A stretch of DNA of 64,000 bases, from positions 1 to 64,000 of the forward strand of contig NZ_JBGCCH010000012.1 of NCBI RefSeq assembly GCF_041261205.1, given 5' to 3'. A program made the position numbers and the translations under genes. The stretch is from Catenulispora sp. MAP5-51 (lineage in GTDB: Bacteria > Actinomycetota > Actinomycetes > Streptomycetales > Catenulisporaceae). The notes under the pieces were generated by a model. That model was given only the letters and a program-made list of their open reading frames with translations, made no database searches and was not told the origin of the DNA. Below are positions 1-64,000 of the stretch, piece after piece (position 1 is the stretch's first letter; each line of letters begins with the position of its first letter).

Positions 1-160
1 CGATCCGACTTGATACCACCGGACCGGTCTGCTTCCGTTAGGCGACGATGCGACGGGGAATCCGGGACAAAGGCGACCACAAGCAGCGTCCGCCGGCAGC
101 CAGCGCGGCCCCACTCCCCGGAGCGAGGCCGCTCGCCGCGCAGGCGCCGCCGGAGGCGCC
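1..160 (+). repeat. Dispersed intergenic repeat, copy A (left end cut by window)
   Basis: Positions 1-110 match the right arm of the long palindrome at 26237-26330 (shared blocks include GGACCGG, CTTCCGT, GGCGACCACAAGCAG). Positions 130-159 are a 30-base exact inverted match to 25789-25818. The copy lies downstream of the minus-strand oxidase gene that ends at 484. No convincing protein is encoded; the small overlapping frames here are low-complexity. This is one of at least four copies in the window (A, inverted B-left, B-right, C). Confidence 0.75.
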
Positions 161-483
161 CTTCAGCTCTTGCTCTTGCCCTTGCCCTTGCCCTTGCCTG
201 TCGCAGTTGACCTTGACTGTGGCTTTAGGCTCGACCACCTGCCCACACCACCGCCGCCCCGCGAAACCAGCGGCACCCCCGACCCGCGCCACCAACGGAT
301 CCCGCAAACCGTGCGCGAGGCCGTAAACGCCCCTAAAACCCACCACCCAACCGCACCAACGCCCCAAGCCACCCCACCCCGACCCACCCACAAGCCACAG
401 GCCCCAAAAAGCCCGGGGCCAGGGCGCCTGGCGACGCCCCAGCCCCGGCTCCGCCCCCGGCACGGGGCGAAGCTCCGCGAGAC
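161..483. other. Intergenic tail with a CTTGCC hexamer run, no gene
   Basis: This stretch holds four perfect CTTGCC units at 175-198, then a strongly C-rich plus strand. A GGCCCC/GGGGCC inverted repeat at 400-420 with a nine-base loop could terminate transcription of the minus-strand oxidase gene ending at 484. Segments near 230-330 resemble, in inverted orientation, sequence around 25690-25780, so the repeat element probably extends through here. No start codon with a ribosome-binding site and no recognisable protein was found. Confidence 0.6.
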
Positions 484-1848
484 TCAGCCCTGCTCGGCTC
501 CCGCCGGCACGACGTTCACGTTCAGGTGGAAGATGTTCTCGGGGTCGTACGCCCGCTTCAGTTCCGCCAGGCGGCGGTAGGTCTGGTGCGGGTACACCGC
601 GTCGATGTCCGACGGGAGGATGTCGCTCAGGAAGCCGCTGTAGGCGCCGGACAGGGACGGGGCCAGGGCGGACCAGAACTCCTCGTAGGTGGGCAGGAGC
701 GGCTCGTTGTCCTCCGGGGAGCCGAGCAGGACGCCCATGATCATGGCCTGGGTGGAGCGGTGGGCGAACGCGGTCGCGTCCTCGGCCACCAGGCCCAGGG
801 CGCCGCCGATGCTGCGGATCTCGACGTACAGGTTCGCGAGCTTGGCCTGCTGGGTGAGGATCGTGGCGACCATGTCCTCGGTGACGGCCGGGGCGAAGCG
901 GTTGCGGACGCGGGGGCGCCAGCCCGGGGGGAGTTCGTTGGCGTCGGCCAGGACGTCGCCGTAGTCCATCAGGCGGACCTGGTCGTCCACGACGGTGCCC
1001 AGCTTGCGGATCGGGTCGATGGCCAGGCCCGCGGCCGCGTCGTCGTCGCCGGCGTAGCAGACCATGATGGCCAGCGGCGGGGCCTCCTGGCCGAACGTCG
1101 GCCAGCACATGGCGGTGCTCGTGAGCTCCTCGGGCGCGGAGTCCATGTACGCCGCCCAGCCGCGCAGGACCGCGGCGGTCTCGTCGGGGGCGAAGGCGAT
1201 CTGGCCGAAGAAGACCTGCTTGACCGGCTGGGCGATGACGGTGAAGGAGGTCGCCACGCCGAAGTTGCCGCCGCCGCCGCGGATGGCCCAGAACAGGTCC
1301 GGGTTCTCCTCGGCGCCGACCGTCAGGATGCGGCCGTCGGCGGTGACCACGGTCGCGGACACCAGGCTGTCCAGGGCCAGGCCGTACTTGCGGGCCATCC
1401 AGCCCACGCCGCCGCCGACCAGCAGGCCGCCGACGCCGACGCTGGTGGTGTCGCCGGAGGTGTAGGCCAGGCCGTAGGGCGCCAGCGCCTTGGCGACGTT
1501 GGTCCACTGGGCGCCGGCACCGAGGCGGACCACGCGCTCGGACTCGTCCAGCACCTCGACGGTGTCCAGCGGGGACAGGTCCAGGACCAGGCCGCCGACG
1601 TTGGTGCTGAAGCCGGCATTGCTGTGGCCGCCGCTGCGGGTGGAGATCTCCAGGCCGTGCTCGACCGCGAAGGCGATCCCCTTGGCCACGTCCTCGTTGG
1701 TCTCGGCCCGGACGATCACGGCCGGGTGTCCGGTGTGGGCGAAGATGCCGGAGCGGGCGTCGTAACCGTCGTCCCCCGGCACAAGAACCTCACCGGTGAC
1801 GGTGGCCCGCAGGGCCTCGACGGCCCCGGGCTCCACGGCGCTGTCCAT
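484..1848 (-). CDS. FAD-binding oxidoreductase, berberine-bridge-enzyme family
   Basis: 454-residue flavoprotein oxidase of the PCMH/BBE family, which oxidises alcohols, sugars or secondary metabolites with O2. The N-terminal FAD-binding domain contains RSGGHSNAG (residues 71-79), where His75 is the expected covalent flavin attachment site. The second attachment Cys of bicovalent relatives is replaced by Thr (GDTTSVG near residue 134), so single attachment is expected. The C-terminus has the BBE signature YDPENIFHLNVNV. ATG at 1848 is chosen over an upstream in-frame ATG because AAGGGAGA precedes it at normal spacing and the protein then begins at the family's usual point. No signal peptide is seen. 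A strong ECF-like promoter lies at 1893-1922, shared in form with the YCII gene upstream. The substrate cannot be told from sequence. Confidence 0.92.
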   Translation of the reverse strand: MDSAVEPGAVEALRATVTGEVLVPGDDGYDARSGIFAHTGHPAVIVRAETNEDVAKGIAFAVEHGLEISTRSGGHSNAGFSTNVGGLVLDLSPLDTVEVLDESERVVRLGAGAQWTNVAKALAPYGLAYTSGDTTSVGVGGLLVGGGVGWMARKYGLALDSLVSATVVTADGRILTVGAEENPDLFWAIRGGGGNFGVATSFTVIAQPVKQVFFGQIAFAPDETAAVLRGWAAYMDSAPEELTSTAMCWPTFGQEAPPLAIMVCYAGDDDAAAGLAIDPIRKLGTVVDDQVRLMDYGDVLADANELPPGWRPRVRNRFAPAVTEDMVATILTQQAKLANLYVEIRSIGGALGLVAEDATAFAHRSTQAMIMGVLLGSPEDNEPLLPTYEEFWSALAPSLSGAYSGFLSDILPSDIDAVYPHQTYRRLAELKRAYDPENIFHLNVNVVPAGAEQG

Positions 1849-1892
1849 GGTGGTCTCCCTTTTTTCTGCGCACTGGTTTGTGTCTCTACCGC

Positions 1893-1922
1893 GTAGTCGG
1901 AGCCGAGGCGCCGATCCGGACA
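1893..1922 (-). promoter_or_regulatory. ECF-type promoter of the FAD oxidase gene
   Basis: On the minus strand TGTCCG (1922-1917) is followed after exactly 17 bases by CGACTAC (1899-1893), 45 bases before the ATG. The same two boxes, the same 17-base spacing and the same CGGCTC just before the -10 box occur upstream of the YCII gene (2440-2469). From memory, the published ECF42 promoter is TGTCGA with CGA/TC, and ECF42 sigma factors are associated with DGPF/YCII proteins, which fits but is inference. Confidence 0.65.
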
Positions 1923-2035
1923 TGCCCCGCCAGGCCGGTGTCCGCACCCGAGGAGATGCCGGGCCGGCGGCGGCCGTCCATCACCGGGACCCGCCGGCGG
2001 CGGTCGTCCGCCGCCGGCCCGGCTCCGCCGGCCTG

Positions 2036-2392
2036 TCAGCCCTCGGGCAGCTCCAGGAACGGCCGGACCTCGACGGCGGACCACTGCGCGTCCGGGATCA
2101 TGGCCGCGAGCTCGACGGCCCGCTCCTTGCCCGCCACGTCGAAGACGTAGTAGCCGCCGAAGAACTCCTCGGCCTCGACCAGCGGGCCGTCGGAGGGAAC
2201 GGTCTTGCCGTCGCGCACCCGCACCACGGTGGTCTGGGCCGGCTCGGCCAGCGGCTGCATGGTGACGAACTCGCCGGACTCGTTGGTGAGGCCGATCAGC
2301 TTCTCGTGGGCGGCCCCCACGGCGGCCTGCTGCTCCTCGGTCAGCTCCGCGTTGGCCTTCGGGTTCAGGTGGATCAGCAGCATGTACTTCAT
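2036..2392 (-). CDS. YCII/DGPF-domain protein
   Basis: 118-residue protein of the YCII-related (DGPF) superfamily: MKYMLLIHLNP start, conserved DGPLVEAEEFFGGYYVFDV block near the middle and a final beta strand (VEVRPFLELP). These small dimeric alpha-beta barrel proteins are often encoded beside ECF42-type sigma factors; enzymatic activity is mostly undefined. ATG at 2392 is preceded by GAGGAG, whereas the longer upstream frame has no such site. It sits upstream of, and on the same strand as, the FAD oxidase gene, and the two have separate but near-identical promoters, so they are probably one regulon. No ECF42-type sigma gene (with a C-terminal TPR-like region) is visible in this window. Confidence 0.88.
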   Translation of the reverse strand: MKYMLLIHLNPKANAELTEEQQAAVGAAHEKLIGLTNESGEFVTMQPLAEPAQTTVVRVRDGKTVPSDGPLVEAEEFFGGYYVFDVAGKERAVELAAMIPDAQWSAVEVRPFLELPEG

Positions 2393-2439
2393 GGTTCCGC
2401 TCCTCATGATCAGGCGCCCGGCACGGACGCTCTCACCTG

Positions 2440-2469
2440 GTAGTCGGAGCCGGGACCCGGAAGCGGACA
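2440..2469 (-). promoter_or_regulatory. ECF-type promoter of the YCII gene
   Basis: Minus-strand TGTCCG (2469-2464), a 17-base spacer and CGACTAC (2446-2440), 47 bases upstream of the ATG. It matches the promoter at 1893-1922 in both boxes, spacing and distal spacer sequence (CGGCTC). Confidence 0.65.
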
Positions 2470-2595
2470 CGCATCTCGCATCTCGCATCTCGCATCCCGC
2501 ATCACACGGTGCGCTTCCAGAAACGCCAAGGTGGCCCGCCTCATCAGAAGCGGGCCACCCGGGTCGGGAAACTACGCGGCTTTCACCGCCTCACA

Positions 2596-3921
2596 TCAGA
2601 ATCCTGCCAGGCCGTTCGGCGTCCCCCAGCCCGTGGGGCCGTCGTAGCCGGTGACCGCGTTGCACTGGTAGTCGCCGCCGCAGTCCTGGAAGACGCCGTT
2701 GGTGCCGCCGACCACGTCGTTCAGGGCGCTGTGGCCGGTGGTGGTGTAGAAGGCCGAGGCGTTCGGGAACTTCTGCGGGTTCCCGGCCAGGCCGATCACG
2801 CCGGCGATGAACGGCGAGGAGGCGCTGGTGCCGCCGACGATGCTCCAGCCGGAGGGCAGGCCCTCCAGGTCGGGGGTGTCGGTGACGTAGATCGCCGGGC
2901 CGGTGTTGGGGTCGGCGTCGGCGGAGACGTCGGCGACCATGCGTCCGGGGCAGTTGGCGTCGGTCTGCCACGCCGGCTTGTCGACCCACGCCGAGCAGCC
3001 GGATCCGGCGCCTTCCCAGGCCGTCTCGGTCCAGCCCCGGGTGGTGTTCGCGGCCTTGGTCAGCGACGTGCCGCCGACCGCGACCACGCTGGTGTACGCG
3101 GCCGGGACGCTCGGGATGCCGTAGCCGCTGTCGCCGGAGGAGGCGACGACCGCGACGCCGGGGTGCGTGTAGTCCGCTGCGTAGGCGTTGACGCCGTTGG
3201 CCTCCGTGCCTCCGTAGCTGTTGGAGACCTCGGTGGCACCGAGGGCAACGGCCTCGTCGACCGAGGCGCCCAGGTCGTCGAAGGAGGCTGAGTCGCCCTC
3301 GACGAGCAGGATCTTGCACTGCGGGCAGGCCGCGGAGACCATGTCCAGGTCGAGGGCTTCCTCCACGCCCCAGCCCTGGTCGGCCGGCAGCGGGGTGGCC
3401 GCGCCGTGCTCGTTCACCTTGTGGAAGCAGCCGTTCGCGGTCGTACAGGCCGACAGGCCGTAGGTGGAACGGTAGACCGCAAGGTCCGCCTCGGCCGTCG
3501 GGTCGTCGCCGGCGTCGACGATCGCGACGGTCTGGTTGGCACCGCCGGTGGTCGGCAGCTTGTAGGCCGATTGCAGGTCCGCCGGGCCGAAGCCGGCCGG
3601 CAGGGTGGTCGCGGCTGCCTTCTCGCCGTGCGCCGCGGCGGCTGCGGCGGCCGCCGCGCCCCGGACGCCGGTGCCGCCGTGGACGTCGGTGCGCACCTCG
3701 GCGAAGCAGCGGGCCTGGCCGGGGAGGGCCGGGCCGCAGGCGTTCTTGACGTTGCCCGCGGTCTTGCCGTGGCCGGCGGCCGAGGCGACGCCCGCGGTGG
3801 CCGTGGCCGTGGCCGTGGCCGTCAGCGCGGCCACCAGGGTCGAGGCCGCGGCGACGACCGTCGCCACGCGCAGCCCGCGCCGCGCGGCCGGGCCCGGCCG
3901 GCTGGAGGTGTTCGGGTTCAT
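2596..3921 (-). CDS. Secreted sedolisin-type (S53) serine-carboxyl peptidase
   Basis: 441-residue exported protease. A signal peptide covers roughly residues 1-50 (arginine-rich start, then a long Ala/Val/Thr core). Catalytic features: E187-xxx-D191 in GWGVEEALDLDM, oxyanion-hole D264 in SSGDSGYG and nucleophile S366 in GGTSASSP. The segment between signal peptide and catalytic domain is only about 60 residues, so the long S53 activation domain is absent. Cysteines at 62/72, 159/165, 199/202, 309/324 and 414/420 suggest disulfides. ATG at 3921 is preferred over ATG at 3933 because GAGGAG lies just upstream of it. It starts 17 bases after the stop of the large secreted protein gene, so the two are surely co-transcribed and the products may act together. 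Confidence 0.88.
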   Translation of the reverse strand: MNPNTSSRPGPAARRGLRVATVVAAASTLVAALTATATATATAGVASAAGHGKTAGNVKNACGPALPGQARCFAEVRTDVHGGTGVRGAAAAAAAAAHGEKAAATTLPAGFGPADLQSAYKLPTTGGANQTVAIVDAGDDPTAEADLAVYRSTYGLSACTTANGCFHKVNEHGAATPLPADQGWGVEEALDLDMVSAACPQCKILLVEGDSASFDDLGASVDEAVALGATEVSNSYGGTEANGVNAYAADYTHPGVAVVASSGDSGYGIPSVPAAYTSVVAVGGTSLTKAANTTRGWTETAWEGAGSGCSAWVDKPAWQTDANCPGRMVADVSADADPNTGPAIYVTDTPDLEGLPSGWSIVGGTSASSPFIAGVIGLAGNPQKFPNASAFYTTTGHSALNDVVGGTNGVFQDCGGDYQCNAVTGYDGPTGWGTPNGLAGF

Positions 3922-3937
3922 CAGGCTCCTCATGGCG

Positions 3938-6181
3938 TCAGCCGACGGTGTACGGGTTGGTCACGGTCTGGGTGATCGAGCCGCCGAGGCAGTCGGTGGC
4001 GGTGACCCGCAGTTCCACCGGGCTGCCGGCCGCCGGGTTCCGCCAGAGCGCGTCGTAGATGCCGTCGGCCCCGTGGGTCGGGACGTTCCGCCACGTCGCA
4101 CCGTTGTCGAAGGAGACCGACACCTGCGCGGAGTCGATGTGCGCCCGCGAACCGACGGTGCCGTAGGACAGGTGGCCGACGTGCAGCACCAGGTTCTGCA
4201 CCGGCGCGTGCGAGGTGTTCGAGTCGCTCAGGGCGTTGAGCTGGTAGTTCAGCGTCAGCGCCGGCAGGATCTGGCAGGGCGCGGTCGGGGTGTTGGCGAT
4301 ATCGGCCGGAACGCAGTCGATGCCGGAGGGCAGGGCCAGCGAAGGATCGGTCTCGCCCGAGTACGGGATGGTGACGTCGGTGTGCGTCTTCGAGGACTGC
4401 GACACGCCGTCCGGGGTGCGGTCGTAGTCGAACACGGTCCGCACGGTCCCCGGACCCGACACGTTCTGCAGCGTGTAGCCGAAGTGGTTGGTGTCCGAGG
4501 AGACCAGCTGGCCGTTCCAGTACAGCTGCGAGGCGCCCGACGCGGTGAAGTCCATGCCGGTGGTGTCCCGGTTGCTGTCCCCGAGCATCCCCAGGGTCAC
4601 GTTCAGGTTCCCAGCCCCGGAGCAGGCCTGGCAGCCGAGCTCGTCCCCGGTCGGCGTCGCGGAGTGCTGGCCGAAGTTCGGCGCCTCCGGCGCGTAGGCC
4701 CAGGTGCGCTGGACGACCTGGCCGGCGCGGTACAGCCCGCCGTCGTTGTCGAGGAAGGCGAAGCTGAAGATCGGATTGGTCGGGTTCGGGACCATCGGCA
4801 GGAACATCTCGCTGAACCACTGCAGGCCGCCGGTCACGTATTCGGTGGCCGACTTGCCGGTCGCCGGTATCCCCGACAGGGTCCAGCCTATGGGCGTGGC
4901 GAACGCGCTGCCGATGTCCGGCTCGTTGGTTCCGTAGGCGGGGTCGAGGTTGAAGGTGTGCCGCAGCGTGGCCAGCGAGCTGTCGGCCGGGGCGTAGGTC
5001 TGGTTCGCCGCGATCTGGTCCGAGGACTCGGCGAGGTTGTACCGATACTGGCTCGCGGCCGTCGCCGGGCTCTCGCCGACGTAGTTCACGACGTAGTCCA
5101 GCGAACCGGTCGCGGGCTTGGCCTCGGGGGTGATGTACATGTCCCCGCCGCCGATCAGCGACAGACCGCCGCCGATGCCGTTGGGGTCCACGCGGTCGAT
5201 CGCCACGTAGCCGCCGACCGAGGTCGAGGGCTTCTGCGTGGTGAAGGTGATCTTGCTGGTCGCGGTGCGCTCGTCGATGGTGGCCACCGGGACGGTGCCC
5301 GTGGCCGGCACGCTGATGCCGTCCTGCGAGACGATGTTCGTCCGCGGGGTGGTGCCGTCCGCCTCGAAGGTGAAGTCGAACGCGATCGCGGCGTAGTTCC
5401 CGGCCGGGACCGCGACCTTGGCGATGCCGTCCGAGGAGAACAGCTGCTGGTCGAACTCTTTCGCGTTGTCGGTGTTCACCAGGATGATCGGGATCCCCGA
5501 GGGCGCGCCGGTGCTGTCCAGGGTGTTCACCTGCAGGATGTGCAGCGGGTAGAACGGCTGGACCGGCGGCACGACTCCGGGCACGGCCATCGACGTCAAG
5601 CCGCCGAACAGCGGCGCGGTCCCGGCCTTGTGGCCGGCGGCCAGGTCGGCCTTGATCGAGTCCCGCAGCGCCTGCGCGAACGCCTTGCCCGAATCAGGGG
5701 TCAGATACCCGGTGGCACTCTGGCCGCTGACCGAGGTGAACGTGACGCCGGCCGGAGCGGTCGGCGTGACGCCCGCGGCGAAGGTCAGCTGCACCGGGAT
5801 GTGGGCGCTCGGGGTGCCGGCCGCGGCCAGCTTGGTCACGTCGAACAGCGACAGGTCCAGCGAGCGCCCCACGTACGGCGCCGCCTCCGACGGGATCACG
5901 TAGCGGTCCCCGCCGACCTGGACGCTGGCGAACGCGCTGGAGGAGCCGGGGGCCTGGTCGACCGCCAGCCCGGCGTTCGCGCCGGTGCCGACCACGAGCC
6001 GGTCGCCCGTGGGCAGGACGACGGCGGCGGCCCGCGCACCGACCGGCGTCGCCGTGGGGGCGGCCGGGGCGGTGCCGGAGGCGGCCGAGGCGGTGGCCCA
6101 CGCCGCCGTCGGAACTGTGAGAGCGACGGCCGTCAACAGCGTGGCCGCCGCCGAGGTCGTTCGGATCCTGCGAGAAATCAC
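3938..6181 (-). CDS. Large secreted protein of unknown function, subtilase-accessory-like
   Basis: 747 residues, beginning at GTG 6181 (GAAGGGA upstream); the ATG nine codons earlier has no site and would put extra residues before the signal peptide. The N-terminus (VISRRIRTTSAAA...) is a twin-arginine/Sec-like signal peptide. The early LPTGDRLVV motif resembles the start of mature regions in actinobacterial S8 subtilases, and a VSFDNGATWRNV segment near the C-terminus resembles their C-terminal beta domains, but no Asp/His/Ser catalytic blocks exist between. The middle is beta-rich, with CQAC and two further Cys. It is directly followed by the sedolisin gene, suggesting a partner, inhibitor, adhesin or substrate-presenting factor; this is inference from position only. 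Confidence 0.75.
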   Translation of the reverse strand: MISRRIRTTSAAATLLTAVALTVPTAAWATASAASGTAPAAPTATPVGARAAAVVLPTGDRLVVGTGANAGLAVDQAPGSSSAFASVQVGGDRYVIPSEAAPYVGRSLDLSLFDVTKLAAAGTPSAHIPVQLTFAAGVTPTAPAGVTFTSVSGQSATGYLTPDSGKAFAQALRDSIKADLAAGHKAGTAPLFGGLTSMAVPGVVPPVQPFYPLHILQVNTLDSTGAPSGIPIILVNTDNAKEFDQQLFSSDGIAKVAVPAGNYAAIAFDFTFEADGTTPRTNIVSQDGISVPATGTVPVATIDERTATSKITFTTQKPSTSVGGYVAIDRVDPNGIGGGLSLIGGGDMYITPEAKPATGSLDYVVNYVGESPATAASQYRYNLAESSDQIAANQTYAPADSSLATLRHTFNLDPAYGTNEPDIGSAFATPIGWTLSGIPATGKSATEYVTGGLQWFSEMFLPMVPNPTNPIFSFAFLDNDGGLYRAGQVVQRTWAYAPEAPNFGQHSATPTGDELGCQACSGAGNLNVTLGMLGDSNRDTTGMDFTASGASQLYWNGQLVSSDTNHFGYTLQNVSGPGTVRTVFDYDRTPDGVSQSSKTHTDVTIPYSGETDPSLALPSGIDCVPADIANTPTAPCQILPALTLNYQLNALSDSNTSHAPVQNLVLHVGHLSYGTVGSRAHIDSAQVSVSFDNGATWRNVPTHGADGIYDALWRNPAAGSPVELRVTATDCLGGSITQTVTNPYTVG

Positions 6182-6351
6182 TGTGGTCCCTTCGGAAAAT
6201 CCGTACAACAGGGTTCGCTCCAGTGATCTACCGGAAACCGTGGGTGATGTCAGCCATCTGATTTGACGGACATACGACAGGGGGCTGATGCAACCCCCGA
6301 GCCCCCCGCAAGCGTCTTGACTATCGACGGACTCGGCGAACGGAGGCGCCT

Positions 6352-6801
6352 GTGCCCGATACGATGACCTGGTCGAACCGGCTCGGCTCGGACCACCGCC
6401 AGACCCTGGCCAACCTGGTGACCGGCCTGACCGACCACGCCAGCGCGCACCGCCTGGGGGTGAGCGAGCGCACCGTCCAGCGCCGTATCAGGGAGCTGAT
6501 GGACTGGTCGGAATCCGCCAACCGCATGCAGCTCGGGCACCGGGCCGCCCTGATCGCGGTGGCCGATCTGGCCTGCCTGCCGCTGCCGCGCCGCCGCCGC
6601 GCCGAGCCGCCGGCGCCGCACACCCCGGACGCGTCCGCGATGCGGCTGCTGCGGCTGCTGCTGGCCGACGCCGCCGCCGACCGGACGCTCAACATGAGCG
6701 CCAGCAGCGTCGAGCGCCGCATCAGGGAACTGATGAAGTTGGCCGGCGCGCAGAGCCGGGCGCAGCTGGGGTACCGCGCGACGTGGTGGGGCTGGTTGTA
6801 G
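6352..6801 (+). CDS. Tandem helix-turn-helix (LuxR-like) protein
   Basis: 149 residues from GTG 6352 (GGAGG five bases upstream). Two copies of the LuxR-type DNA-binding motif are visible: LGVSERTVQRRIRELM (about residues 35-50) and MSASSVERRIRELMKL (about 110-125). The C-terminal RAQLGYRATWWGWL matches the usual GWL ending of actinobacterial LuxR output domains. There is no receiver, ATPase or ligand domain, so this is either a compact DNA-binding protein made from a duplicated output domain or a decayed regulator. It is divergent from the secreted-protein gene at 6181, which it could regulate. The 3' end has been duplicated past the stop codon (see 6741-6944). Confidence 0.7.
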   Translation: MPDTMTWSNRLGSDHRQTLANLVTGLTDHASAHRLGVSERTVQRRIRELMDWSESANRMQLGHRAALIAVADLACLPLPRRRRAEPPAPHTPDASAMRLLRLLLADAAADRTLNMSASSVERRIRELMKLAGAQSRAQLGYRATWWGWL

Positions 6802-6944
6802 CCGGTCGGCGCGCAGAACAGAGCCGAGCTCGGATGGCGCGCGTAACGGCGGGGCCGGCTGTAGCCGGGGCCGGCTGTGGGTTGGGCCGGCTGTGGGTTG
6901 GGCCGGCTGTGGGTTGGGCCGGCTGTGGGTTGGGCCGGCTGTGG
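6741..6944 (+). repeat. 63-bp tandem duplication of a gene end, expanded into a 16-bp minisatellite
   Basis: 6741-6803 (end of the HTH gene plus stop) is followed immediately by a second 63-base copy at 6804-6866, roughly 70% identical and out of coding use. The last 15-16 bases (GGGCCGGCTGTAGCC form) are then repeated as GGGCCGGCTGTGGGTT from 6868 to 6944, about five copies, all but the last nearly perfect. The array stops about 40 bases before the next gene's ATG, so it sits in that gene's 5' leader. Confidence 0.85.
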
Positions 6945-6983
6945 CGGAGGTGGATTCGGCCGCGATCGGGGAAGGGGTCGTGT

Positions 6984-8108
6984 ATGGGCACCGAGCCGGC
7001 CAAGCAGCCTGTGCGCGCCGCCGTCATCGGGGCGGGCATCCTCGGGGCGAGCGTGGGCTGGAACCTCGCCCGGCGCGGCGCCGAGGTCGTCCTCGTCGAC
7101 GCCGGACAGCCCGGCGCGGGCGTCACCGACTGGACCTTCTCGTGGGTCAACGCCAGCAACAAGACCGTGCGCCGGTCCTACTTCGATCTGAACGTCGCGG
7201 GCATCGCGGAGTACCGCCGGCTCGCCGAGGCCGTCGGGCCGGAGTCGTGGTGGTATCCCGGCGGTCACCTGCGCTGGACCGACGATCCCGGGTCGGAGGC
7301 GAAGTGGCTGGAGATCGCGGATCTGCTGGCCGGCTGGGACTACCGGGTCGAGGTCATGACCGGCGATGAGGCACGCCGCCTGGAACCGGCTCTCACCATG
7401 CCCGCCCGGACGCCCGTCCTGTTCTATCCGGACGAGGCCTGGGTCCACGGCCGCCGTCTCGTTGAGCGCCTGGTCCGCGGATGCGTCGATGCGGGCGCCG
7501 AGTGCCGGTTCGGTACAGCCGTGATGGCCATCCGCACCGATGGCGATTCAGGCGTCCGGGCCGTCGTTCTGTCCGACGGGAGCAGCCTCGACGTCGATGT
7601 CGTCGTGAACGCGGCCGGCCCCGATGCTGCCCGCGTCGCCGGGTTCGTCGGGCGGGACCTGCCGATGCGCCACGAGCCCGGCGCCGTCACCCGGATCGCC
7701 TGCGACCGGGTCCCGATCCGGCGCGTCATGCACGCGCCGCACATCGAGATCCGTCCCGACGGAGACACCGCGATGGTCTTGCACAGCCGCGAGATCGACG
7801 CGCTGATCGACACCGTCGAGGATCCGGCGGAGCTCGGACGGCTGCTGCACGAATCGGTGCGCCGCGTCCTGCCGGGGCTCGAGGACTCCGGCATCGTGCA
7901 GACGCGGGTCTCCAACCGGCCCATTCCGGCCGACGGCTTCCCCTCGGTGGGAGCCGTACCGTCCGTCCCCGGCTACTACGAGGCCGTCTCCCACAGCGGC
8001 ATCACGCTCGGACCGGTGCTCGGCAGGCTGCTCGCCGCGGAGATCCTCGACGGGACGCCGGACGGGATGCTCGCGGACTTCCGCCCGGAGCGTTTCGGAG
8101 CTCGGTGA
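6984..8108 (+). CDS. FAD-dependent amino-acid oxidase-type (DAO) oxidoreductase
   Basis: 374-residue DAO-fold flavoenzyme, the family that includes glycine/D-amino-acid and sarcosine oxidases. The dinucleotide-binding motif is GAGILGASVGWNLA near residue 15, followed by the acidic ribose-binding end VVLVDAG. C-terminal family features include SNRPIPADGFPSVG and a final SHSGITLGPVLGRLLA segment that contacts the flavin. The FAD-anchoring His/Cys of sarcosine oxidase is not evident. ATG 6984 follows GGGGAAGGGG at good spacing; upstream in-frame sequence is the minisatellite. It is probably monocistronic; the next gene is convergent 104 bases on. The substrate is unknown. Confidence 0.88.
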   Translation: MGTEPAKQPVRAAVIGAGILGASVGWNLARRGAEVVLVDAGQPGAGVTDWTFSWVNASNKTVRRSYFDLNVAGIAEYRRLAEAVGPESWWYPGGHLRWTDDPGSEAKWLEIADLLAGWDYRVEVMTGDEARRLEPALTMPARTPVLFYPDEAWVHGRRLVERLVRGCVDAGAECRFGTAVMAIRTDGDSGVRAVVLSDGSSLDVDVVVNAAGPDAARVAGFVGRDLPMRHEPGAVTRIACDRVPIRRVMHAPHIEIRPDGDTAMVLHSREIDALIDTVEDPAELGRLLHESVRRVLPGLEDSGIVQTRVSNRPIPADGFPSVGAVPSVPGYYEAVSHSGITLGPVLGRLLAAEILDGTPDGMLADFRPERFGAR

Positions 8109-8212
8109 ACCCCCGAGGACCACCGAGAACCACGAGGTCCGCCGAGAGCCCCGAGAGCCCCGAGAACCACCTAGAGCCACCGAGAACCGCCGAGGCGAGC
8201 AGCCGCCGGACT
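8109..8212. repeat. Short imperfect repeats between convergent genes
   Basis: The gap between two convergent genes consists largely of variants of ACCGAGAACCACC and CCGAGAGCCC, giving an AC/GA-rich run. No clear stem-loop and no gene are seen. It may be slipped-strand micro-repeat DNA at the oxidoreductase 3' end. Confidence 0.5.
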
Positions 8213-8587
8213 TCAGATCTCGATGCTCTCGGCCACCACCCGCATCTGGTGCCGGGCCAGCGCCAGGTTCCCGCGGGTCCGGTCGATCGCCAGGTAGAGG
8301 AACAGGCCCGAGCCGCTCCGAGAGGTCAGAGGCCTGATTATGTGGTACTGGCGGCCGAGGGTGATGAGGATGTCCTCGATGGTGTCGTTCATCTTGAGCA
8401 TCTCCATCGTGCGCATCTTGGCCCGCACCACCTCGGTGTTGCCGGCGGCCGCGACGGTCAGATCGAGCTCCTTGGACACGCTGATCTCGCCGAGGGACAT
8501 GCCGCTGCCGTAGTCGACCAGCGCGGCGCCGATCGCCCCCTCGGTGCGCATGGCTTCCTTCAGCGCGACGTCAATGGTCATCGACAT
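8213..8587 (-). CDS. Roadblock/LC7-like small regulatory protein
   Basis: 124 residues, predicted soluble alpha/beta protein of the roadblock/LC7-like type found near actinobacterial GTPase systems: alternating strands (GAALVDYGSGMSLG, LFLYLAIDRTRGNLALARHQ) and helices. ATG 8587 follows AAGGAG with six-base spacing. It is transcribed away from the conservon starting at 9043 and shares the 455-base intergenic region with it. Family knowledge suggests it could dock to or compete for the conservon GTPase or roadblock protein; no catalytic residues are expected. The family call rests on fold-like pattern rather than a strong motif. Confidence 0.65.
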   Translation of the reverse strand: MSMTIDVALKEAMRTEGAIGAALVDYGSGMSLGEISVSKELDLTVAAAGNTEVVRAKMRTMEMLKMNDTIEDILITLGRQYHIIRPLTSRSGSGLFLYLAIDRTRGNLALARHQMRVVAESIEI

Positions 8588-9042
8588 GGAGTACTCCTTC
8601 TTCGCTGGGGACTGATTCGCCGCGCGGGCTGAGGGCCTGCGAGCGGGGACCGGGGCGGCAGCCTCATCGCTCCTTTTCCGTGCTGGCACGCTTCACCACC
8701 TCCATCGGCGGACCGCCGGACGCGAACCGGGCGGTCTCGGCGTCCACGCGGCGGCGGGACACCTTCACGGGCCACGACCCTGGCACGGACACCGGACGCC
8801 GGCGGCGTTCGAACAACAGAGTCCCCAAGGAGTCCCCTTCCACCGAAAAGGCCTCAGACCGGTCGGCGGCGGCACAACGCGTAGGCCTGCGACAACGCGC
8901 CGTAGGCGGACTCAGAGCCGGAAGTCACCCAAAGTAGTCGTCCAAACACCTGCGGGATCTTCGTGGTCTGCGATAGGGGTATGCGCTGTGACTCGTCGGG
9001 TGCGTTGGGTGACTGACGAGTGGGGCGGAGGATTCGATACTG
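8588..9042. other. Divergent control region of roadblock gene and conservon
   Basis: 455 bases between divergent starts. It must contain the promoters of both units. Some short imperfect inverted repeats exist, but no known operator, ECF promoter pair or riboswitch was recognised. GGAGG at 9027-9031 serves the conservon's first gene. Confidence 0.4.
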
Positions 9043-10371
9043 GTGGTGGGGACGGCGATGGGCACGGCGCTCGCCTTGTGCGGCGCCATGGCCGGCTGGG
9101 GTGTCACGGTACTGATCACACGGCGGCGCGTCGCGCTGCTGCGCGTGCGCTGTACGGACGCCGAGGCCGAGAACACACGCTGGCGTCAGGCGCACAGCGG
9201 CCGCGCCCGCGAGCCGGCCGAGGACCCGGCCGCGCGCGGCGACAGCGAGCCGGGGCCGGCGGCCGGCGCCGGACCGGACTTCGCCGAGCGCGCCTTCGCG
9301 AACATCGGCCGCCGGGTCCAGGCCATCGTGCACAAGCAGCTCGGAGACGTCAGCGAGATGCAGGAGCGGCACGGCGGCAGTCCGGCCGTGTTCGCCGACC
9401 TGATGCGCCTGGACCACGCGACGGCCTTGATAGGCCGGTTCGCCGACTCCCTGGTGGTGCTGGCCGGCGAGCGCCCGGGCCGCCAGTGGTCCGAGCCGGT
9501 GCCGTTGTTCAGCGTGCTGCGCGGGGCGATGTCCAGGATCGTCGACTACCGGCGGGTGGAGCTCGCCGAGACGCCGAACGTGGAGCTGGCCGGGTCGGCG
9601 GTGGAGGCGGTGGTGCACGCTCTGGCCGAACTGCTCGACAACGCGACCCGGTATTCGCCTCCTGATTCGCCGGTGACGCTCACGGCGCGCCGGACCTCCG
9701 GCGGGCTGGTGATCGAGGTCGTGGACGCCGGGGTGGGGCTGGCCCCACAGGCGGCCGAACACGTCGCCCGCGTGCTCGCCGATCCCGGTGGGCCCGGGCT
9801 GGACCTCGCCGACGTGGCAGGCTCCCCGCGGCTGGGTCTGGCGGTGATAGGGCGGCTCGCGCACACGGTCGGGTTCCAAGCCACCGTGCGGCCGGCGGCG
9901 GCCGGCGGGGTGCGGGCGCAGCTGTTCCTGCCTGCGGAACTCGTGCTCACGGGGGCCACCGCGACTCCGGTCGTGCCCCGCGTTCCGGCGCAGACCGGAC
10001 GTGCGCAGGCGGAGGACGCGCGGGCGTCCGACGAGCCGGGAACGCGGGCGAACGGTACGGCCGACGGACGGCCCGGCGGGCTGCCGCAGCGGCGGAGGCG
10101 GCCGCCGACGGCGCCGCCGACCGTGGCGCGGGCGGTTCGGGCGCCGGGGCTGGGTTCGGGTTCGGGTCTGGATCCGAATACAGGCGCGGTTGCGAATACA
10201 GGTGCGGGTGCGGGTGCGACCGACCGCGGCCCCTTCGACGCGAAATCCGGGCCCGGGCAGTGGCTGGACGCCTTCCGCGGCGACATCGACGAGACCGACG
10301 ACACCGGCACCCACATCCACACCCATACCGACACCGACACCGACGACCGAGAGCGAGGTGCGGCGTCGTGA
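9043..10371 (+). CDS. cvnA: Conservon sensor-like histidine kinase (CvnA type)
   Basis: 442-residue membrane-associated kinase-like protein. One N-terminal transmembrane helix (about residues 6-26) replaces the large extracellular sensor seen in many CvnA proteins. The dimerisation region carries LDHATALIGR with a candidate phospho-acceptor His, and the HATPase domain has N-box ELLDNATRYSPP and G-box VVDAGVGLAP. A disordered Gly/Ala/Thr/Asp-rich C-terminal tail of about 120 residues includes alternating TH and TD pairs. GTG 9043 is taken from GGAGG 11 bases upstream; GTG 9046 or ATG 9058 are possible. The gene overlaps the next by GTGA. Conservons are heterotrimeric-G-protein-like systems controlling development and metabolism in Streptomyces. 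Confidence 0.9.
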   Translation: MVGTAMGTALALCGAMAGWGVTVLITRRRVALLRVRCTDAEAENTRWRQAHSGRAREPAEDPAARGDSEPGPAAGAGPDFAERAFANIGRRVQAIVHKQLGDVSEMQERHGGSPAVFADLMRLDHATALIGRFADSLVVLAGERPGRQWSEPVPLFSVLRGAMSRIVDYRRVELAETPNVELAGSAVEAVVHALAELLDNATRYSPPDSPVTLTARRTSGGLVIEVVDAGVGLAPQAAEHVARVLADPGGPGLDLADVAGSPRLGLAVIGRLAHTVGFQATVRPAAAGGVRAQLFLPAELVLTGATATPVVPRVPAQTGRAQAEDARASDEPGTRANGTADGRPGGLPQRRRRPPTAPPTVARAVRAPGLGSGSGLDPNTGAVANTGAGAGATDRGPFDAKSGPGQWLDAFRGDIDETDDTGTHIHTHTDTDTDDRERGAAS

Positions 10372-10769
10372 TCCGGCCGCAGATGCAGATGGACTGGCTG
10401 CTCCAGGGGCTGGTGGACGGCGTTCCGGGGGCCCGCCACGCGCTGGTGCTCACCGCGGACGGGATGCGGCTGGCGCACTACGCGGTCGAGGAGGACGTGG
10501 CCGACCGCCTGGCCGCGATCTGCGCGGGCCTGCAGAGCCTGTCGTCGGCGGTGGCGGAGATGTTCCCGGGTGGGGACCAGCGCACGCGGATGATCGTCAT
10601 CGAGGTCGGCGGCGGGTTCTTCTACGTGATGGCCGCCGGCGAGGGAGCGTTCGTGGCCGTGGTGGCCGACGAGGGTGTGGACGCGGGGCTCATGGGCCGG
10701 CAGCTGCGCGATCTGGTGGTGCGGATCGGGGAGCATCTGGCGAGCCCGGCGCGCCGGGAGTGCCGGTGA
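10368..10769 (+). CDS. cvnB: Conservon roadblock/LC7 protein (CvnB type)
   Basis: 133-residue roadblock/LC7 domain protein; signature features are DGVPGARHALVLTADGM at the start and the central VIEVGGGFFYVMAAGEG strands. Family members bind the conservon GTPase and modulate its nucleotide state. GTG 10368 overlaps the upstream stop (GTGA), giving tight translational coupling; ATG 10383 is an alternative start. It lies second in a four-gene operon in the canonical A-B-C-D order. Confidence 0.92.
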   Translation: MIRPQMQMDWLLQGLVDGVPGARHALVLTADGMRLAHYAVEEDVADRLAAICAGLQSLSSAVAEMFPGGDQRTRMIVIEVGGGFFYVMAAGEGAFVAVVADEGVDAGLMGRQLRDLVVRIGEHLASPARRECR

Positions 10770-10773
10770 TCTG

Positions 10774-11292
10774 GTGAGCACCGGATCGCCGCCGCCGCGG
10801 ACGTCGTGGCTGGGTTCCGACCCGGCGCAGCCGCCGCCGCAATCGCCGCCGTCACCACCGCCCCGGCCCCGGCATGCCGCCGCCGACCCGGGTCCGCCGG
10901 TCGCGCCCGTTCCCCGCCGGGGCGAGGCCGCGAACCCCGAACCCGTAGCGGCCCCGCCAGCCGCACGGCGCAACACGCTGGAGCGCGTCTACGTCATCAC
11001 CGGCGGACGCTCCGCCCCGGCCGCCGACCTGGACCTGGTCACGCTGATCGTGGCGGCCGACGCCGCACCTCCCGGGCTGGCGCCGGAGCAGGCCACGATC
11101 ATGCGGCTGTGCCGCCGTCCGCTGTCGGTCGCGGAGGTGTCGGCCCATGTGCGGCTGCCGTTCAGCGCGACCGCGATCCTCGTCGCGGACCTGCTGACGG
11201 CCGGTCTGCTCGTCCAGCGCCGGCCGATCCGGGCCGCCGGCGTCGATCCCGAGTTGCTCCAGAAGGTGATCAATGGTCTCCGGCGCCTCTGA
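10774..11292 (+). CDS. cvnC: Conservon DUF742 protein (CvnC type)
   Basis: 172 residues. A Pro-rich N-terminal 55 residues precede the DUF742 winged-helix-like domain: VYVITGGRSAPAADLDLVTL, CRRPLSVAEVSAHVRLP and the closing LLQKVINGLRRL. GTG 10774 is the only in-frame start near the previous stop; the longer frame from 10675 is a shadow of the roadblock gene. The product is a conserved conservon component thought to bridge kinase and GTPase modules. Its 3' end overlaps the GTPase gene by 20 bases. Confidence 0.92.
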   Translation: MSTGSPPPRTSWLGSDPAQPPPQSPPSPPPRPRHAAADPGPPVAPVPRRGEAANPEPVAAPPAARRNTLERVYVITGGRSAPAADLDLVTLIVAADAAPPGLAPEQATIMRLCRRPLSVAEVSAHVRLPFSATAILVADLLTAGLLVQRRPIRAAGVDPELLQKVINGLRRL

Positions 11293-11911
11293 CCGCGCCC
11301 TCGCCGCCGACTCCCCCGAACCGCCGGGCGCCGCCGACTCCCCCGGCGCGCCCGGCCTGCCGGCGACCACCTCGGTCGCCTTGAAGATCGCGGTGGTCGG
11401 CCCGCTGGGCGTGGGCAAGACCACCTTCGTCACCTCGGTGAGCGACATCTCGCCGCTGACCACCGAGGAGCCGATGTCGGGCCCGGTGCCGGACGGCACG
11501 CCGGCGACGAAGACCACGACCACCGTCGCCATGGACTTCGGCCGCATCAGCATCGACGAGCACGTGGTCCTCTACCTGTTCGGCACGCCGGGCCAGGAGC
11601 GTTTCTGGTTCCTGTGGGACGGCCTGGTGGAAGGGGCGCTGGGCGCGATCGTGCTCGTCGACGTCCGGCGCCTGGAGGAGAGCTTCGACGTCCTGGAACG
11701 CCTGGAGGACCGCGGCGTCCCGTTCGTCGTCGCGGCGAACTGCTTCCCCGAGGCGCCGGTCTACCCGGTGGAGGAGCTGCGCGCGGCGATGGACCTGTCG
11801 GGCTGGGTGCCCGTCATCCTGTGCGACGCGCGCGAACGCTCCTCCTGCCGGGATGTCCTGCTCGACCTGAGCACCTACCTGTTGGAGCTGGTGCCGAACA
11901 CGATGCGGTAG
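11273..11911 (+). CDS. cvnD: Conservon small GTPase (CvnD type)
   Basis: 212-residue Ras-like ATP/GTP-binding protein. An Ala/Pro-rich leader of about 35 residues precedes Walker A GPLGVGKTT, the switch region TTTTVAMDFG, switch II FGTPGQERFWFLWDG and a base-specificity region around VAANCF; the canonical NKxD is absent, as is usual in the conservon/MglA-like group. It cycles between nucleotide states under control of the roadblock and DUF742 partners. The start overlaps the DUF742 gene by 20 bases. The 3' end overlaps the convergent thaumatin-like gene by 37 bases, so read-through in either direction would be antisense. Confidence 0.92.
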   Translation: MVSGASDRALAADSPEPPGAADSPGAPGLPATTSVALKIAVVGPLGVGKTTFVTSVSDISPLTTEEPMSGPVPDGTPATKTTTTVAMDFGRISIDEHVVLYLFGTPGQERFWFLWDGLVEGALGAIVLVDVRRLEESFDVLERLEDRGVPFVVAANCFPEAPVYPVEELRAAMDLSGWVPVILCDARERSSCRDVLLDLSTYLLELVPNTMR

Positions 11912-12939
11912 TCGCAGTCGCCCTTGCAGGACATGGTCGCCGAGTCGTCGAAGGCGTACGAGTAGGCGTAGGGCTCAGCGTCCTTGTACACCAGCTTGGC
12001 GTAGTCGACGGGCCACTTCGCCGGATCGCAGTTCTGGCGGCCGGACCACGAGCCGGTGCAGCAGTAGGCGTCGGTGCCGAACGCCGCGCACGGGGTCGTG
12101 CACGCCACGACCTGCCCGGCCGCCTTCACCTGCATGGGGCCCGGGCACACGATCGGCTTGGTGCACGCGCCCTGATAACAGCCGTCCTGGGAGACCGGGT
12201 CCGGTCCGACGCGGTGGCTGGTGTTGATGTACATCGGCAGATTCGAGCCGTCGACCAGGCTCACGTCATAGAAGTCCAGACCGTCGAAGGAGTCCAGGGT
12301 CAGCTCGGCGAGGGTGGCCGGCGGGGGCGCGGTGCCGCGGCACTGGAACACGCCGCCGCAGTCGCCGCTCAGACAGTGGCCGGTGCCGGAGGCGGAGAAG
12401 GAGCAGCCGGTACGGCCCCAGACCCGGCCGCCCCAGCCCTGCGGGACCGCGAACGTGACGCTCTGGCCCGGGTCGAGGCGCCAGCCGGTCTGCGGGATCG
12501 GGTGCTGGGCGTTCGGGTTCGTCGCGGCCCAGATGGTCTGGGTGTCGGCGTTCACGATGGTGATCAGGTGCGAGCCGGCGGGGCGGGCGACGGATCCGGA
12601 GCTGGACGTGGTGGTGGAGGTGGAGGTGCTGTTCGAGGCGCTGTGCGTCGGCGAGCTTGAGCGCGCCGAAGAGGATGGCGCCGAGGATGGCGCCGAGGAT
12701 GCCGAGGTCGCCGACGAGGAGGAGCCCGGTGGGCTTTGGGCCGCGGACGTCGATGGGGGAACCGATCCCGATGTGCTCTGCGCCGCACCCGACTTCGAGG
12801 CCTGAATACCGCCGCTTTGGCCCGTTCCGAATCCGGCGAGCCACAGGACGAGCGCGAGCGCCGCCACGCCGACCAGTCCGCCCGCCACGATCGGCCGGCG
12901 GCTTCGGGTTCCGCCGCCCCGGTGTCCGTGCCCGCTCAT
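11875..12939 (-). CDS. Membrane-tethered thaumatin-like protein 1
   Basis: 354 residues. A single transmembrane segment at about 17-38 lacks an evident signal-peptidase site, then a Ser/Thr/Ala-rich stalk (about 40-120) and a thaumatin-like domain (about 123-354). Diagnostic blocks are QTIWAAT, GGRVWGRTGC, GHCLSGDC and FYDVSLVDGSNLPMYI, all close to plant PR-5 proteins. The domain has 14 Cys (plant forms commonly have 16; the pair linking the two termini is missing). Thaumatin-like proteins bind or weakly cleave beta-1,3-glucans and many are antifungal. ATG 12939 follows GGGGAG and overlaps the upstream stop as ATGA. It is the last gene of the three-gene operon headed by the sigma-GH128 fusion. 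Confidence 0.88.
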   Translation of the reverse strand: MSGHGHRGGGTRSRRPIVAGGLVGVAALALVLWLAGFGTGQSGGIQASKSGAAQSTSGSVPPSTSAAQSPPGSSSSATSASSAPSSAPSSSARSSSPTHSASNSTSTSTTTSSSGSVARPAGSHLITIVNADTQTIWAATNPNAQHPIPQTGWRLDPGQSVTFAVPQGWGGRVWGRTGCSFSASGTGHCLSGDCGGVFQCRGTAPPPATLAELTLDSFDGLDFYDVSLVDGSNLPMYINTSHRVGPDPVSQDGCYQGACTKPIVCPGPMQVKAAGQVVACTTPCAAFGTDAYCCTGSWSGRQNCDPAKWPVDYAKLVYKDAEPYAYSYAFDDSATMSCKGDCDYRIVFGTSSNR

Positions 12940-13976
12940 GGGCTCACTCCCCACGTAATCCGATAGCTGCACTCCCCCGTGCATGTCAGAACACTGGTGG
13001 CGTCGTCGTCCACGTAGGAGTACGCGAACGGCTCGGCCTTCTTGAACACCGCCGCGGAGTCGACCGGCCACTTGGTCGGGTCGCACGCGGCGCGGCTCGA
13101 CCACTGGCCGAGGCAGCACATCTGGTCGCCGCCCAGGGCCAGGCACGAGCTCTTGCACGCGGTGACCGCGCCGCCGCGCACCACTTGGAGCACCGTCGGG
13201 CACGAGGCGCTGGCGTCGCGGGTGCAACCGGCCTTGGTGCAGCCGTCCGGACTCATCGGGTCCGGGGCGCGGCCGCCGGACTGGTTGACGTACATCGGCA
13301 GGTTGTTGCCCTCGACGAGGCTGACGTCGTAGAAGTCCATGCCCTGCCAGGCGTTGAGGTTGAACTCGGCCAGCGTGGAGGGGAACTCGCCCCAGGTGCT
13401 GCCGCACTGGAACTTGCCCTGGCAGTCCCCGGACAGGCAGTGGCCGGTGCCGGCGGCGTTGAACGTGCAGCCGGCGCGCGCCCAGACGCGGACGTCCCAG
13501 TGGTCGGGGATGCTGATGGTGATGCTGGCGCCCGGGTTCAGGACCCAGCCGGTCGCGGCGACGGGGTGCTTGGGGTCGGCGGCGACGGCGGGCCAAATGG
13601 TCTGGGAGAGCTTGTTGACCATGGTGAGGGTTCGGGGGCCGGCGGTGGTGGTGCCCGCGCCAGTGCCGGTGCTGGTGCCGGTCCCAGGTGGCGCGGCGGT
13701 GGTCGAGGAAGCAGATGTACCGGCTTTCGGCGCGCTGGTCGGCGATGCGGTGGTTAGTGGCGTGGCCAATGGCGATCGCGACGGCGACGAGCTCGACTGC
13801 TGTGGCGTGGACGGCGATGCGCCGGGCTGTGACGTGTTCGACGCGGCCACGGTCGAGACTGCCGGTCCGGCCGACGGAACCGCGGTCCCGCTGGAACAGG
13901 CGGCGGCCGCGACCGCGCAGACCACCGCGGCGCTCAGCGCCAGCAGCCACCGCATCGGTATCTCAGGATGCTTCAT
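12936..13976 (-). CDS. Thaumatin-like lipoprotein 2
   Basis: 346 residues. A lipoprotein signal peptide with lipobox VAAAAC (Cys27) is followed by a Ser/Thr/Pro-rich stalk (28-113) and a thaumatin-like domain (116-346) with TIWPAVA, GHCLSGDC, FYDVSLVEGNNLPMYV and 14 Cys. It is clearly a paralogue of the downstream protein but with a different anchor: lipid here, a helix there. The gene overlaps the preceding sigma-GH128 gene by 14 bases and the next by 4, so the three are translationally linked. Role inferred from family: binding fungal or plant beta-1,3-glucan at the cell surface. Confidence 0.9.
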   Translation of the reverse strand: MKHPEIPMRWLLALSAAVVCAVAAAACSSGTAVPSAGPAVSTVAASNTSQPGASPSTPQQSSSSPSRSPLATPLTTASPTSAPKAGTSASSTTAAPPGTGTSTGTGAGTTTAGPRTLTMVNKLSQTIWPAVAADPKHPVAATGWVLNPGASITISIPDHWDVRVWARAGCTFNAAGTGHCLSGDCQGKFQCGSTWGEFPSTLAEFNLNAWQGMDFYDVSLVEGNNLPMYVNQSGGRAPDPMSPDGCTKAGCTRDASASCPTVLQVVRGGAVTACKSSCLALGGDQMCCLGQWSSRAACDPTKWPVDSAAVFKKAEPFAYSYVDDDATSVLTCTGECSYRITWGVSP

Positions 13977-15900
13977 ACGCCACCCCCATGGGTGTCGGCG
14001 AGCCGTTCTGGAACAGCGCGGTTCCCGTCTGGGCGCCGGAGGCCGCCAGGCCGAACCACGCGTACCGCTCGACGTAGGGCAGTGAATCGAGCATCGCCGC
14101 GGAGGCGGTCACGAAGGCGGCCTGCTGGTTCGGGGCCGGATACTGCGTGCCGCCGGAGAAGGAGATGAGCGCGTACTCGGTGACCCAGATCGGCAGGTGG
14201 TAGCGGTCGTGGATGGCTTGGAGGTACGACCGCAGCTGATCGACCGCGGGGCCGGTCCGGAAGTCGGAGCCGTACCAGTGCACGGTGATGAAGTCGACGC
14301 GGTAGCCGCGCGCCGCCGCGCCGGCCATGAAGCGGTCGAGCCAGCCGCCGGGCGTGGCCGCGCCGGCGGCGACCGCCGGGCTGCCCAGCCGCAGGCCGGT
14401 GGCCTGGAGCCCGGGCCACAGGTCCAGGGCCTGCTCGACGGTCATGTTGGACTGCGAGCCCATGTCGGGCTCGTTGAAGCCCAGCAGGGTGGAGCCCTGG
14501 GAGCGCGCGGTGGCCAGGGTCGCGGCATCGGCGTTCTTCGCGCCCCAGATCATCGGGACGAACTCCGGGCCCGCCTTGCCGAGCTGGTCGATGCGGCTCG
14601 GCGACCAGTCGTAGTACCAGGAGGCCTTGGAGGCGGTCAGCGCGGTGTCGAGGGCGGGGGCGCCCCAGGCGGCGACGCCCTTTTTCGGCCCTGAACGGGC
14701 AGTGGGGGATGCCGGCGGCTTCGGGGCCGGGTGGGAGCTGGAGGTGGCCGGCGATGGGGTCGGCTTCGGGCTCGGGCTGGAAGACGGGCTCGGCGAGGGG
14801 GCGGCTGCGGGGGCCGCGCTGGGGGATGTGGTGGTCGTGGCGGCGATCGAGGTGGGTGCCGGGACGGCGCCGGATGTCGAGGAGCCGGCCCACACAGCGG
14901 TCGCCGCGACCCCGACCGCGCTGGCCGTCACCACCGCGGCGATCACCGCCGGGGCTTTGGCGGGTAAGAAGCCGAGAAGCTTGCCGGAGCCGTGGCCGAG
15001 CGCCGACGACCCCGTCGAGCCATGAGCGCCGCCCGCCGAACCGCCGGCATGCCCGTGCCCCTGCCCGAGCCCCATCGCCCCCGGCCCGCCGGCCGCCGTC
15101 GCCGCCTTGAACACGGCAGCGGCCAGCGCCGTCGGCACCACCGCCAGCGGCAGTCCGGCCAGCAGCTTCTCCACCGGCACCAGGTCCCGGGAGGGCGCGT
15201 CGCAGATCTCGCAGTCCCGCGTGTGGCCCACGAAGCGCTTGCGCCACAAGGCGTTGCGGTGTCCATCCCATCTGCTCGTCAGGTCCGACAGGCCCCGGCA
15301 GCGCTCCGGCGCGCGCAGCGCCCGCACGACCACGCGGGTCGCCGACAGCTGCTGCTTCAGGCGCTGGATGCGCACGGCGGCCTGGTTCTGCGGCACGCCC
15401 AGGGCCTCGGCCAGTTCGGCGCGGTCCAGGCGGCCGTGTTCGGTCAGCCACCACAGGCCCAGCAACTCGCGGTTGCCGTCGTCCAGCCAGCCCGCGGCCT
15501 CGGCGACCTCGCGGCGCTGGCCGGTCAGGTCGAGCCTGAGCGCGCTCAGGTCGGCGAAGTCGGCGGCGGGGTCGGGGACGGCCGCGGCCTCGTCCAGTGG
15601 CATGGTGCGCTCCTGCACGGCGCGGTGCGCGCGCTGGTGGTCGTGGACCTGCCGGATCGCGACGGCGACCAGCCAGGACCGGAAGGCCGCGGGGTCGCGG
15701 ACGTCGCCCAGGCCGCGGACGGCGCGGACCATCGTCTCCTGGACCGCGTCGTCGACGTCGGCGTGCGCCCGCAGCGCGAAGCCGATGATGTTGTAGACCA
15801 GCGGCAGTGCTTCGGCGAGCAGGTCGCGCAGCGCGTTCTGGTCTCCGCGCTGCGCCGCCCGCACGGTGGCGGCGTCGAATCCGCCCCGCGGTGCTCTCAT
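13963..15900 (-). CDS. Fusion: ECF sigma factor - ZAS-like motif - transmembrane helix - GH128 glucanase-type domain
   Basis: 645 residues in one frame. Residues 1-195 are an ECF sigma factor: region 2 (LVYNIIGFALRAHADVDDAV, FRSWLVAVAIRQVHDHQR) and region 4 (ELAEALGVPQNQAAVRIQRL). Residues 201-233 hold Cys201 and H226-x3-C230-x2-C233, the spacing of zinc anti-sigma domains. A transmembrane helix spans about 317-338, then a Pro/Ser/Thr linker to about 405. Residues 408-640 match the GH128 (Asl1-like) TIM barrel with both expected catalytic glutamates, E477 in LGFNEPD and E575 in IWVTEYA. Topology therefore puts sigma inside and the glucanase outside. It heads an operon with two thaumatin-like genes. 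Family knowledge: GH128 acts on beta-1,3-glucan, and sigma factors with extracytoplasmic C-terminal extensions exist in Actinobacteria. Confidence 0.9.
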   Translation of the reverse strand: MRAPRGGFDAATVRAAQRGDQNALRDLLAEALPLVYNIIGFALRAHADVDDAVQETMVRAVRGLGDVRDPAAFRSWLVAVAIRQVHDHQRAHRAVQERTMPLDEAAAVPDPAADFADLSALRLDLTGQRREVAEAAGWLDDGNRELLGLWWLTEHGRLDRAELAEALGVPQNQAAVRIQRLKQQLSATRVVVRALRAPERCRGLSDLTSRWDGHRNALWRKRFVGHTRDCEICDAPSRDLVPVEKLLAGLPLAVVPTALAAAVFKAATAAGGPGAMGLGQGHGHAGGSAGGAHGSTGSSALGHGSGKLLGFLPAKAPAVIAAVVTASAVGVAATAVWAGSSTSGAVPAPTSIAATTTTSPSAAPAAAPSPSPSSSPSPKPTPSPATSSSHPAPKPPASPTARSGPKKGVAAWGAPALDTALTASKASWYYDWSPSRIDQLGKAGPEFVPMIWGAKNADAATLATARSQGSTLLGFNEPDMGSQSNMTVEQALDLWPGLQATGLRLGSPAVAAGAATPGGWLDRFMAGAAARGYRVDFITVHWYGSDFRTGPAVDQLRSYLQAIHDRYHLPIWVTEYALISFSGGTQYPAPNQQAAFVTASAAMLDSLPYVERYAWFGLAASGAQTGTALFQNGSPTPMGVAYEAS

Positions 15901-15987
15901 GCCGGGCCGTCCTCTGTATCGTCTGAATCGTCCTCGGGCGATGCGCCCGACGGTGATGGTTGTGCGATGACCATATAGAGGAGACCG

Positions 15988-16004
15988 TGCGGGTCAGACC
16001 CGCA
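15988..16004. promoter_or_regulatory. Perfect 17-bp palindrome upstream of the sigma-GH128 gene
   Basis: TGCGGGTCAGACCCGCA is an exact inverted repeat (8+1+8) 88-104 bases upstream of the fusion start and just downstream of the Rieske stop at 16031. It could be an operator for the fusion operon or a terminator for the ECF-Rieske unit; the lack of a following T-run on the minus strand slightly favours an operator. The rest of the 130-base gap shows no recognised ECF promoter. Confidence 0.5.
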
Positions 16005-16030
16005 TAACACGAATTTTGAACGCGCTTGGC

Positions 16031-16726
16031 TCAGGCTCGATTCGGCGCGTACACCTGGACGTTCCCGGAGTCGACGCGGACCGCGAGCCGGGGCAGCGCG
16101 GGCAGCGGCGAGCCGCCGAGCGGACGCGTCAGCGGTGCCCCGGCCGTGGTGAAGGTGGCGCCGTGGCAGGGACAGGCGAGCCGGTCGTGGGGGGTGTCCA
16201 GGCGCAGGCGGCAGCCCTGGTGTGTGCAGAACCCGGACACGGCCTGGATACGTCCCGACTCCCGCCGGACGAAGCCCGACACGGCCCCGAGGTCGAACGA
16301 CAGCACCGCGCCTTCGGGCAGGTCCGCGGCGGCGGCGACGGTCTGCCAGCTGCCGGCGGTCGGCGTCAGCTCCTGGCCGCCGTGCTCGGCGGCCGGAGAC
16401 GCCGAACCGACCAGCGCCGCCTCGACGCCGACGCCCGCGACGACTCCGGTCGCGGTCAGAGCGGTCGCGGTCAGAAAGCGGCGACGGCCCCGGATGCGGT
16501 GCGCCTCCGCGACGGCCGGCGTCGGGGGCGGGGCGTCCTGCTGCTCGGCCAGGCGGCGGCGCAGGTCCTCGACGAACGCCTCGCGCGGGCGCTGCGCGTC
16601 GGGGACGGCGGCGGCCAGGTCGATGGCGGCGCGCGCGACGGCGATGTCGTCCTCGGTGGGCGCGAAGGCCGCGGGGCGGCGCCGGCGCAGCAGGCTGTCC
16701 ACGTAGCGGTCGATCGGGCGCTTCAT
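16031..16726 (-). CDS. Membrane-anchored Rieske [2Fe-2S] protein
   Basis: 231 residues. Residues 1-78 are a charged, likely cytoplasmic region; RGRRRF precedes a hydrophobic segment (about 84-106) that is either a Tat signal or an anchor. The Rieske domain (about 125-228) has ligands C167-x-H169 and C185-x2-H188, with the disulfide pair C172/C187. It carries one 2Fe-2S cluster and transfers electrons, as in quinol oxidases, but no partner oxidase subunits are encoded nearby. ATG 16726 overlaps the stop of the ECF sigma gene (ATGA), so the two proteins are made together. The unusually long N-terminal region could contact the sigma factor; that is inference. Confidence 0.9.
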   Translation of the reverse strand: MKRPIDRYVDSLLRRRRPAAFAPTEDDIAVARAAIDLAAAVPDAQRPREAFVEDLRRRLAEQQDAPPPTPAVAEAHRIRGRRRFLTATALTATGVVAGVGVEAALVGSASPAAEHGGQELTPTAGSWQTVAAAADLPEGAVLSFDLGAVSGFVRRESGRIQAVSGFCTHQGCRLRLDTPHDRLACPCHGATFTTAGAPLTRPLGGSPLPALPRLAVRVDSGNVQVYAPNRA

Positions 16727-17361
16727 GACGCTTCCCCTTCCTTGTCCAGTCCAGCGGCTCGGCGCAGGGCGCGGTGTTGCAGCACCTTGGCGTTGGCCAC
16801 CGACACGCCCAGCTCGGCGGCGGCGGCCTTGATGGAGTACCCCCGCAGGAAGCGCAGGGTCAGGATGGCGCGGTGCCGTTCGGGCAGCCCCGCCAGGATC
16901 CTCCCGATCCGATCGTCCGTCTGGCCGCTCCGCTCGTCCTGCGCCGGTCCGGAGGTGAAGTCTTCCAGGCCGGCCTCGCCGACGTCGATCACCGTGACCT
17001 GGTGGCCCAGCGTCGAGCGCCAGTGCGTGGCCAGGACGGTGCGCGCCGTGGTGAGCAGGTAGGCCCGCACCTCCCCGACGCTGGCGGTGGTCCGCAGCGG
17101 GCCGAACGCGGTCAGGAACACCTGGGAGGTCAGGTCCTCGGCGTCGTGGCGGTTACCGACCTTGGCGTACATGAGCCGGTAGATCCGTTCGACGTTGTCG
17201 GCGTAGATCGCCTCCCAGCCGGGATACGCGGCGGTGGGAAGCGTCCTGGGCCCGTCGGCCACGGGGCGCTCGGGCGCCGCCGCGCCCGCGGCCTCACGAC
17301 GCGGGGCGGGCATGCCGTGTCCCAGAACCCTGACAAGTCGCGCCAGGCGCCTGCTGCTCAC
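16723..17361 (-). CDS. ECF-type RNA polymerase sigma factor
   Basis: 212 residues. An unstructured N-terminus of about 45 residues precedes sigma region 2 (WEAIYADNVERIYRLMYAKV, HDAEDLTSQVF) and region 4 (LPERHRAILTLRFLRGYSIK then AAAELGVSVANAKVLQHRAL). It directs RNA polymerase to a specific promoter class. A promoter with TGTAACC, a 15-base spacer and CTGCGA lies 68-95 bases upstream, and an equivalent one faces the divergent cupredoxin operon, suggesting autoregulation. No classical zinc anti-sigma gene is adjacent; the overlapping Rieske gene occupies that position. Confidence 0.92.
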   Translation of the reverse strand: MSSRRLARLVRVLGHGMPAPRREAAGAAAPERPVADGPRTLPTAAYPGWEAIYADNVERIYRLMYAKVGNRHDAEDLTSQVFLTAFGPLRTTASVGEVRAYLLTTARTVLATHWRSTLGHQVTVIDVGEAGLEDFTSGPAQDERSGQTDDRIGRILAGLPERHRAILTLRFLRGYSIKAAAAELGVSVANAKVLQHRALRRAAGLDKEGEAS

Positions 17362-17428
17362 ACCTCATCGTAGAGGGCCATCTGTATCGACCTCGCACAA
17401 ACGTCTGTCGGTGCCGGTAGGTCCGGTC

Positions 17429-17456
17429 TCGCAGACAGATAGGGAGCCGGGTTACA
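17429..17456 (-). promoter_or_regulatory. ECF-type promoter for the ECF-Rieske operon
   Basis: Minus strand: TGTAACC (17456-17450), 15-base spacer, CTGCGA (17434-17429). It mirrors the plus-strand promoter at 17467-17494 in both boxes and spacing, with only ten bases between the two -35 boxes. Confidence 0.7.
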
Positions 17457-17466
17457 CCCGGCCTGC

Positions 17467-17494
17467 TGTAACCCCGGCGGCTATCGGTCTACGA
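17467..17494 (+). promoter_or_regulatory. ECF-type promoter for the cupredoxin operon
   Basis: Plus strand: TGTAACC (17467-17473), 15-base spacer, CTACGA (17489-17494), 34 bases before the cupredoxin ATG. The match to the divergent promoter makes the adjacent ECF factor the likely reader. Confidence 0.7.
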
Positions 17495-17528
17495 ACACGA
17501 TCGAGCCGACATCAGGAGTCGAATTCCG

Positions 17529-18086
17529 ATGAATCCCCAAGCCGACCGAAGCCCGGGTGGTCCCGGGCGGTCGCGAACAGCGGCGCTGGTCGCCATGGCC
17601 GTGACGACCCTCGCGCTGGCGACCGCCTGCGGCAGTTCGTCGCATCCGGCCGCCGCGGCGAACCCCTCCACCGCGATAGTGCCGGGCAGCGGCCAGTCGC
17701 TGGCCGGCTCGCCCGGGGCGACCGCCACGGGGCCGCTCGCCGGTGCCTCGGACATGCCGAGCATGACCGGCATGACCGGCATGACGATGCCCACGGCCAC
17801 CACCGGCGGCGCACCCGCGGCGCCGGTCGCCGGGAACGCCGTGCAGATCATGAACTTCGCCTTCGCCCCGGCCGCGCTGACGGTGAAGGCGGGGACCACG
17901 GTGACCTGGACCAACAAGGACTCCGACGCGCACACGGTCACGAGCCAGGGTTCGGGCGGGCCTTTGGCATCGGCGGCGCTGTCCACCGGCCAGAGCTACT
18001 CGTACACGTTCACCAAGCCCGGCACGTACGCCTACCTGTGCACAATCCATCCGTTCATGACCGCGACGGTGACGGTGACCCCATGA
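17529..18086 (+). CDS. Cupredoxin (plastocyanin-like) lipoprotein
   Basis: 185 residues. A lipoprotein signal ends with LATAC (Cys34), then comes a low-complexity linker with a Met-rich stretch (MPSMTGMTGMTM, near 76-88) that may help bind copper. The cupredoxin domain (about 104-185) has a full type-1 copper site: H135 (DAHTV), C171, H174 and M177 in CTIHPFM. It is an extracytoplasmic electron carrier anchored to the membrane. The start has AGGAG upstream and lies under the matched ECF promoter. It overlaps the next gene by ATGA, so expression is coupled to the phosphoesterase. Confidence 0.92.
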   Translation: MNPQADRSPGGPGRSRTAALVAMAVTTLALATACGSSSHPAAAANPSTAIVPGSGQSLAGSPGATATGPLAGASDMPSMTGMTGMTMPTATTGGAPAAPVAGNAVQIMNFAFAPAALTVKAGTTVTWTNKDSDAHTVTSQGSGGPLASAALSTGQSYSYTFTKPGTYAYLCTIHPFMTATVTVTP

Positions 18087-19084
18087 GCAACGAATTCACG
18101 CCCGACCTGCCCGACCTGCCCGACCTGCCCGATGGTTCAGAGGGCTCGGGCGGCCCGAACGGCATGAGCCGCCGCCAGCTTCTGCGCCACGCCGGCTGGT
18201 TCGGCTCCGCCGTCGTCCTCACCGTCGCCGGCGGCGAGGTGGTCAGCCACATCGCCCACGACAAGGACAGCGCCGCGGCGGCCGCGACCGCAGCGGACGC
18301 CAACGCGCTGCGCTTCGTGCAGGTCTCCGACAGCCACATCGGGTTCACGGGGCCGGCGAACACCGACGTCACCGCGTCGTTCAGCGAGGCGATCGAGCAG
18401 GTCAACACGCTGGGGTTCCGGCCGGACTTCGTCATGCACACCGGCGACCTGACGCACCTGTCCACCGCCGCGCAGTTCGACCAAGTGCGGCAGATGCTCT
18501 CCGAGGTGCGCACCGGCCGGGTGTTCACCGTCCCGGGCGAACACGACTCGGTGGGCGACTCCGGGCGCGCGTACCGCCAGGCGTTCGGCGCCGGCACGAC
18601 CGGGGACGGCTGGTACTCCTTCGACACCCACGGCGTGCACTTCATCGCGCTGGTCAACACCCTGAGTCTGGAGAAGCTCGGCCATCTGGGCACCGACCAG
18701 ATCGACTTCGTCCGCAAGGACGTCGCGGGCCTGAGCTCGGACACGCCGATCGTGGTCTTCAGCCACATCCCGCTGTTCGCGATGTATCCGGCGTGGGGCT
18801 GGAGCACCGACGACGCGCTGCAGGTGCTGGCGCTGCTGCGCAGGTTCGCCTCCGTCACGTGCCTCAACGGGCACGTGCACCAGTTGTTCAGCAAGACCGA
18901 GGGCAACGTCACCTTCCACTCGGCGACCACCACGGCCTACCCGCTCCCGGCCCCCGGCAAGGCCCCGGCGCCGACCCCGCAGGTCCTGCCAGCCGGTCAG
19001 CTCAAGGGCGCGCTGGGCATCCGGAGCGTGACGTACACCTCCGCCGCCACGCCGTTGGCGATCACGGACACGAGGCTGGCATGA
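18083..19084 (+). CDS. Tat-exported metallophosphoesterase
   Basis: 333 residues. An acidic N-terminus precedes a twin-arginine signal (SRRQLLRHAGWFGSAVVL, about 29-50). Calcineurin-like metal-binding blocks follow in order: VSDSHIGF, HTGDLTH, PGEHD (GNHD in most relatives), FSHIPLF and NGHVHQ, giving a two-metal phosphoesterase site. Expected action is on phosphomonoesters or phosphodiesters outside the membrane; the true substrate is unknown. It starts inside the stop of the cupredoxin gene and its own stop overlaps the next ATG, giving a compact three-gene operon controlled by the ECF promoter at 17467. Confidence 0.9.
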   Translation: MSNEFTPDLPDLPDLPDGSEGSGGPNGMSRRQLLRHAGWFGSAVVLTVAGGEVVSHIAHDKDSAAAAATAADANALRFVQVSDSHIGFTGPANTDVTASFSEAIEQVNTLGFRPDFVMHTGDLTHLSTAAQFDQVRQMLSEVRTGRVFTVPGEHDSVGDSGRAYRQAFGAGTTGDGWYSFDTHGVHFIALVNTLSLEKLGHLGTDQIDFVRKDVAGLSSDTPIVVFSHIPLFAMYPAWGWSTDDALQVLALLRRFASVTCLNGHVHQLFSKTEGNVTFHSATTTAYPLPAPGKAPAPTPQVLPAGQLKGALGIRSVTYTSAATPLAITDTRLA

Positions 19085-19473
19085 ACCGCAGAACCCTGAC
19101 CGAGGTCGGCCTGCGGATCGCGCTGGCCGCGACGCTGGCCACCAGCGGCTACATCCACGCGCAGCTCTATGTTTCCGGCTACCGGTTCATCCACGTCGTG
19201 GGCGTTCTGTTCCTGCTCCAGGCCAGTGCCTCGTTCGCCCTGGCGGCTCTGCTGCTGATCGGCGGCCCGGTCTACATCCGTCTTGCGGCAGCCGGGGCGG
19301 CGGCCGGCGCGCTCGGCGGATTCGCCGCGTCGCGGACGGTCGGCGTGTTCGGCTTCACCGAGCGGGGCTGGCAGCCCTCGCCGCAGTCGCTGGTCAGCGT
19401 TCTGGTCGAGGTCGCGACGCTGCTTCTGCTGGCGCCGACGGCCGTCGGGCTGGTCAGGCGGCTGGTGCGGTAG
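19081..19473 (+). CDS. Small four-helix membrane protein
   Basis: 130 residues with about four hydrophobic helices: near residues 8-28, 35-60, 66-86 and 103-125. A His sits in the first helix loop (SGYIHAQ) and another follows (RFIHVVG), which could bind metal or haem, but no family motif is recognised. The pattern resembles the DoxX-like/DUF-type membrane proteins common in redox operons. ATG 19081 overlaps the phosphoesterase stop (ATGA). It is followed by a strong terminator, closing the operon. Confidence 0.8.
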   Translation: MNRRTLTEVGLRIALAATLATSGYIHAQLYVSGYRFIHVVGVLFLLQASASFALAALLLIGGPVYIRLAAAGAAAGALGGFAASRTVGVFGFTERGWQPSPQSLVSVLVEVATLLLLAPTAVGLVRRLVR

Positions 19474-19495
19474 CCGAGGTTCCCTTTGGCGCGAG

Positions 19496-19530
19496 GAAGG
19501 CCCGACTCCGGAGGGGGGAGCCGGGCCTTC
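19496..19530 (+). terminator. Intrinsic terminator after the cupredoxin operon
   Basis: GAAGGCCCGACTCC pairs with GGAGCCGGGCCTTC around a short G-rich loop, with one mismatch, followed by TTGCCC. It lies between convergent genes and may work for both. Confidence 0.75.
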
Positions 19531-19563
19531 TTGCCCCACCTGTTCGGTCTGATCGGCGGATAG

Positions 19564-20628
19564 TCAGCTCGGCAGCGGCGCGGGCTTGCCGTTCTCCCAC
19601 CGGTTGCCCGACCACACGTTGCCCGGGCCGTCCGGATTCCACTCGGTCACGTAGCCGTAGCCGTCCTTGAACTTGGTCCAGAAGACGTTGTCCTTCACGA
19701 CGATGTCGCTGGTCGCCGCCGTCTGGCCGCCGGCGTAGATCGCCCATCCGGCGGTCGCCATGTAGTTGTCCTCGACGGTGACCCCGGACGGCGTGCCGCC
19801 GTCGGCCTCGAACAAGCTGATCGCGCTGTTCGTGGTGGTGGTGTCTATCAGGGCATTGTGTTTGATGAGCAAGGACGTTCCGGGATCGGGGGAACCGTCG
19901 ACCCGGATCATGTCAATCTCGCCGTCGGCGGCGGCGAACCAGTACGGGTCGTGGATGTAGTTGTCCTCGATGTCGCCCTGGCTGGTGTAAACGCCTTTCT
20001 TGCTCATCCCATGGATATCGCACCGAAGAACCGTCACCAGACCGCCGTCATTCATCACGGCCTGCCGGAGCTCGGTGTCGGACCTTCCGCCGATCTCACT
20101 GTCCTCCACGATCAGACCGGAATGGCCGACCCATTGGAGAATTCCCCACTGATCGATATCCGAACTCTGCGGCGCCGAGATCCGCACGTTGCGGATGACG
20201 ACGTTGTCCGCCTCGACCCGGATGTCGCCGACCAGGTCGATGTTCTGCAGGACGGCGCCGTTCTGGGTCACCAGGATCTCGCCCTTCTTGGGCACGAGGC
20301 TGGTTCCCGGCTTGACGCCGGTGGTGGCGGCGTTCGGCCAGGCGGTGGGTGGTGACGTCGTGGAACGTGACGGCGAGGACGACGGAGTCGGCGATGCCGA
20401 CTTGGGTGACGATTTCGGTGACGGCTTCGGTGACGCGGCCGATCTGGACGCCGACGGTGTGCCGGCGGAGCTGATGGCGGGGGTGTTCGGGGCCGTCGGC
20501 GTGGCGACGGATCGCGACTGATTCCCAGCCGCGCTCGGCGCTGCGGAATGCGAGCCACAACCGGCTTCCGCAGCCACACAGAAAAGCACGATCGCCACGG
20601 CCATGCCGGGCAATAGAGTCCGAGGCAC
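19564..20628 (-). CDS. Right-handed beta-helix lipoprotein
   Basis: 354 residues. A lipoprotein-type signal (FCVAAEAGC, Cys24) precedes a long Ser/Thr/Pro/Lys linker (about 25-105), then a parallel beta-helix domain with repeated asparagine-containing rungs (VVIRNVRIS, LIVEDSEIGG, VTVEDNYM, IVVKDNVF). This fold is typical of pectate lyases and other polysaccharide-acting proteins; no specific catalytic set was identified. GTG 20628 is the upstream start; an ATG eight codons on gives a shorter signal peptide and is possible. It lies 20 bases after the PHP-domain gene and is probably co-transcribed with it. Confidence 0.8.
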   Translation of the reverse strand: MPRTLLPGMAVAIVLFCVAAEAGCGSHSAAPSAAGNQSRSVATPTAPNTPAISSAGTPSASRSAASPKPSPKSSPKSASPTPSSSPSRSTTSPPTAWPNAATTGVKPGTSLVPKKGEILVTQNGAVLQNIDLVGDIRVEADNVVIRNVRISAPQSSDIDQWGILQWVGHSGLIVEDSEIGGRSDTELRQAVMNDGGLVTVLRCDIHGMSKKGVYTSQGDIEDNYIHDPYWFAAADGEIDMIRVDGSPDPGTSLLIKHNALIDTTTTNSAISLFEADGGTPSGVTVEDNYMATAGWAIYAGGQTAATSDIVVKDNVFWTKFKDGYGYVTEWNPDGPGNVWSGNRWENGKPAPLPS

Positions 20629-20647
20629 CGCCCGAACGTACCATTGA

Positions 20648-21616
20648 TCAGAGCAGAAGAATCGGGTTTGTCAGAGCCGCCATCCGGCCTTCGGGGTGGC
20701 GAATCTCGATACGCACGAACGCCGAATCCGCCGCGCTGGTCTGCCATTGCAGTGAGCTGCTGTGCGTCGGGCCGCTGTGTACAGGGCCGTCTTGGTTGTG
20801 GAACGTGACCACGCCCGATGGCACACCGCGCACCTCGACGCGCGCCACCGCCGCTTCCCCGCCGGTCGCCAACCGCTCGCCGATGCCCGCGTGCCGCTCC
20901 CCCGCGGACACACTGAAAGTCACCTGCACCGCAGCCGATTCCGCGATCCAGCTTCGGCCTGCGCGGATACCGGCGAGCAGGGCGTCGGCCCTGAAACGGT
21001 CGGCGGCCACGACGGTGTGCGGGACGGCGATCTGGCCGTCGAGGTGGGTGTCGCTGTTGCCGATCGCCGGGCGCCAGCGGCCTTCGGGCACGTCGGCGGC
21101 CAGGCCGGCGGCCCAGTCGGCCAGTGCCGCCTCGTTGTCCGCCTGCCAGGGGACGTCGGAGGTCCAGGGGCCGTTCCAGACCTCGACGGCGTCAAAGCCC
21201 TGATGCGGATGCTGGAATGTGCCGGTGGGATAGGGCGCGTAGGGATGCGCCACCACGCATAGGCCGCCGACTCGGTGCACCTCGGCGAGTTCCGCTTCCA
21301 GCGCACCTTCGCCGGCGTCGTAGTCCCAGCCGACCAGTTGTCCCGGCGTCAGGCCGAGCGCGAGCCAGTGGCCGTCCCGGGTGACCACTTCCTGGCCGAG
21401 CAGCACCAGCAAGTCCTCGCTGGGATCGTCCGGATCGTCGCCGCCGAGACCGCGCCAGAGCTCGTGCGCCTCGGCCGTGTTGTGCTCGGTGCCCACGACG
21501 AAGTCCAGCCCGGCGGCTCGGGCAGCGGCCACCGCCTGGGCCGGCGTCAACTCGCCGCCGCTGGAGTGCACTGAGTGAACATGGCAGTCGCCTCGGTACC
21601 ACGCGATGTCCGGCAC
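20648..21616 (-). CDS. PHP-domain metallohydrolase (CehA/McbA-like)
   Basis: 322 residues. Metal-binding motifs of the PHP family are in order: DCHVHSVHSSG (residues 10-20), GTEHNTAEAH, a Glu in LLGQEVVT, VVAHPYAPYP and NSDTHLDG. These support a di- or tri-metal phosphoesterase or hydrolase; the CehA-like group includes carbaryl hydrolases. The C-terminal 90 residues form a beta-rich accessory domain. GTG 21616 follows GAGGAAGGAAG. No signal peptide is seen. Confidence 0.86.
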   Translation of the reverse strand: MPDIAWYRGDCHVHSVHSSGGELTPAQAVAAARAAGLDFVVGTEHNTAEAHELWRGLGGDDPDDPSEDLLVLLGQEVVTRDGHWLALGLTPGQLVGWDYDAGEGALEAELAEVHRVGGLCVVAHPYAPYPTGTFQHPHQGFDAVEVWNGPWTSDVPWQADNEAALADWAAGLAADVPEGRWRPAIGNSDTHLDGQIAVPHTVVAADRFRADALLAGIRAGRSWIAESAAVQVTFSVSAGERHAGIGERLATGGEAAVARVEVRGVPSGVVTFHNQDGPVHSGPTHSSSLQWQTSAADSAFVRIEIRHPEGRMAALTNPILLL

Positions 21617-21735
21617 GGACTGCTTCCTTCCTCAGGCCCTCGGCAACAGTACTGCGGGAGGCAGACCGAGCGCCGCGACCACGGCCAGCGACACCAGGGT
21701 CCCGCCGACGGGGCCGGCGTATTCCGATTCCGGGT

Positions 21736-22815
21736 CTACCCGGCGGCCTTCCTGCGACGCGAGGTGAGGGTCAGGCCCCAGGCCAGAATCCCGACCATCC
21801 ACACGAACGGGCCGAGGAACAGCGAGAACCAGAGTCCTGAGGAATGGACCTTGAGCAGGACCGGTACCGGCGCGATCGGAGCGAGGATGAGGGTGATCGG
21901 CACGCAGACGGCGGTGAACCGGTCGTGTCGCAGAGCCTTGACCACCGTTCCGGGCCGGAGCCAGCGGTCCACGCCGATCCAGATCGCCGGGACCAGCACG
22001 GCGATCGCGGCCAGCAGCAGGTAGGACGCCACCGAGGACTGGGCATCGTTGTCCGCGCCGGGTATCGCCAGAGCCGCGCCGGGCAAGACCAGGATCGTCA
22101 GGACTCCCGCGCCGGCCGGTGCCCTGAGCAACATCTGCTCGTCGGTCGCCAGGCGCTTCCGGTGGAGCCTCCTCTTCGTGTCCAGCGATTCCCTGAGCGA
22201 CTGGCCTCTGGCCCGCGCGCGGAACTTGCGCACCACGATGACGAGCCCGGCCATCGCCGGGAACGCGACCGCTCGACCGATGTCGCCGCCGACGCCCTCG
22301 ACCCCGAACATCAAGAAGAGCCAGGAGCACGGCCAGGAAATGACCACGGGCAACGAACCGGGCTCGGCCGCGGCCCGCCGCTCGGCGAGGTCCCGCTGAT
22401 CCACACCCAGGAGTTCGGCCTTGTCGATCTCCGCGTACGCCTTCGCCCGGACCGCGAACCGGCGCGGCCAGACCGCCAGCAGCGCGTCGGCGAGCGCCAG
22501 ATGCGCCTCGGGCTCGTCGGGGGCCAGCGCGACGGCCCGGCGTCCGGCGGCGACGGCCTCCTGGACCAGGTCCCCTCCGAGCAGGTCGCTCATCCGCTTG
22601 CGGCGTGCGATCAGGGCACTGATGAGGTCCAGCTGCCGCCGCCAGTCCTCGGGATCGTCCTCGGCTGCCTGCCGCGCGGCCGAGACGGCCTCGTCGAGCC
22701 GGTCCACGCCGGCCGCGCCGACCGCCCGGCGCGCGGCCGGCGCGCCCGCATCCGAGTTGTCGCGCCCGCCGAAATCCCCATTGGCCTTCCAGCCGATCCC
22801 CCTGCTCACTCGCAC
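21736..22815 (-). CDS. TPR-containing membrane protein of unknown function
   Basis: 359 residues. The N-terminal 150 residues contain a tetratricopeptide-like helical unit (AVALAPDEPEAHLALADALLAV) and other short helices. The C-terminal half has about five hydrophobic segments separated by a basic loop (RARARGQSLRESLDTKRRLH). No catalytic motif. The start codon is uncertain: GTG 22815 is the longest and GTG 22809 is also possible; neither has a strong ribosome-binding site. It may scaffold a membrane complex; function unknown. Confidence 0.72.
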   Translation of the reverse strand: MRVSRGIGWKANGDFGGRDNSDAGAPAARRAVGAAGVDRLDEAVSAARQAAEDDPEDWRRQLDLISALIARRKRMSDLLGGDLVQEAVAAGRRAVALAPDEPEAHLALADALLAVWPRRFAVRAKAYAEIDKAELLGVDQRDLAERRAAAEPGSLPVVISWPCSWLFLMFGVEGVGGDIGRAVAFPAMAGLVIVVRKFRARARGQSLRESLDTKRRLHRKRLATDEQMLLRAPAGAGVLTILVLPGAALAIPGADNDAQSSVASYLLLAAIAVLVPAIWIGVDRWLRPGTVVKALRHDRFTAVCVPITLILAPIAPVPVLLKVHSSGLWFSLFLGPFVWMVGILAWGLTLTSRRRKAAG

Positions 22816-22933
22816 ATCGTGTCACCCACACGTCGCGGTGGGAACGCGATCGCGGCACCGCCTGAGACGCTGACACATGTTTTCGACACCCTCGACTATG
22901 GAAAGTCTCACCACGAGGCCGTTAGCTGGAGCC

Positions 22934-23413
22934 ATGACACCGACCGAGCAGCTGACCACCATCGTGGCGACGGTCCTGACCGGGCTCGTCGCGGGCACCT
23001 ACTTCGCGTACGCGACCTCCGTCATGCTCGCCCTGCGCAGGCTCGACGACCGCACGTTCATCGAGGTGATGCAGAAGATCAACATCACCATCCAGAACCC
23101 GGCCTTCTTCGCCGCCTTCTTCGGCGCCCCCACCTTCGCGGCCGTCACCGTCGGACTACAGGCGTCGAACGGCGACGCCTCCGGCTGGACCATCACCGCC
23201 CTGGCCCTGAACATCGCCGCCCTGCTGATCACCACGGCGGCGAACATCCCGCTGAACAACGCCCTGGACGCGGCCGGCGAGCCCACGACGATCGCGGAGC
23301 CCGGCAAGGTCCGCGACCGGTTCGAGCGGGCTTGGAACGCGTGGAATGCCACGCGCGGCGTGGCGCTCGTCGCGGCGGTGGTGTGCCTCGGGATGGCGTT
23401 GCGGGGGCGGTAG
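22934..23413 (+). CDS. DUF1772 (anthrone-oxygenase-like) membrane protein
   Basis: 159 residues with four hydrophobic helices and the family core (VLTGLVAGTYFAYATSVMLAL at the start, NPAFFAAFFGAP, then ANIPLNNALD). DUF1772 proteins resemble the integral-membrane anthrone oxygenase family, although most have no assigned activity. ATG 22934 begins right at the first helix; upstream ATGs at 22877 and 22898 lack a ribosome-binding site and add an unconserved leader. It is divergent from the TPR membrane gene. Confidence 0.82.
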   Translation: MTPTEQLTTIVATVLTGLVAGTYFAYATSVMLALRRLDDRTFIEVMQKINITIQNPAFFAAFFGAPTFAAVTVGLQASNGDASGWTITALALNIAALLITTAANIPLNNALDAAGEPTTIAEPGKVRDRFERAWNAWNATRGVALVAAVVCLGMALRGR

Positions 23414-23440
23414 CGAGGGGGTGCAGAGTCGCTCTCGCGT

Positions 23441-23854
23441 TCACAGCCGAAAGTGCCACCAGGCACAGCTTTCACCGTCACGCGGCGGTCGGGGATCCGG
23501 CAACGTTCTCCGCTCGAACTGCGCATCCAAACGGGCTACGAGGGACCGCAGGTCACGGCCCGTCCCCGCGGGCAGCGCACCCAGTACGACCTGCAGCACG
23601 TCCCTTGCATAGACGGGGTCACAGCACGGGCACTCATGCCACGGCATGTACAGCAGTCGACCAGGTCTGCGGAGAAAGCCCGCATACGTGGCGACCGCTT
23701 CAGCCACTGCTCCCGGCCCCAGCCGGGCGTTCTCCAACCGCTTGACGGCGGCGCACGTTCGTCGGCCGACGCCTTCAATCTGGCTGAACGTCCGCGGCGT
23801 GTTCCGCCGCACCTGATGGTCGGCGCGTACCGCGCCCGGCGGCTTACGAGCCAT
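23441..23854 (-). CDS. Small CPCC-motif protein, unknown function
   Basis: 137 residues. The sequence includes an early helical, basic part (IEGVGRRTCAAVKRLENARL), a HECPCCDP motif near the middle and a terminal SCAWWHFRL, together enough Cys/His to bind a zinc ion. It has no membrane segment. AAGG lies just before ATG 23854. The conserved-looking Cys cluster and codon use support a real gene, but no named family was recognised. Confidence 0.6.
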   Translation of the reverse strand: MARKPPGAVRADHQVRRNTPRTFSQIEGVGRRTCAAVKRLENARLGPGAVAEAVATYAGFLRRPGRLLYMPWHECPCCDPVYARDVLQVVLGALPAGTGRDLRSLVARLDAQFERRTLPDPRPPRDGESCAWWHFRL

Positions 23855-24010
23855 GAGCCTTTCGCATCGATGTCACAGCTCCATCATGCCAGCTTCCCGC
23901 TGCCGGGCGCAGGCACCCGATCCCCAGGTCAGCCCCTCCACCGATTCCTTTCCGAGCCACGCCGAGTCTGCCTGGGTGACGGCAGTCGCCGTCGGCGAGT
24001 GAGAGGATCG

Positions 24011-24598
24011 ATGATGACGGAATCGAGCGCGGCCCCGGGTGTGGAGTTGAGTGCGGCCTTCGACAGCACGATGGGTGTCATGCGGAAGGTCGAGGCGCAT
24101 GACCTGGGGAAACCTACGCCGTGTGCCTCGTGGGACGTGCGGGGGCTCGTCAACCACGTGATCAGTGCGGCGCGCTGGTGGGCGTCGATGGTGTCCGGTG
24201 ACAAGGGGCTTGAGGCCGCTTTGGGTGAGGACTATGTCGCCGGCGACTTCGTGGCCGCTTATGAGGAGAGCATCCGGGTCGCACTTGGTGCTTTCGGGGC
24301 GGAGGGGGCGGCGGAGCGGGTGGTGAGTGTGCCCTTCGGTGAGTTCCCGGGTGCGGCTCTGCAGGGGTTCGCGGCCGTCGACCAGTTCGCTCATGGGTGG
24401 GACCTGGCGCGGGCGCTCGGGCACGACACCGATCTCGCGCCGGGGTTGGCCTCCGCGCTGCTCGGGTTGGCCGAGATCTCGATCGACGACTCGTTGCGCG
24501 GGCCGGACACCGAGGCCTCGTTCGGGCCGGTGCGCCAGGCTCCGGTCGGCGCTTCTCCGGCGGACCGGTTCGCCGCGTTCCTCGGGCGAGAGGTGTAG
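24011..24598 (+). CDS. TIGR03086-type metal-binding (DinB/mycothiol-isomerase-like) protein
   Basis: 195 residues with the maleylpyruvate-isomerase/DinB-like N-terminal helical fold: TPCASWDVRGLVNHVI, FAHGWDLARALGHD and LRGPDTEASFGP are hallmarks of the TIGR03086 actinobacterial family. A His triad (NHV, FAH, GHD) can bind a divalent metal; mycothiol-linked chemistry is assumed for the superfamily. ATG 24011 follows GAGAGG; ATG 24014 is an equal alternative. It ends ten bases before the sigma factor gene, so the two form an operon. Confidence 0.87.
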   Translation: MMTESSAAPGVELSAAFDSTMGVMRKVEAHDLGKPTPCASWDVRGLVNHVISAARWWASMVSGDKGLEAALGEDYVAGDFVAAYEESIRVALGAFGAEGAAERVVSVPFGEFPGAALQGFAAVDQFAHGWDLARALGHDTDLAPGLASALLGLAEISIDDSLRGPDTEASFGPVRQAPVGASPADRFAAFLGREV

Positions 24599-24608
24599 GG
24601 GCGCGCCT

Positions 24609-25598
24609 ATGGCCGACGCTGACGACGCCGCCGAATTCGCCAGGGAGACAGAGCCGTACCGGCGGGAGCTGTTCGCCCACTGCTACCGCATGCTCGGTTC
24701 GGTCTTCGACGCCGAGGATCTCGTGCAGGAGACGTATCTGCGCGCGTGGCGACACTACGACGGGTTCGAGGGCCGTTCGTCGGTGCGCACCTGGCTGCAC
24801 CAGATCGCCACCAACGGCTGCCTGACCGCGTTGGCCAAGCGGCGCGACGCCGATCGGCGGGTCCTGCCCTCGGGCCTGGGCCCGCCGCAGGAGGACACCG
24901 GGACGGCGGCGCTCGAGCCCGATCCGCGGCAGCGCTGGCTCCAGCCGGTCCCGGACGCGCTGGTCGCCCCCGAGTCCGGCGATCCGGCCTCAGTCGTCGC
25001 GGCCCGCGAGGGGGTACGGCTGGCCCTGGTCGCCAGCCTCCAGCACCTGCCGGCGAAGCAGAGGGCTGTCCTGGTCCTGCGCGACGTGCTGGCCTTCCCC
25101 GCCACCGAGGTCGCCGACATGCTCCAGACCTCGACAGCGTCGGTGAAGAGCTCGCTACAGCGCGCCCGCGCAACGCTCAAGGAACAGGCGCCGACCCCCG
25201 ACCACACCGCCGAGCCCACGGCGCCCCAGGCCCGAGCCGTCCTCGCGAAGTACATCAAAGCCTTCGAGAACGCCGACGCGGACGCCCTGACCCGCCTACT
25301 GCTCCAGGACGCCTCAATCGAGGCGCCACCGATCCGAGCCTGGTTCCAGGGCGTGGAGCACTGCATCCCCGTACTGCGGGACCACGTCCTCGGCGACCCC
25401 GGCCTGTGGCGCATGGTCCCGGTCACCGGCGGCGCCAACGGGCAGCCCGCAGCGGTGGGGTATCTGCGCGATGAGCAGGGCGGGTATCAGCCTTACGGCG
25501 TCATCGTGCTCGATGTCGTCGGGGAGCGCGTTCGGCGGATCGTCTCGTTCGGGGATCCGAGGCTGGTCGCGGTTTTCGAGCGTTGCGGAGGGGTGTAG
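24609..25598 (+). CDS. Sigma-70 family (SigG/ECF41-like) sigma factor with SnoaL-like C-terminal domain
   Basis: 329 residues. Sigma region 2 (RRELFAHCYRMLGSVFDAEDLVQ, RSSVRTWLHQIATNGCL) and region 4 (LPAKQRAVLVLRDVLAFPAT, VADMLQTSTASVKSSLQRAR) are followed from about residue 205 by a SnoaL-type domain (VLAKYIKAFENADADALTRL, VGYLRDEQ, ILDVVG-like strand). This layout is that of SigG/SigJ-type ECF factors, in which the C-terminal domain controls activity without an anti-sigma factor. It is coupled to the TIGR03086-type gene upstream. No matching promoter was found nearby. Confidence 0.88.
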   Translation: MADADDAAEFARETEPYRRELFAHCYRMLGSVFDAEDLVQETYLRAWRHYDGFEGRSSVRTWLHQIATNGCLTALAKRRDADRRVLPSGLGPPQEDTGTAALEPDPRQRWLQPVPDALVAPESGDPASVVAAREGVRLALVASLQHLPAKQRAVLVLRDVLAFPATEVADMLQTSTASVKSSLQRARATLKEQAPTPDHTAEPTAPQARAVLAKYIKAFENADADALTRLLLQDASIEAPPIRAWFQGVEHCIPVLRDHVLGDPGLWRMVPVTGGANGQPAAVGYLRDEQGGYQPYGVIVLDVVGERVRRIVSFGDPRLVAVFERCGGV

Positions 25599-25599
25599 G

Positions 25600-25633
25600 C
25601 GGGGCTGGGGCTGGGGCTGGGGCTGGGGCTCGG
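25600..25633 (+). repeat. GGGGCT hexamer run
   Basis: Five tandem GGGGCT units (last varied) directly after the sigma factor stop, at the outer edge of the palindromic repeat block. A CTTGCC hexamer run occupies a comparable place beside repeat copy A. Confidence 0.8.
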
Positions 25634-25880
25634 GATGCTGGCGGGTGCGGTTTGTTCGTGGGTGACAGTCAAGGGCGTTTTCTGACGGCTTCGCGCGGGT
25701 TGAAGAAGGATCCGCTGGTGGCGCAGTTCGGATGAGCGACTCTTTTCGTGCTGGCGGGTGGCGGTGTGGGCAGGTGGTGCTGTCTACTGCGCCTCCGGCG
25801 GCGCCTGCGCGGCGAGCGTCCTCGGCTCGGAGGGATCACCAGACCCCGCGCTGGTGGCGGTCCGAGTGCTGGTCGCCTCT

Positions 25881-26040
25881 GTCTCGGTTCCCTCGTCGCT
25901 GTCGTCGCCGTAAACGGAACCATTCCGGCCTGGCGGTATCAAGTCGGATTGCTGTTGCTGTGGTCGATTTTCGTCCGACTTGACGCCGTCAGTCCGGAAT
26001 GGTTGGCAGAGCCCGCCGACAGCGACGAGGGAACCGAGAC
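25881..26040. repeat. Long palindrome 1 in repeat block B
   Basis: Arms 25881-25948 and 25974-26040 are inverted copies; the outer 24 bases are identical, and the inner arm keeps AACCATTCCGG and CAAGTCGGA with substitutions. The loop is about 25 bases. Confidence 0.85.
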
Positions 26041-26062
26041 AACCCCACCTGTACGGGAAACA

Positions 26063-26124
26063 GGATCCACGTGTCATACCGGGGTCGGCTATGAAAGACC
26101 GACCTGCGTGTAACAGGTGGATCC
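26063..26124. repeat. Palindrome 2 in repeat block B
   Basis: Arms 26063-26088 and 26099-26124 pair at about 20 of 26 positions (GGATCCAC and GGTCGG at the ends) around a ten-base loop. Confidence 0.75.
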
Positions 26125-26146
26125 CGCATCCCATAGAGGGCTCTTT

Positions 26147-26303
26147 GTTCCGGGTCCCCCGCCGCGTCGGCGGGCGCAGCCAAGCTGGCCGGGCCGGTGG
26201 TGTCAAGCCGAGCGTTTCGCAACCCCAGCAGCGTGTGATCCGGCTTTACACCACCGGACCGGCCTGCTTCCGTCAGGCGACGACGCGGCGGGGGACCCGG
26301 AAC
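26147..26303. repeat. Long palindrome 3 in repeat block B
   Basis: Outer arms 26147-26169 and 26281-26303 are a perfect 23-base inverted repeat; inner arms continue with CCGGTGGTGT-type sequence. In copy C at 49666-49734 the interior (26161-26299) is absent while both flanks are kept. Confidence 0.85.
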
Positions 26304-26700
26304 ACTGGCGACCACAAGCAGCACCGCCAGCAGGCAACGCAGCGCACCACGCACGAAAAGCAAGGCGACCACTCCCGGACCGACGGCAAACAGCAGGCCC
26401 GCAGCCCCACCCCCCGCTGTAGAGGCCCGCCGGAGGCCCTGCCCTTGACCTTGACTTCAGGCACCCACCAAACGCGGCAGACGGCCGCCGCCCCAACGCA
26501 TGCGCAGTGACTCGGACCCACGCGCCCCCTTGCCCAGCCACAACCGCCGGCCGCCAGCGCGACCCGCGCCGCTCACCCGAACGGCGCCACCAGCGAACAA
26601 GCCAGAAGCGCCAAAAAAGAAAAAGAGGCGGGAACCGGCGCACACGGTCCCCGCCCCAGCACCCGCAGCCGGCTGCGATCGGCTCCAGGCGCGTCCCGCG

Positions 26701-28089
<1,389 letters not shown>

Positions 28090-28115
28090 GGTTCTCCTCA
28101 ATGATCCTTAACAAA

Positions 28116-28128
28116 CTGACTAAGTCAG
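28116..28128. promoter_or_regulatory. Palindrome between oppD and the GH1 gene
   Basis: CTGACTAAGTCAG, exact 6+1+6 inverted repeat in an otherwise AT-richer 40-base gap, abutting the OppD stop codon. It could be an internal operator or mRNA element; it does not match the CebR operator consensus. Confidence 0.4.
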
Positions 28129-28129
28129 C

Positions 28130-29116
28130 TCACGCAGAAGGGTGCAAGTAGCAGGCCACGGACCGTTCCGGATCGGTGACCGGCCGGACCAGCGGCGGCG
28201 GCGAGGCGCCGCAGGGGTCGAAGGCTTTCGGGCAGCGCGGCTGGAACGCGCAGCCGGCCGGCATGGCCCGCAGGTCCGGGGGCGAGCCGGGGATGCCGGC
28301 CAGCTCCCGGCGCGGGCCGCGCAGGGCGGGGAAGGAATGCAGAAGACCGTCGCTGTAGGGGTGCAGGGACTTGTCGTAGAGCTCCATGGCCGGGGCCTGC
28401 TCGACGATCCGGCCGCCGTACATGATGGCGATGCGGTCGCTGAACTCCACCAGCAGCGACAGGTCGTGCGTGATGAAGATGACGGAGAAGCCCAGCTGCT
28501 CCTTGAGCTTGGACAGCTGCCGCATGATCTGCCGCTGCATCACCACGTCCAGCGCGGTGGTCGGCTCGTCCATGATGACCACCCGCGGCTCCAGGGCCAG
28601 CGCCATCGCGATCATCACGCGCTGGCGCATACCGCCGGAGAGCTGGTGCGGGTAGCTGTCCAGCCGGTCCTTGGCGATGCCGACCAGGGTCAGCAGCTCG
28701 GCGGCGCGCGTGATCCGTTCGAGCTTGGTGGACTTCGGCCGGTGCTCGGCGATGACGTCGGTGAGCTGCGCGGCCACGCTGGCCACCGGGTTCAGCGAGT
28801 TCATCGCGCCCTGGAAGACGATCGACAGCTCGCTCCAGCGGAACGCGCGCAGCTCGTTGTCCGTCATCCGCAGCAGGTCGACCGGGTCGCCTTGCTCCGG
28901 GTGGTAGAGCACCGACCCCCCGGCCACCACCCCCGGCGGCGGCAGCAGCCGGGTGGCGCCGTAGGCCAGGGTCGACTTGCCGGAGCCGGACTCCCCGGCC
29001 AGGCCCAGGACCTCGCCGCGGTTGAGCGTCAGGTCCACGGTGTTGACCGCGCGCACCGACTGCTCGCCGACTCCGTAGTCGATCGACAGTCCCTTGATCT
29101 CCAGGACCGGGCTCAT
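28130..29116 (-). CDS. Opp/Dpp-type ABC transporter ATP-binding protein (D)
   Basis: 328 residues. Walker [15 protein letters not shown]-loop [11 protein letters not shown], signature LSGGMRQRV, Walker [14 protein letters not shown] and the C-terminal oligopeptide-transporter extension with clustered Cys ([20 protein letters not shown]) that in relatives holds a 4Fe-4S cluster. It powers import with the F subunit. ATG 29116 overlaps the upstream permease stop (ATGA). In this operon with GH1 and LacI, an oligosaccharide rather than a peptide is the likely cargo. Confidence 0.93.
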
Positions 29117-30165
29117 CGGCCGCCGCCCCCTTCTCCACTGTCCGTCCTCGGCGAGAGCACCGGGGTGAAACCGATCCGCATCCGGGCCTTGCGGCCGTCG
29201 GCGGTGCGGACCACGGCCTTGGCCCCGCCGCGCAGCCGCGGGTTGACGATCTCGTCGATCCCGAAGTTGACCAGTGCCAGCGCCGTGCCCAGCAGGGCGA
29301 TGCACAGCCCGGCCGGCACGAACCACCACCACGCGCCGATCGCCAGCGCCTGCTGGCCCTGCGCCCAGAAGAGCACCTCGCCCCAGTTCCACTCGGAGAT
29401 GCCGGAGACGCCGACGTAGGCCAGCGCGATCTCGGTCATCACGGCGAACATCACGGTGCCGATGAACGAGGAGGCGATGATCGCGGTCAGGTTGGGCAGG
29501 ATCTCGGCCACCACGATGCGCCAGGTGGACTCGCCGTTGGCCTTCGCGGCCTGCACGAAGTCGCGGTTGCGCAGCGACAGCGTCTGGGCTCTGAGCAGCC
29601 GTGCGCCCCAGGCCCAGGAGGTGCAGCCGATGACCAGCGCGATCGCCCAGTCCCCGGAGTTCGGGATGACGTTGGTGACGATCACGATCAGCGGCAGCGC
29701 CGGGATCACGATGAAGACGTTGGACAGCGTGGACACCGAGTCGCCCCAGAACCCGACCAGGTAGCCGGAGGTGACGCCCACGAGCACGGCGATCGCCGTG
29801 GCCAGGAAGCCGGCGAAGAAGCCGACGAACATCACCGAGCGGGTACCGACCAGGATCTGGCTGAAGATGTCCTGGCCCAGGTGGGTGGTGCCGAACAGGT
29901 GCTTGGCCGACGGGCTCTGCAGGATGTCGTTGCTGCGCTTCGAAGGATCGAAGGGAGCCAACGAGGCGCCGAAGAACGCGACGAAGGTGAACACGAGCAG
30001 CATGCCCAGGCCGATCGAGACCTTGGCGCTCGGCATACGGAAGCGGAACCTCGGCCTCCCGGCCTTCGCCGCCGCCGCCGGCTGCGCGGACACCACGACT
30101 GGCTGACTCGCCCTCCCGTCACCCACCACCGCCCGTTGAGGAGACGCTTCGCGTCGCTGATTCAT
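29113..30165 (-). CDS. Opp/Dpp-type ABC permease (C)
   Basis: 350 residues with about six membrane helices after a 45-residue cytoplasmic N-terminus. It has HLFGTTHLGQDIFSQILVGTR, typical of the C-type permease, and the EAA loop AKANGESTWRIVVAEILPN that contacts the ATPase. Strong AAGGAGGGG before ATG 30165. An extended basic C-terminal tail of about 40 residues follows the last helix. Confidence 0.93.
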   Translation of the reverse strand: MNQRREASPQRAVVGDGRASQPVVVSAQPAAAAKAGRPRFRFRMPSAKVSIGLGMLLVFTFVAFFGASLAPFDPSKRSNDILQSPSAKHLFGTTHLGQDIFSQILVGTRSVMFVGFFAGFLATAIAVLVGVTSGYLVGFWGDSVSTLSNVFIVIPALPLIVIVTNVIPNSGDWAIALVIGCTSWAWGARLLRAQTLSLRNRDFVQAAKANGESTWRIVVAEILPNLTAIIASSFIGTVMFAVMTEIALAYVGVSGISEWNWGEVLFWAQGQQALAIGAWWWFVPAGLCIALLGTALALVNFGIDEIVNPRLRGGAKAVVRTADGRKARMRIGFTPVLSPRTDSGEGGGGR

Positions 30166-30168
30166 TGG

Positions 30169-31136
30169 TCACCCCTCCTTCCGGGTACGCGGGTCGAGCA
30201 CCATGTAGGCGAGGTCGGCCAGGAAGTTCGCGGCCAGCACCGCGACCGTCACGACGAGGAAGACACCCTGGATCAGCGGGTAGTCGTGCCCTGAGATGGC
30301 GTTGATCAGCTGCAGGCCGACGCCCGGCAGCGAGAACACCTGCTCCACCAGGAACGTGCCGCCGACCACCAGGCCCAGGGCCATGCCGAAGCCGGAGACC
30401 GAGGGCAGCAGCGCGTTGCGGGCCGCGTACTTGGTCATCACGCGCGTCCCGGACAGGCCCTTGGCGTGCGCCACCGTGATGTAGTCCTCGGCGGTGACCG
30501 TGACCATCATGTTCCGCATCGACAGCAGCCAGCCGCCGACCGAGGTGACGATGATCGTCAGGGCGGGCAGGATCATGTGGTTGAGGATGTCGCCGGCGAT
30601 GGACCAGCCCGGCGTGTTGCCGACCGTGTAGCCGCCGGACGTGGGCAGCCCCAGGGGGCCGGCGAGCCAGGCCACGGTGATCAGGCCGAGCCAGAAGTAC
30701 GGGATCGATGACAGGAACGAGGTCGCCGGCAGCAGGCCGTCCACCCACGTGCCGCGCTTCCAGCCGGCGAGCACGCCGAGGCCGGTGCCGATCAGGAACG
30801 CCAGGATCGTGGTGGTGCCGATCAGCCCGAGCGTCCAGGGCAGCGCCGAGCTCAGGACCGAGGTCACCGGCTCGGGGAAGTTGCCGAAGCTGATGCCCAG
30901 GTCGCCGTGCGAGAGCTGGACCAGGTAGTGCCAGTACTGGGAGGCCAGGCTCTGGTGCTTGTCCAGGCCGAACAGGATGTTCAGGGACTCCACGGCCTTG
31001 CTGTCGACCTCGCCGCGGCGCTGCTCGATCAGCGAGTCGACGGCGTTGCCGGGGATCATGCGCGGGATGAAGAAGTTGATGGTGATGGCGGCCCAGAGGG
31101 TGAACAGGTAGAAGCCGAGGCGGCGGGCGAAGAACT

Positions 31137-31140
<4 letters not shown>
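30169..31140 (-). CDS. Opp/Dpp-type ABC permease (B)
   Basis: 323 residues, six predicted helices, N-terminal [19 protein letters not shown] and the EAA-loop region [23 protein letters not shown] 31140 overlaps the OppF stop (GTGA). It forms the translocation channel with the C permease. Confidence 0.93.
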
Positions 31141-32408
<1,268 letters not shown>

Positions 32409-32447
32409 CAGTGCATTCCTTCCACGGGCTTGGCTCTTCCTTCCATG

Positions 32448-32485
32448 GGCCGGGCGGCAGCGCCCCTCAACGCCGCCGCCCGGCC
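32448..32485 (-). promoter_or_regulatory. Intercistronic hairpin between binding-protein and OppF genes
   Basis: GGCCGGGCGGC and GCCGCCCGGCC form a perfect 11-bp stem with a 16-base loop in the 110-base gap. No T-run follows on the minus strand, so partial termination or mRNA stabilisation, giving more binding protein than ATPase, is likely. Confidence 0.6.
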
Positions 32486-32518
32486 TTGTTCACTGTGGCT
32501 GTGGTGGTTCGCTACCGG

Positions 32519-34213
32519 TCAGGAGGAGGACGGGGTCAGGTGCAGGACGATGTCCTCCATGCCCCAGCGGGTCGGCTGCGGGGCCTCGTAGGCGTTGTCC
32601 GCGGTGGGCCAGCCGCTCCAGTTCTTCGTGGAGTACTCCGCGCCGAGGTTGCCGGCCGAGGTCGGGATCATCGGCATCTCCTGGACGAACAGCTGCTCCA
32701 GGTTGTCCATCGCCGTCTTGCGGCTGGCGTCGTCGGTGGCGTTGGAGTACGCCTTCAGCGCGGCGTCCGCGGCGGGGTTCTGGTACCGGCCGAAGTCCCC
32801 GGTGGCCGCGGTGCCGATCGGCTCCAGGCCGGAGGAGTCCATGATCTGGTCGTACATGTCGTACGGCGTGGTGCCGGAGTTGGTCCAGTGCAGCGCCGCG
32901 TCGAAGTTGCCCTTGGCGATGTTGTCGAACCAGGCGTCGTCGTTGGCCTTGTCGACCGTGGCGTTGATGCCGATGGTCGCCAGGTTGTCCTTGATGATCT
33001 CCAGGTCGGTCTGGTAGTCGTTCCAGTCCGCCGGGTCGGTCATCGTCAGCGTCACCGGCTTGCCGGTCGGGTCCATCAGGGTGCTGCCCTGATAGGTGAA
33101 GCCGTTGTCGGTGAGCTCCTTCTTCGCCGCGTCCACGCCGGTGGTCGGCGTGACGTTCTTGTACTGGTCGGCGATGTACGGCTCGCCCTGCGGCGTCGGG
33201 ATGCCGGTGATGTTGGAGATCTCCGGCTTGAAGTAGCCGGCCTCACCCTGGTTGAAGATGTCGGCGCGGTTGATCACCATGCTGATCGCGCGGCGCAGGT
33301 GCGGGTTGTCCCACGGCTTCTTGGTGGTGTTGAACCACAGGCCGTCGGCCGAGAGCTGGGCCGGGAAGTAGAGCTTGTAGTGCGCCTGGTCCTTGGCCAC
33401 GAAGGTGCTCTTGGCGTCCGACATGAAGTAGTAGCTCCACTCGGCCGCGCCGGAGGTCAGCGCCGCGCCCATGGTGTCGTTGGAGCTGTAGGTGGTGAAG
33501 TTGATCGTCTTCACCTTCGGCGCCGAGCCCCAGTAGTCACCGCGCGCGGCGACGGTGACCGTCGAGGGCGTCGTGGTCTTGATGGTGTAAGGGCCGGTGC
33601 CGACCGGGTTGGCGACCGTGTCCTTGGACGGGTCGGCCATCGCCGACCACTGCTTCTTGTTGATCACCTGGGTGGACAGGATCTTCGTGCGGTTCACGTA
33701 CTGCGAGCCGCTGAAGGAGACGGTGACCTGTTCGCCGCTGGTCGCCACGTTGGTGATGGGCAGCGAGTAATAGTTGACGTCCTTGTGGTCCTTCATGATC
33801 TGGAAGGAGTAGGCGACGTCGTCGGGGGTCAGGGCACTGCCGTCGGACCACTTCACACCGTCGCGGACGGTCAGGGTCACGCTGCTGTAGTCCGGAGCCC
33901 ACTGCCACTTGGTGGCCAGCCACGGCGCCGGGTCCTGGTCCGGCTTGGCCTCGTCCTGCATGGCCAGCGGCTCCCAGATCAGCCAGGTGTAGCCGAGCTT
34001 CTTGGCGAACGAGGAGTCCAGGTAGGGGTTGTTGTTGGCGGGCAGGGTCGCGCCGTCGGGCATGCCGACGTTCAGCACCGTCTTGCCGCTGCCGGCGGAC
34101 GCGCCGCCGCTCTTGCCGCTGCCGCAGCCCGCGGCCAGGGTGAGGGCCAGGCCCGCCGCCAGCAGTGCGGCGAGCGGACGCCGGGCTGCGGTGCCGGATG
34201 TCGCGAGGGTCAT
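32519..34213 (-). CDS. Extracellular solute-binding lipoprotein, family 5 (Opp/Dpp type)
   Basis: 564 residues. A signal peptide with lipobox LTLAAGC is followed by the SBP_bac_5 fold: [19 protein letters not shown], a VGTGPYTIK block and [11 protein letters not shown]. It captures the substrate outside the cell and delivers it to the permeases. GGAGGAG precedes ATG 34213. Position between a LacI regulator and the transporter, with GH1 at the operon end, indicates an oligosaccharide, as known for some family 5 proteins that bind cello- or xylo-oligosaccharides. Confidence 0.93.
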
Positions 34214-34321
34214 TGCTTCTCCTCCAAGTGCGGGGATCCATTGCCGCGCACCCTGTGCGGGGGTGTGCGGTATCGCGGCGCGGCCTGCTTCAGGCCCGTG
34301 CCCGGTGGATCGGAATGGGAT

Positions 34322-35326
<1,005 letters not shown>

Positions 35327-35775
35327 GAACGGCGCCTTTCGGATGGCTTTGTACCGACAGGAAGTGTCAGTGCTTTGGTGCGGCTTCGGTGCGGCTTCGG
35401 TGCGGCTTTGGAACGGCCTTGGTGCGCTGTGGCTGTGCTTCGGTGCCCTGTGACTGTGCTTCGGTGCGCTGAATCTGTATTCGAGTGCGCTGTAGCAGAG
35501 GTGCCTGATGCGTTGGTGCCAGGAACGAGATCGGCCGGGGCGGTACCGGAACCGGTCTCGCGACCGCTTACGGCACCGGTTCCGAAACCGGTTCCGGGGA
35601 GCAGTCAACACCCGGCGGGGCGGCTGGGCAATAACGGCGGGGTAACGTTCTGGAAATCTCAGGGCGTGGGCGATCACGCCGATCGCCCCGCAGTGGGTAC
35701 TTCTCCCCTCGCACCGCCCTCGCGGCACCGGCCATGCTGTGCCGGACACGACCGGAATCGGGACGAGGAGACAGC
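35327..35775. other. Intergenic region with short repeats and ACCGGTTCC inverted repeats
   Basis: 449 bases between divergent genes. 35375-35470 contains repeated TTCGGTGCGGC-like units. 35546-35596 contains CCGGAACCGGT, then ACCGGTTCCG and AACCGGTTCCG, forming inverted and direct repeats that could be LacI-type operators. A GACA/TGTC inverted repeat lies near 35355-35370. No gene is seen. Confidence 0.5.
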
Positions 35776-37227
35776 GTGGCCGACACAGCAGGTGCCTTCA
35801 GCGTCGACCTGCCGCTGATGAGCACGGTCACTTCGGACCTGGGGGGCCTGTTCGGCACCGGCACCAGTGCGCTGGGCGAGCTGGGGTCGCTGGTCCTGCA
35901 GGGCGAGGCCTTCGGCCAGATCGGGTCGGTGGTCGGCTCGGTCAACGGGGAGCTGCACGACAACCTCATCAGCTCCCTGTCATCGGGCATGAACCTGTTC
36001 GGCACGCTCAACGGCGCGCTGCAGACCTGCGCCAGCGACTACTCCTCGCTGGACACGATGGTCTCGGACAGCTTCGCGAGCCTGGGCCTGGGCGGGACGC
36101 TGCCCTCGACACCGACCGCCGGGACCAGCCCCGCCGACGTCAACAAGTGGTGGAGCGGGCTGAGCAGCGACCAGCAGGCGGCACTGGTGGCCAGTGACCC
36201 GGCGAAGATCGGGGCCATGGACGGGGTGCCCGACACGGTGCGCGACGGCGCGAACCGCACGGTCCTGTCGAACCTGCAGACCCAGACCCAGCAGCAGATC
36301 ACCGACCTGAAGAACACCCCGACCTCGCCGTACGACGACTACCCGATGGCGGCCGCGGCGCAGTCGAGCCAGATCGGCGCCCTGCAGACCAAGCTCGACG
36401 GGATGAACGAACTGCAGAAGGTGCTCGACAACGGCGGGACCAACGGCGCGCCGCAGAAGTACCTGCTGGGCGTCGACACCAACGGCATCGGCCACGCGAT
36501 CGTGGCCAGCGGCAACCCGGACACCTCCGACAACGTGGTGACCGTGGTCCCCGGCGTGAGCACCGACCTGTCGGCGGGCCACGTGGACCAGTACACGACC
36601 GCCGCCGACACCATCGTCAACTCCGCGCACACCGCCGACCCGACGCAGTCCACGTCTGCGGTCGCGTGGATGAACTACAACGCCCCCGGATCGGTGCCGG
36701 CCGCGCTGTTCGACGCCCCGGCCAAGGCCGGCGGCCCGGTCCTGGACAGCTTCCAGCAGGGCCTTTACGCCACCCACGACCCGAGCGACCCGCTGCACAC
36801 CACGGTGATCGGCCACAGCTACGGCACCACGGTGGTCGGCGAGGCCACCCAGGCCCCCGGCGGCCTGCGCGCCGACGACGTGGTGCTGGCGGCCAGCCCC
36901 GGCATCGACGTCGACAACGCCGCGGCGATGCACGTCCCCGGCGGCGCCGCGCACGTGTGGGCCACCCGCGACGACAACGACCCGATCGTCTGGGCCGAGG
37001 GCTTCCACGACACCGATCCGGTGACCCCGGCCTTCGGCGCGCACGTCTTCAACGGCGGCGTCGGCCCCAGCGGCCTGGTGGCCGCGCACGACTACTACTT
37101 CGACCCGTCCTCGCCGGCCATGGCGAACTTCGGCCAGATCGCCACCGGCCACTACAACCAGGTGACCTCGCCGCCGCCGGTGAAGCCGGACCCGTCGTGG
37201 ACGTACCCGATGTTCGGGGGCGAGTGA
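35776..37227 (+). CDS. DUF1023-like alpha/beta hydrolase with WXG100-like helical N-terminus
   Basis: 483 residues from GTG 35776 (GAGGAG upstream). The N-terminal 120 residues are helical and Gly/Ser/Leu-rich with WWSGLSSDQQAALV at about 128-141, a hallmark of actinobacterial DUF1023 hydrolases whose N-termini resemble WXG100/ESX proteins. The hydrolase domain (about 230-450) has nucleophile GHSYGTTV and a later His in AAHDYYFD. No classical signal peptide is present; type VII-like export is possible but inferred. The substrate is unknown. It is followed by two terminator-like hairpins. Confidence 0.85.
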   Translation: MADTAGAFSVDLPLMSTVTSDLGGLFGTGTSALGELGSLVLQGEAFGQIGSVVGSVNGELHDNLISSLSSGMNLFGTLNGALQTCASDYSSLDTMVSDSFASLGLGGTLPSTPTAGTSPADVNKWWSGLSSDQQAALVASDPAKIGAMDGVPDTVRDGANRTVLSNLQTQTQQQITDLKNTPTSPYDDYPMAAAAQSSQIGALQTKLDGMNELQKVLDNGGTNGAPQKYLLGVDTNGIGHAIVASGNPDTSDNVVTVVPGVSTDLSAGHVDQYTTAADTIVNSAHTADPTQSTSAVAWMNYNAPGSVPAALFDAPAKAGGPVLDSFQQGLYATHDPSDPLHTTVIGHSYGTTVVGEATQAPGGLRADDVVLAASPGIDVDNAAAMHVPGGAAHVWATRDDNDPIVWAEGFHDTDPVTPAFGAHVFNGGVGPSGLVAAHDYYFDPSSPAMANFGQIATGHYNQVTSPPPVKPDPSWTYPMFGGE

Positions 37228-37267
37228 AGGCTCTGTGACGGGGCTCGGCTCACAAAGTTCATAAAGC

Positions 37268-37339
37268 TTCGGGGAGAGAGGGCCTCCCCGACGAAGCGAG
37301 GTCCCGGTTCGGCTCACGCCGCGCCGGGACCACGCTTTT
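37268..37339 (+). terminator. Tandem terminator hairpins after the DUF1023-like gene
   Basis: CTTCGGGGAG with CTCCCCGACGAAG (37268-37297), then GGTCCCGG with CCGGGACC (37300-37331) followed by GCTTTT. The second is a classical intrinsic terminator. Confidence 0.7.
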
Positions 37340-37424
37340 GTGGCGTACGAACCGCCTGGACCGCGACAATGGGGACGACAAGGACGACAAGGACGACGCC
37401 ATTTCACGACGAGGGGAAGCGGCC

Positions 37425-38378
37425 TTGCCCACTAAAGACGACGCCATCCGGGACCTGTTCACACGGGAGCCCGCCAATCCGATTCTGACCGCCGAGGACT
37501 GGCCCTACCGGGTGAACACGGTGTTCAACCCGGGCGCCGCCACCCACGGCGGCGAGACCGTGCTGCTGTGCCGGGTCGAGGACCAGCGCGGCATCTCCCA
37601 CCTGACGGTCGCCCGCTCGCCCGACGGCGTGCACGGCTGGCGGGTGGAGCCCAAGCCGCTGCTGGCCGAGGACCCGGGCGACCACACGTCGATGTGGGGC
37701 GTGGAGGACTGCCGGGTGACCTGGGTACCGGAGCTGGGAAAGTACGTGATCGCGTACACGGCGTACGGCCCCTCAGGGCCCTGCGTCGCCCTGGCCACCA
37801 CCGAGGACTTCCAGTCGGTGGAGAAACTCGGGGCGGTGATGCCGCCGGACGACAAGGACGCGGCCCTGCTGCCCCGCCGCGTGAACGGCGACTTCATCCT
37901 GTACCACCGCCCGGTCAGCTCCCGGGACGGCAACCGGGGCAACGTCTGGCTGTCCCGCTCCTCCGACCTGCACCACTGGACAGCCCCGGAACCGGTGATG
38001 GCCAGCCGCGAAGGGCCCTGGTGGGACGCGGCGCGCATCGGCCTGGGCCCGGCCCCGATCGAAACCGAGCACGGCTGGCTGGGCATCTACCACGGCGTGA
38101 AGCAGATGCCGGCCGGCCCGCTGTACCGGGTGGGCCTGGTCCTGTTCGACCTGGACAACCCGGCCCGGGTCATCAGGCGCTCCCCGGCGTGGGTGATGGG
38201 CCCGGCCGCGGAGTACGAGACGCGCGGGGACGTGCCGAACGTGGTGTTCCCGACGGGGCTGGTGCACGACAAGGCCAGCGGCGAGCTGCGGCTGTACTAC
38301 GGGGCCGGGGATTCGGTGGTGGCGCTGGCCAGGGCGCAGTTGGGGGAGTTGTTGGACCACCTGTGGCAGTCCGGGTGA
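37425..38378 (+). CDS. GH130-family beta-mannoside phosphorylase/hydrolase
   Basis: 317 residues from TTG 37425, which has AGGGGAAG six bases upstream; the longer frame from TTG 37338 adds a DDKDDKDD-type repeat leader unlikely to be real. The five-bladed beta-propeller family marks are NPILTAEDWPYRVNTVFNPG at the start, then CRVEDQRGISHL, WGVEDCRV (Asp general acid context), NVWLSRSSDLHHW, GLGPAPIETEHGW and FPTGLV near the end. GH130 enzymes phosphorolyse or hydrolyse beta-1,2- or beta-1,4-mannosides. Intracellular. It has its own terminator at 38389. Confidence 0.87.
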   Translation: MPTKDDAIRDLFTREPANPILTAEDWPYRVNTVFNPGAATHGGETVLLCRVEDQRGISHLTVARSPDGVHGWRVEPKPLLAEDPGDHTSMWGVEDCRVTWVPELGKYVIAYTAYGPSGPCVALATTEDFQSVEKLGAVMPPDDKDAALLPRRVNGDFILYHRPVSSRDGNRGNVWLSRSSDLHHWTAPEPVMASREGPWWDAARIGLGPAPIETEHGWLGIYHGVKQMPAGPLYRVGLVLFDLDNPARVIRRSPAWVMGPAAEYETRGDVPNVVFPTGLVHDKASGELRLYYGAGDSVVALARAQLGELLDHLWQSG

Positions 38379-38388
38379 GTTGAGGTAC

Positions 38389-38424
38389 GAGCTCGGGCCG
38401 GGCGAGAACGCCCGGCTCGAGCTC
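38389..38424 (+). terminator. Intrinsic hairpin after the GH130 gene
   Basis: GAGCTCGGGCCGGGCG and CGCCCGGCTCGAGCTC form a 16-bp stem with one mismatch and an AGAA loop, between convergent genes. A 20-base direct repeat (TTCGGCTTGGTGCGGCCTGG) occurs twice just beyond, 38451-38490. Confidence 0.7.
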
Positions 38425-38496
38425 GGGCGGCAGGTCAGCTCGATCACGGGTTCGACTTGGTGCGGCCTGGTTCGGCTTGGTGCGGCCTGGTTCGGC

Positions 38497-38712
38497 TCAC
38501 CCGGCCTCGTCGATCTGGAAGCCGACCTTCAGCCCGACCTGGAAGTGCGCCACCTCGCCGTCCTTCAGGTGGCCGCGGATCTGGGTCACCTCGAACCAGT
38601 CCAGCTTGTGCAAGGTGGTGCCGGCGCGCTTGATGGCGTTGCGGATGGCGGCGTCGATGCCCTCGTGGGAGGAGCCGACGATCTCGGTGACGCGGTAGGT
38701 GTGCTCGCTCAT
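38497..38712 (-). CDS. Dodecin flavin-binding protein
   Basis: 71 residues matching the dodecin family over its full length: YRVTEIVGSSHEGIDAAIRN, TLHKLDWFEVTQIRGHL and a final KVGFQIDE strand. The Trp in LDWFEV stacks flavins in the dodecameric shell. It stores or buffers FMN/FAD. It is monocistronic with about 195 bases to the divergent Mut7-C gene. Confidence 0.95.
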   Translation of the reverse strand: MSEHTYRVTEIVGSSHEGIDAAIRNAIKRAGTTLHKLDWFEVTQIRGHLKDGEVAHFQVGLKVGFQIDEAG

Positions 38713-38908
38713 GGTGTGTCTCCCGGGTCGGCGGCTGGTTCTGCGTCCAGGCTGCTTCTGTGGTCCAGGGTGGTTCTGCGGTCCAGGCTGGTGCCGCGGG
38801 GTCGGGGGCGCATCCGGGGAGGCTCGGGGGTGGCGGCCGATCGGGTGATCGGCGGCGGCCGCGGGAAAGCGGTGGTCGGGAGATCACGTGCGCTGGCATG
38901 CTGGGGCC

Positions 38909-39625
38909 GTGGCGAAAGCGGATATCACCATCACCTTCGATGCCGGGTTGCACATCTTCCTCGCAGCGGCGAACCGGCGGGCCGGGGCGGCCGTGGAGAC
39001 CGATGCCACGTCCAGTCTCGGGCACGTCGTGGAGGCGCTCGGGGTTCCGTTGGTCGAGGTCGGCGAGTTGCTGGCGGACGGGTGTCCGGCGCCGGCCGGG
39101 CATGTGCCGGTGACCGGTGAGCACATCGAGGTCCGCAAGCTCGCCTATCCGCAGCGTGTCCCGGGGCCGCTGCGCTTCCTGCTGGACATCCACCTCGGGA
39201 CGCTCGCGCGCCGCCTGCGCGTGCTCGGCATCGACGCCGCGTATGAGACCCCTGACATCGGCGACGCGGCGTTGGCGACGCGTTCCGCGCAAGAGCAGCG
39301 CGTGATGCTCTCGCGCGATCGCGGGCTGCTGCACCGGCGCGAGCTGTTCGCCGGGGCCTACGTCTACAGCCACAAGCCCGCGGTCCAGCTCGACGAGATC
39401 CTGGACCGTTTCCAGCCCGAGCTGGCGCCGTGGACGCGCTGCACCGCGTGCAACGGCGTGCTGCGGCCGGTCACCAAGGAAGAGATGCAGGACCGGCTGG
39501 AGAGCGGCACCGCCAAGTCCTACGACGCGTTCGCCGAATGCGAGTCCTGCGGCCACGCCTACTGGCGCGGCGCCCACTCGGCCAGCCTGGACGCGATCGT
39601 GGAGCAGGCGACGCGCCACCGGTGA
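38909..39625 (+). CDS. Mut7-C RNase-domain protein with ubiquitin-like N-terminus
   Basis: 238 residues. Residues 1-85 resemble the ubiquitin-like (MoaD/ThiS-type) Mut7-C accessory domain. The Mut7-C PIN-fold RNase domain follows: FLLDIHLGTLARRLRVLGID, MLSRDRGLLHRRE. A zinc ribbon closes it with CTACNGVL and CESCGHAYWRGAH. Catalytic Asp residues are in LDIHLG and SRDRG. Predicted RNA-cleaving protein; targets unknown. GTG 38909 is preferred because the ATG at 38888 adds an unconserved leader; the site is weak in both cases. Confidence 0.88.
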   Translation: MAKADITITFDAGLHIFLAAANRRAGAAVETDATSSLGHVVEALGVPLVEVGELLADGCPAPAGHVPVTGEHIEVRKLAYPQRVPGPLRFLLDIHLGTLARRLRVLGIDAAYETPDIGDAALATRSAQEQRVMLSRDRGLLHRRELFAGAYVYSHKPAVQLDEILDRFQPELAPWTRCTACNGVLRPVTKEEMQDRLESGTAKSYDAFAECESCGHAYWRGAHSASLDAIVEQATRHR

Positions 39626-39769
39626 AGCCGGCAGAGGGCACTGAGCGCAGCACGGCACCGGTAGAAATACCCGATCGCGCAATGGTCTGCGGGTAGTTCT
39701 ACCGGTGTGCCCCTTCTTCGCCCCGGGTTAGGGTCCCGTGTCCATCCGGGAATGGCGAGGGGAACAACC

Positions 39770-40540
39770 GTGGGCATCTTGGGCAGATTGAAGAGCATCG
39801 TCGACTTCGGCTTCAAGGTGCTGCCCGACGCGCCGGCGCTGACCCCGCACCAGGAACGCGGCCTGGCACTGGGCGCCGTGTACGCGGCCGGCGACGACCT
39901 GCCGATCAACGCCCTCACCGCCGCCGCCGAGCCGCACGTCGTGGCCAAGATCCTCGAGCAGTCCTGGGACGTCCACGACGCCCAGTCGGCCCGCGCCACC
40001 TACCGCTTCCTGCTGGACGGCGGCGGCCACCGCGCCGTCTACGCGTGCGTGCGCGGCTACCTGAACGCCGGCTGGGACCTGAGCCGGGCCGAGGAGCGGG
40101 CCCGGGTCGAGCAGGCGACGCGGGAGATCCCGGCGATCGCGATGCAGCGCGGCGAGCGCCCGGATCTGGCGTTGACCTACTTCCAGTCGGCGTGGCCGCT
40201 TCGGGCGATGATGCAGTGGTACCGCCCGCGGCGGATCATCGGCGGCATCGCCGCGTGGGACGCAGCGCGGGTGGTGCACGTGAGCCGGTTCATCGTGGAC
40301 GCAGGGTACCTGCCGCCTGAGGAGGCGTGGGCGGCGATCGACGCGGCGGTGCGGATGGTGCGGCCGGAGTATCCGTCCTGGGAGGAGTTCCAGCTGGGAT
40401 TCCTGGCCGGGCAGGTCTTCTGGCAGAGCAATGCCGGGTTCGACGCGCAGGAGATCAGCACCGACCACCGGAGGTACACAAGCGCCGGGAAGTCGTTGCT
40501 GGGCAAGGCGGACAGTCCTTGGCAGCGGCAGCCCTGGTAG
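39770..40540 (+). CDS. DUF1266-type protein of unknown function
   Basis: 256 residues. A conserved actinobacterial pattern: LTPHQERGLALGAVYA near the start, a central AWDAARVVHVSRFIVDAGYL and the terminal WEEFQLGFLAGQVFW. This region resembles DUF1266, which is predicted helical with no known activity. GTG 39770 follows GAGGGG; ATG 39752 is an alternative. It is convergent with the DeoR gene, with one base between the stops. Confidence 0.78.
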   Translation: MGILGRLKSIVDFGFKVLPDAPALTPHQERGLALGAVYAAGDDLPINALTAAAEPHVVAKILEQSWDVHDAQSARATYRFLLDGGGHRAVYACVRGYLNAGWDLSRAEERARVEQATREIPAIAMQRGERPDLALTYFQSAWPLRAMMQWYRPRRIIGGIAAWDAARVVHVSRFIVDAGYLPPEEAWAAIDAAVRMVRPEYPSWEEFQLGFLAGQVFWQSNAGFDAQEISTDHRRYTSAGKSLLGKADSPWQRQPW

Positions 40541-40541
40541 G

Positions 40542-41303
40542 TCAGGCGCGCACCACTCGCACCCCGGCGCCCCCGAACTCGCCGGCGGTCTCCTCGTCCA
40601 GGCCCGAGTCGGTGATGAACAGGTCGACGTCGCCCAGGCCCCCGAAGCAGGCCATGCAGTCGTTGCCGACCTTGCCGTGGTCGGCCAGCAGCACGGTGCG
40701 CCGGGCGGCGCCGATCATCGCGCGCTTCACCGCGGCCTCGGTGATGTCGGGGGTGGTCAGGCCGCGCGCCAGCGAGACCCCGTTGGTCGCCATGAAGGCC
40801 ACGTCCACGCACAGCTGGGACAGCGGGGCCAGCGCCCAGTCGTCGACCGCCGCCATGGTCCGGCCCCGGATGCGGCCGCCGAGCATCAGGACCGTGAGAT
40901 TGGGGCGGGTGGCCAGCTGCGCGGCGAAGGCCGGGGCGTTCACCACGACGGTCAGCTCCCGGTCCACCGGCAGGATCTCGATCAGGCGGCCGGTGGTGGT
41001 GCCGGCGTCGATGATGATCGAGCCCTCCTGCGGCAGCTCGGCCAGGGCGGCCTTGGCGATCCGCTCCTTCTCGCCGGTCATCACCGCGTCCCGGGCCGCG
41101 ACGCCGGGCTCGAACCCGAGGCGCTCGACGGGGATCGCGCCGCCGTGCACGCGCCGGACGACCCCGGCGCGTTCCAGCACGGTCAGGTCACGCCGGATGG
41201 TCTCGGTGGTGACCGACAGGTCCTCGGCCAGTCCGACCACGTCGACCCGCCCGGCGGCCCGGGCCTTCGCCAGGATGGCCTGCTGACGCTCTTCCGCGTA
41301 CAT
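40542..41303 (-). CDS. DeoR-family transcriptional regulator
   Basis: 253 residues. N-terminal winged HTH (YAEERQQAILAKARAAGRVD, LSVTTETIRRDLTVLERAG) and the phosphosugar-sensing DeoR-C domain (IIIDAGTTTGRL, MLGGRIRG, FMATNGVSL, LLADHGKVG). It would sense a sugar phosphate, but no sugar kinase or PTS genes lie next to it; the flanking genes are a DUF1266-type protein and an Mrr-type nuclease, so its target is elsewhere or autoregulatory. Confidence 0.92.
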   Translation of the reverse strand: MYAEERQQAILAKARAAGRVDVVGLAEDLSVTTETIRRDLTVLERAGVVRRVHGGAIPVERLGFEPGVAARDAVMTGEKERIAKAALAELPQEGSIIIDAGTTTGRLIEILPVDRELTVVVNAPAFAAQLATRPNLTVLMLGGRIRGRTMAAVDDWALAPLSQLCVDVAFMATNGVSLARGLTTPDITEAAVKRAMIGAARRTVLLADHGKVGNDCMACFGGLGDVDLFITDSGLDEETAGEFGGAGVRVVRA

Positions 41304-41414
41304 GTCTCCACCCCTGATGTCGCCGCGCCGATCGCCGTAATTGTAGAGGGCTTGCGCGGGCAGACTGGTGATCGAGGGTTCTTCAGCGGGGAGGAAGACG
41401 GGGAGGAAGACTTC

Positions 41415-42854
41415 GTGGCGGGGTCGAAGCCGAAGGGTGTCGCGCAACAGCTCTTCGAGGCGCAGCAGCGCAGAGCGGCGCACAAGGCGGCATTGGAGAA
41501 GGCTGCTCGGGCGGCGCAGGAGAAGGAGAAACGGGCTGCGGCGCGCCGGGAGGAGGCTGCCGCGCGGCAAGCCCAGCGGGCCGCGGAGGAGTCGGCCAAG
41601 CGGCAGCAGGCTTCCGACGCGCGCCAGGTGCAGCAGGTGCTTCGGGAGTTGGAGAAGCGGGAGACGCTGCGCCAGCAGGCCGAAGCACGCCAGGCCCTGG
41701 TTCGTGAGCGCGATGCCGCCCGCGATGAGAAGGCGCGGGCTGTGCAGCGGCTCAAGGACGAGGCGGCCGAGCGCACCCGGGAGATCGAGCAGCGGGTCGC
41801 GGCGATCGGCGGCGTCCTGACGGGTCGTGACCGTGGCTTGGAGCCGCTGCGTGCGGACACCGGCGCGGCTCTTGAAAGCGGCGGTGCGGACGGTTTCGCC
41901 GACTGTGTCTCGCAGATCCTCGCCGAGCGCGCGTTCCTCAGGCGTGCGCATCCGGAGGTGGCCTACTCCCCCGACGCGCGGCGGCTGACCGTCGCGGTCG
42001 ATCTGCCGCGTCCGGAAGGCGTCCCGTCCGATAGGGCGTTCCGCTACGTCGCGGCGCAAGAAGCCGTTGTCGCGATACCGAGGCGTGAGGCGGAGACGCA
42101 GCGTGTCTACCGGGACGCCGTGGCGCGCCTGGCCTTGTGTGTCGCCGACTATGCCGCCGCGATCACCGCGCCGGAGGCCGTCGAGGTCATCGCCGTCAAC
42201 GGCCACGTGCGCGCCACCGATCCGGCGACCGGTCGGCCGGTGCGGCCGTGTCTGGTCAGCCTCCTGGTGGAGCGCGATGCCTTCGAGCTGGTCGCACTGG
42301 ACGAGCCGAGCCTGGATCCGGTGCGCTGTCTGGCGCATCTCAGGGCTCTGTTGTCCGACGATCCCCTCGGCCTCCAGCCGGTGATCCCGTTCGTCGATCC
42401 CGGCCTGGAGCGCCGTCCGTCCACCGAGGCCGGGGCGGCGACTGTCCTGGACCTGACCGCCATGGACCCCTACGACTTCGAGCGCCTCATCCGGGACCTG
42501 TTCCTGGCCATGGGTTTCCGAGCCTGGAAGACCCCGGACAGCCGCGACGGCGGTGTCGACGCGGTGGCGGTCCGCGACGACATCGCCATCGGCGGCGTCT
42601 GTGTCATCCAGGCCAAGCGTTACACCCGCACCGTGCCGGTCGAGGCGGTGCGCGCCCTCTACGGCACGATGCAGGAGCACAAGGCCTACACCGGCCTGGT
42701 TGTCACCACCTCGTCCTTCGGACCGGCCAGCCACGCCTTCGCCGCCGAGGTCGGGCGGATCACCCTGGTCGACGGCGCCCGCCTCAGGGCCCTGATCAAG
42801 GAGCACCTGGGGGTGGACGCGGTGGTCAGCGGACGCAGGACAGCGACGAGCTGA
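41415..42854 (+). CDS. Mrr-type restriction endonuclease with long coiled-coil N-terminus
   Basis: 479 residues from GTG 41415 (GGAGGAAGA upstream). Residues about 5-125 are an Ala/Glu/Arg/Gln-rich coiled coil. A middle domain (about 130-330) resembles those of actinobacterial restriction-system proteins (VAVDLPRPEGVP, SLLVERDAFELVALDEPSLD). The C-terminal Mrr_cat domain (about 345-475) has DPYDFERLIRDLF, D-x-x-V-D in DGGVDAVAV and QAKRY, a PD-(D/E)xK nuclease core. Mrr enzymes cut methylated or otherwise modified DNA. No modification partner is adjacent. The gene overlaps the convergent LanL gene by 29 bases. Confidence 0.87.
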   Translation: MAGSKPKGVAQQLFEAQQRRAAHKAALEKAARAAQEKEKRAAARREEAAARQAQRAAEESAKRQQASDARQVQQVLRELEKRETLRQQAEARQALVRERDAARDEKARAVQRLKDEAAERTREIEQRVAAIGGVLTGRDRGLEPLRADTGAALESGGADGFADCVSQILAERAFLRRAHPEVAYSPDARRLTVAVDLPRPEGVPSDRAFRYVAAQEAVVAIPRREAETQRVYRDAVARLALCVADYAAAITAPEAVEVIAVNGHVRATDPATGRPVRPCLVSLLVERDAFELVALDEPSLDPVRCLAHLRALLSDDPLGLQPVIPFVDPGLERRPSTEAGAATVLDLTAMDPYDFERLIRDLFLAMGFRAWKTPDSRDGGVDAVAVRDDIAIGGVCVIQAKRYTRTVPVEAVRALYGTMQEHKAYTGLVVTTSSFGPASHAFAAEVGRITLVDGARLRALIKEHLGVDAVVSGRRTATS

Positions 42855-45462
42855 CCGTCAGAGCCGTCGGGCCGCCGCCGCGGGAGAGGCGCCGGAAGAA
42901 GCTCAGGATGCCGGCCAGGCCGTAGGCCCAGGACGCGCTGTACTCGCCGGGGGTGTCCCGCACGAAGACCGGGTGGCCGGCCGGTCCGGCGCTGCGCACC
43001 AGCAGCTGCGCCACGACGGCGCGCGCCGCCTGCCAGTACCGCTCGTCGCCGTCGCGGGTGGCGAGGTCGATGAGCATGTTGCCGATCCCGGACAGGCCGC
43101 AGCACTGGGTCGCCTTGTCCATGCGCGGGATGAGGGCGATGCAGGCGTCCGCGGCGCGCCGTGCGGCGTCGGTGTAGGCGGAGTCGTTCAGGTACTCCCC
43201 GGCCGTGAGCAGGCTGATGGCGATGCCGGCCAGGCCCTGGCACCAGGAGGCGGCCAGCGGCGCGGTGGTGGGCCGGGCGGACAGCGCGGCCAGGCGGTCG
43301 GCCCGCCGCAGCAGTTCGCGGGCGCGTTCGTCGGCGCCGGCCAGGATGGTGTCGTCGGCCAGGCGGGTGCCGATGACGGCGAGCGCGTCGACGGTGCCGG
43401 CCAGGCCGTGGCCGCGCGCGGTCGAGGGTTCGACGCCGGCGGAGTCGCCGAGCAGGCCGGGCTGGGATTCGGCGTCGGGCATGGTGTTGGCCAGGACGTG
43501 CTCTGCGCAGCGCCGGGCGATGTCCAGGTGTTCCGGGCTCCCGTCGAGGTCGTGCAGCAGCAGGTGACCGAGGCCGATGCCGGAGGCGCCGCTGATGAGG
43601 TCGGAGTATTCGGGTTTCCAGTCCGCGCTGACGGTCTCCACCGCGCAGATGTTGATGTCCGCCCTCGAAACGGCCCCGGGCGCCAGGCGCTGTGCCGCGG
43701 TGAGCCGGAAGACGTCGAGTCCGGTGTGTCCGGTCCACAGGCCCGGTCCCAGGCGGACCACGCCGGCTCCGCGCCGGCTGAACGGCACGAGGTCGGCGAC
43801 CAGGCCGGGGACGCCCGGGGTGTCCAGGTGTTCCAGCAGTTCCAGGCCGATGCCGGCGCCGCCCCGGTAGACGCAGCCGTCCACGCCGACCTGTTCGGTG
43901 CGCGGCACCTCGGTCAGGACTCTGCGGGCCTGGTGGGTGAGGTCGGCCAGCAGGTTCGCGGCGATCTCGTCGATGAGGGCGTCGGTGACCGGCGGGCAGG
44001 GCGCCAGGGCGGTGCGGGTGCGCCGGCCGGCGGAGAAGTCGCCGGCGGCCATGCGCCGGGCCGCGTCCTGGACCCGGGTGTCGTCGGTGCCCAGCAGGTC
44101 ACAGATCAGCCCCAGGACTCCGCCCGGGGCTTCACCGCAGCGCGTCCGGATCATGCGTAAGGCGATCCGCCGGGGCTCGTCCATATCGCTGCTGATCACC
44201 ACGGCCGGCAGGGCCGACCAGGCGTAGCACAGCGTGGCGCCCAGGGCGTGCAGGTCGTCGCCGGTGGTCGGTTCCTGGTGCCGGAACTGCCGGGCGCTGG
44301 AGTAGCCGGAGGTGCCGCCGGGCAGGTACAGCCCGTTGTGGCCGGCCAGTCCCAGGTCGATCAGCTTGGCGCTGCCGTCCGGGGCGACGACCACGTTGCG
44401 CGGGTTCAGATCGCGTATCAGGACGCCGCGTTCGTGCACGGCCAGGATGATGGCGGCCAGTTGCTGCGCGAGCTGTTCCAGCGTGCGGCCGGCGACGGCG
44501 TGGGGGTCCGCGGCGGCGGCATAACGGCCGTTCTCCATGACGTCGTCGGCGAGGTTGTACCGGCCCACGTCGCGGGTGACCAGGAACTCGTCGGTGCCGG
44601 CCCGGAAGTGGTCGACGTATCCGGCGACGCCGTCCACGCCTTCCAGCACGGCCAGCACCCGGCGCTCGTTGCGCACGCGCAGGCGGGTGTCGACGCCGTC
44701 CTCTCCTTCGTCGACCAGGGCCCGCGACTGCTTGACGATGACCCGGGCGCCGTCGCGCACGTCCACGGCGCGCATCACGTCGCCGCGGCCGGCGTGCACG
44801 ATGCCGGAGTCGATCTCGTAGTAGTCCCCGAGCCGGGTCGAGGGGCTCGGCGAGCGCTCCCAGTCCCGGGCTCCCGGCTCGCCGGTGAACGGGTCCACGG
44901 CCCAGGTCGGCTGGCGGTAGCGCAGGGTCGCCAGCGCCGGGAACTCCTCGCCGTCCGGACCGGTCAGGGTCATCACGAGCTTGCCCTGGGCGTCGGCGCC
45001 CCAGGGCTTGTCGATGGGTCCGTAGCGGTAGTAGACCGGGGCATCGGCGGCCACGCGGCGGTCGCTGAGCACGCGCGGCGCCGCCCGGCCGCGTAAGAGG
45101 CGGGCGAGCATCAGCCCCACGTCGCGTACGCGGTCTTGTTCTGGGTACACGGTGAACGCTTTACCGATCGAGGACGGCGTGGTGGTGCCGTCGTTGAGCC
45201 AGGCCAGGACCCCCGTGGAGGCGGCCATCTTGAAGGCGCAACCCTCGGCCAGCAGGGCCGGCACGATCACGTCCGCGGTCTCGGCCAGGGCGACGGTCCG
45301 GCTGGAGACGTGCAGCTTCCATCCTTGTTCCACCACATGCGCGCCCGGCGGGCGGACGCCCAGCCAGGTGGTTCCTTCCTTGAGCCCGATCTCGACGCCG
45401 GCCTCGGCGGCGTGTTTTCGGATCAGCCGCTCCACATCCTCAGGCGACAACCCGCCGTTCAT
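42826..45462 (-). CDS. Class III/IV lanthipeptide synthetase (LanL/LanKC) with CCG zinc motif
   Basis: 878 residues with three domains. The N-terminal phosphothreonine-lyase-like region has GWKLHVSS (K49, H51), FK (K78), N90 and K101. The kinase domain has lysine in VIVKQ (K244), RDLNPRN (D351, N356) and DLG (D369). The C-terminal LanC cyclase domain has GHGLAG (H685), SWCQG (C741) and QCCGLSG (C787, C788). The enzyme phosphorylates and eliminates Ser/Thr, then cyclises with Cys. Intact cyclase ligands favour class IV over class III. The usual Cys-His pair is Cys-Cys here, as known for the promiscuous class II enzyme ProcM. ATG 45462 follows AAGGA. The precursor gene lies 86 bases upstream. 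Confidence 0.92.
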   Translation of the reverse strand: MNGGLSPEDVERLIRKHAAEAGVEIGLKEGTTWLGVRPPGAHVVEQGWKLHVSSRTVALAETADVIVPALLAEGCAFKMAASTGVLAWLNDGTTTPSSIGKAFTVYPEQDRVRDVGLMLARLLRGRAAPRVLSDRRVAADAPVYYRYGPIDKPWGADAQGKLVMTLTGPDGEEFPALATLRYRQPTWAVDPFTGEPGARDWERSPSPSTRLGDYYEIDSGIVHAGRGDVMRAVDVRDGARVIVKQSRALVDEGEDGVDTRLRVRNERRVLAVLEGVDGVAGYVDHFRAGTDEFLVTRDVGRYNLADDVMENGRYAAAADPHAVAGRTLEQLAQQLAAIILAVHERGVLIRDLNPRNVVVAPDGSAKLIDLGLAGHNGLYLPGGTSGYSSARQFRHQEPTTGDDLHALGATLCYAWSALPAVVISSDMDEPRRIALRMIRTRCGEAPGGVLGLICDLLGTDDTRVQDAARRMAAGDFSAGRRTRTALAPCPPVTDALIDEIAANLLADLTHQARRVLTEVPRTEQVGVDGCVYRGGAGIGLELLEHLDTPGVPGLVADLVPFSRRGAGVVRLGPGLWTGHTGLDVFRLTAAQRLAPGAVSRADINICAVETVSADWKPEYSDLISGASGIGLGHLLLHDLDGSPEHLDIARRCAEHVLANTMPDAESQPGLLGDSAGVEPSTARGHGLAGTVDALAVIGTRLADDTILAGADERARELLRRADRLAALSARPTTAPLAASWCQGLAGIAISLLTAGEYLNDSAYTDAARRAADACIALIPRMDKATQCCGLSGIGNMLIDLATRDGDERYWQAARAVVAQLLVRSAGPAGHPVFVRDTPGEYSASWAYGLAGILSFFRRLSRGGGPTALTVSSSLSCVR

Positions 45463-45548
45463 GTCGAACGTCCTTCTTTCGTGGTGCTGTGTTGCCGTGT
45501 CGCCGTCAGTCCTGACGCGGGTCGCCCCCAGCGCTGATCGGTCAGGGA

Positions 45549-45716
45549 CTACCAGGGGAAGCTGGTCGCGAAGAACCAGTGGCTGACGTCGTCCCCACAG
45601 CAGTGCAGACACTGGCTGTGGTCCCGAGAGGCGTCAGCGATCCCGCTGAAGGCGGTGTCCACGTCGAGCTCGTCGGCATCGGTCTCGCGTGGCTCCAACT
45701 CGAGCAGTTCGTTCAT
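45549..45716 (-). CDS. Lanthipeptide precursor peptide (LanA)
   Basis: 55 residues, too short for routine gene calling. The leader begins MNELLELEPRETDADELD: acidic, amphipathic, with an ELLELE motif like class III/IV leaders. The C-terminal half carries the modifiable residues: Ser30, Ser34, Cys36, Cys39, Cys40, Ser45, Thr51 and Ser52, in SQCLHCCGDDVSHW and FATSFPW. AAGGAG precedes ATG 45716 at eight bases. It is on the same strand as, and 86 bases before, the synthetase gene. No protease or exporter gene is adjacent. The leader/core boundary is unknown; probably near residues 22-30. Confidence 0.85.
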   Translation of the reverse strand: MNELLELEPRETDADELDVDTAFSGIADASRDHSQCLHCCGDDVSHWFFATSFPW

Positions 45717-45785
45717 CCCTCGCACTCCTTAGAGAGGCGTCCGATGCTCGGACTCTGCCCTGTCTAACCGCCCTCGGCGCGGGCG

Positions 45786-47000
45786 TCAATGGGTGATCGA
45801 CTCTCCGTGTGAAGTCGGGCCCGGCAGCTGACGGCGCCGGGCGTTCTCCTCCGCCACCAGCATCAGGACCATGACAAGAGTGAGTCCCAGAAGTTCCGCC
45901 GCCGCCGAAGCGCCTGCCAGCGGAATCGTGGCGAGCACGGCGGCCGCGCCGAGGGCCCTGAAGAACATGGGAGAAATGCGCAGGCTCAGCCGGAAACACA
46001 GATCGCCCAGGAGGTAGACCGCGACCCCGCCGGCGAGCGCGACCGCGGCGGAGGCCGGCAGCGCGTCGCCGAGATGGCCGATCGCCTTCTTCAGACCGGC
46101 GGCCAGGATCGCGATGCCCAGCAGCATCGGGATGAAGCTGTAGTAGTAGGCGCGCATCCCCAGCCGGAAGCGCCGGATCCCGGAGACGGCGCCGAGCGCG
46201 TGCTCGGCGGCGGACTCGTCGTGCCCGAAGTAGGTCCACCACAGCGTGACGGCCAGAGCCAATGCGAGCGCGATCCCGGCGGCCAGGCCCCAGTCCAGCC
46301 GGGTCCCGGCGGCCCCGGCCCCGATGGCCACCACCGACTCGCCGAACACGATGATCAGCAACAGGCCGTGCCGCTCGACGAAGTGCGCGGGATCCAGGTC
46401 TCCGACGGTGTCGGTGACCAACGCGCGCCCGTCCCCGTACTCGCCGACGACCCGGCCGGAGACCACCGGCGCGAGTTGCTGCAGCAGCACCGCGGCCAGC
46501 CAGAGCAGGTCCGAGGCACTCCCCTTCACAGCCCCGGCCGCGGTGACGGACCCGGCGGCGGCCAGGTTCGGCAGAGCGAAGCTGAGCACGTACTTGCGGT
46601 GGATCAGCGCGTACAAAGCACTGTGGACAACGGTCACCACCACGAAGGCCAGACCGAAGGCGACCCCGTCGACGCCGAAGACCTTCGGGATCGCCAAAGC
46701 ACAGGTGAGGAACCCGAACATGCCGACCATCAGGATGACGCGGCGGCTCAGGTTCTCCGGCGGCACCTGATTGGTCAGGTAGGCGTAGGCCCCGTACATC
46801 CAGTAGAGCACCGCGAAGATCAGCAGCACCCGGCCGGCCTGCACGAAGGACAGATCGTCGGCCAGCAGCACGGTCAGCTGGGTGATGGTGAACACGAAGA
46901 CCAGGTCGAAGAACAACTCCAGCGTGCTCACCCGGCGCGGAGCGGCCTTCTCGTCGGCGGCGGGGCGCTCGCTCGCGACGGGAGCCGGCGTGGCGGTCAT
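45786..47000 (-). CDS. Low temperature requirement protein A (LtrA) family membrane protein
   Basis: 404 residues with many hydrophobic helices and the LtrA signatures VSTLELFFDLVFVFTITQL near the start and ERHGLLLIIVFGESVVAIG in the middle. Function is unknown; named from a Listeria cold-growth gene. ATG 47000 follows a GAGGG-containing stretch; an upstream frame to 47030 adds an unconserved decapeptide. It ends 69 bases before the lanthipeptide precursor and on the same strand, so read-through into the lanthipeptide genes is possible, but a functional link is not implied. Confidence 0.88.
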   Translation of the reverse strand: MTATPAPVASERPAADEKAAPRRVSTLELFFDLVFVFTITQLTVLLADDLSFVQAGRVLLIFAVLYWMYGAYAYLTNQVPPENLSRRVILMVGMFGFLTCALAIPKVFGVDGVAFGLAFVVVTVVHSALYALIHRKYVLSFALPNLAAAGSVTAAGAVKGSASDLLWLAAVLLQQLAPVVSGRVVGEYGDGRALVTDTVGDLDPAHFVERHGLLLIIVFGESVVAIGAGAAGTRLDWGLAAGIALALALAVTLWWTYFGHDESAAEHALGAVSGIRRFRLGMRAYYYSFIPMLLGIAILAAGLKKAIGHLGDALPASAAVALAGGVAVYLLGDLCFRLSLRISPMFFRALGAAAVLATIPLAGASAAAELLGLTLVMVLMLVAEENARRRQLPGPTSHGESITH

Positions 47001-47035
47001 GGCCCTCACCCTAACCATGGGGGAGAACAAGCGAG

Positions 47036-47066
47036 CGGCCCGCCATCCCCCGTGGACAGCGGGCCA
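47036..47066 (-). terminator. Possible terminator hairpin after the GNAT gene
   Basis: CGGCCCGC and GCGGGCC arms with a roughly 15-base loop between the GNAT stop and the LtrA start; no T-run. Confidence 0.45.
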
Positions 47067-47077
47067 CGGTCATTGGT

Positions 47078-47671
47078 TCAGCCCCGCGCGAGCCGCTCGC
47101 TCAGGCGCGCCTTGGCCGGCGGCCACTCGTCAGCGAGCATCGAGAAGTAGACGCTGTCCCGGAAGGTCCCGTCGGGCCGCAACCGGTGCCTGCGCAAGAC
47201 ACCCTCACGCTGCGCCCCAAGCCGCGCGATCGCGTTCTGCGACCGCTGATTCAGGTGGTCGGTCTTCCACTGCACACGCCCCATGCCCAGGTCCTCGAAA
47301 GCGTGGGTGAGGAGCAGGAGCTTGGCCTCGGTGTTCACCGGGCTGCGCCAGTACGCGCTGCCGTACCAGGTCCAGCCGATCTCCAGCCGCTCGTCGACCG
47401 GACTGATGTCGAGGTAGGTGGTCCAGCCGACGGCCTTCCCGGTGGCGAGCAGGATGACGGCGAAGGCGACGAAGGAGCTGTCACCGAGCAGCGTGTCCAG
47501 CTTCGCCCCGAGCTCTTCCTCGGTCCGGGGCGTCGGCCCGCCCTGCCACTGCCAGACCGCGTCGTCGTTGCCGCCGGCCTCGAACAGATCCGAGAGGTGA
47601 CCTCGGGTCAGGGGCTCCAGGCGGATGTGGGATCCGGTCAGGGTGATCGGCGCGGGCGTCTTCGCTGTCAT
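47078..47671 (-). CDS. GNAT N-acetyltransferase (RimJ/RimL-like)
   Basis: 197 residues. The acetyl-CoA binding fold of the RimJ/RimL group is visible: IRLEPLTRGHLSDLFEAG at the start, IGWTWYGSAYWRSPVNTEAK, then WKTDHLNQRSQNAIARLGAQ and REGVLRRHR. It transfers acetyl groups to an amine acceptor, possibly an antibiotic, amino acid or protein N-terminus. The strong ATG start is flanked by AT-richer sequence at 47672-47726. Confidence 0.9.
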   Translation of the reverse strand: MTAKTPAPITLTGSHIRLEPLTRGHLSDLFEAGGNDDAVWQWQGGPTPRTEEELGAKLDTLLGDSSFVAFAVILLATGKAVGWTTYLDISPVDERLEIGWTWYGSAYWRSPVNTEAKLLLLTHAFEDLGMGRVQWKTDHLNQRSQNAIARLGAQREGVLRRHRLRPDGTFRDSVYFSMLADEWPPAKARLSERLARG

Positions 47672-47726
47672 GATCGTGAGGGTATCCCGTTATTGAACTA
47701 GTGGCAATCCATTTTGTACTAGCGCA

Positions 47727-48581
47727 TTAATCCCGCCACAGCTCGGCATGCTCGGCGGCGTACTGCGCGAAGCTGCGCGGCCCGTGACCGGTGACGCGCC
47801 GGACGACGTCGGTCACCGTCGCGTTGCCGCCGTCACGGATGACCTGGAACAGGCCGCGCTGAGCGATGATGGTGCGCTCCCCAGCCCCGGCCGCGCGCGA
47901 ATTCGCCTCGGCCCGCTCCGGCTCGACGGCTTGATAGGCCATCTGCCGCCCCGCAACGTCGCCGAGCATTGCGACGGCCTCGGCATAGGTCAGAGCATCG
48001 GGCCCGGTAATGGTCAGGACCTGGCCGCCATAACCGTCCTCGGTAAGCGCCGCAGCCGCCACCTCGCCGATGTCACGAGTGTCGACGAAGCTCACCGCAC
48101 CCTGTCCGGCCGACAGCGCGAGCACACCCCGGTCACGCAGAGCCGGCAGGAACCCGGAACCAAAGTTCTGGAAGAACCAGTTGGGATGCAGGATCGTCCA
48201 CTCCTTGCCAGAGGCCCGCACCGCACGCTCCCAGTGCGCCATCATCGCCTCCTGCGGCAGCAACTCGGCACCGATCACCGACAGCAGGACCACACGGCGG
48301 GTGTCGTGCGCCGCGGCCAGAAGGTCGGCGACCAGGCGCTCGCCGGCGGGGTGGGCATAGGGGCCGACGATATAAAGAGCTTCGGCGCCCTCCAGCGCCG
48401 GCGCCCAGGTGTCGCGGTCGTCCCAGTCGAAGCGCACCGGCACCACGCCGTCCTCCCGGGAGCCGCCGAAGCCAGTCTCGGGGTTGCGACTGGCGGCGGC
48501 GACCTTCGCGCCCCGGGCGGCAAGCGCCTCCACCACGGGACGGCCGGTCTTACCGGTGGCCCCGATCACCAGGATCGTCAT
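47727..48581 (-). CDS. NmrA-like NAD(P)-binding protein
   Basis: 284 residues. Rossmann start MTILVIGATGKTGRPVVEAL, VIGAELLPQEAM, HPNWFFQNFGSGFLPALRDRG and VDTRDIGEVAAAAL are typical of NmrA/TMR quinone-reductase-like proteins, which act as redox sensors or NAD(P)H:quinone reductases. ATG 48581 is favoured (AGGGAG nine bases upstream) over ATG 48587. It is divergent from the AraC gene at 48709, the usual arrangement in which the regulator controls the reductase gene. Confidence 0.9.
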   Translation of the reverse strand: MTILVIGATGKTGRPVVEALAARGAKVAAASRNPETGFGGSREDGVVPVRFDWDDRDTWAPALEGAEALYIVGPYAHPAGERLVADLLAAAHDTRRVVLLSVIGAELLPQEAMMAHWERAVRASGKEWTILHPNWFFQNFGSGFLPALRDRGVLALSAGQGAVSFVDTRDIGEVAAAALTEDGYGGQVLTITGPDALTYAEAVAMLGDVAGRQMAYQAVEPERAEANSRAAGAGERTIIAQRGLFQVIRDGGNATVTDVVRRVTGHGPRSFAQYAAEHAELWRD

Positions 48582-48708
48582 CTTCATCAGCTCCCTGAGT
48601 TCGTTCTCTCGGTGACGTCTCCAACGGTAGGTCGACAACGCCGGATGATGAATGTCGTCGAGTCCGCAAAACATGTCCGATCGTCCGCCCCAGCGCTAGC
48701 ATCGAGGC

Positions 48709-49629
48709 ATGGACGTACTCACCGACGCCCTCACGGCAATGCGCACCGGCCAGGCCCGCTCGGCCCGCACCGAAGTGCACGCACCATGGGGCCTGCGATT
48801 CGCGGCCATCGGCGGCACGACGTTCCACGTGCTGCTACGCGGCCAGTGCTGGCTACTGCCGCCCAACGGCGAACCGGTCCCGATGACCGTCGGGGACGTG
48901 ACCCTGGTACGGCACGGAAACTCGGTCGCCCTCGCCGACGACCCGGCAACCCCCCTGCGCGACTTCCGCCCGGCAGCATGGCGCCCGGGCCAGACGATCG
49001 GACGGGTGGACGTCGAAGGACCCGGAGAACGATCGCTACTGATCTGCGGCGCCTACCAACTGGGACGCGCACGCCCCCACCCGCTGCTGGCACAACTGCC
49101 CGACCTCCTACTGCTACGCGCCGAGGAGACACCAGGCCTGGCCGCGACAGTCGCCCTACTCGGCCAGGAACTGGAACAGGCACACCCGGGCCAGGACGGC
49201 GTGGTCCCGGCACTGGTAGACGCCCTGCTGCTCCTGATCCTGCGAGGCTGGATCGAACGCTCATCCCGCGCCGACACCGCATTGGGCTGGCCCGGCGCCC
49301 TCACCGATCCCGCAATCGGCACCGCCCTGACAGACCTGCACGACGACCCGGCCCGCACCTGGACCGTCGCAGAACTCGGCGACCGCGCAGGCCTGAGCCG
49401 CTCAGCCTTCGCCCAACGATTCACAGCCCTGGTCGGCGAACCACCACTGACCTACCTGACATGGTGGCGCATGACGATCGCCGGCCGCCTCCTCCGCGAG
49501 TCCGACGCCCCGCTGAGCACGGTGGCGCAACGGGTCGGGTACGCGTCGGAGTTCGCATTCGCGAAGGCGTTCAAGCGCGAGTTCGGAATCGCACCGGGCC
49601 GGTATCGGCGAGACGAGAAGGCGGCTTGA
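48709..49629 (+). CDS. AraC-family regulator (cupin-type sensor)
   Basis: 306 residues. N-terminal cupin-like ligand domain (WGLRFAAIGGTTFHVLLRG, PVPMTVGDVTLVRHG) and C-terminal double HTH (WTVAELGDRAGLSRSAFAQR, PLTYLTWWRMTIAGRLLRES, VGYASEFAFAKAFKREFG). It probably controls the divergent NmrA-like gene across the 127-base intergenic region. Its 3' end adjoins repeat copy C. Confidence 0.92.
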   Translation: MDVLTDALTAMRTGQARSARTEVHAPWGLRFAAIGGTTFHVLLRGQCWLLPPNGEPVPMTVGDVTLVRHGNSVALADDPATPLRDFRPAAWRPGQTIGRVDVEGPGERSLLICGAYQLGRARPHPLLAQLPDLLLLRAEETPGLAATVALLGQELEQAHPGQDGVVPALVDALLLLILRGWIERSSRADTALGWPGALTDPAIGTALTDLHDDPARTWTVAELGDRAGLSRSAFAQRFTALVGEPPLTYLTWWRMTIAGRLLRESDAPLSTVAQRVGYASEFAFAKAFKREFGIAPGRYRRDEKAA

Positions 49630-49649
49630 GAGGCCCGCGACAGCCGACC

Positions 49650-49930
49650 ACCGTGTGACACGTGGGTCCCGCATCCCATAGAGGGGTCTTTGTTCCGGGT
49701 CCCCCGAACACGGTGACCACAAGCAGCACCGCCACCGAACAACGCGGCGCGCCCACGCACGAAGACAAAGCCGAACAGTCGCGGGCCGCCGGCATCAAGC
49801 AGGCCCGCAGGGGGCGCCCCCCGCTGTAGAGCACCCGCCGGAGGCACCTGCCTTTGACCTTAGGCACCCACCAAACGCGGCAGACACCCGCCAGCAATGA
49901 CGCATGCGCAGTGACTCGGACCCACGCGCG
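49650..49930 (+). repeat. Dispersed intergenic repeat, copy C
   Basis: 49666-49705 matches 26121-26160 at 38 of 40 positions; 49706-49734, 49862-49885 and 49901-49929 match 26300-26330, 26459-26482 and 26497-26525. The 139-base palindrome interior present in copy B is missing here at the exact point CCCCC/GAACA. It lies between convergent genes. Confidence 0.85.
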
Positions 49931-50031
49931 CCCGTGAACACGCAAACCGCAAACCGCCAGCCGCCAGCCGCCAGCCGCCGCCCGCCAACGCGAAACAAGT
50001 GCCTCAACCAACCCCAAAAAACACCAACAGC

Positions 50032-50177
50032 GCCGCCCCGGCTCAGGAATTCGGGGCGGCGCTGTCCGGACGCCGCCCCGGCTCAGGAATGCGGGACGGC
50101 TTCCGCGGAGTCGCCCCGGCTCAGGAATTCGGGGCGGCACCGGGTGGCGTCGTCCCGGCTCAGGAATTCGGGACGGC
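50032..50177. repeat. Four tandem 29-bp hairpin units
   Basis: Units at 50032, 50072, 50110 and 50149, each GCCGCCCCG or a variant, an 11-base GCTCAGGAATT loop, then CGGGGCGGC or a variant, separated by 9-11 unrelated bases. In unit 4 GTCCCG pairs with CGGGAC, a compensatory change relative to unit 1. Periods of 40, 38 and 39 break any reading frame. They sit immediately downstream of the ROK gene and could act as a multi-hairpin terminator or mRNA-protecting element. Confidence 0.85.
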
Positions 50178-50207
50178 ACCGTCTGGGGTGCGGAAGGTGG
50201 CTCGTGG

Positions 50208-51425
50208 CTAGGCCGCGCTATCACCGGCCTCGTCGGCGCCCGCGGGCATCGTGATGACGACCCCGAGCTCCTGGCGGATGGCGTGGGCCGCGGCTCCGAA
50301 CACCAGGCTGTGGGTGCCCAGGGTCGAGGCGCGCAGGACCAGTTGTTCGAAGCCTGACATGACGCGCAGCGCCAGCAGGTCGTTGATCTCGCGCATCAGC
50401 GCGGGTCCGAGGGGGTCGCCGGCGATGGGGCCGCCGAGGATGAACTCGGTGACGTCCAGGGTGCCGGCCAGGGTGGACAGCAGGCGGGCCACCTCGCGGG
50501 CGGCCCGGTTCACGCGCTCGCCGAGGGCGCGGGCGTCCTGGCCGTCGCCGCCGGACAGGTAGCCGGCCACCGTCTCCTCGGAGGCGTCGCCGAGGATGAC
50601 CGGCTGGACCGCGACCGTCTCCAGGCAGCCGATCAGGCCGCAGCGGCAGCGCAGCGAGGTGCCGATGTCGATGTGGCCGATCTCGCCGCTGCGGAAGTTG
50701 CCGCCGTGGTAGAGGCGGCCGTCCAGGACGATGCCGGCGCCGATTCCGGTGCCGATCCACAGCACCGCGACCGTCTTGTCGCGGTCTGCGACCAGCGCGA
50801 CCTCCGACAGGGCGACGGCGTTGGCGTCGTTGACCACGTGGACCGGCAGGCCGCCGCAGAGCTCTGAGAGTTCGTGGCCCATGGAGACCATGTGCCAGTC
50901 GTAGTTCACCGCCTCGCGGATCACGCCGTCGTCGCCGACGATGCCGGGCACCGCGACGCCGACCCCGGTGATGCGGCCCGGCGTGGGCGCCGCCATCCGG
51001 CGCACCATGTCCGGGACGGCGGTCAGCGCCGGCGCGTCGAGCGGGCGCGAGACCGTCTCGGTCTGCTCCATGTGGCCGTTGAGGGTGAACCGGCTGGCGG
51101 TGATGCGCTCGTTGGCCACCTGCACGCCGATGAAGCGGTGGTGCGCGTCGTCCAGATCGAGGAGCACCCGGGGCTTGCCCACCGGCTGCGCCTCGCGGCC
51201 GGCCTCGCGGACCAGCCGGCGCTCGATCAGATCGCTGACGATCTCCGACACGGTGGCGGTCGGCAGCCCGGTCTCCCGGATCACGTCGGTGCGCGAGAAC
51301 CGGCCCTCACCCGCGGCGACGCACTGGAGCACCAGCACGTCGTTGCGCGCACGAAGGGAACTCTTGGTCCCCTTCTGGGTGAACCGGAGCTGCGTCACGC
51401 CGTCCGCCATTCTTGCATCGTTCAT
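50208..51425 (-). CDS. ROK-family transcriptional repressor
   Basis: 405 residues. The N-terminal winged HTH (SLRARNDVLVLQCVAAGEGR, ETGLPTATVSEIVSDL) precedes the ROK sugar-kinase-like domain: GVGVAVPGIV, WIGTGIGAGIV, GGNFRSGEIGHIDIG and a zinc cluster CRCGLIGC. It senses a sugar or sugar derivative. ATG 51425 is the first plausible start (51410 is an alternative); neither has a good ribosome-binding site, and nested CATCG half-sites overlap the start, suggesting autorepression. No sugar genes are adjacent on this strand. Confidence 0.9.
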   Translation of the reverse strand: MNDARMADGVTQLRFTQKGTKSSLRARNDVLVLQCVAAGEGRFSRTDVIRETGLPTATVSEIVSDLIERRLVREAGREAQPVGKPRVLLDLDDAHHRFIGVQVANERITASRFTLNGHMEQTETVSRPLDAPALTAVPDMVRRMAAPTPGRITGVGVAVPGIVGDDGVIREAVNYDWHMVSMGHELSELCGGLPVHVVNDANAVALSEVALVADRDKTVAVLWIGTGIGAGIVLDGRLYHGGNFRSGEIGHIDIGTSLRCRCGLIGCLETVAVQPVILGDASEETVAGYLSGGDGQDARALGERVNRAAREVARLLSTLAGTLDVTEFILGGPIAGDPLGPALMREINDLLALRVMSGFEQLVLRASTLGTHSLVFGAAAHAIRQELGVVITMPAGADEAGDSAA

Positions 51426-51438
51426 CGATGTAACATCG
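51413..51438. promoter_or_regulatory. Candidate operator overlapping the ROK start codon
   Basis: Perfect inverted repeat CGATGTAACATCG (51426-51438) plus TTGCATCG (51413-51420) pairing with CGATGTAA (51426-51433). Three CATCG half-sites in 26 bases across the start codon fit an autoregulatory ROK site. Confidence 0.5.
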
Positions 51439-51617
51439 CGGGAACTGTAGGGCGGACCTGCTGTAGCGGTCAAGGGGACACGTTGAGCGACCCCTTCCCA
51501 CCTGCACGGATTTCCTGCGATCGGGTACCCCGCCGCACAGCACCCGCCACGGGCCCGCCAGAACTATCGGAGACCGAAGTAGCCCGGGCCTGCCGATGTG
51601 GCGCGACGCACACGCCT

Positions 51618-51649
51618 GTGGCCCCCTCGGAGGGTTCCGAGGGGGCCAC
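51618..51649 (-). terminator. Perfect 14-bp terminator stem
   Basis: GTGGCCCCCTCGGA and TCCGAGGGGGCCAC are exact complements around a GGGT loop, downstream of the minus-strand gene ending at 51715. The rest of 51439-51714 shows no gene. Confidence 0.75.
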
Positions 51650-51714
51650 GGCGGCCACGACGGCCGCAGCCGCCACTTGTGTCACTCGCGACGCTTACCG
51701 CGCGAGCACCGCGT

Positions 51715-52431
51715 TCACCCCAGCGGCGGAAGCGGCGCGGAACCCGGCTGGAAGGAGATGGCCGGCCCGGTGGTCACCAGCTCCGCAGCGCCGCGCGCGA
51801 CACCCCCGATCGGCACCCCGAAGGACACCCCGCGGGCCCAGGCCATGACCACCCTGTCCAGGGTGTCCACCAGCGCGGCGCTGGTCGCGTTGCCGCGGAT
51901 CACGTACCGGGCGCCGGCCGCGCAGGCCGTCCCGCACACCGTCAGCCTGGGCTGGAAGTGGAACGTCTCGCTGGGCACGTCCCGGGTGACCGTGGTCTGG
52001 AACACCCGCGCGGCGGGGCCGTCCAGCAGGTCGATGTCCTTGATCCGTTCGGAGACGACGTCGTGCTTGGCCGGGTCCAGGATCTCCTCGGCGAGCGCCT
52101 CGGCCGGGGTGACCGGCTCGTCGCGGTTGTCGAAGACGGAGAAGCCGACCCATACGTGCTCGGCGGTCCGGTTCGGCTCCGGGTACAGGACGGCCGAGTA
52201 CGCGCACTCCAAATCCTCCGCGGCGTACAGCCCGCCGCGCAGGTCGTCGCGGAGCTCGGCGACGACCTCGGTGCGAGGGCTGGGGCCGAGGTCCAGCAGT
52301 TGGAGCGCGGCGTCCACGCCGTCGTCGTAGCGGACCGGTGGAAACTCCAGCTCGGTCAAGTCGACCGCGTGTCCGGGGTAAGCGGTCTGCCAACTGGTGT
52401 ACGTGTAACGGACGTCTGCGGTGTTCCGCAT
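51715..52431 (-). CDS. Conserved-looking hypothetical protein
   Basis: 238 residues from ATG 52431 (GGGGAGAG upstream); an in-frame extension to 52575 adds a Cys-rich leader without a site. The sequence is soluble and mixed alpha/beta: SWQTAYPGHAVDLTELEFPP, LECAYSAVLYPEPNRTAEHVWVGF (20-residue windows of regular strands) and a C-terminal RVVMAWARGVSFG. No membrane helix, signal peptide or catalytic motif is recognised. Strong codon bias and a dedicated terminator support a real gene. Confidence 0.65.
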   Translation of the reverse strand: MRNTADVRYTYTSWQTAYPGHAVDLTELEFPPVRYDDGVDAALQLLDLGPSPRTEVVAELRDDLRGGLYAAEDLECAYSAVLYPEPNRTAEHVWVGFSVFDNRDEPVTPAEALAEEILDPAKHDVVSERIKDIDLLDGPAARVFQTTVTRDVPSETFHFQPRLTVCGTACAAGARYVIRGNATSAALVDTLDRVVMAWARGVSFGVPIGGVARGAAELVTTGPAISFQPGSAPLPPLG

Positions 52432-52624
52432 CCCGATGCACTCTCCCCGCGCTTTCGCGCATGACTCGTGTTTATCGGGTACACAATACCCAGGGGATGA
52501 CAAAGCCAGATCTGCGCAAACGAACCCCAAATGCTCCGGGTCGGAATCCTCACACCAGCCGAACGGCGCCGTCACGGAACGTTCAACGCCGTCACCTGCG
52601 GTTGCGGCCCATTACCCAGCCATG

Positions 52625-54151
52625 TCAGCGGTATTCAGCCAGTCGCGGACGAACCCCGCCGACCGCGCACCCGATCGCCAGCAGACACGCCGCCAGCGGC
52701 AGCCACCGCCACAGCGCCAGCTCCTCCTGGCCGGCGTCGATGTTGGTGGTGAAGGCCTTCGCGTTGATGTCGATGACGTTCTGGACCGCCGCGGCGTAGG
52801 CGGTGAACGCGCCGTCGGAGTCGGAGGCGGCGGGGCTGGTGTCGAAGCGGACCGCTTCGGGCACGTCGGTGGCGAGCTTCTGGCGGAAGACGCGGTCGTC
52901 GAGTTCGTAGGTCTGATACGTGCGCAGCATCTGTTCGGCGGCGGCGCGTTCGCCGGGGAACGTGATGTTCTTCATCTCCGTGCCGAAGTAGCCGCCGAAG
53001 CCGACCGGGTGGGCGGGGTCGTTGAAGTACGCGTCCAGATCGGTGCGGACGGCGGCGTCGTAGGTGTCCAGGGTGACGTTCGGGCCGGGGTCCAGGAGCG
53101 CGCGGCTCTTGGCCAGGAACGAGGCCTGATACTGCGGGCCGTGCGAGGGATCGACGACCAGGCGGCTCTCGTCGGCGTTGGCGTCGGTGCTCTCGGCTTT
53201 GGCCGCGGACAGGGCCGCGACGGAGTCGTAGGCGTCCTTCTTGGCCGCGCGCAGGTGTTCGGCGGCCGAGCTCATGGAGACGGCGCCCCAGACCATCACG
53301 ACGAGCGTGAGGAACGTGGCGCCGATCAGCGCCGGGTTCAGCGTGCGGCGGGTGCGGCGGGTGAGCCAGAGTTCGAAGCCGACGAGGGCGGCCAGCGCGA
53401 CGACGCCGGTGAGCACGATCCACCAGACGGCTTGCTGCGCCAGGCCGTGCCGGTTCTGGTAGGAGGATTCCAGCGCGGCGCCGTTGGTCTGCGCGACGGC
53501 CTGCGCCGCGGGCAGGACCGCGCTGCGCATCAGGTCGGTGGCCTGGGCGAACTGGGCCGACTCGGCCTGCGGGAGCTCTCCGGCGGGGCGGGCGGCGGAG
53601 CCGGTGTCGACGTACATCACCTGCGCGGCCAGGGCTTCATAGTCGCCGAGCGCGTTGAGGGCGTTCCCGACCTGCTGCGCGCCAGTGCCCCCGGCGCCGG
53701 CGTGCAGGGCGGCGAGTTGCAGGTCGTGGTCGGCCTCGGCACGGTCGGCTTCGAAGAGCTTGGTGAAGGCGGCGCGATCGACGCCGGGCCCGAGGGCCTT
53801 GCCCCCGACCATGAGGATGTTGGCGAGGTTGGCGTCCATGTCGTTGAGCGCGTAGATCAGGTCGTTGCCGGCGGAGACCTGCGGTTCCTCGGTGGTGCCG
53901 ATGGCGTCGAAGCCAGAGCGGACGTTCGACGCGGCGAGGGCGGCGATCACGGCGAAGAGCACGGAGGCCGCGACGGCCGCGGCGGTGAACGCCTTCATGA
54001 GCCACGGCGTGGGGCGCCGCCACCACGTGGCCGGACGCGGTGCCGGGTGCGGTGCCGAGTGCGGTGCCGAATGCGATGCCTGATGCCCCACGGGGCGCGG
54101 CGCGGGCTGCGTGGTGTCCTGCGAGGTCGGCGGTGGCGCAACGACGGTCAT
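52625..54151 (-). CDS. Four-helix-bundle-type membrane protein, unknown function
   Basis: 508 residues. A disordered Pro/His/Ser-rich N-terminus contains repeated HSAP/HPAP units. Transmembrane helices lie at about residues 55-75, 245-265 and 278-300, plus one near the C-terminus (LPLAACLLAIGCAVGGV). Two extracytoplasmic helical regions of about 150-180 residues separate them, resembling the ligand-binding bundles of chemoreceptor-like proteins, but there is no HAMP or signalling domain. Such proteins are common in actinomycetes and unassigned. ATG 54151 or GTG 54157 could start it; neither site is strong. Confidence 0.72.
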   Translation of the reverse strand: MTVVAPPPTSQDTTQPAPRPVGHQASHSAPHSAPHPAPRPATWWRRPTPWLMKAFTAAAVAASVLFAVIAALAASNVRSGFDAIGTTEEPQVSAGNDLIYALNDMDANLANILMVGGKALGPGVDRAAFTKLFEADRAEADHDLQLAALHAGAGGTGAQQVGNALNALGDYEALAAQVMYVDTGSAARPAGELPQAESAQFAQATDLMRSAVLPAAQAVAQTNGAALESSYQNRHGLAQQAVWWIVLTGVVALAALVGFELWLTRRTRRTLNPALIGATFLTLVVMVWGAVSMSSAAEHLRAAKKDAYDSVAALSAAKAESTDANADESRLVVDPSHGPQYQASFLAKSRALLDPGPNVTLDTYDAAVRTDLDAYFNDPAHPVGFGGYFGTEMKNITFPGERAAAEQMLRTYQTYELDDRVFRQKLATDVPEAVRFDTSPAASDSDGAFTAYAAAVQNVIDINAKAFTTNIDAGQEELALWRWLPLAACLLAIGCAVGGVRPRLAEYR

Positions 54152-54303
54152 GCCCACAGCAAAGGGCCTCAGGCGTCGGCGGGGCCGTCGTGCTCACGCG
54201 TTACGCGCGCACCGCGGCCCAACGCAAACGCCGCGCGCATGAGCAGGACCCTGAGCCAAACCGCCTCGTTCCGGCCCACAACCCCCTTGGCCAGGCAATG
54301 AAT

Positions 54304-54340
54304 TGGTGTAGACCCTTGACGCTGGGAATGGTCTAGTCCA
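54304..54340 (+). promoter_or_regulatory. DasR-type direct repeat operator/promoter of the chitinase gene
   Basis: TGGTGTAGACCC (54304-54315) and TGGTCTAGTCCA (54329-54340), 25 bases apart start to start, resemble the TGGTCTAGACCA dre core and the paired repeats known upstream of Streptomyces chitinase genes. A TTGACG -35 candidate lies between them at 54316-54321. Confidence 0.75.
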
Positions 54341-54389
54341 CGCTCCACCTGGCGGGGTCGCTCAGGAGACGCAGCAACGAGGAGACCTG

Positions 54390-55988
54390 ATGGACAGGGA
54401 GCTCAGTACAGCAGGAAGCAGAGGCCGGCCGCCGGCGGGTTCGCGGCGGACCGCTGGTGTGGTGAGTGTGGTCGCGGCAGGGGCTCTGGCTGCCGCGGGC
54501 GTGGCGCTGGCGGCGGGCGGGGCGAACGCCGCCGCCGCGAACCTGGTGGCGAACCCGGGGTTCGAGACCGGGACGCTGTCCGGGTGGACGTGCAGTGCCA
54601 ACAGCGGATCGGTGGTGTCCAGCCCGGTGCACTCCGGGTCGCACGCGCTCAGCGCGACGCCGGCCGGTTCGGACGACGCGCAGTGCACGCAGACCATCAG
54701 CGTGCAGCCGAACTCGCAGTACTCGCTGTCGGCGTGGGTGCAGGGCAGCTACGTGTACCTCGGCGCCAGCGGGACCGGCGGCACCGATCCCAGCACGTGG
54801 AGCAGCAACGGTTCCTGGAACCAGCTCACCACGTCGTTCACCACCGGGGCCTCGACCACGAGCGTCACGGTCTACCTGCACGGCTGGTACGGCCAGGGCA
54901 CGTACTACGGCGACGACGTCAGCCTGCTGGGCCCGGCCGGCTCGGGCTCCTCGAGCACCCCGCCGACCACCCCGAGCACGACGCCCTCGACGACGCCCTC
55001 GACGACGCCGAGCACGACACCGTCGACGCCGCCGACCACACCCACCACCCCGACCTCGTCGACCAGTTCCACTCCCCCGCCCCCGCCGAACACCGGGTTC
55101 AACCACCCGGCGTACTTCATGCCGCTGGACAACAGCCCGCAGGCGATCTCGGACATCGTCAACGCCGGCGAGAAGCAGCTGAACCTGGCCTTCGTCCTGG
55201 ACTCCGGAGGCTGCACGCCGGCCTGGGGCGGCAACGCCTCGACGCCGGTCTCCTCCGACACCGCCGTGCTGGCCGACATCAGCGCGCTGCGGGCGGCCGG
55301 CGGCGACGCCGCGGTGTCCTTCGGCGGCTACAACGGCACCGAGCTCGGGTCCTCGTGCGGCAGCGCGAGCGCCCTGGCCGCGGCCTACCAGCAGGTGATC
55401 ACCAAGTACCAGCTCAAGCACGTCGACTTCGACTACGAGAACACCGCGCTGGACAGCAACACGGCCGTGCGCTTCGGCGCCATCAAGATCCTGGAGCAGA
55501 ACAACCCCAACCTGGTGGTCTCGCTCACGATCCCGATGACCACGGTCGGCTTCCCGGGCTCGGGCACCGATGAGATCAAGCAGGCGGTGGCGGCCGGCGC
55601 GCGGCTGGACGTCGTCAACATCATGGACTTCGACACCGGCCTGACCTCCGGCACCGAGGTCGCCCAGACCGAGGCGATCGCGAACGACGCGATCTCGCAG
55701 CTGCAGTCGATCTACGGCTGGAGCAGCGCGCAGGCCTGGTCGCACCTGGGCCTGCAGATCATGAACGGCCACACCGACCAGCCCTCGGAGCTGTTCCAGC
55801 AGAGCGACTTCACCGCGCTGCTGGGCTTCGCCAAGGCGAACCACCCGGCGTGGTTCTCGTACTGGTCGGCCAACCGGGACCGGGCCTGCGACCCGAGCGT
55901 GCCGCACAACTGGGCCGACGGCGCGTGCTCCAGCGTGACGCAGAACCCCTGGGACTTCACCAAGATCCTGGTGCAGTACACCGGCTGA
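54390..55988 (+). CDS. Secreted GH18 chitinase with N-terminal carbohydrate-binding module
   Basis: 532 residues. Signal peptide to about residue 49 (ALAAGGANAAAA). CBM4/9-like jelly-roll module about 50-182 (NLVANPGFETGTLSGWTC, WVQGSYVYLGASG). A Thr/Pro/Ser linker of TPST repeats about 186-230. GH18 domain about 236-530 with the DxDxE motif in HVDFDYE (D346, D348, catalytic E350). It degrades chitin outside the cell; GlcNAc signalling through DasR is expected from the upstream repeats. A perfect terminator follows. Direct repeats of ACGACGCCCTCG-type DNA encode the linker. Confidence 0.93.
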   Translation: MDRELSTAGSRGRPPAGSRRTAGVVSVVAAGALAAAGVALAAGGANAAAANLVANPGFETGTLSGWTCSANSGSVVSSPVHSGSHALSATPAGSDDAQCTQTISVQPNSQYSLSAWVQGSYVYLGASGTGGTDPSTWSSNGSWNQLTTSFTTGASTTSVTVYLHGWYGQGTYYGDDVSLLGPAGSGSSSTPPTTPSTTPSTTPSTTPSTTPSTPPTTPTTPTSSTSSTPPPPPNTGFNHPAYFMPLDNSPQAISDIVNAGEKQLNLAFVLDSGGCTPAWGGNASTPVSSDTAVLADISALRAAGGDAAVSFGGYNGTELGSSCGSASALAAAYQQVITKYQLKHVDFDYENTALDSNTAVRFGAIKILEQNNPNLVVSLTIPMTTVGFPGSGTDEIKQAVAAGARLDVVNIMDFDTGLTSGTEVAQTEAIANDAISQLQSIYGWSSAQAWSHLGLQIMNGHTDQPSELFQQSDFTALLGFAKANHPAWFSYWSANRDRACDPSVPHNWADGACSSVTQNPWDFTKILVQYTG

Positions 55989-56009
55989 GCACCGCGACTG
56001 AAGATTGGC

Positions 56010-56044
56010 AGGGCCTCACTGACAGAAGATGTCAGTGAGGCCCT
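56010..56044 (+). terminator. Strong intrinsic terminator after the chitinase gene
   Basis: AGGGCCTCACTGACA and TGTCAGTGAGGCCCT form a perfect 15-bp stem with a GAAGA loop followed by CTTA. Confidence 0.85.
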
Positions 56045-56058
56045 CTTACGGTCGGTCC

Positions 56059-56562
56059 ATGAGCTACCCGACCCCCATCGCCTGGCACGCCGGCACCGAC
56101 GTCATCGACGGCCGCCAGGTCAAGCGCTACCACATCGCCCGCGACGCGAACCCGATCCGCGAGGACTGGGAGCAGGCCGCGGCCGCACTGATCCCCGGCA
56201 TGCTCGCCCCGCGCGACGAGACGCCGCCGGCGGCCTTCACCGTGCTGTTCCGCAGCGGCGCCGGACTGCACCTGAACGTCTACAGCTGGTACTGGGACAA
56301 CGTGATCTACGGACAGTTCGCGACCGGCGGGGTGCCGTTCCTGGGCAGCCCGGACGAGGATCCCGGAAAGCTGGCCCCGGTCACGCCGCCGGTGATCGGC
56401 TGCGTGTACGAGCTCGCGGTGCTGGTCCACGAGCGGTCGGCGTGGATCCGGCACATGCTGATGAATGAGAAGCCTGACATGGACGCCTACCTGGCCGACG
56501 TGCTGCCGACGGGTCCGGTGGGGCTGCCGGATGTGCCTTCGGGGCTGGCGCAGCTAGCCTGA
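56059..56562 (+). CDS. Hypothetical protein
   Basis: 167 residues, starting 14 bases after the chitinase terminator at ATG 56059. It is predicted soluble and mostly beta with helices: HAGTDVIDGRQVKRYHIARD, FTVLFRSGAGLHLNVYSWYWDNV and CVYELAVLVHERSAWIRHML. No domain is recognised; the pattern is of a compact enzyme-like or binding fold. It ends five bases before the HD-domain gene, so the two are likely co-transcribed. Confidence 0.7.
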   Translation: MSYPTPIAWHAGTDVIDGRQVKRYHIARDANPIREDWEQAAAALIPGMLAPRDETPPAAFTVLFRSGAGLHLNVYSWYWDNVIYGQFATGGVPFLGSPDEDPGKLAPVTPPVIGCVYELAVLVHERSAWIRHMLMNEKPDMDAYLADVLPTGPVGLPDVPSGLAQLA

Positions 56563-56566
56563 CTCG

Positions 56567-57208
56567 GTGACCGATGCCGCTGCTTCCGCCGCTGCCGCTC
56601 CCTGGGTTCTGCCGATCGCGCTCGACGCCACGACGCGGCCGGCGCTGCGTCCGCTGCCGGTGCGCGCGGCAGAGCTGTTGCGCGACGTCCAGGCCCCGCC
56701 ACGGCTCGTCGCGCATCTGCGGGCGGTGCACGATGTCGCAGCGCAGTTGGTCGCCTGGACCGCGAAGCGGGAGCTGCCGATAGACGCGGACGCCGTCCTG
56801 TTCGGGGCGGCGACGCACGATATCGGCAAGGCACTGCACCCGGGCGAGCTGTCCGGCCCCGGATCACAGCACGAACCCGCGGGCCGCGATCTGTTGCTGG
56901 CCAACGGAATCGCACCGGAACTGGCCAAGTACGCGGCGAACCACTCGACGCTGAGCACCGACTCCACCCTCGACGAGCTGCTGGTGAGCCTCGCCGACAC
57001 CGTGTGGAAGGGCAAGCGGCGCACCGATCTGGAGGATCTGGTGGTGGCGCGGCTGGCGGCGGAGACCGGACGCGAGGTCTGGGACGAGTTCCTGGAGTTG
57101 GACACGCTGCTCACGGAGATCGGCGACGGGGCCGATGAGCGGTTGGCGTACCAGATGGGCTATCCCTTGGGGCCCGTGGCTCCTGGGGCTCCCGTGGTTC
57201 AGAAGTAG
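56567..57208 (+). CDS. HD-domain phosphohydrolase
   Basis: 213 residues from GTG 56567. The HD motif set is present: H in LVAHLRAVHD, HD in GAATHDIGKALH, a His in EPAGRD/YAANHST and a later Asp in VSLADTVWKG. HD proteins are metal-dependent phosphohydrolases acting on nucleotides or signalling molecules. The C-terminal part is helical. The 3' end overlaps the convergent D-serine-dehydratase-like fragment by ten bases. Confidence 0.87.
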   Translation: MTDAAASAAAAPWVLPIALDATTRPALRPLPVRAAELLRDVQAPPRLVAHLRAVHDVAAQLVAWTAKRELPIDADAVLFGAATHDIGKALHPGELSGPGSQHEPAGRDLLLANGIAPELAKYAANHSTLSTDSTLDELLVSLADTVWKGKRRTDLEDLVVARLAAETGREVWDEFLELDTLLTEIGDGADERLAYQMGYPLGPVAPGAPVVQK

Positions 57209-57555
57209 GTGCGTGCGCCGCCGATGACGTCGTAGTCCTCGTCCACGAGCAGGAACAGGCGCCAGCGGTCCAGCGTCATGCAGGGGTGCGAGACGCCGAG
57301 GGCCACCAGGTCGCCGACGGCCAGCGGGCTGGCGGGGTCGACGCGCAGGAAGGCGTGCTGATCGCTCAGGGCGCTGATGTGGGCGGCGGCGTCGAGCTCG
57401 ACCGGGGTGTCGGTGGCGGCGCGCCAGGCGGCCAGGGGGACCGGGAGGCCCGCGTCGTGGGAGACGTCGCGGCGGCCGGCGTTCAGCAGGACCAGGCCGT
57501 TCGCGTGCAGGGGCAGGCCTTTGAAGGAGGCGTCGAGGACTTCCGGTGCGGTCAT
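57199..57555 (-). CDS. Stand-alone C-terminal domain of D-serine dehydratase/D-threonine aldolase family
   Basis: 118 residues equal only to the C-terminal third of the roughly 400-residue family (D-ser_dehydrat domain): NAGRRDVSHDAGLPVPLAAW, QHAFLRV, VGDLVALGVSHPCMTLDRWR and VDEDYDVI. The zinc-binding His/Cys pair (SHPC) is kept, but the PLP-binding alanine-racemase-like barrel is missing, and no remnant lies upstream because ATG 57555 overlaps the GlcF stop (ATGA). The clean start and coupling suggest an expressed domain rather than debris. It may act with another protein, or be a relic of an operon fusion. Confidence 0.8.
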   Translation of the reverse strand: MTAPEVLDASFKGLPLHANGLVLLNAGRRDVSHDAGLPVPLAAWRAATDTPVELDAAAHISALSDQHAFLRVDPASPLAVGDLVALGVSHPCMTLDRWRLFLLVDEDYDVIGGARTYF

Positions 57556-58685
57556 GCCTTGTGCCCTCGCAGGTAGTCGACGATGTGCACGGCCTTGGTC
57601 CGGCTTTGGGATTTGCGCAAGCCGGTCTGGAGTTGGCGCAGGCAGCCGGGGTTGACCGCGATCACCAGGTCGAGGTCCGCGGCCTCGATCTCGGCGATCT
57701 TCTTGGCCAGGATGGCTTTGCTCTCCTTCTTGCGCACCAGGGCGTAGGTGCCGGCGGCGCCGCAGCAGGAGCCGGCGGAGGGGAGCTCGACGTAGGTGGC
57801 GGTGCGGCCGAGGAGTTCGCGGGGTTCCTTCCAGACGCCGAGGCCGTTGCGCAGGTGGCAGCTGTCCTGCAGGCCGACACGCAAAGGACGTTCACTGACA
57901 TCAAGGTTCTGCTTAAGCAGCCACTCGGAGGCCTCGACCACGCGCTCGCGCCCGATCACGTCGGCCAGGTGTGCCGCGCAGCCGCCGCTGGTGGTGACGA
58001 TGGTGCCGGGAAGGCGTTCACCGAGCTTGCGGGCCAGGTCGCGGCCTTGTTCGAGCTCGCCGTTGTGGGCGTGCAGCGCGCCGCAGCAGCCCTGGTCCGG
58101 GTCGACGGCGAGATCCGGGTCCAGGGCGGCGATGCCGCGGCTGACCGAGGGGAACAGGCCGCGTTCGAAGCAGCCGAGCATGAGGGTCGGCTGGTCGGCC
58201 GCGCCGCTTCGCCTGCGGGCGCTGCGGCGCACGAGGCCGAGAGTCCGCAGGACCCACTTGCGGTTCGCGATCAGCAGCAGCGGCCGCACGATCCACGGCC
58301 GCTTCAGGCCGCTCCACTGCTCGTCGCGCCACTCCTCGAGCAGGTGGCCGTACTGGACGCCGGCCGGGCACACCGTCTCGCAGGCGCGGCAGCCCAGGCA
58401 GAGGGAGGACTCCTCGGCGAGGGTGGCGTCGTCGGGGGCCAGATCGCCGGTTTCCAGCAGGCGCATCAAGGTGATGCGGCCGCGCGGGGACGACTGCTCC
58501 TGGCCGGTCATCGCGTAGGTCGGGCACGCCGGAAGGCAGAAGCCGCACGAGATGCAGGCATCCAGCAGGTCCTTGCTGAAGATGCCCTTGGGGCCGCCGT
58601 CGCCGGGGCTGGTCTGCTCGGGGCTGGTCTGCTCGGGGCTGGTCAGTTCGGGGCTGCTCTGCTCGGGGCCGGTCTGCTCGCTCAC
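57552..58685 (-). CDS. Glycolate oxidase iron-sulfur subunit-like protein (GlcF type)
   Basis: 377 residues. A short N-terminal repeat (SPEQTSPEQTS) precedes two 4Fe-4S ferredoxin motifs, CISCGFCLPACPT and CLGCRACETVCP, then two CCG domains (DQGCCGALHAHNG and GSCCGAAGTY) typical of GlcF/GlpC/heterodisulfide-reductase-like subunits. It accepts electrons from the FAD subunit encoded just upstream, which it overlaps by four bases. Probable glycolate or lactate oxidation complex, membrane-associated. Confidence 0.92.
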   Translation of the reverse strand: MSEQTGPEQSSPELTSPEQTSPEQTSPGDGGPKGIFSKDLLDACISCGFCLPACPTYAMTGQEQSSPRGRITLMRLLETGDLAPDDATLAEESSLCLGCRACETVCPAGVQYGHLLEEWRDEQWSGLKRPWIVRPLLLIANRKWVLRTLGLVRRSARRRSGAADQPTLMLGCFERGLFPSVSRGIAALDPDLAVDPDQGCCGALHAHNGELEQGRDLARKLGERLPGTIVTTSGGCAAHLADVIGRERVVEASEWLLKQNLDVSERPLRVGLQDSCHLRNGLGVWKEPRELLGRTATYVELPSAGSCCGAAGTYALVRKKESKAILAKKIAEIEAADLDLVIAVNPGCLRQLQTGLRKSQSRTKAVHIVDYLRGHKA

Positions 58686-60061
58686 GATCCCAGCTTCCCG
58701 GGGTTGAGCAGGCCGAGCGGGTCGAACGCGCCCTTGATCCGCCGCAGCAGCGCCATCTGCTCGGGCCCCAATCGGTGTTCCAGGTAGGGCAGCTTCGCCG
58801 CGCCCACGCCGTGCTCGCCGGTGATCGTACCGCCGAGATCCACTGCGTGGTGGAAGATCTCGTCGAAGGCGGCCATCGCCGCCTCGGTGGCAGCCTGGTC
58901 GTCCCCGTCGACGACCGCGGTGGGGTGCAGGTTGCCGTCGCCGGCGTGGCCGAAGGTGCCGATGCGGACGCCGTGCTTGTCCGCGGTGGCCGCGACGAAG
59001 GCGACCATCTCGGCCAGCTTCGGGCGGGGCACCGTGACGTCCTCCAGGATCGTCATGCTGCCGCTGCGCGCCAGGGCCGGCAGGTTGCAGCGGCGAGCCG
59101 CCAGGAGGTCCTCGGCGGCGGCTACGGACTCGGCGAGTTCGATGTGGGTCGCGCGCTTGCCGCAGACCTCGGCCATGCGGGCCACGGAGCGGTCGACCGC
59201 GTCGGGCTCGCCGTCGTCGCCGAACAGCAGCAGCGCTCCGGCGTCAAGGCGCAGGCCCAGGTGGGCGAAGTCCTCGACGGCCGCGATGCAGACCGCGTCC
59301 ATGAACTCCAGGGTGGCCGGGGCGGGGCCGGAGGCGACGATGTCGCGGACCGCCTCGGAGGCGTCGGCCATGGACTCGAAGTAGGCCACGCCGTAGCGGG
59401 CGGCGGCGGGGTTCGGGACCAGCGCCATGGTGATCTCGGTGATCACCGCCAGGGTGCCCTCGGAGCCGACCAGCAGGCGGGTGAGGTCGTAGCCGGCGAC
59501 GTCCTTGACCAGCCGGCCGCCGGTGCGGATGACCTCGCCGTCGGGCAGGACCGCCTCCAGGCCGAGCACGTACTGGCGGGTGACGCCGTACTTCAGGCCG
59601 CGCAGTCCCCCGGCGCAGGTGGCCACGTTCCCGCCGACGGTGGAGGCCTCCTTGCTGCCCGGGTCGGGGACGTAGACCAGCCCGACGGCCGCCGCCGCGC
59701 GGTTCAGGGCGCCCGCGGTGACGCCGGGCTGGCACACCGCCAGCATCTCGTCGCGGCTGACCTCCGTCAGGGCGGTCATCCGCGTCGTGGACAGCACGAT
59801 CCCGCCGGACAGCGGCACGGTGGCGGCGCACAGGTTGGTCCCGGCGCCGCGGGTGGTGACCGGGACCCGGTGCCGGGTCGCGATCCGCATCACCCCGGCG
59901 ACCTCCTCGGTGGTCAGCGGCTGCACCACCACGTCCGGCGCGTGCCGGAACAGCGGCGTGGCGTCGCGCCCATAAGCAGCGAGCGCGCCGGTCTCGGTGA
60001 GCACGCGCTCACCCAGCAGGGCCCGCAGATCGGCGATCACCGCGGGAGGGATCTTGGTCAT
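58682..60061 (-). CDS. FAD-linked glycolate/D-lactate oxidase subunit (GlcD type)
   Basis: 459 residues. FAD PCMH domain with PVTTRGAGTNLCAATVPLSG and PDPGSKEASTVGGNVATCAG, then KYGVTRQYVLGLEAVLPDG, and the C-terminal oxidase domain with FGHAGDGNLHPTAV and the final GEHGVGAAKLPYLEHRLG. It oxidises a 2-hydroxy acid with FAD and passes electrons to the iron-sulfur subunit. ATG 60061 starts at the family N-terminus. First gene of a three-gene operon. Confidence 0.94.
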   Translation of the reverse strand: MTKIPPAVIADLRALLGERVLTETGALAAYGRDATPLFRHAPDVVVQPLTTEEVAGVMRIATRHRVPVTTRGAGTNLCAATVPLSGGIVLSTTRMTALTEVSRDEMLAVCQPGVTAGALNRAAAAVGLVYVPDPGSKEASTVGGNVATCAGGLRGLKYGVTRQYVLGLEAVLPDGEVIRTGGRLVKDVAGYDLTRLLVGSEGTLAVITEITMALVPNPAAARYGVAYFESMADASEAVRDIVASGPAPATLEFMDAVCIAAVEDFAHLGLRLDAGALLLFGDDGEPDAVDRSVARMAEVCGKRATHIELAESVAAAEDLLAARRCNLPALARSGSMTILEDVTVPRPKLAEMVAFVAATADKHGVRIGTFGHAGDGNLHPTAVVDGDDQAATEAAMAAFDEIFHHAVDLGGTITGEHGVGAAKLPYLEHRLGPEQMALLRRIKGAFDPLGLLNPGKLGS

Positions 60062-60156
60062 GGCCCCAGCCTGGCAGACCGCCCGCGACCGTGGTCACGG
60101 CGGCCACCGATCAGGCGCCGAGCATCGAAAACGCCATCGGTGCGAGGATGGCCGGC

Positions 60157-60969
60157 ATGACATTCCAGGCGGGCAAAGCGGTCGCGGCGGACGGGACCGT
60201 GATCGCCTACCAGAGCGCCTGCGCCGACGCCGGCGCCGGCAGCGGCATCCCGCTGGTCCTGCTGGCCGGGCAGTCCAACACCCACCGCTGGTGGGACTCG
60301 GCGCGCGCCGATTTCGAGACCGCCGGCTATCACACCATCACCCTGGACTGGCGTGGCACCGGAGCCAGTGACAAGCCCGACGAGCCTTACAGCACCAGGG
60401 GTTTCGCGGCGGACGTCGTGGCGGTCCTCGACGAGGCGGGGATCGAGCGGGCGCAGGTCTACGGCACCTCGATGGGCGGCCGGGTCGCGCAGTGGCTGGC
60501 CGCCGACCACCCGGAGCGCGTCGGCGCGCTGGTGCTGGGCTGCACGTCGCCGGGCGGGGCGCACGCGATCGAGCGGGACCGTCCGGTTCGGCAGGCGCTG
60601 GCGCAGGCCGATCGCGGTGCGGCTGAACGGTACCTGCTGGAGCTGATGTACACGCCGGGCTGGCTGGCGGCACATCAGGGGCCTTACTACGTGGTCGGCG
60701 ATCCGGACATGCCCGTCTACGCCAAGGGCCGGCATCTGACGGCCAGCGGCAAGCACGACGCCTGGGACGTGCTGCCGTCGATCACCGCCCCGACGCTGGT
60801 GGTGCACGGCACCGACGACGTGTTCAACCCGGCGGCCAACGCCCCGCTGATCGCCGAGCGGATCCCGAACGCGCGGCTGGCGCTGATCGAGGGGGCGCGG
60901 CACGCCTACTTCGACGAGTTCCGCGAGGTCGCCGGGCCTGTGGTGCTGGAGTTCCTCGCCGAGCACTGA
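60157..60969 (+). CDS. Alpha/beta hydrolase
   Basis: 270 residues. Oxyanion region LLAGQSNTHRWWD, nucleophile Ser in YGTSMGGRVAQWLA, acid Asp in VVHGTDDVFNP and catalytic His in GARHAYFDEF, with a short cap domain between. General esterase/lyase-like hydrolase; substrate unknown. ATG 60157 has GAGG at usual spacing; ATG 60148 and 60091 are alternatives that lack one. It is divergent from the GlcD operon. Confidence 0.88.
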   Translation: MTFQAGKAVAADGTVIAYQSACADAGAGSGIPLVLLAGQSNTHRWWDSARADFETAGYHTITLDWRGTGASDKPDEPYSTRGFAADVVAVLDEAGIERAQVYGTSMGGRVAQWLAADHPERVGALVLGCTSPGGAHAIERDRPVRQALAQADRGAAERYLLELMYTPGWLAAHQGPYYVVGDPDMPVYAKGRHLTASGKHDAWDVLPSITAPTLVVHGTDDVFNPAANAPLIAERIPNARLALIEGARHAYFDEFREVAGPVVLEFLAEH

Positions 60970-60982
60970 TTCGGGGCAGCGC

Positions 60983-61605
60983 TCAGGGAAACGACGGCCA
61001 ACCGCGATAGCCGGCGCCTGGTCGGCGGGGCTCGTAGTCGGCACAGAAGAACGTCTCCTGCACGAATCCGCTGCGCTGATCCCACACCTGGAACAGGGCA
61101 CGCTTGGTTTCCACCGGACGGTATGCGTCCTTCGCGCCGCGGAAACAGGCCATCGTGCCGATGAAGCCCCAGCCGGCGGGGTGGTAGTCGGAGAATGCGC
61201 AGGAAATGCACGCCAGGATGCGAACGCCGGCGGGAAGTTGGCGCTGGAGGTCCAGCAGCGCCTGCTCCATGTCTTCATGGCCTTCATGGCCTTCATGAGG
61301 CTTTGCGTTTTCCACGTCGCCGGTCGGCAGGCGCAGGGTCAGCACCACGTCCGCCCTGAACCCGCGGCGCGGCAGCGGATCGCCCAGCGCCAACCGCGCG
61401 TCGAGATCCATCTCGGCCGGTCCGGCATTCGGGAACGCGACACGCACCGGCATTCTCCACTCGAGCGTGATTCGAAGCGATTGCCACGGAGCAGGAGCAC
61501 AAAGTCCTGACCGTCGTTGACCAGTGTCGTCTCGAATCGGCCCCACCTGTCGGTGACGACCGCGGGGTAGTGTTGCGGCTCGCGGTAGAGGAGTCCATCG
61601 GCCAT
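60983..61605 (-). pseudogene. Frameshifted DUF6304-like gene
   Basis: From ATG 61605 the frame reads YPAVVTDRWGRFETTLVNDG and LLLRGNRFES, then leaves the family pattern near 61475; a different frame takes over with ITLEWRMPVRVAF and runs to the stop at 60983 with FSDYHPAGWGFIGTMACFRG and FFCADYEPRRPGAGYRG. Both parts resemble, in order, the actinobacterial DUF6304 family, but the segment that normally joins them (about 25-30 residues) is missing, consistent with a small deletion that shifted frame. A GHEGHEDM stretch is coded by a nine-base tandem repeat near 61276-61300. Sequencing error is the alternative. Confidence 0.65.
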
Positions 61606-61634
61606 GGCGACCAGTATGGCCACGGCAGGCGGGG

Positions 61635-63995
61635 CTACGGCGCCCCGGCGGCCAACCGCTCCAGCACCGCCTCGATCCGCGCGGCCGGCACCGGTCTGGA
61701 GTAGTAGAAGCCCTGGCCGTAGTCGACGCCGAGGGCGGTCAGCCGGCGGGCCTGGTCCGGGGTCTCGATGCCCTCGGCGGTGACGGTCATGCCGGCGGCG
61801 TGGGCCATGGCCACCAGGCTGGTGATCACGGACTCGGCGAAGCCGCCGGCCTCGCTGCCGAGGTCGGCGACGAAGGATGCGTCGATCTTCAGCGAGGTGG
61901 CGGGCAGGTCGCGCAGGCGGGCCAGGTTGGAGTAGCCGGTGCCGAAGTCGTCGACCGCTATGCCGATGCCCATGTCGGCCAGGGTGTGCAGGGTGCCGGG
62001 GCCGGGCAGGCCGTCGAGGGCGTCGCGCTCCTCGGTGTCCATCAGCGCGGTCTCGGTGATCTCCAGGCACAGGCGCCGCGGCGGGAGGCCGGAGGCTTCC
62101 AGGGCGGCGGCGACCTCGTGGACCAGGCTGTAGTCGTGCACCTGGCGGACCGCGACGTTCACCGCGACGGCCGGGCCGTCCGGCCAGGACGCGGCGTCGT
62201 GGACCGCGCGGTCCAGGACCCAGCGGCCGAGCTCGACGATGGCGCCCGTCTCCTCGGCGACCGGGATGAACTCCTCCGGCTTGAGCAGGCCGCGTTCCGG
62301 GTGGCGCCAGCGGACCAGGGCCTCGACGGCCGGCGGGCGGCCGCCGGCCAGGGCCACGATCGGCTGGTAGTCCAGGAACATCTCGCCGGATTCCAGGGCC
62401 GCCGGCAGCGCCTGGGCCAGGGCGTAGCGGTGGACCTCGCGGGCGTTGCGGTCCTCGTCGAACAGCGCGAAGTCGGCTTTGCCGGCGGACTTGGCCCAGT
62501 ACAGCGTGATGTCGGCGGCGCGCAGCAGCTCGGTGGCCTCGGCCCCGGCGGCGGGCCGCTCGACCAGGCCGGCGCTGGCGGTGACGGTGACGGTGTGGCC
62601 GTCGAGCAGGACCGGCTGGCGGACCGCTTCCAGGACGTTCTCGATGACCGGGAACACCGACTGCGGGCCCTGGGTGCGCCGGAAGAGGATCACGAACTCG
62701 TCGCCCCCCATGCGGGCCACGACGTGGCGGCGGGGGTCGGTGGCGGCCGACAGGCGGTGCGCTATCTCGGTCAGGAGCTCATCGCCCGCCTGGTGGCCGA
62801 GGGTGTCGTTGACGCCCTTGAAGCCGTCCAGGTCCAGGAAGCACAGGCCCAGGCGGTCCTCGGGGCCGGCGCTGCACAGCAGCTCCTCGACCGCGTCCAG
62901 CAGCCGGACCCGGTTCGGCAGACCGGTCAGGGCGTCGTGGGTGGCCTGGTGCCGGAGCTGGTCGGTGGCGCGCCGGCGCTCGGTGACGTCCTCGTGCAGC
63001 GCGATCACCAGCGCCACGTCGCCGCTGTCGTCGCGCACGGCGGTGGTGCGCACGTGGGTCCACACCACGCCCCCGTCCAGCCGCCGGATGCGGGTGTCGG
63101 CCTCGGCCTCGGTCTGCTCCCCGGCCAGCAGGGCGTTGTAGCCGCGCCAGTACTCCCCCGGCTCGGTCGGGTCGATCAGGTTCCTGATGGTGCGGCCGCG
63201 CGCGGCGTAGGCGTCGACGCCGAGCATCTCGGCCAGCGCCGGGTTCACCTCCAGCACCTGGCCGTGCTTGTCGGTGATGACGATGCCCAGCGCCGCGTTG
63301 CGGAACACGGTGCGGAACCGCGCCTCGCCGGCCCGGTAGGCGGTGAGCACCGCCTCGTGGATGGAGGCCTGCTCGGCCCGGGTACGCTCGCGCAGGCCCT
63401 CGGCGAAGGCGGAGGCCAGGCCGGCCCGCAGCGCCGAACGCGTCTCCGGACGCAGATAGGGCGGCAGGTGGCGGTCGATCACCTCGATGGAGGTGGCGAC
63501 GCAGGCGCCCTGGAAGCAGTGCGCGTCGATGAGGGCGCCGGCGGCCTGCACGCCGATCTTGCGGGCCAGCTCGGGATCGTCGGGCACGGCGACGACCTGC
63601 TCGGCCAGCGGAGTGACCACGCGCAGGGAGTGCTCGAAGCCCAGAGGCGTGGCCGCGGCGGCGGACAGGGCCACGGCCCAGGCGCGGGCGAAGGTCTCGG
63701 TGGGGCCGATGTCGGAGTCGGCGGCCGAGGGCACGGCGGCCGGCGACGGGGGCGCCAAGCTGGACAAGTCGGCGGTCTCGCGCGCGGCCGGGTCGGTCGT
63801 GGTGGCGAAGCGGACGTCTACCAGGCCGGCGATGAGGGGGCGGTCCGGGTGGGAGTCGGGGTCGTCGGCGGCCATGTCCGGAGTTGCTGCGGCCGGGCCG
63901 GTTTCCACGGGATCATCATCCGCTGAAGAGGCTGAGGCGCGCGGCGCGGCCGCCCCCTGTGCCCCGCCCGAGCCGGCGCTCCCGCGCTCCCACAC
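61635..63995 (-). CDS. PAS-GGDEF-EAL cyclic-di-GMP protein (start may lie beyond the window)
   Basis: About 786 residues visible. An N-terminal region (about 80-215) with a Cys-containing GALIDAHCFQGACVATSIEV helix is followed by a PAS domain (about 225-335), GGDEF domain (MGGDEFVILF intact, LDLDGFKGVNDTLGHQAGDE) and EAL domain (VEALVRWRHPERG, ITETALMDTEE, VDDFGTGYSNLARL, AEGIET). Both the cyclase and the phosphodiesterase motifs look catalytically complete. It makes and/or degrades c-di-GMP, a developmental signal in actinomycetes. No membrane helix is visible. GTG 63995 is near the window edge, so the true start could be further upstream. Confidence 0.9.
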   Translation of the reverse strand: MWERGSAGSGGAQGAAAPRASASSADDDPVETGPAAATPDMAADDPDSHPDRPLIAGLVDVRFATTTDPAARETADLSSLAPPSPAAVPSAADSDIGPTETFARAWAVALSAAAATPLGFEHSLRVVTPLAEQVVAVPDDPELARKIGVQAAGALIDAHCFQGACVATSIEVIDRHLPPYLRPETRSALRAGLASAFAEGLRERTRAEQASIHEAVLTAYRAGEARFRTVFRNAALGIVITDKHGQVLEVNPALAEMLGVDAYAARGRTIRNLIDPTEPGEYWRGYNALLAGEQTEAEADTRIRRLDGGVVWTHVRTTAVRDDSGDVALVIALHEDVTERRRATDQLRHQATHDALTGLPNRVRLLDAVEELLCSAGPEDRLGLCFLDLDGFKGVNDTLGHQAGDELLTEIAHRLSAATDPRRHVVARMGGDEFVILFRRTQGPQSVFPVIENVLEAVRQPVLLDGHTVTVTASAGLVERPAAGAEATELLRAADITLYWAKSAGKADFALFDEDRNAREVHRYALAQALPAALESGEMFLDYQPIVALAGGRPPAVEALVRWRHPERGLLKPEEFIPVAEETGAIVELGRWVLDRAVHDAASWPDGPAVAVNVAVRQVHDYSLVHEVAAALEASGLPPRRLCLEITETALMDTEERDALDGLPGPGTLHTLADMGIGIAVDDFGTGYSNLARLRDLPATSLKIDASFVADLGSEAGGFAESVITSLVAMAHAAGMTVTAEGIETPDQARRLTALGVDYGQGFYYSRPVPAARIEAVLERLAAGAP

Positions 63996-64000
63996 CTCGG

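What the first reader, a model, noticed from the sequence alone, without database searches (positions are those of the whole stretch)
11875..15900. One-polypeptide sigma factor-glucanase sensor in an operon with two tethered thaumatin-like proteins
Seen: residues 1-195 of the 645-residue protein are an ECF sigma factor, 226-233 an Hx3Cx2C motif as in zinc anti-sigma domains, 317-338 a transmembrane helix, and 408-640 a GH128-type domain with both catalytic glutamates (E477, E575). The next two genes overlap it (14 and 4 bases) and encode thaumatin-like proteins. Known: GH128 cleaves beta-1,3-glucan; thaumatin-like proteins bind it; ECF factors with extracytoplasmic extensions exist in Actinobacteria. 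Inferred: binding or cleaving fungal glucan outside releases or activates the sigma domain inside, switching on an antifungal or glucan-use programme. All three products are stalked at the surface, suggesting a single sensing or attack apparatus.
Basis: partly seen in the sequence, partly recalled or inferred. Interest (0 to 1): 0.92.

Follow-up and report, generated by a model that had tools for sequence, protein, structure and literature searches.

The report
Self-switching sigma receptor with glucanase ectodomain
A soil actinobacterium carries one membrane protein that is a gene switch inside the cell and a fungal-wall-type sugar enzyme outside, made in one operon with two thaumatin-like proteins and apparently switching on its own operon, which suggests a self-amplifying surface device for meeting fungi or their debris.

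Summary
Window 15900-13963 (-) encodes one 645-aa protein: ECF sigma, zinc anti-sigma motif (C201, H226, C230, C233), transmembrane helix, Pro/Ser stalk, GH128 domain with both catalytic Glu. Two tethered thaumatin-like proteins (TLPs) follow with 14- and 4-base overlaps. Intact relatives exclude an assembly error. The kind is known: ECF52/ECF53 proteins share this plan and some are already predicted to carry glycosyl hydrolase domains. New here: (1) a promoter motif, TGTTAT-N17/18-GTCTCC, before the operon and before many family members; the strict form occurs once in each of five genomes searched, pointing to autoregulation rather than a wide antifungal programme; (2) in another family a TLP gene has its own copy, divergent from a sigma-GH128 gene; (3) TLP and GH128 recur together, also as one-polypeptide fusions in Streptomyces, in different GH128 lineages; (4) sister sigma cores in one genome carry different ectodomains. 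Against: many sigma-GH128 genomes lack TLPs, one TLP stands alone, 12 of 34 family members lack a good motif, topology has a second weak hydrophobic stretch, and no ligand, activity or release has been shown. Verdict: new variant of a known kind; beta-1,3-glucan sensing is inferred.

The parts
15980..16009 (-). predicted ECF promoter: -35 TGTTAT (16009-16004), 18-base spacer, -10 GTCTCC (15985-15980)
   Evidence: conserved in 5 Catenulispora and, with a 17-base spacer, in Micromonosporaceae homologues; one match in the genome, 0 in the reversed-pattern control; 0 in 100 shuffles of the window
13963..15900 (-). sigma-ZAS-TM-GH128 fusion gene, 645 aa
15316..15900 (-). ECF sigma domain (aa 1-195)
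   Evidence: PF04542, TIGR02937; AF2 model, pLDDT 82, matches SigW of the SigW-RsiW complex
15160..15312 (-). zinc anti-sigma (ZAS-like) segment, aa 197-247, C201-H226-C230-C233
   Evidence: four residues invariant in 34 of 34 family members; short helices in the model with the motif on them
14887..14955 (-). likely transmembrane helix, aa 316-338
   Evidence: best Kyte-Doolittle window 2.02; a weaker stretch at 240-272, best 1.85
14692..14883 (-). Pro/Ser/Thr/Ala-rich stalk, aa 340-403
   Evidence: 57 of 64 residues are P, S, T or A
13966..14688 (-). GH128 domain, aa 405-645, catalytic E477 and E575
   Evidence: PF11790; 6uaq; both Glu invariant in 10 of 10 aligned fusions
12936..13976 (-). 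TLP1: lipoprotein-like, stalked thaumatin-like protein, 346 aa
   Evidence: PF00314; best solved relative 2ahn; lipobox-like Cys in three copies
11875..12939 (-). TLP2: N-terminally anchored, stalked thaumatin-like protein, 354 aa
   Evidence: PF00314; hydrophobic anchor aa 17-37

Best explanation
A one-polypeptide transmembrane sigma receptor. The ECF sigma domain is held inactive in cis by the zinc anti-sigma segment on the inner face of the membrane. The stalked GH128 domain outside meets beta-1,3-glucan (fungal or oomycete wall, or free glucan). Ligand engagement or cleavage leads, most likely through regulated proteolysis in or near the membrane helix, to release of the sigma domain. The freed sigma factor recognises TGTTAT-N17/18-GTCTCC, found only before this operon (in G340 before the receptor, with one mismatch, and before the TLP gene), so its main output is more receptor plus the tethered thaumatin-like proteins: a self-amplifying loop that coats the cell with a glucan-cleaving sensor and glucan-binding partners. 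Shown by sequence: architecture, operon, conserved catalytic and zinc residues, conserved motif, TLP-GH128 linkage, ectodomain exchange. Inferred: topology, in-cis inhibition (sequence plus model), ligand, release step, purpose.
For: Domains and residues. AF2 model of sigma+ZAS (pLDDT 82): both sigma lobes align with SigW-RsiW (5wuq/5wur, Z 13.6, rmsd 2.9-3.0 over 154-157 residues), RpoE-NepR (5uxx, 160 residues, rmsd 2.9) and CnrH-CnrY (4cxf, 149, rmsd 2.6), whereas the three RNAP-bound ECF rows aligned over both lobes (6kon, 6jcy, 9m98) give rmsd 27-28. Motif: 14 of 34 family upstream regions perfect, 22 of 34 with at most one mismatch; 100 shuffles gave none; of 17 rows not used to find it (L182-L188, L195, L196, L198, L201, L202, L205-L209), 13 have at most one mismatch. 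One strict match per genome in 5 of 5 genomes, reversed control 0. In G340 the strict match precedes TLP and a one-mismatch copy, pointing the other way, precedes a sigma-GH128 gene. TLPs occur in 8 of 394 class genomes, all 8 among the 24 with strong GH128: one ORF in 4, adjacent genes in 1, beside sigma-GH128 in 2, both at contig ends in 1. In the genus, TLP pair and strong GH128 are in the same 5 of 10 genomes. Precedent: proteolytic activation shown for IutY and supported for SCO4117 (PMC8999054, PMC5826349, passages).
Against: No ligand, enzyme activity, promoter activity or proteolysis has been tested. Sigma-GH128 without TLP: 3 of 5 class-sample genomes (G068, G224, G284) and 5 of 5 named loci outside Catenulispora. 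One Streptomyces plasmid TLP, 66% identical to TLP1, has no GH128 or sigma gene within 7 kb. 12 of 34 family members have two or more mismatches to the motif (L092, L089 both, L090 both, L091, L012, L120b, L184, L185, L186, L209), and the Nocardia fusion L009, outside those 34, has no match with one mismatch or none. The scan was for near-exact sites, so a wider regulon with degenerate sites is not excluded. In the model comparison other anti-sigma complexes (1or7, the top row, 106 residues; 6in7, 4nqw, 6dxo, 8z6g, 2z2s) align over one lobe only, and the ZAS part is not covered. A second hydrophobic stretch after the zinc motif leaves the topology open. The full-length model is poor (pLDDT 59). 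Co-occurrence counts are inflated by shared descent: 6 of the 8 TLP genomes are one family.
Confidence: 0.55

Rival explanations
1. Surface-displayed enzyme with a built-in autoregulator: the GH128 domain is mainly an effector or nutrient enzyme anchored at the membrane, and the signal for the sigma part is something else (redox or zinc at the CHCC site, membrane or wall stress). The loop keeps the display going once it is on.
For: CHCC zinc sites of some anti-sigma factors are redox switches (recalled, RsrA type); the four residues are invariant whatever the ectodomain, 34 of 34; catalytic Glu kept in 10 of 10; a free GH128 enzyme without sigma (L008, with a ricin-type lectin) lies inside a clade of fused ones.
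Against: Ectodomains differ between very close sigma cores (L089 CAP and L090 ricin, sisters at 100/99), which fits exchange of ligands better than one common inner signal.
Confidence: 0.2
2. Surface tether for fungal contact in which the TLPs are the main binders or weapons (antifungal, GH152-like) and the sigma-GH128 protein is a co-receptor; the operon serves attack on fungi rather than feeding.
For: TLP and GH128 occur together repeatedly, also fused; plant antifungal TLPs are relatives by sequence (osmotin, zeamatin; their activity is recalled); R167, E204, D217 and D325 are invariant in 7 of 7 aligned TLPs, in keeping with an acidic cleft motif (recalled).
Against: Position 222 of TLP1 is Glu where TLP2 has Asp; no antifungal assay; the strict motif gives no link to other genes.
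Confidence: 0.2
3. Chance neighbours: TLP genes happen to sit beside a routine ECF52/53-type regulator.
For: Many sigma-GH128 loci lack TLPs.
Against: Gene overlap kept in 5 of 5 Catenulispora copies; TLP pair and strong GH128 jointly present or absent in 10 of 10 genus genomes; divergent arrangement with the motif in a different family; fused TLP-GH128 ORFs elsewhere.
Confidence: 0.03

Closest known systems
ECF52 sigma factors (SCO4117 of Streptomyces coelicolor)
   Same: sigma domain, zinc finger, TM, proline-rich stalk and carbohydrate-type outer domain in one chain; Actinobacteria only; evidence for autoregulation and proteolytic activation (PMC5826349, PMC8999054, passages)
   Different: SCO4117 has a module of type smart00776 and a proposed site CSGYN-17-SRHA; here GH128 with TLP partners and TGTTAT-N17/18-GTCTCC. 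None of the 22 sigma-family members scanned with Pfam listed a module of that (NPCBM) type (thresholds from 1 to 0.001)
ECF53 sigma factors
   Same: sigma + ZAS + 1-2 TM + long extension in Actinobacteria; some ECF52/ECF53 predicted to hold glycosyl hydrolase domains, without experiments (PMC8999054, PMC10766802, passages)
   Different: group assignment could not be tested (no ECF group models held); GH128, TLP partners and this motif do not appear in the passages seen
SigI/RsgI of Clostridium thermocellum
   Same: carbohydrate modules outside, including a GH10 domain; sigma control inside; proteolytic relay (PMC12203970, passages)
   Different: there sigma and anti-sigma are two proteins and the sigma is SigI; here one chain with an ECF sigma and a zinc anti-sigma motif
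GH128 enzyme of 6uaq (called AmGH128_I, subgroup I, from recall)
   Same: nearest solved relative, E 2e-81, both catalytic Glu kept
   Different: that construct is a free enzyme domain; here it is the outer domain of a sigma receptor
Streptomyces TLP-GH128 proteins (WP_328661709.1, WP_328565003.1)
   Same: the same two domain families joined, annotated only as glycosyl hydrolase
   Different: one polypeptide without a sigma part; TLPs of this type are 28-29% identical to TLP1 and their GH128 domains lie in another clade

Membership tests
ECF sigma factor with fused ZAS-TM extension (ECF52/ECF53 kind) | ECF sigma regions 2 and 4 at the N-terminus | tested here: met
   (region 4 by TIGR02937 and the model; Pfam region 4 did not reach its cut-off)
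ECF sigma factor with fused ZAS-TM extension (ECF52/ECF53 kind) | zinc anti-sigma motif Hx3Cx2C in the extension | tested here: met
   H226, C230, C233 plus C201 invariant in 34 of 34; zinc binding not tested
ECF sigma factor with fused ZAS-TM extension (ECF52/ECF53 kind) | one or two TM helices and a long extension | tested here: met
   best stretch 318-338, weaker one at 240-272; 307 residues follow aa 338
ECF52 | membership by ECF52 group model | not testable with these tools
   no ECF group models held; classification papers not held
ECF52 | carbohydrate-binding module as outer domain (as in SCO4117) | tested here: not met
   a GH128 catalytic domain instead
ECF53 | membership by ECF53 group model | not testable with these tools
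   as for ECF52
GH128 | PF11790 match and two catalytic Glu | tested here: met
GH128 | beta-1,3-glucan hydrolysis | not testable with these tools
   needs an assay
Thaumatin-like proteins (PF00314) | profile match over the whole domain, many Cys | tested here: met
   E 1e-62 and 2e-60 over the full profile; 14 Cys in each domain
RsgI-type anti-sigma sensors | separate anti-sigma chain paired with SigI | tested here: not met
   one chain with an ECF sigma and a ZAS motif; works like, is not a member

The most novel reading that the evidence does not exclude
A closed, self-amplifying contact-sensing device: a sigma factor whose receptor is a working beta-1,3-glucanase, where catalysis or glucan capture outside frees the transcription factor inside, and whose only target is the operon that builds more of the receptor and its thaumatin-like co-binders. 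It belongs to a wider actinobacterial family that keeps sigma, lock and often the promoter motif and swaps the outer domain (GH128, CAP, ricin lectin, GH99-like, AbfB): a natural plug-in receptor platform for transcription.
Probability: 0.35. Interest if true: 0.8.

Novelty: new variant of a known kind. Interest (0 to 1): 0.62.

Why it matters
Fused sigma receptors of Actinobacteria have few assigned ligands or promoters. Here the outer domain names a testable ligand class, one promoter motif gives a ready reporter, and the recurrent pairing of thaumatin-like proteins with GH128 proposes a function for bacterial thaumatin-like proteins. If right, it is a modular one-protein receptor that turns an outer sugar contact directly into transcription.

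Tried and rejected
Rejected: assembly error or frameshift (intact fusions in many genomes). Rejected: chance neighbourhood of the TLPs (see rivals). Not supported: a genome-wide regulon. The strict motif is unique. Relaxing the -35 gives 4-8 hits per genome against 0-3 for the reversed control. Only two kinds of hit recur in all four Catenulispora genomes: this operon and a TGTGAC-N17-GTCTCC copy upstream of the CAP-type paralogue (gene read in G000, and in L213-L215 for the other three). Of the remaining four hits in G000, three lie inside called genes (C20, C58, C4) and one (C46) lies in no called gene and stays unexplained; the recurring pairs in G008:C5 and G008:C40 are also inside genes. 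The remaining hits of G001, G008, G009 and G340 were not examined.

Led nowhere: full-length AF2 model (pLDDT 59). The VIA-align look does not cover the ZAS segment (rows span 3-188), so its fold rests on motif and predicted helices. Literature, seen as listings only: GH128 with sigma factor (one paper, not on this by title and abstract), thaumatin-like with GH128 (three, none on bacteria of this kind by title and abstract), sigma factor/thaumatin/Streptomyces/glucan (15 of 249 listed), thaumatin-like/actinobacteria/Catenulispora (15 of 188 listed, none of the 15 holds thaumatin-like), thaumatin+Streptomyces+sigma factor (five, none on point by title). None reports this operon or TLP-GH128 fusions, but key ECF classification papers are not held, so absence from print is not shown.

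Mended on checking: in the GH128 tree the Nocardia row L009 was labelled as a free enzyme; one search shows a sigma domain in its ORF, and recounts with 15 sigma, 15 free, 8 TLP rows and L010 (cut by a contig end) unlabelled: TLP 2 changes, sigma 5. L009 is not in the 34-row sigma set. No row was dropped for length in that tree. The 17- and 34-row sigma sets are selections from 58 match rows plus named loci and own paralogues. In one search, loci of 23 of the 24 strong-GH128 genomes were rescanned (the own genome was known); the second GH128 frame of G284 was not examined. Weak GH-catalytic-core hits (E about 1e-4, just over the curated cut-off) in G001 and G006 were not counted as GH128.


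Full report
What is there. Window 15900-13963 on the minus strand is one ORF of 645 codons. It holds an ECF sigma factor (PF04542 at 30-93; TIGR02937 at 23-186), a zinc anti-sigma motif, a transmembrane helix (best window 318-338), a Pro/Ser/Thr/Ala stalk and a GH128 domain (PF11790 at 421-642, E 2e-52). The nearest solved structure is 6uaq (E 2e-81); deposited variants of that protein change the positions that align with E477 (6uat) and E575 (6ufl). The next two genes, 13976-12936 and 12939-11875, are thaumatin-like proteins (PF00314, E 1e-62 and 2e-60), one with a lipoprotein-like N-terminus and one with an N-terminal anchor, each followed by a Ser/Thr/Pro-rich stretch. One caution: a weaker hydrophobic stretch follows the zinc motif (240-272, best 1.85). 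Across 34 family members the stretch near the zinc motif ranges from 0.3 to 2.2, and some members have only one strong stretch, early or late. One crossing with the GH128 domain outside is the likely reading, since the stalk and the outer domains of paralogues (CAP, ricin lectin) are of secreted types, but it is not proven.

The fusion is real and old. Named relatives: Amorphoplanes auranticolor (L002), Actinoplanes (L003, L011), Spirilliplanes (L006), Nocardia sp. NRRL S-836 (L009), and Catenulispora rubra, where contig ends cut the gene (L004, L005). The window's genus is inferred to be Catenulispora: the G004 contig with the operon has the same length and gene coordinates as the C. rubra contig of L005. 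Both catalytic Glu are invariant in the 10 fusions aligned. C201, H226, C230 and C233 are invariant in all 34 sigma cores aligned, whatever the outer domain.

A receptor family that swaps its outside. The window's genome has seven sigma cores of this kind: the GH128 one, two with CAP domains, one with a ricin-type lectin, one with a GH99-like domain, and two that end soon after the zinc motif with no hydrophobic stretch there. A profile of the sigma+ZAS part gives 58 match rows in 38 of 394 class genomes at E 1e-30 or better (six candidates per genome were scored). Of the 28 loci read (L182-L209), 22 end in CAP-like sequence (four of these scanned with Pfam, one of them below its cut-off), 3 in GH128, 1 in AbfB and 2 in a part without a Pfam match. 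On a tree of 34 cores GH128 sits in two groups (2 changes; one origin not ruled out), and the own-genome CAP (L089) and ricin (L090) cores are sisters at 100/99, so an outer domain was exchanged recently.

Inside: a locked sigma factor. An AF2 model of sigma+ZAS from the 34-row alignment has mean pLDDT 82. Its best Foldseek match is SigW from the SigW-RsiW complex with zinc. VIA-align places both sigma lobes on SigW-RsiW (Z 13.6, rmsd 2.9-3.0 over 154-157 residues), RpoE-NepR and CnrH-CnrY, while three RNAP-bound ECF factors aligned over 136-145 residues give rmsd 27-28; but other anti-sigma complexes, among them the top row 1or7 (106 residues), align over one lobe only. This agrees with, and does not prove, a sigma domain held closed by its own anti-sigma segment; that segment itself was not covered by the matches.

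The promoter. The regions upstream of five Catenulispora operons share TGTTAT-N18-GTCTCC; four Micromonosporaceae homologues have TGTTAT (one GGTTAT)-N17-GTCTCC. In the window it lies at 16009-15980. In five whole genomes (G000, G001, G008, G009, G340) the strict pattern occurs exactly once each, always at this system, and the reversed control never. In G340, a different family, that match precedes a thaumatin-like gene, and about 30 bases away, pointing the other way, a one-mismatch copy precedes the first of two tandem sigma-GH128 genes. Across 34 family upstream regions, 14 have a perfect match and 22 at most one mismatch; 100 dinucleotide shuffles gave none; the antisense strand gave 1 perfect (the G340 TLP promoter) and 1 more with one mismatch. 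Seventeen rows were not used to find the motif; 13 of them match with at most one mismatch. Twelve of the 34 do not (L092, L089 both, L090 both, L091, L012, L120b, L184, L185, L186, L209), nor does L009. The CAP paralogue L092 has TGTGAC-N17-GTCTCC, and the same site precedes its counterpart in G001, G008 and G009. I read this as autoregulation of each receptor, with paralogues of one genome kept apart by their -35 elements (inference).

Thaumatin-like proteins and GH128 belong together. In the genus, the TLP pair and the strong GH128 occur in the same 5 of 10 genomes and are both absent from the other 5, two of which are under 90% complete. In the class sample TLPs occur in 8 of 394 genomes and strong GH128 (E below 1e-40) in 24 of 394 (same handles); all 8 are among the 24 (hypergeometric 5e-11, not corrected for shared descent). 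In four of the eight the two domains form one ORF (G098, G172, G200, G357), in one they are adjacent genes (G162), in two the TLPs lie beside a sigma-GH128 gene (G000, G340), and in one both lie at contig ends (G380). On Streptomyces plasmids, 5 records hold a TLP match: 4 under a gene annotated glycosyl hydrolase (2 of these 4 scanned: TLP plus GH128 in one ORF) and 1 alone. The GH128 domains joined or adjacent to TLPs in that group lie in a starred clade apart from the sigma-fused ones, and its TLPs are only 28-29% identical to TLP1, which suggests that the pairing arose more than once; loss from a common ancestor is not excluded. Against it: three of five class-sample genomes with sigma-GH128 have no TLP (G068, G224, G284), five of five named loci outside Catenulispora have none within the DNA held, about 6 kb on either side, and one plasmid TLP 66% identical to TLP1 has no GH128 within 7 kb.

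How it most likely works. Shown by sequence: the parts, the operon, the motif, the linkage. Inferred: GH128 and the TLPs engage beta-1,3-glucan (GH128 activity and TLP binding recalled from the families); engagement leads to cleavage of the receptor near the membrane, as proposed for ECF52 and shown for IutY (PMC8999054, PMC5826349, passages); the sigma domain then drives its own operon. The output is a local positive loop, not a broad programme, unless degenerate sites exist.

What is known. ECF52 and ECF53 are fused sigma-ZAS-TM-extension proteins of Actinobacteria; a review states that some have computationally predicted glycosyl hydrolase domains, without experiments (PMC10766802, passages). 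The surveys behind this (Huang 2015, Pinto 2019) and the 2021 classification are not held and were not read. Clostridial RsgI proteins show the same logic in two chains, including a GH10 sensor (PMC12203970, passages). So the kind is known; GH128 as the outer domain, the TLP partners, the family motif and the TLP-GH128 fusions are the new parts as far as the held library shows.

Noticed in passing
window 16031-17361 (-): An ECF sigma gene overlapping by 4 bases a Rieske iron-sulphur protein gene whose product is weakly anti-sigma-like in its N-terminal half (NF052375, E 0.0024); possibly a redox-sensing anti-sigma factor. The pair also precedes the operon in L116 and L117.
   Followed up: partly
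window 9043-11911 (+): Conservon-like operon (HATPase, Roadblock, DUF742, Ras-like GTPase by Pfam) converging on TLP2 with a 37-base 3' overlap; the GTPase gene is kept near the TLPs in L116, L117 and L119.
   Followed up: partly
L089 1484-2368 (+) and L090 4597-5418 (+): Two sigma-ZAS paralogues without a TM stretch or outer domain after the zinc motif, each near a full-length paralogue on the same contig; possible soluble partners or remnants.
   Followed up: partly
L089 2832-4571 (-) and L090 5457-7052 (-): Sister sigma cores with different outer domains (CAP, ricin lectin): a recent exchange in one genome.
   Followed up: partly
L206 1480-3120 (+), L207 1480-3156 (+): Sigma receptors whose outer part has no Pfam match; both carry a perfect promoter motif.
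   Followed up: no
L212 6995-7792 (+): Thaumatin family protein on a Streptomyces sp. NBC_01176 plasmid, 66% identical to TLP1, without GH128 or sigma neighbours.
   Followed up: partly
G000:C46:34735-34763 (-), L221: One relaxed promoter-motif hit in the own genome that lies in no called gene and has no explanation yet.
   Followed up: no
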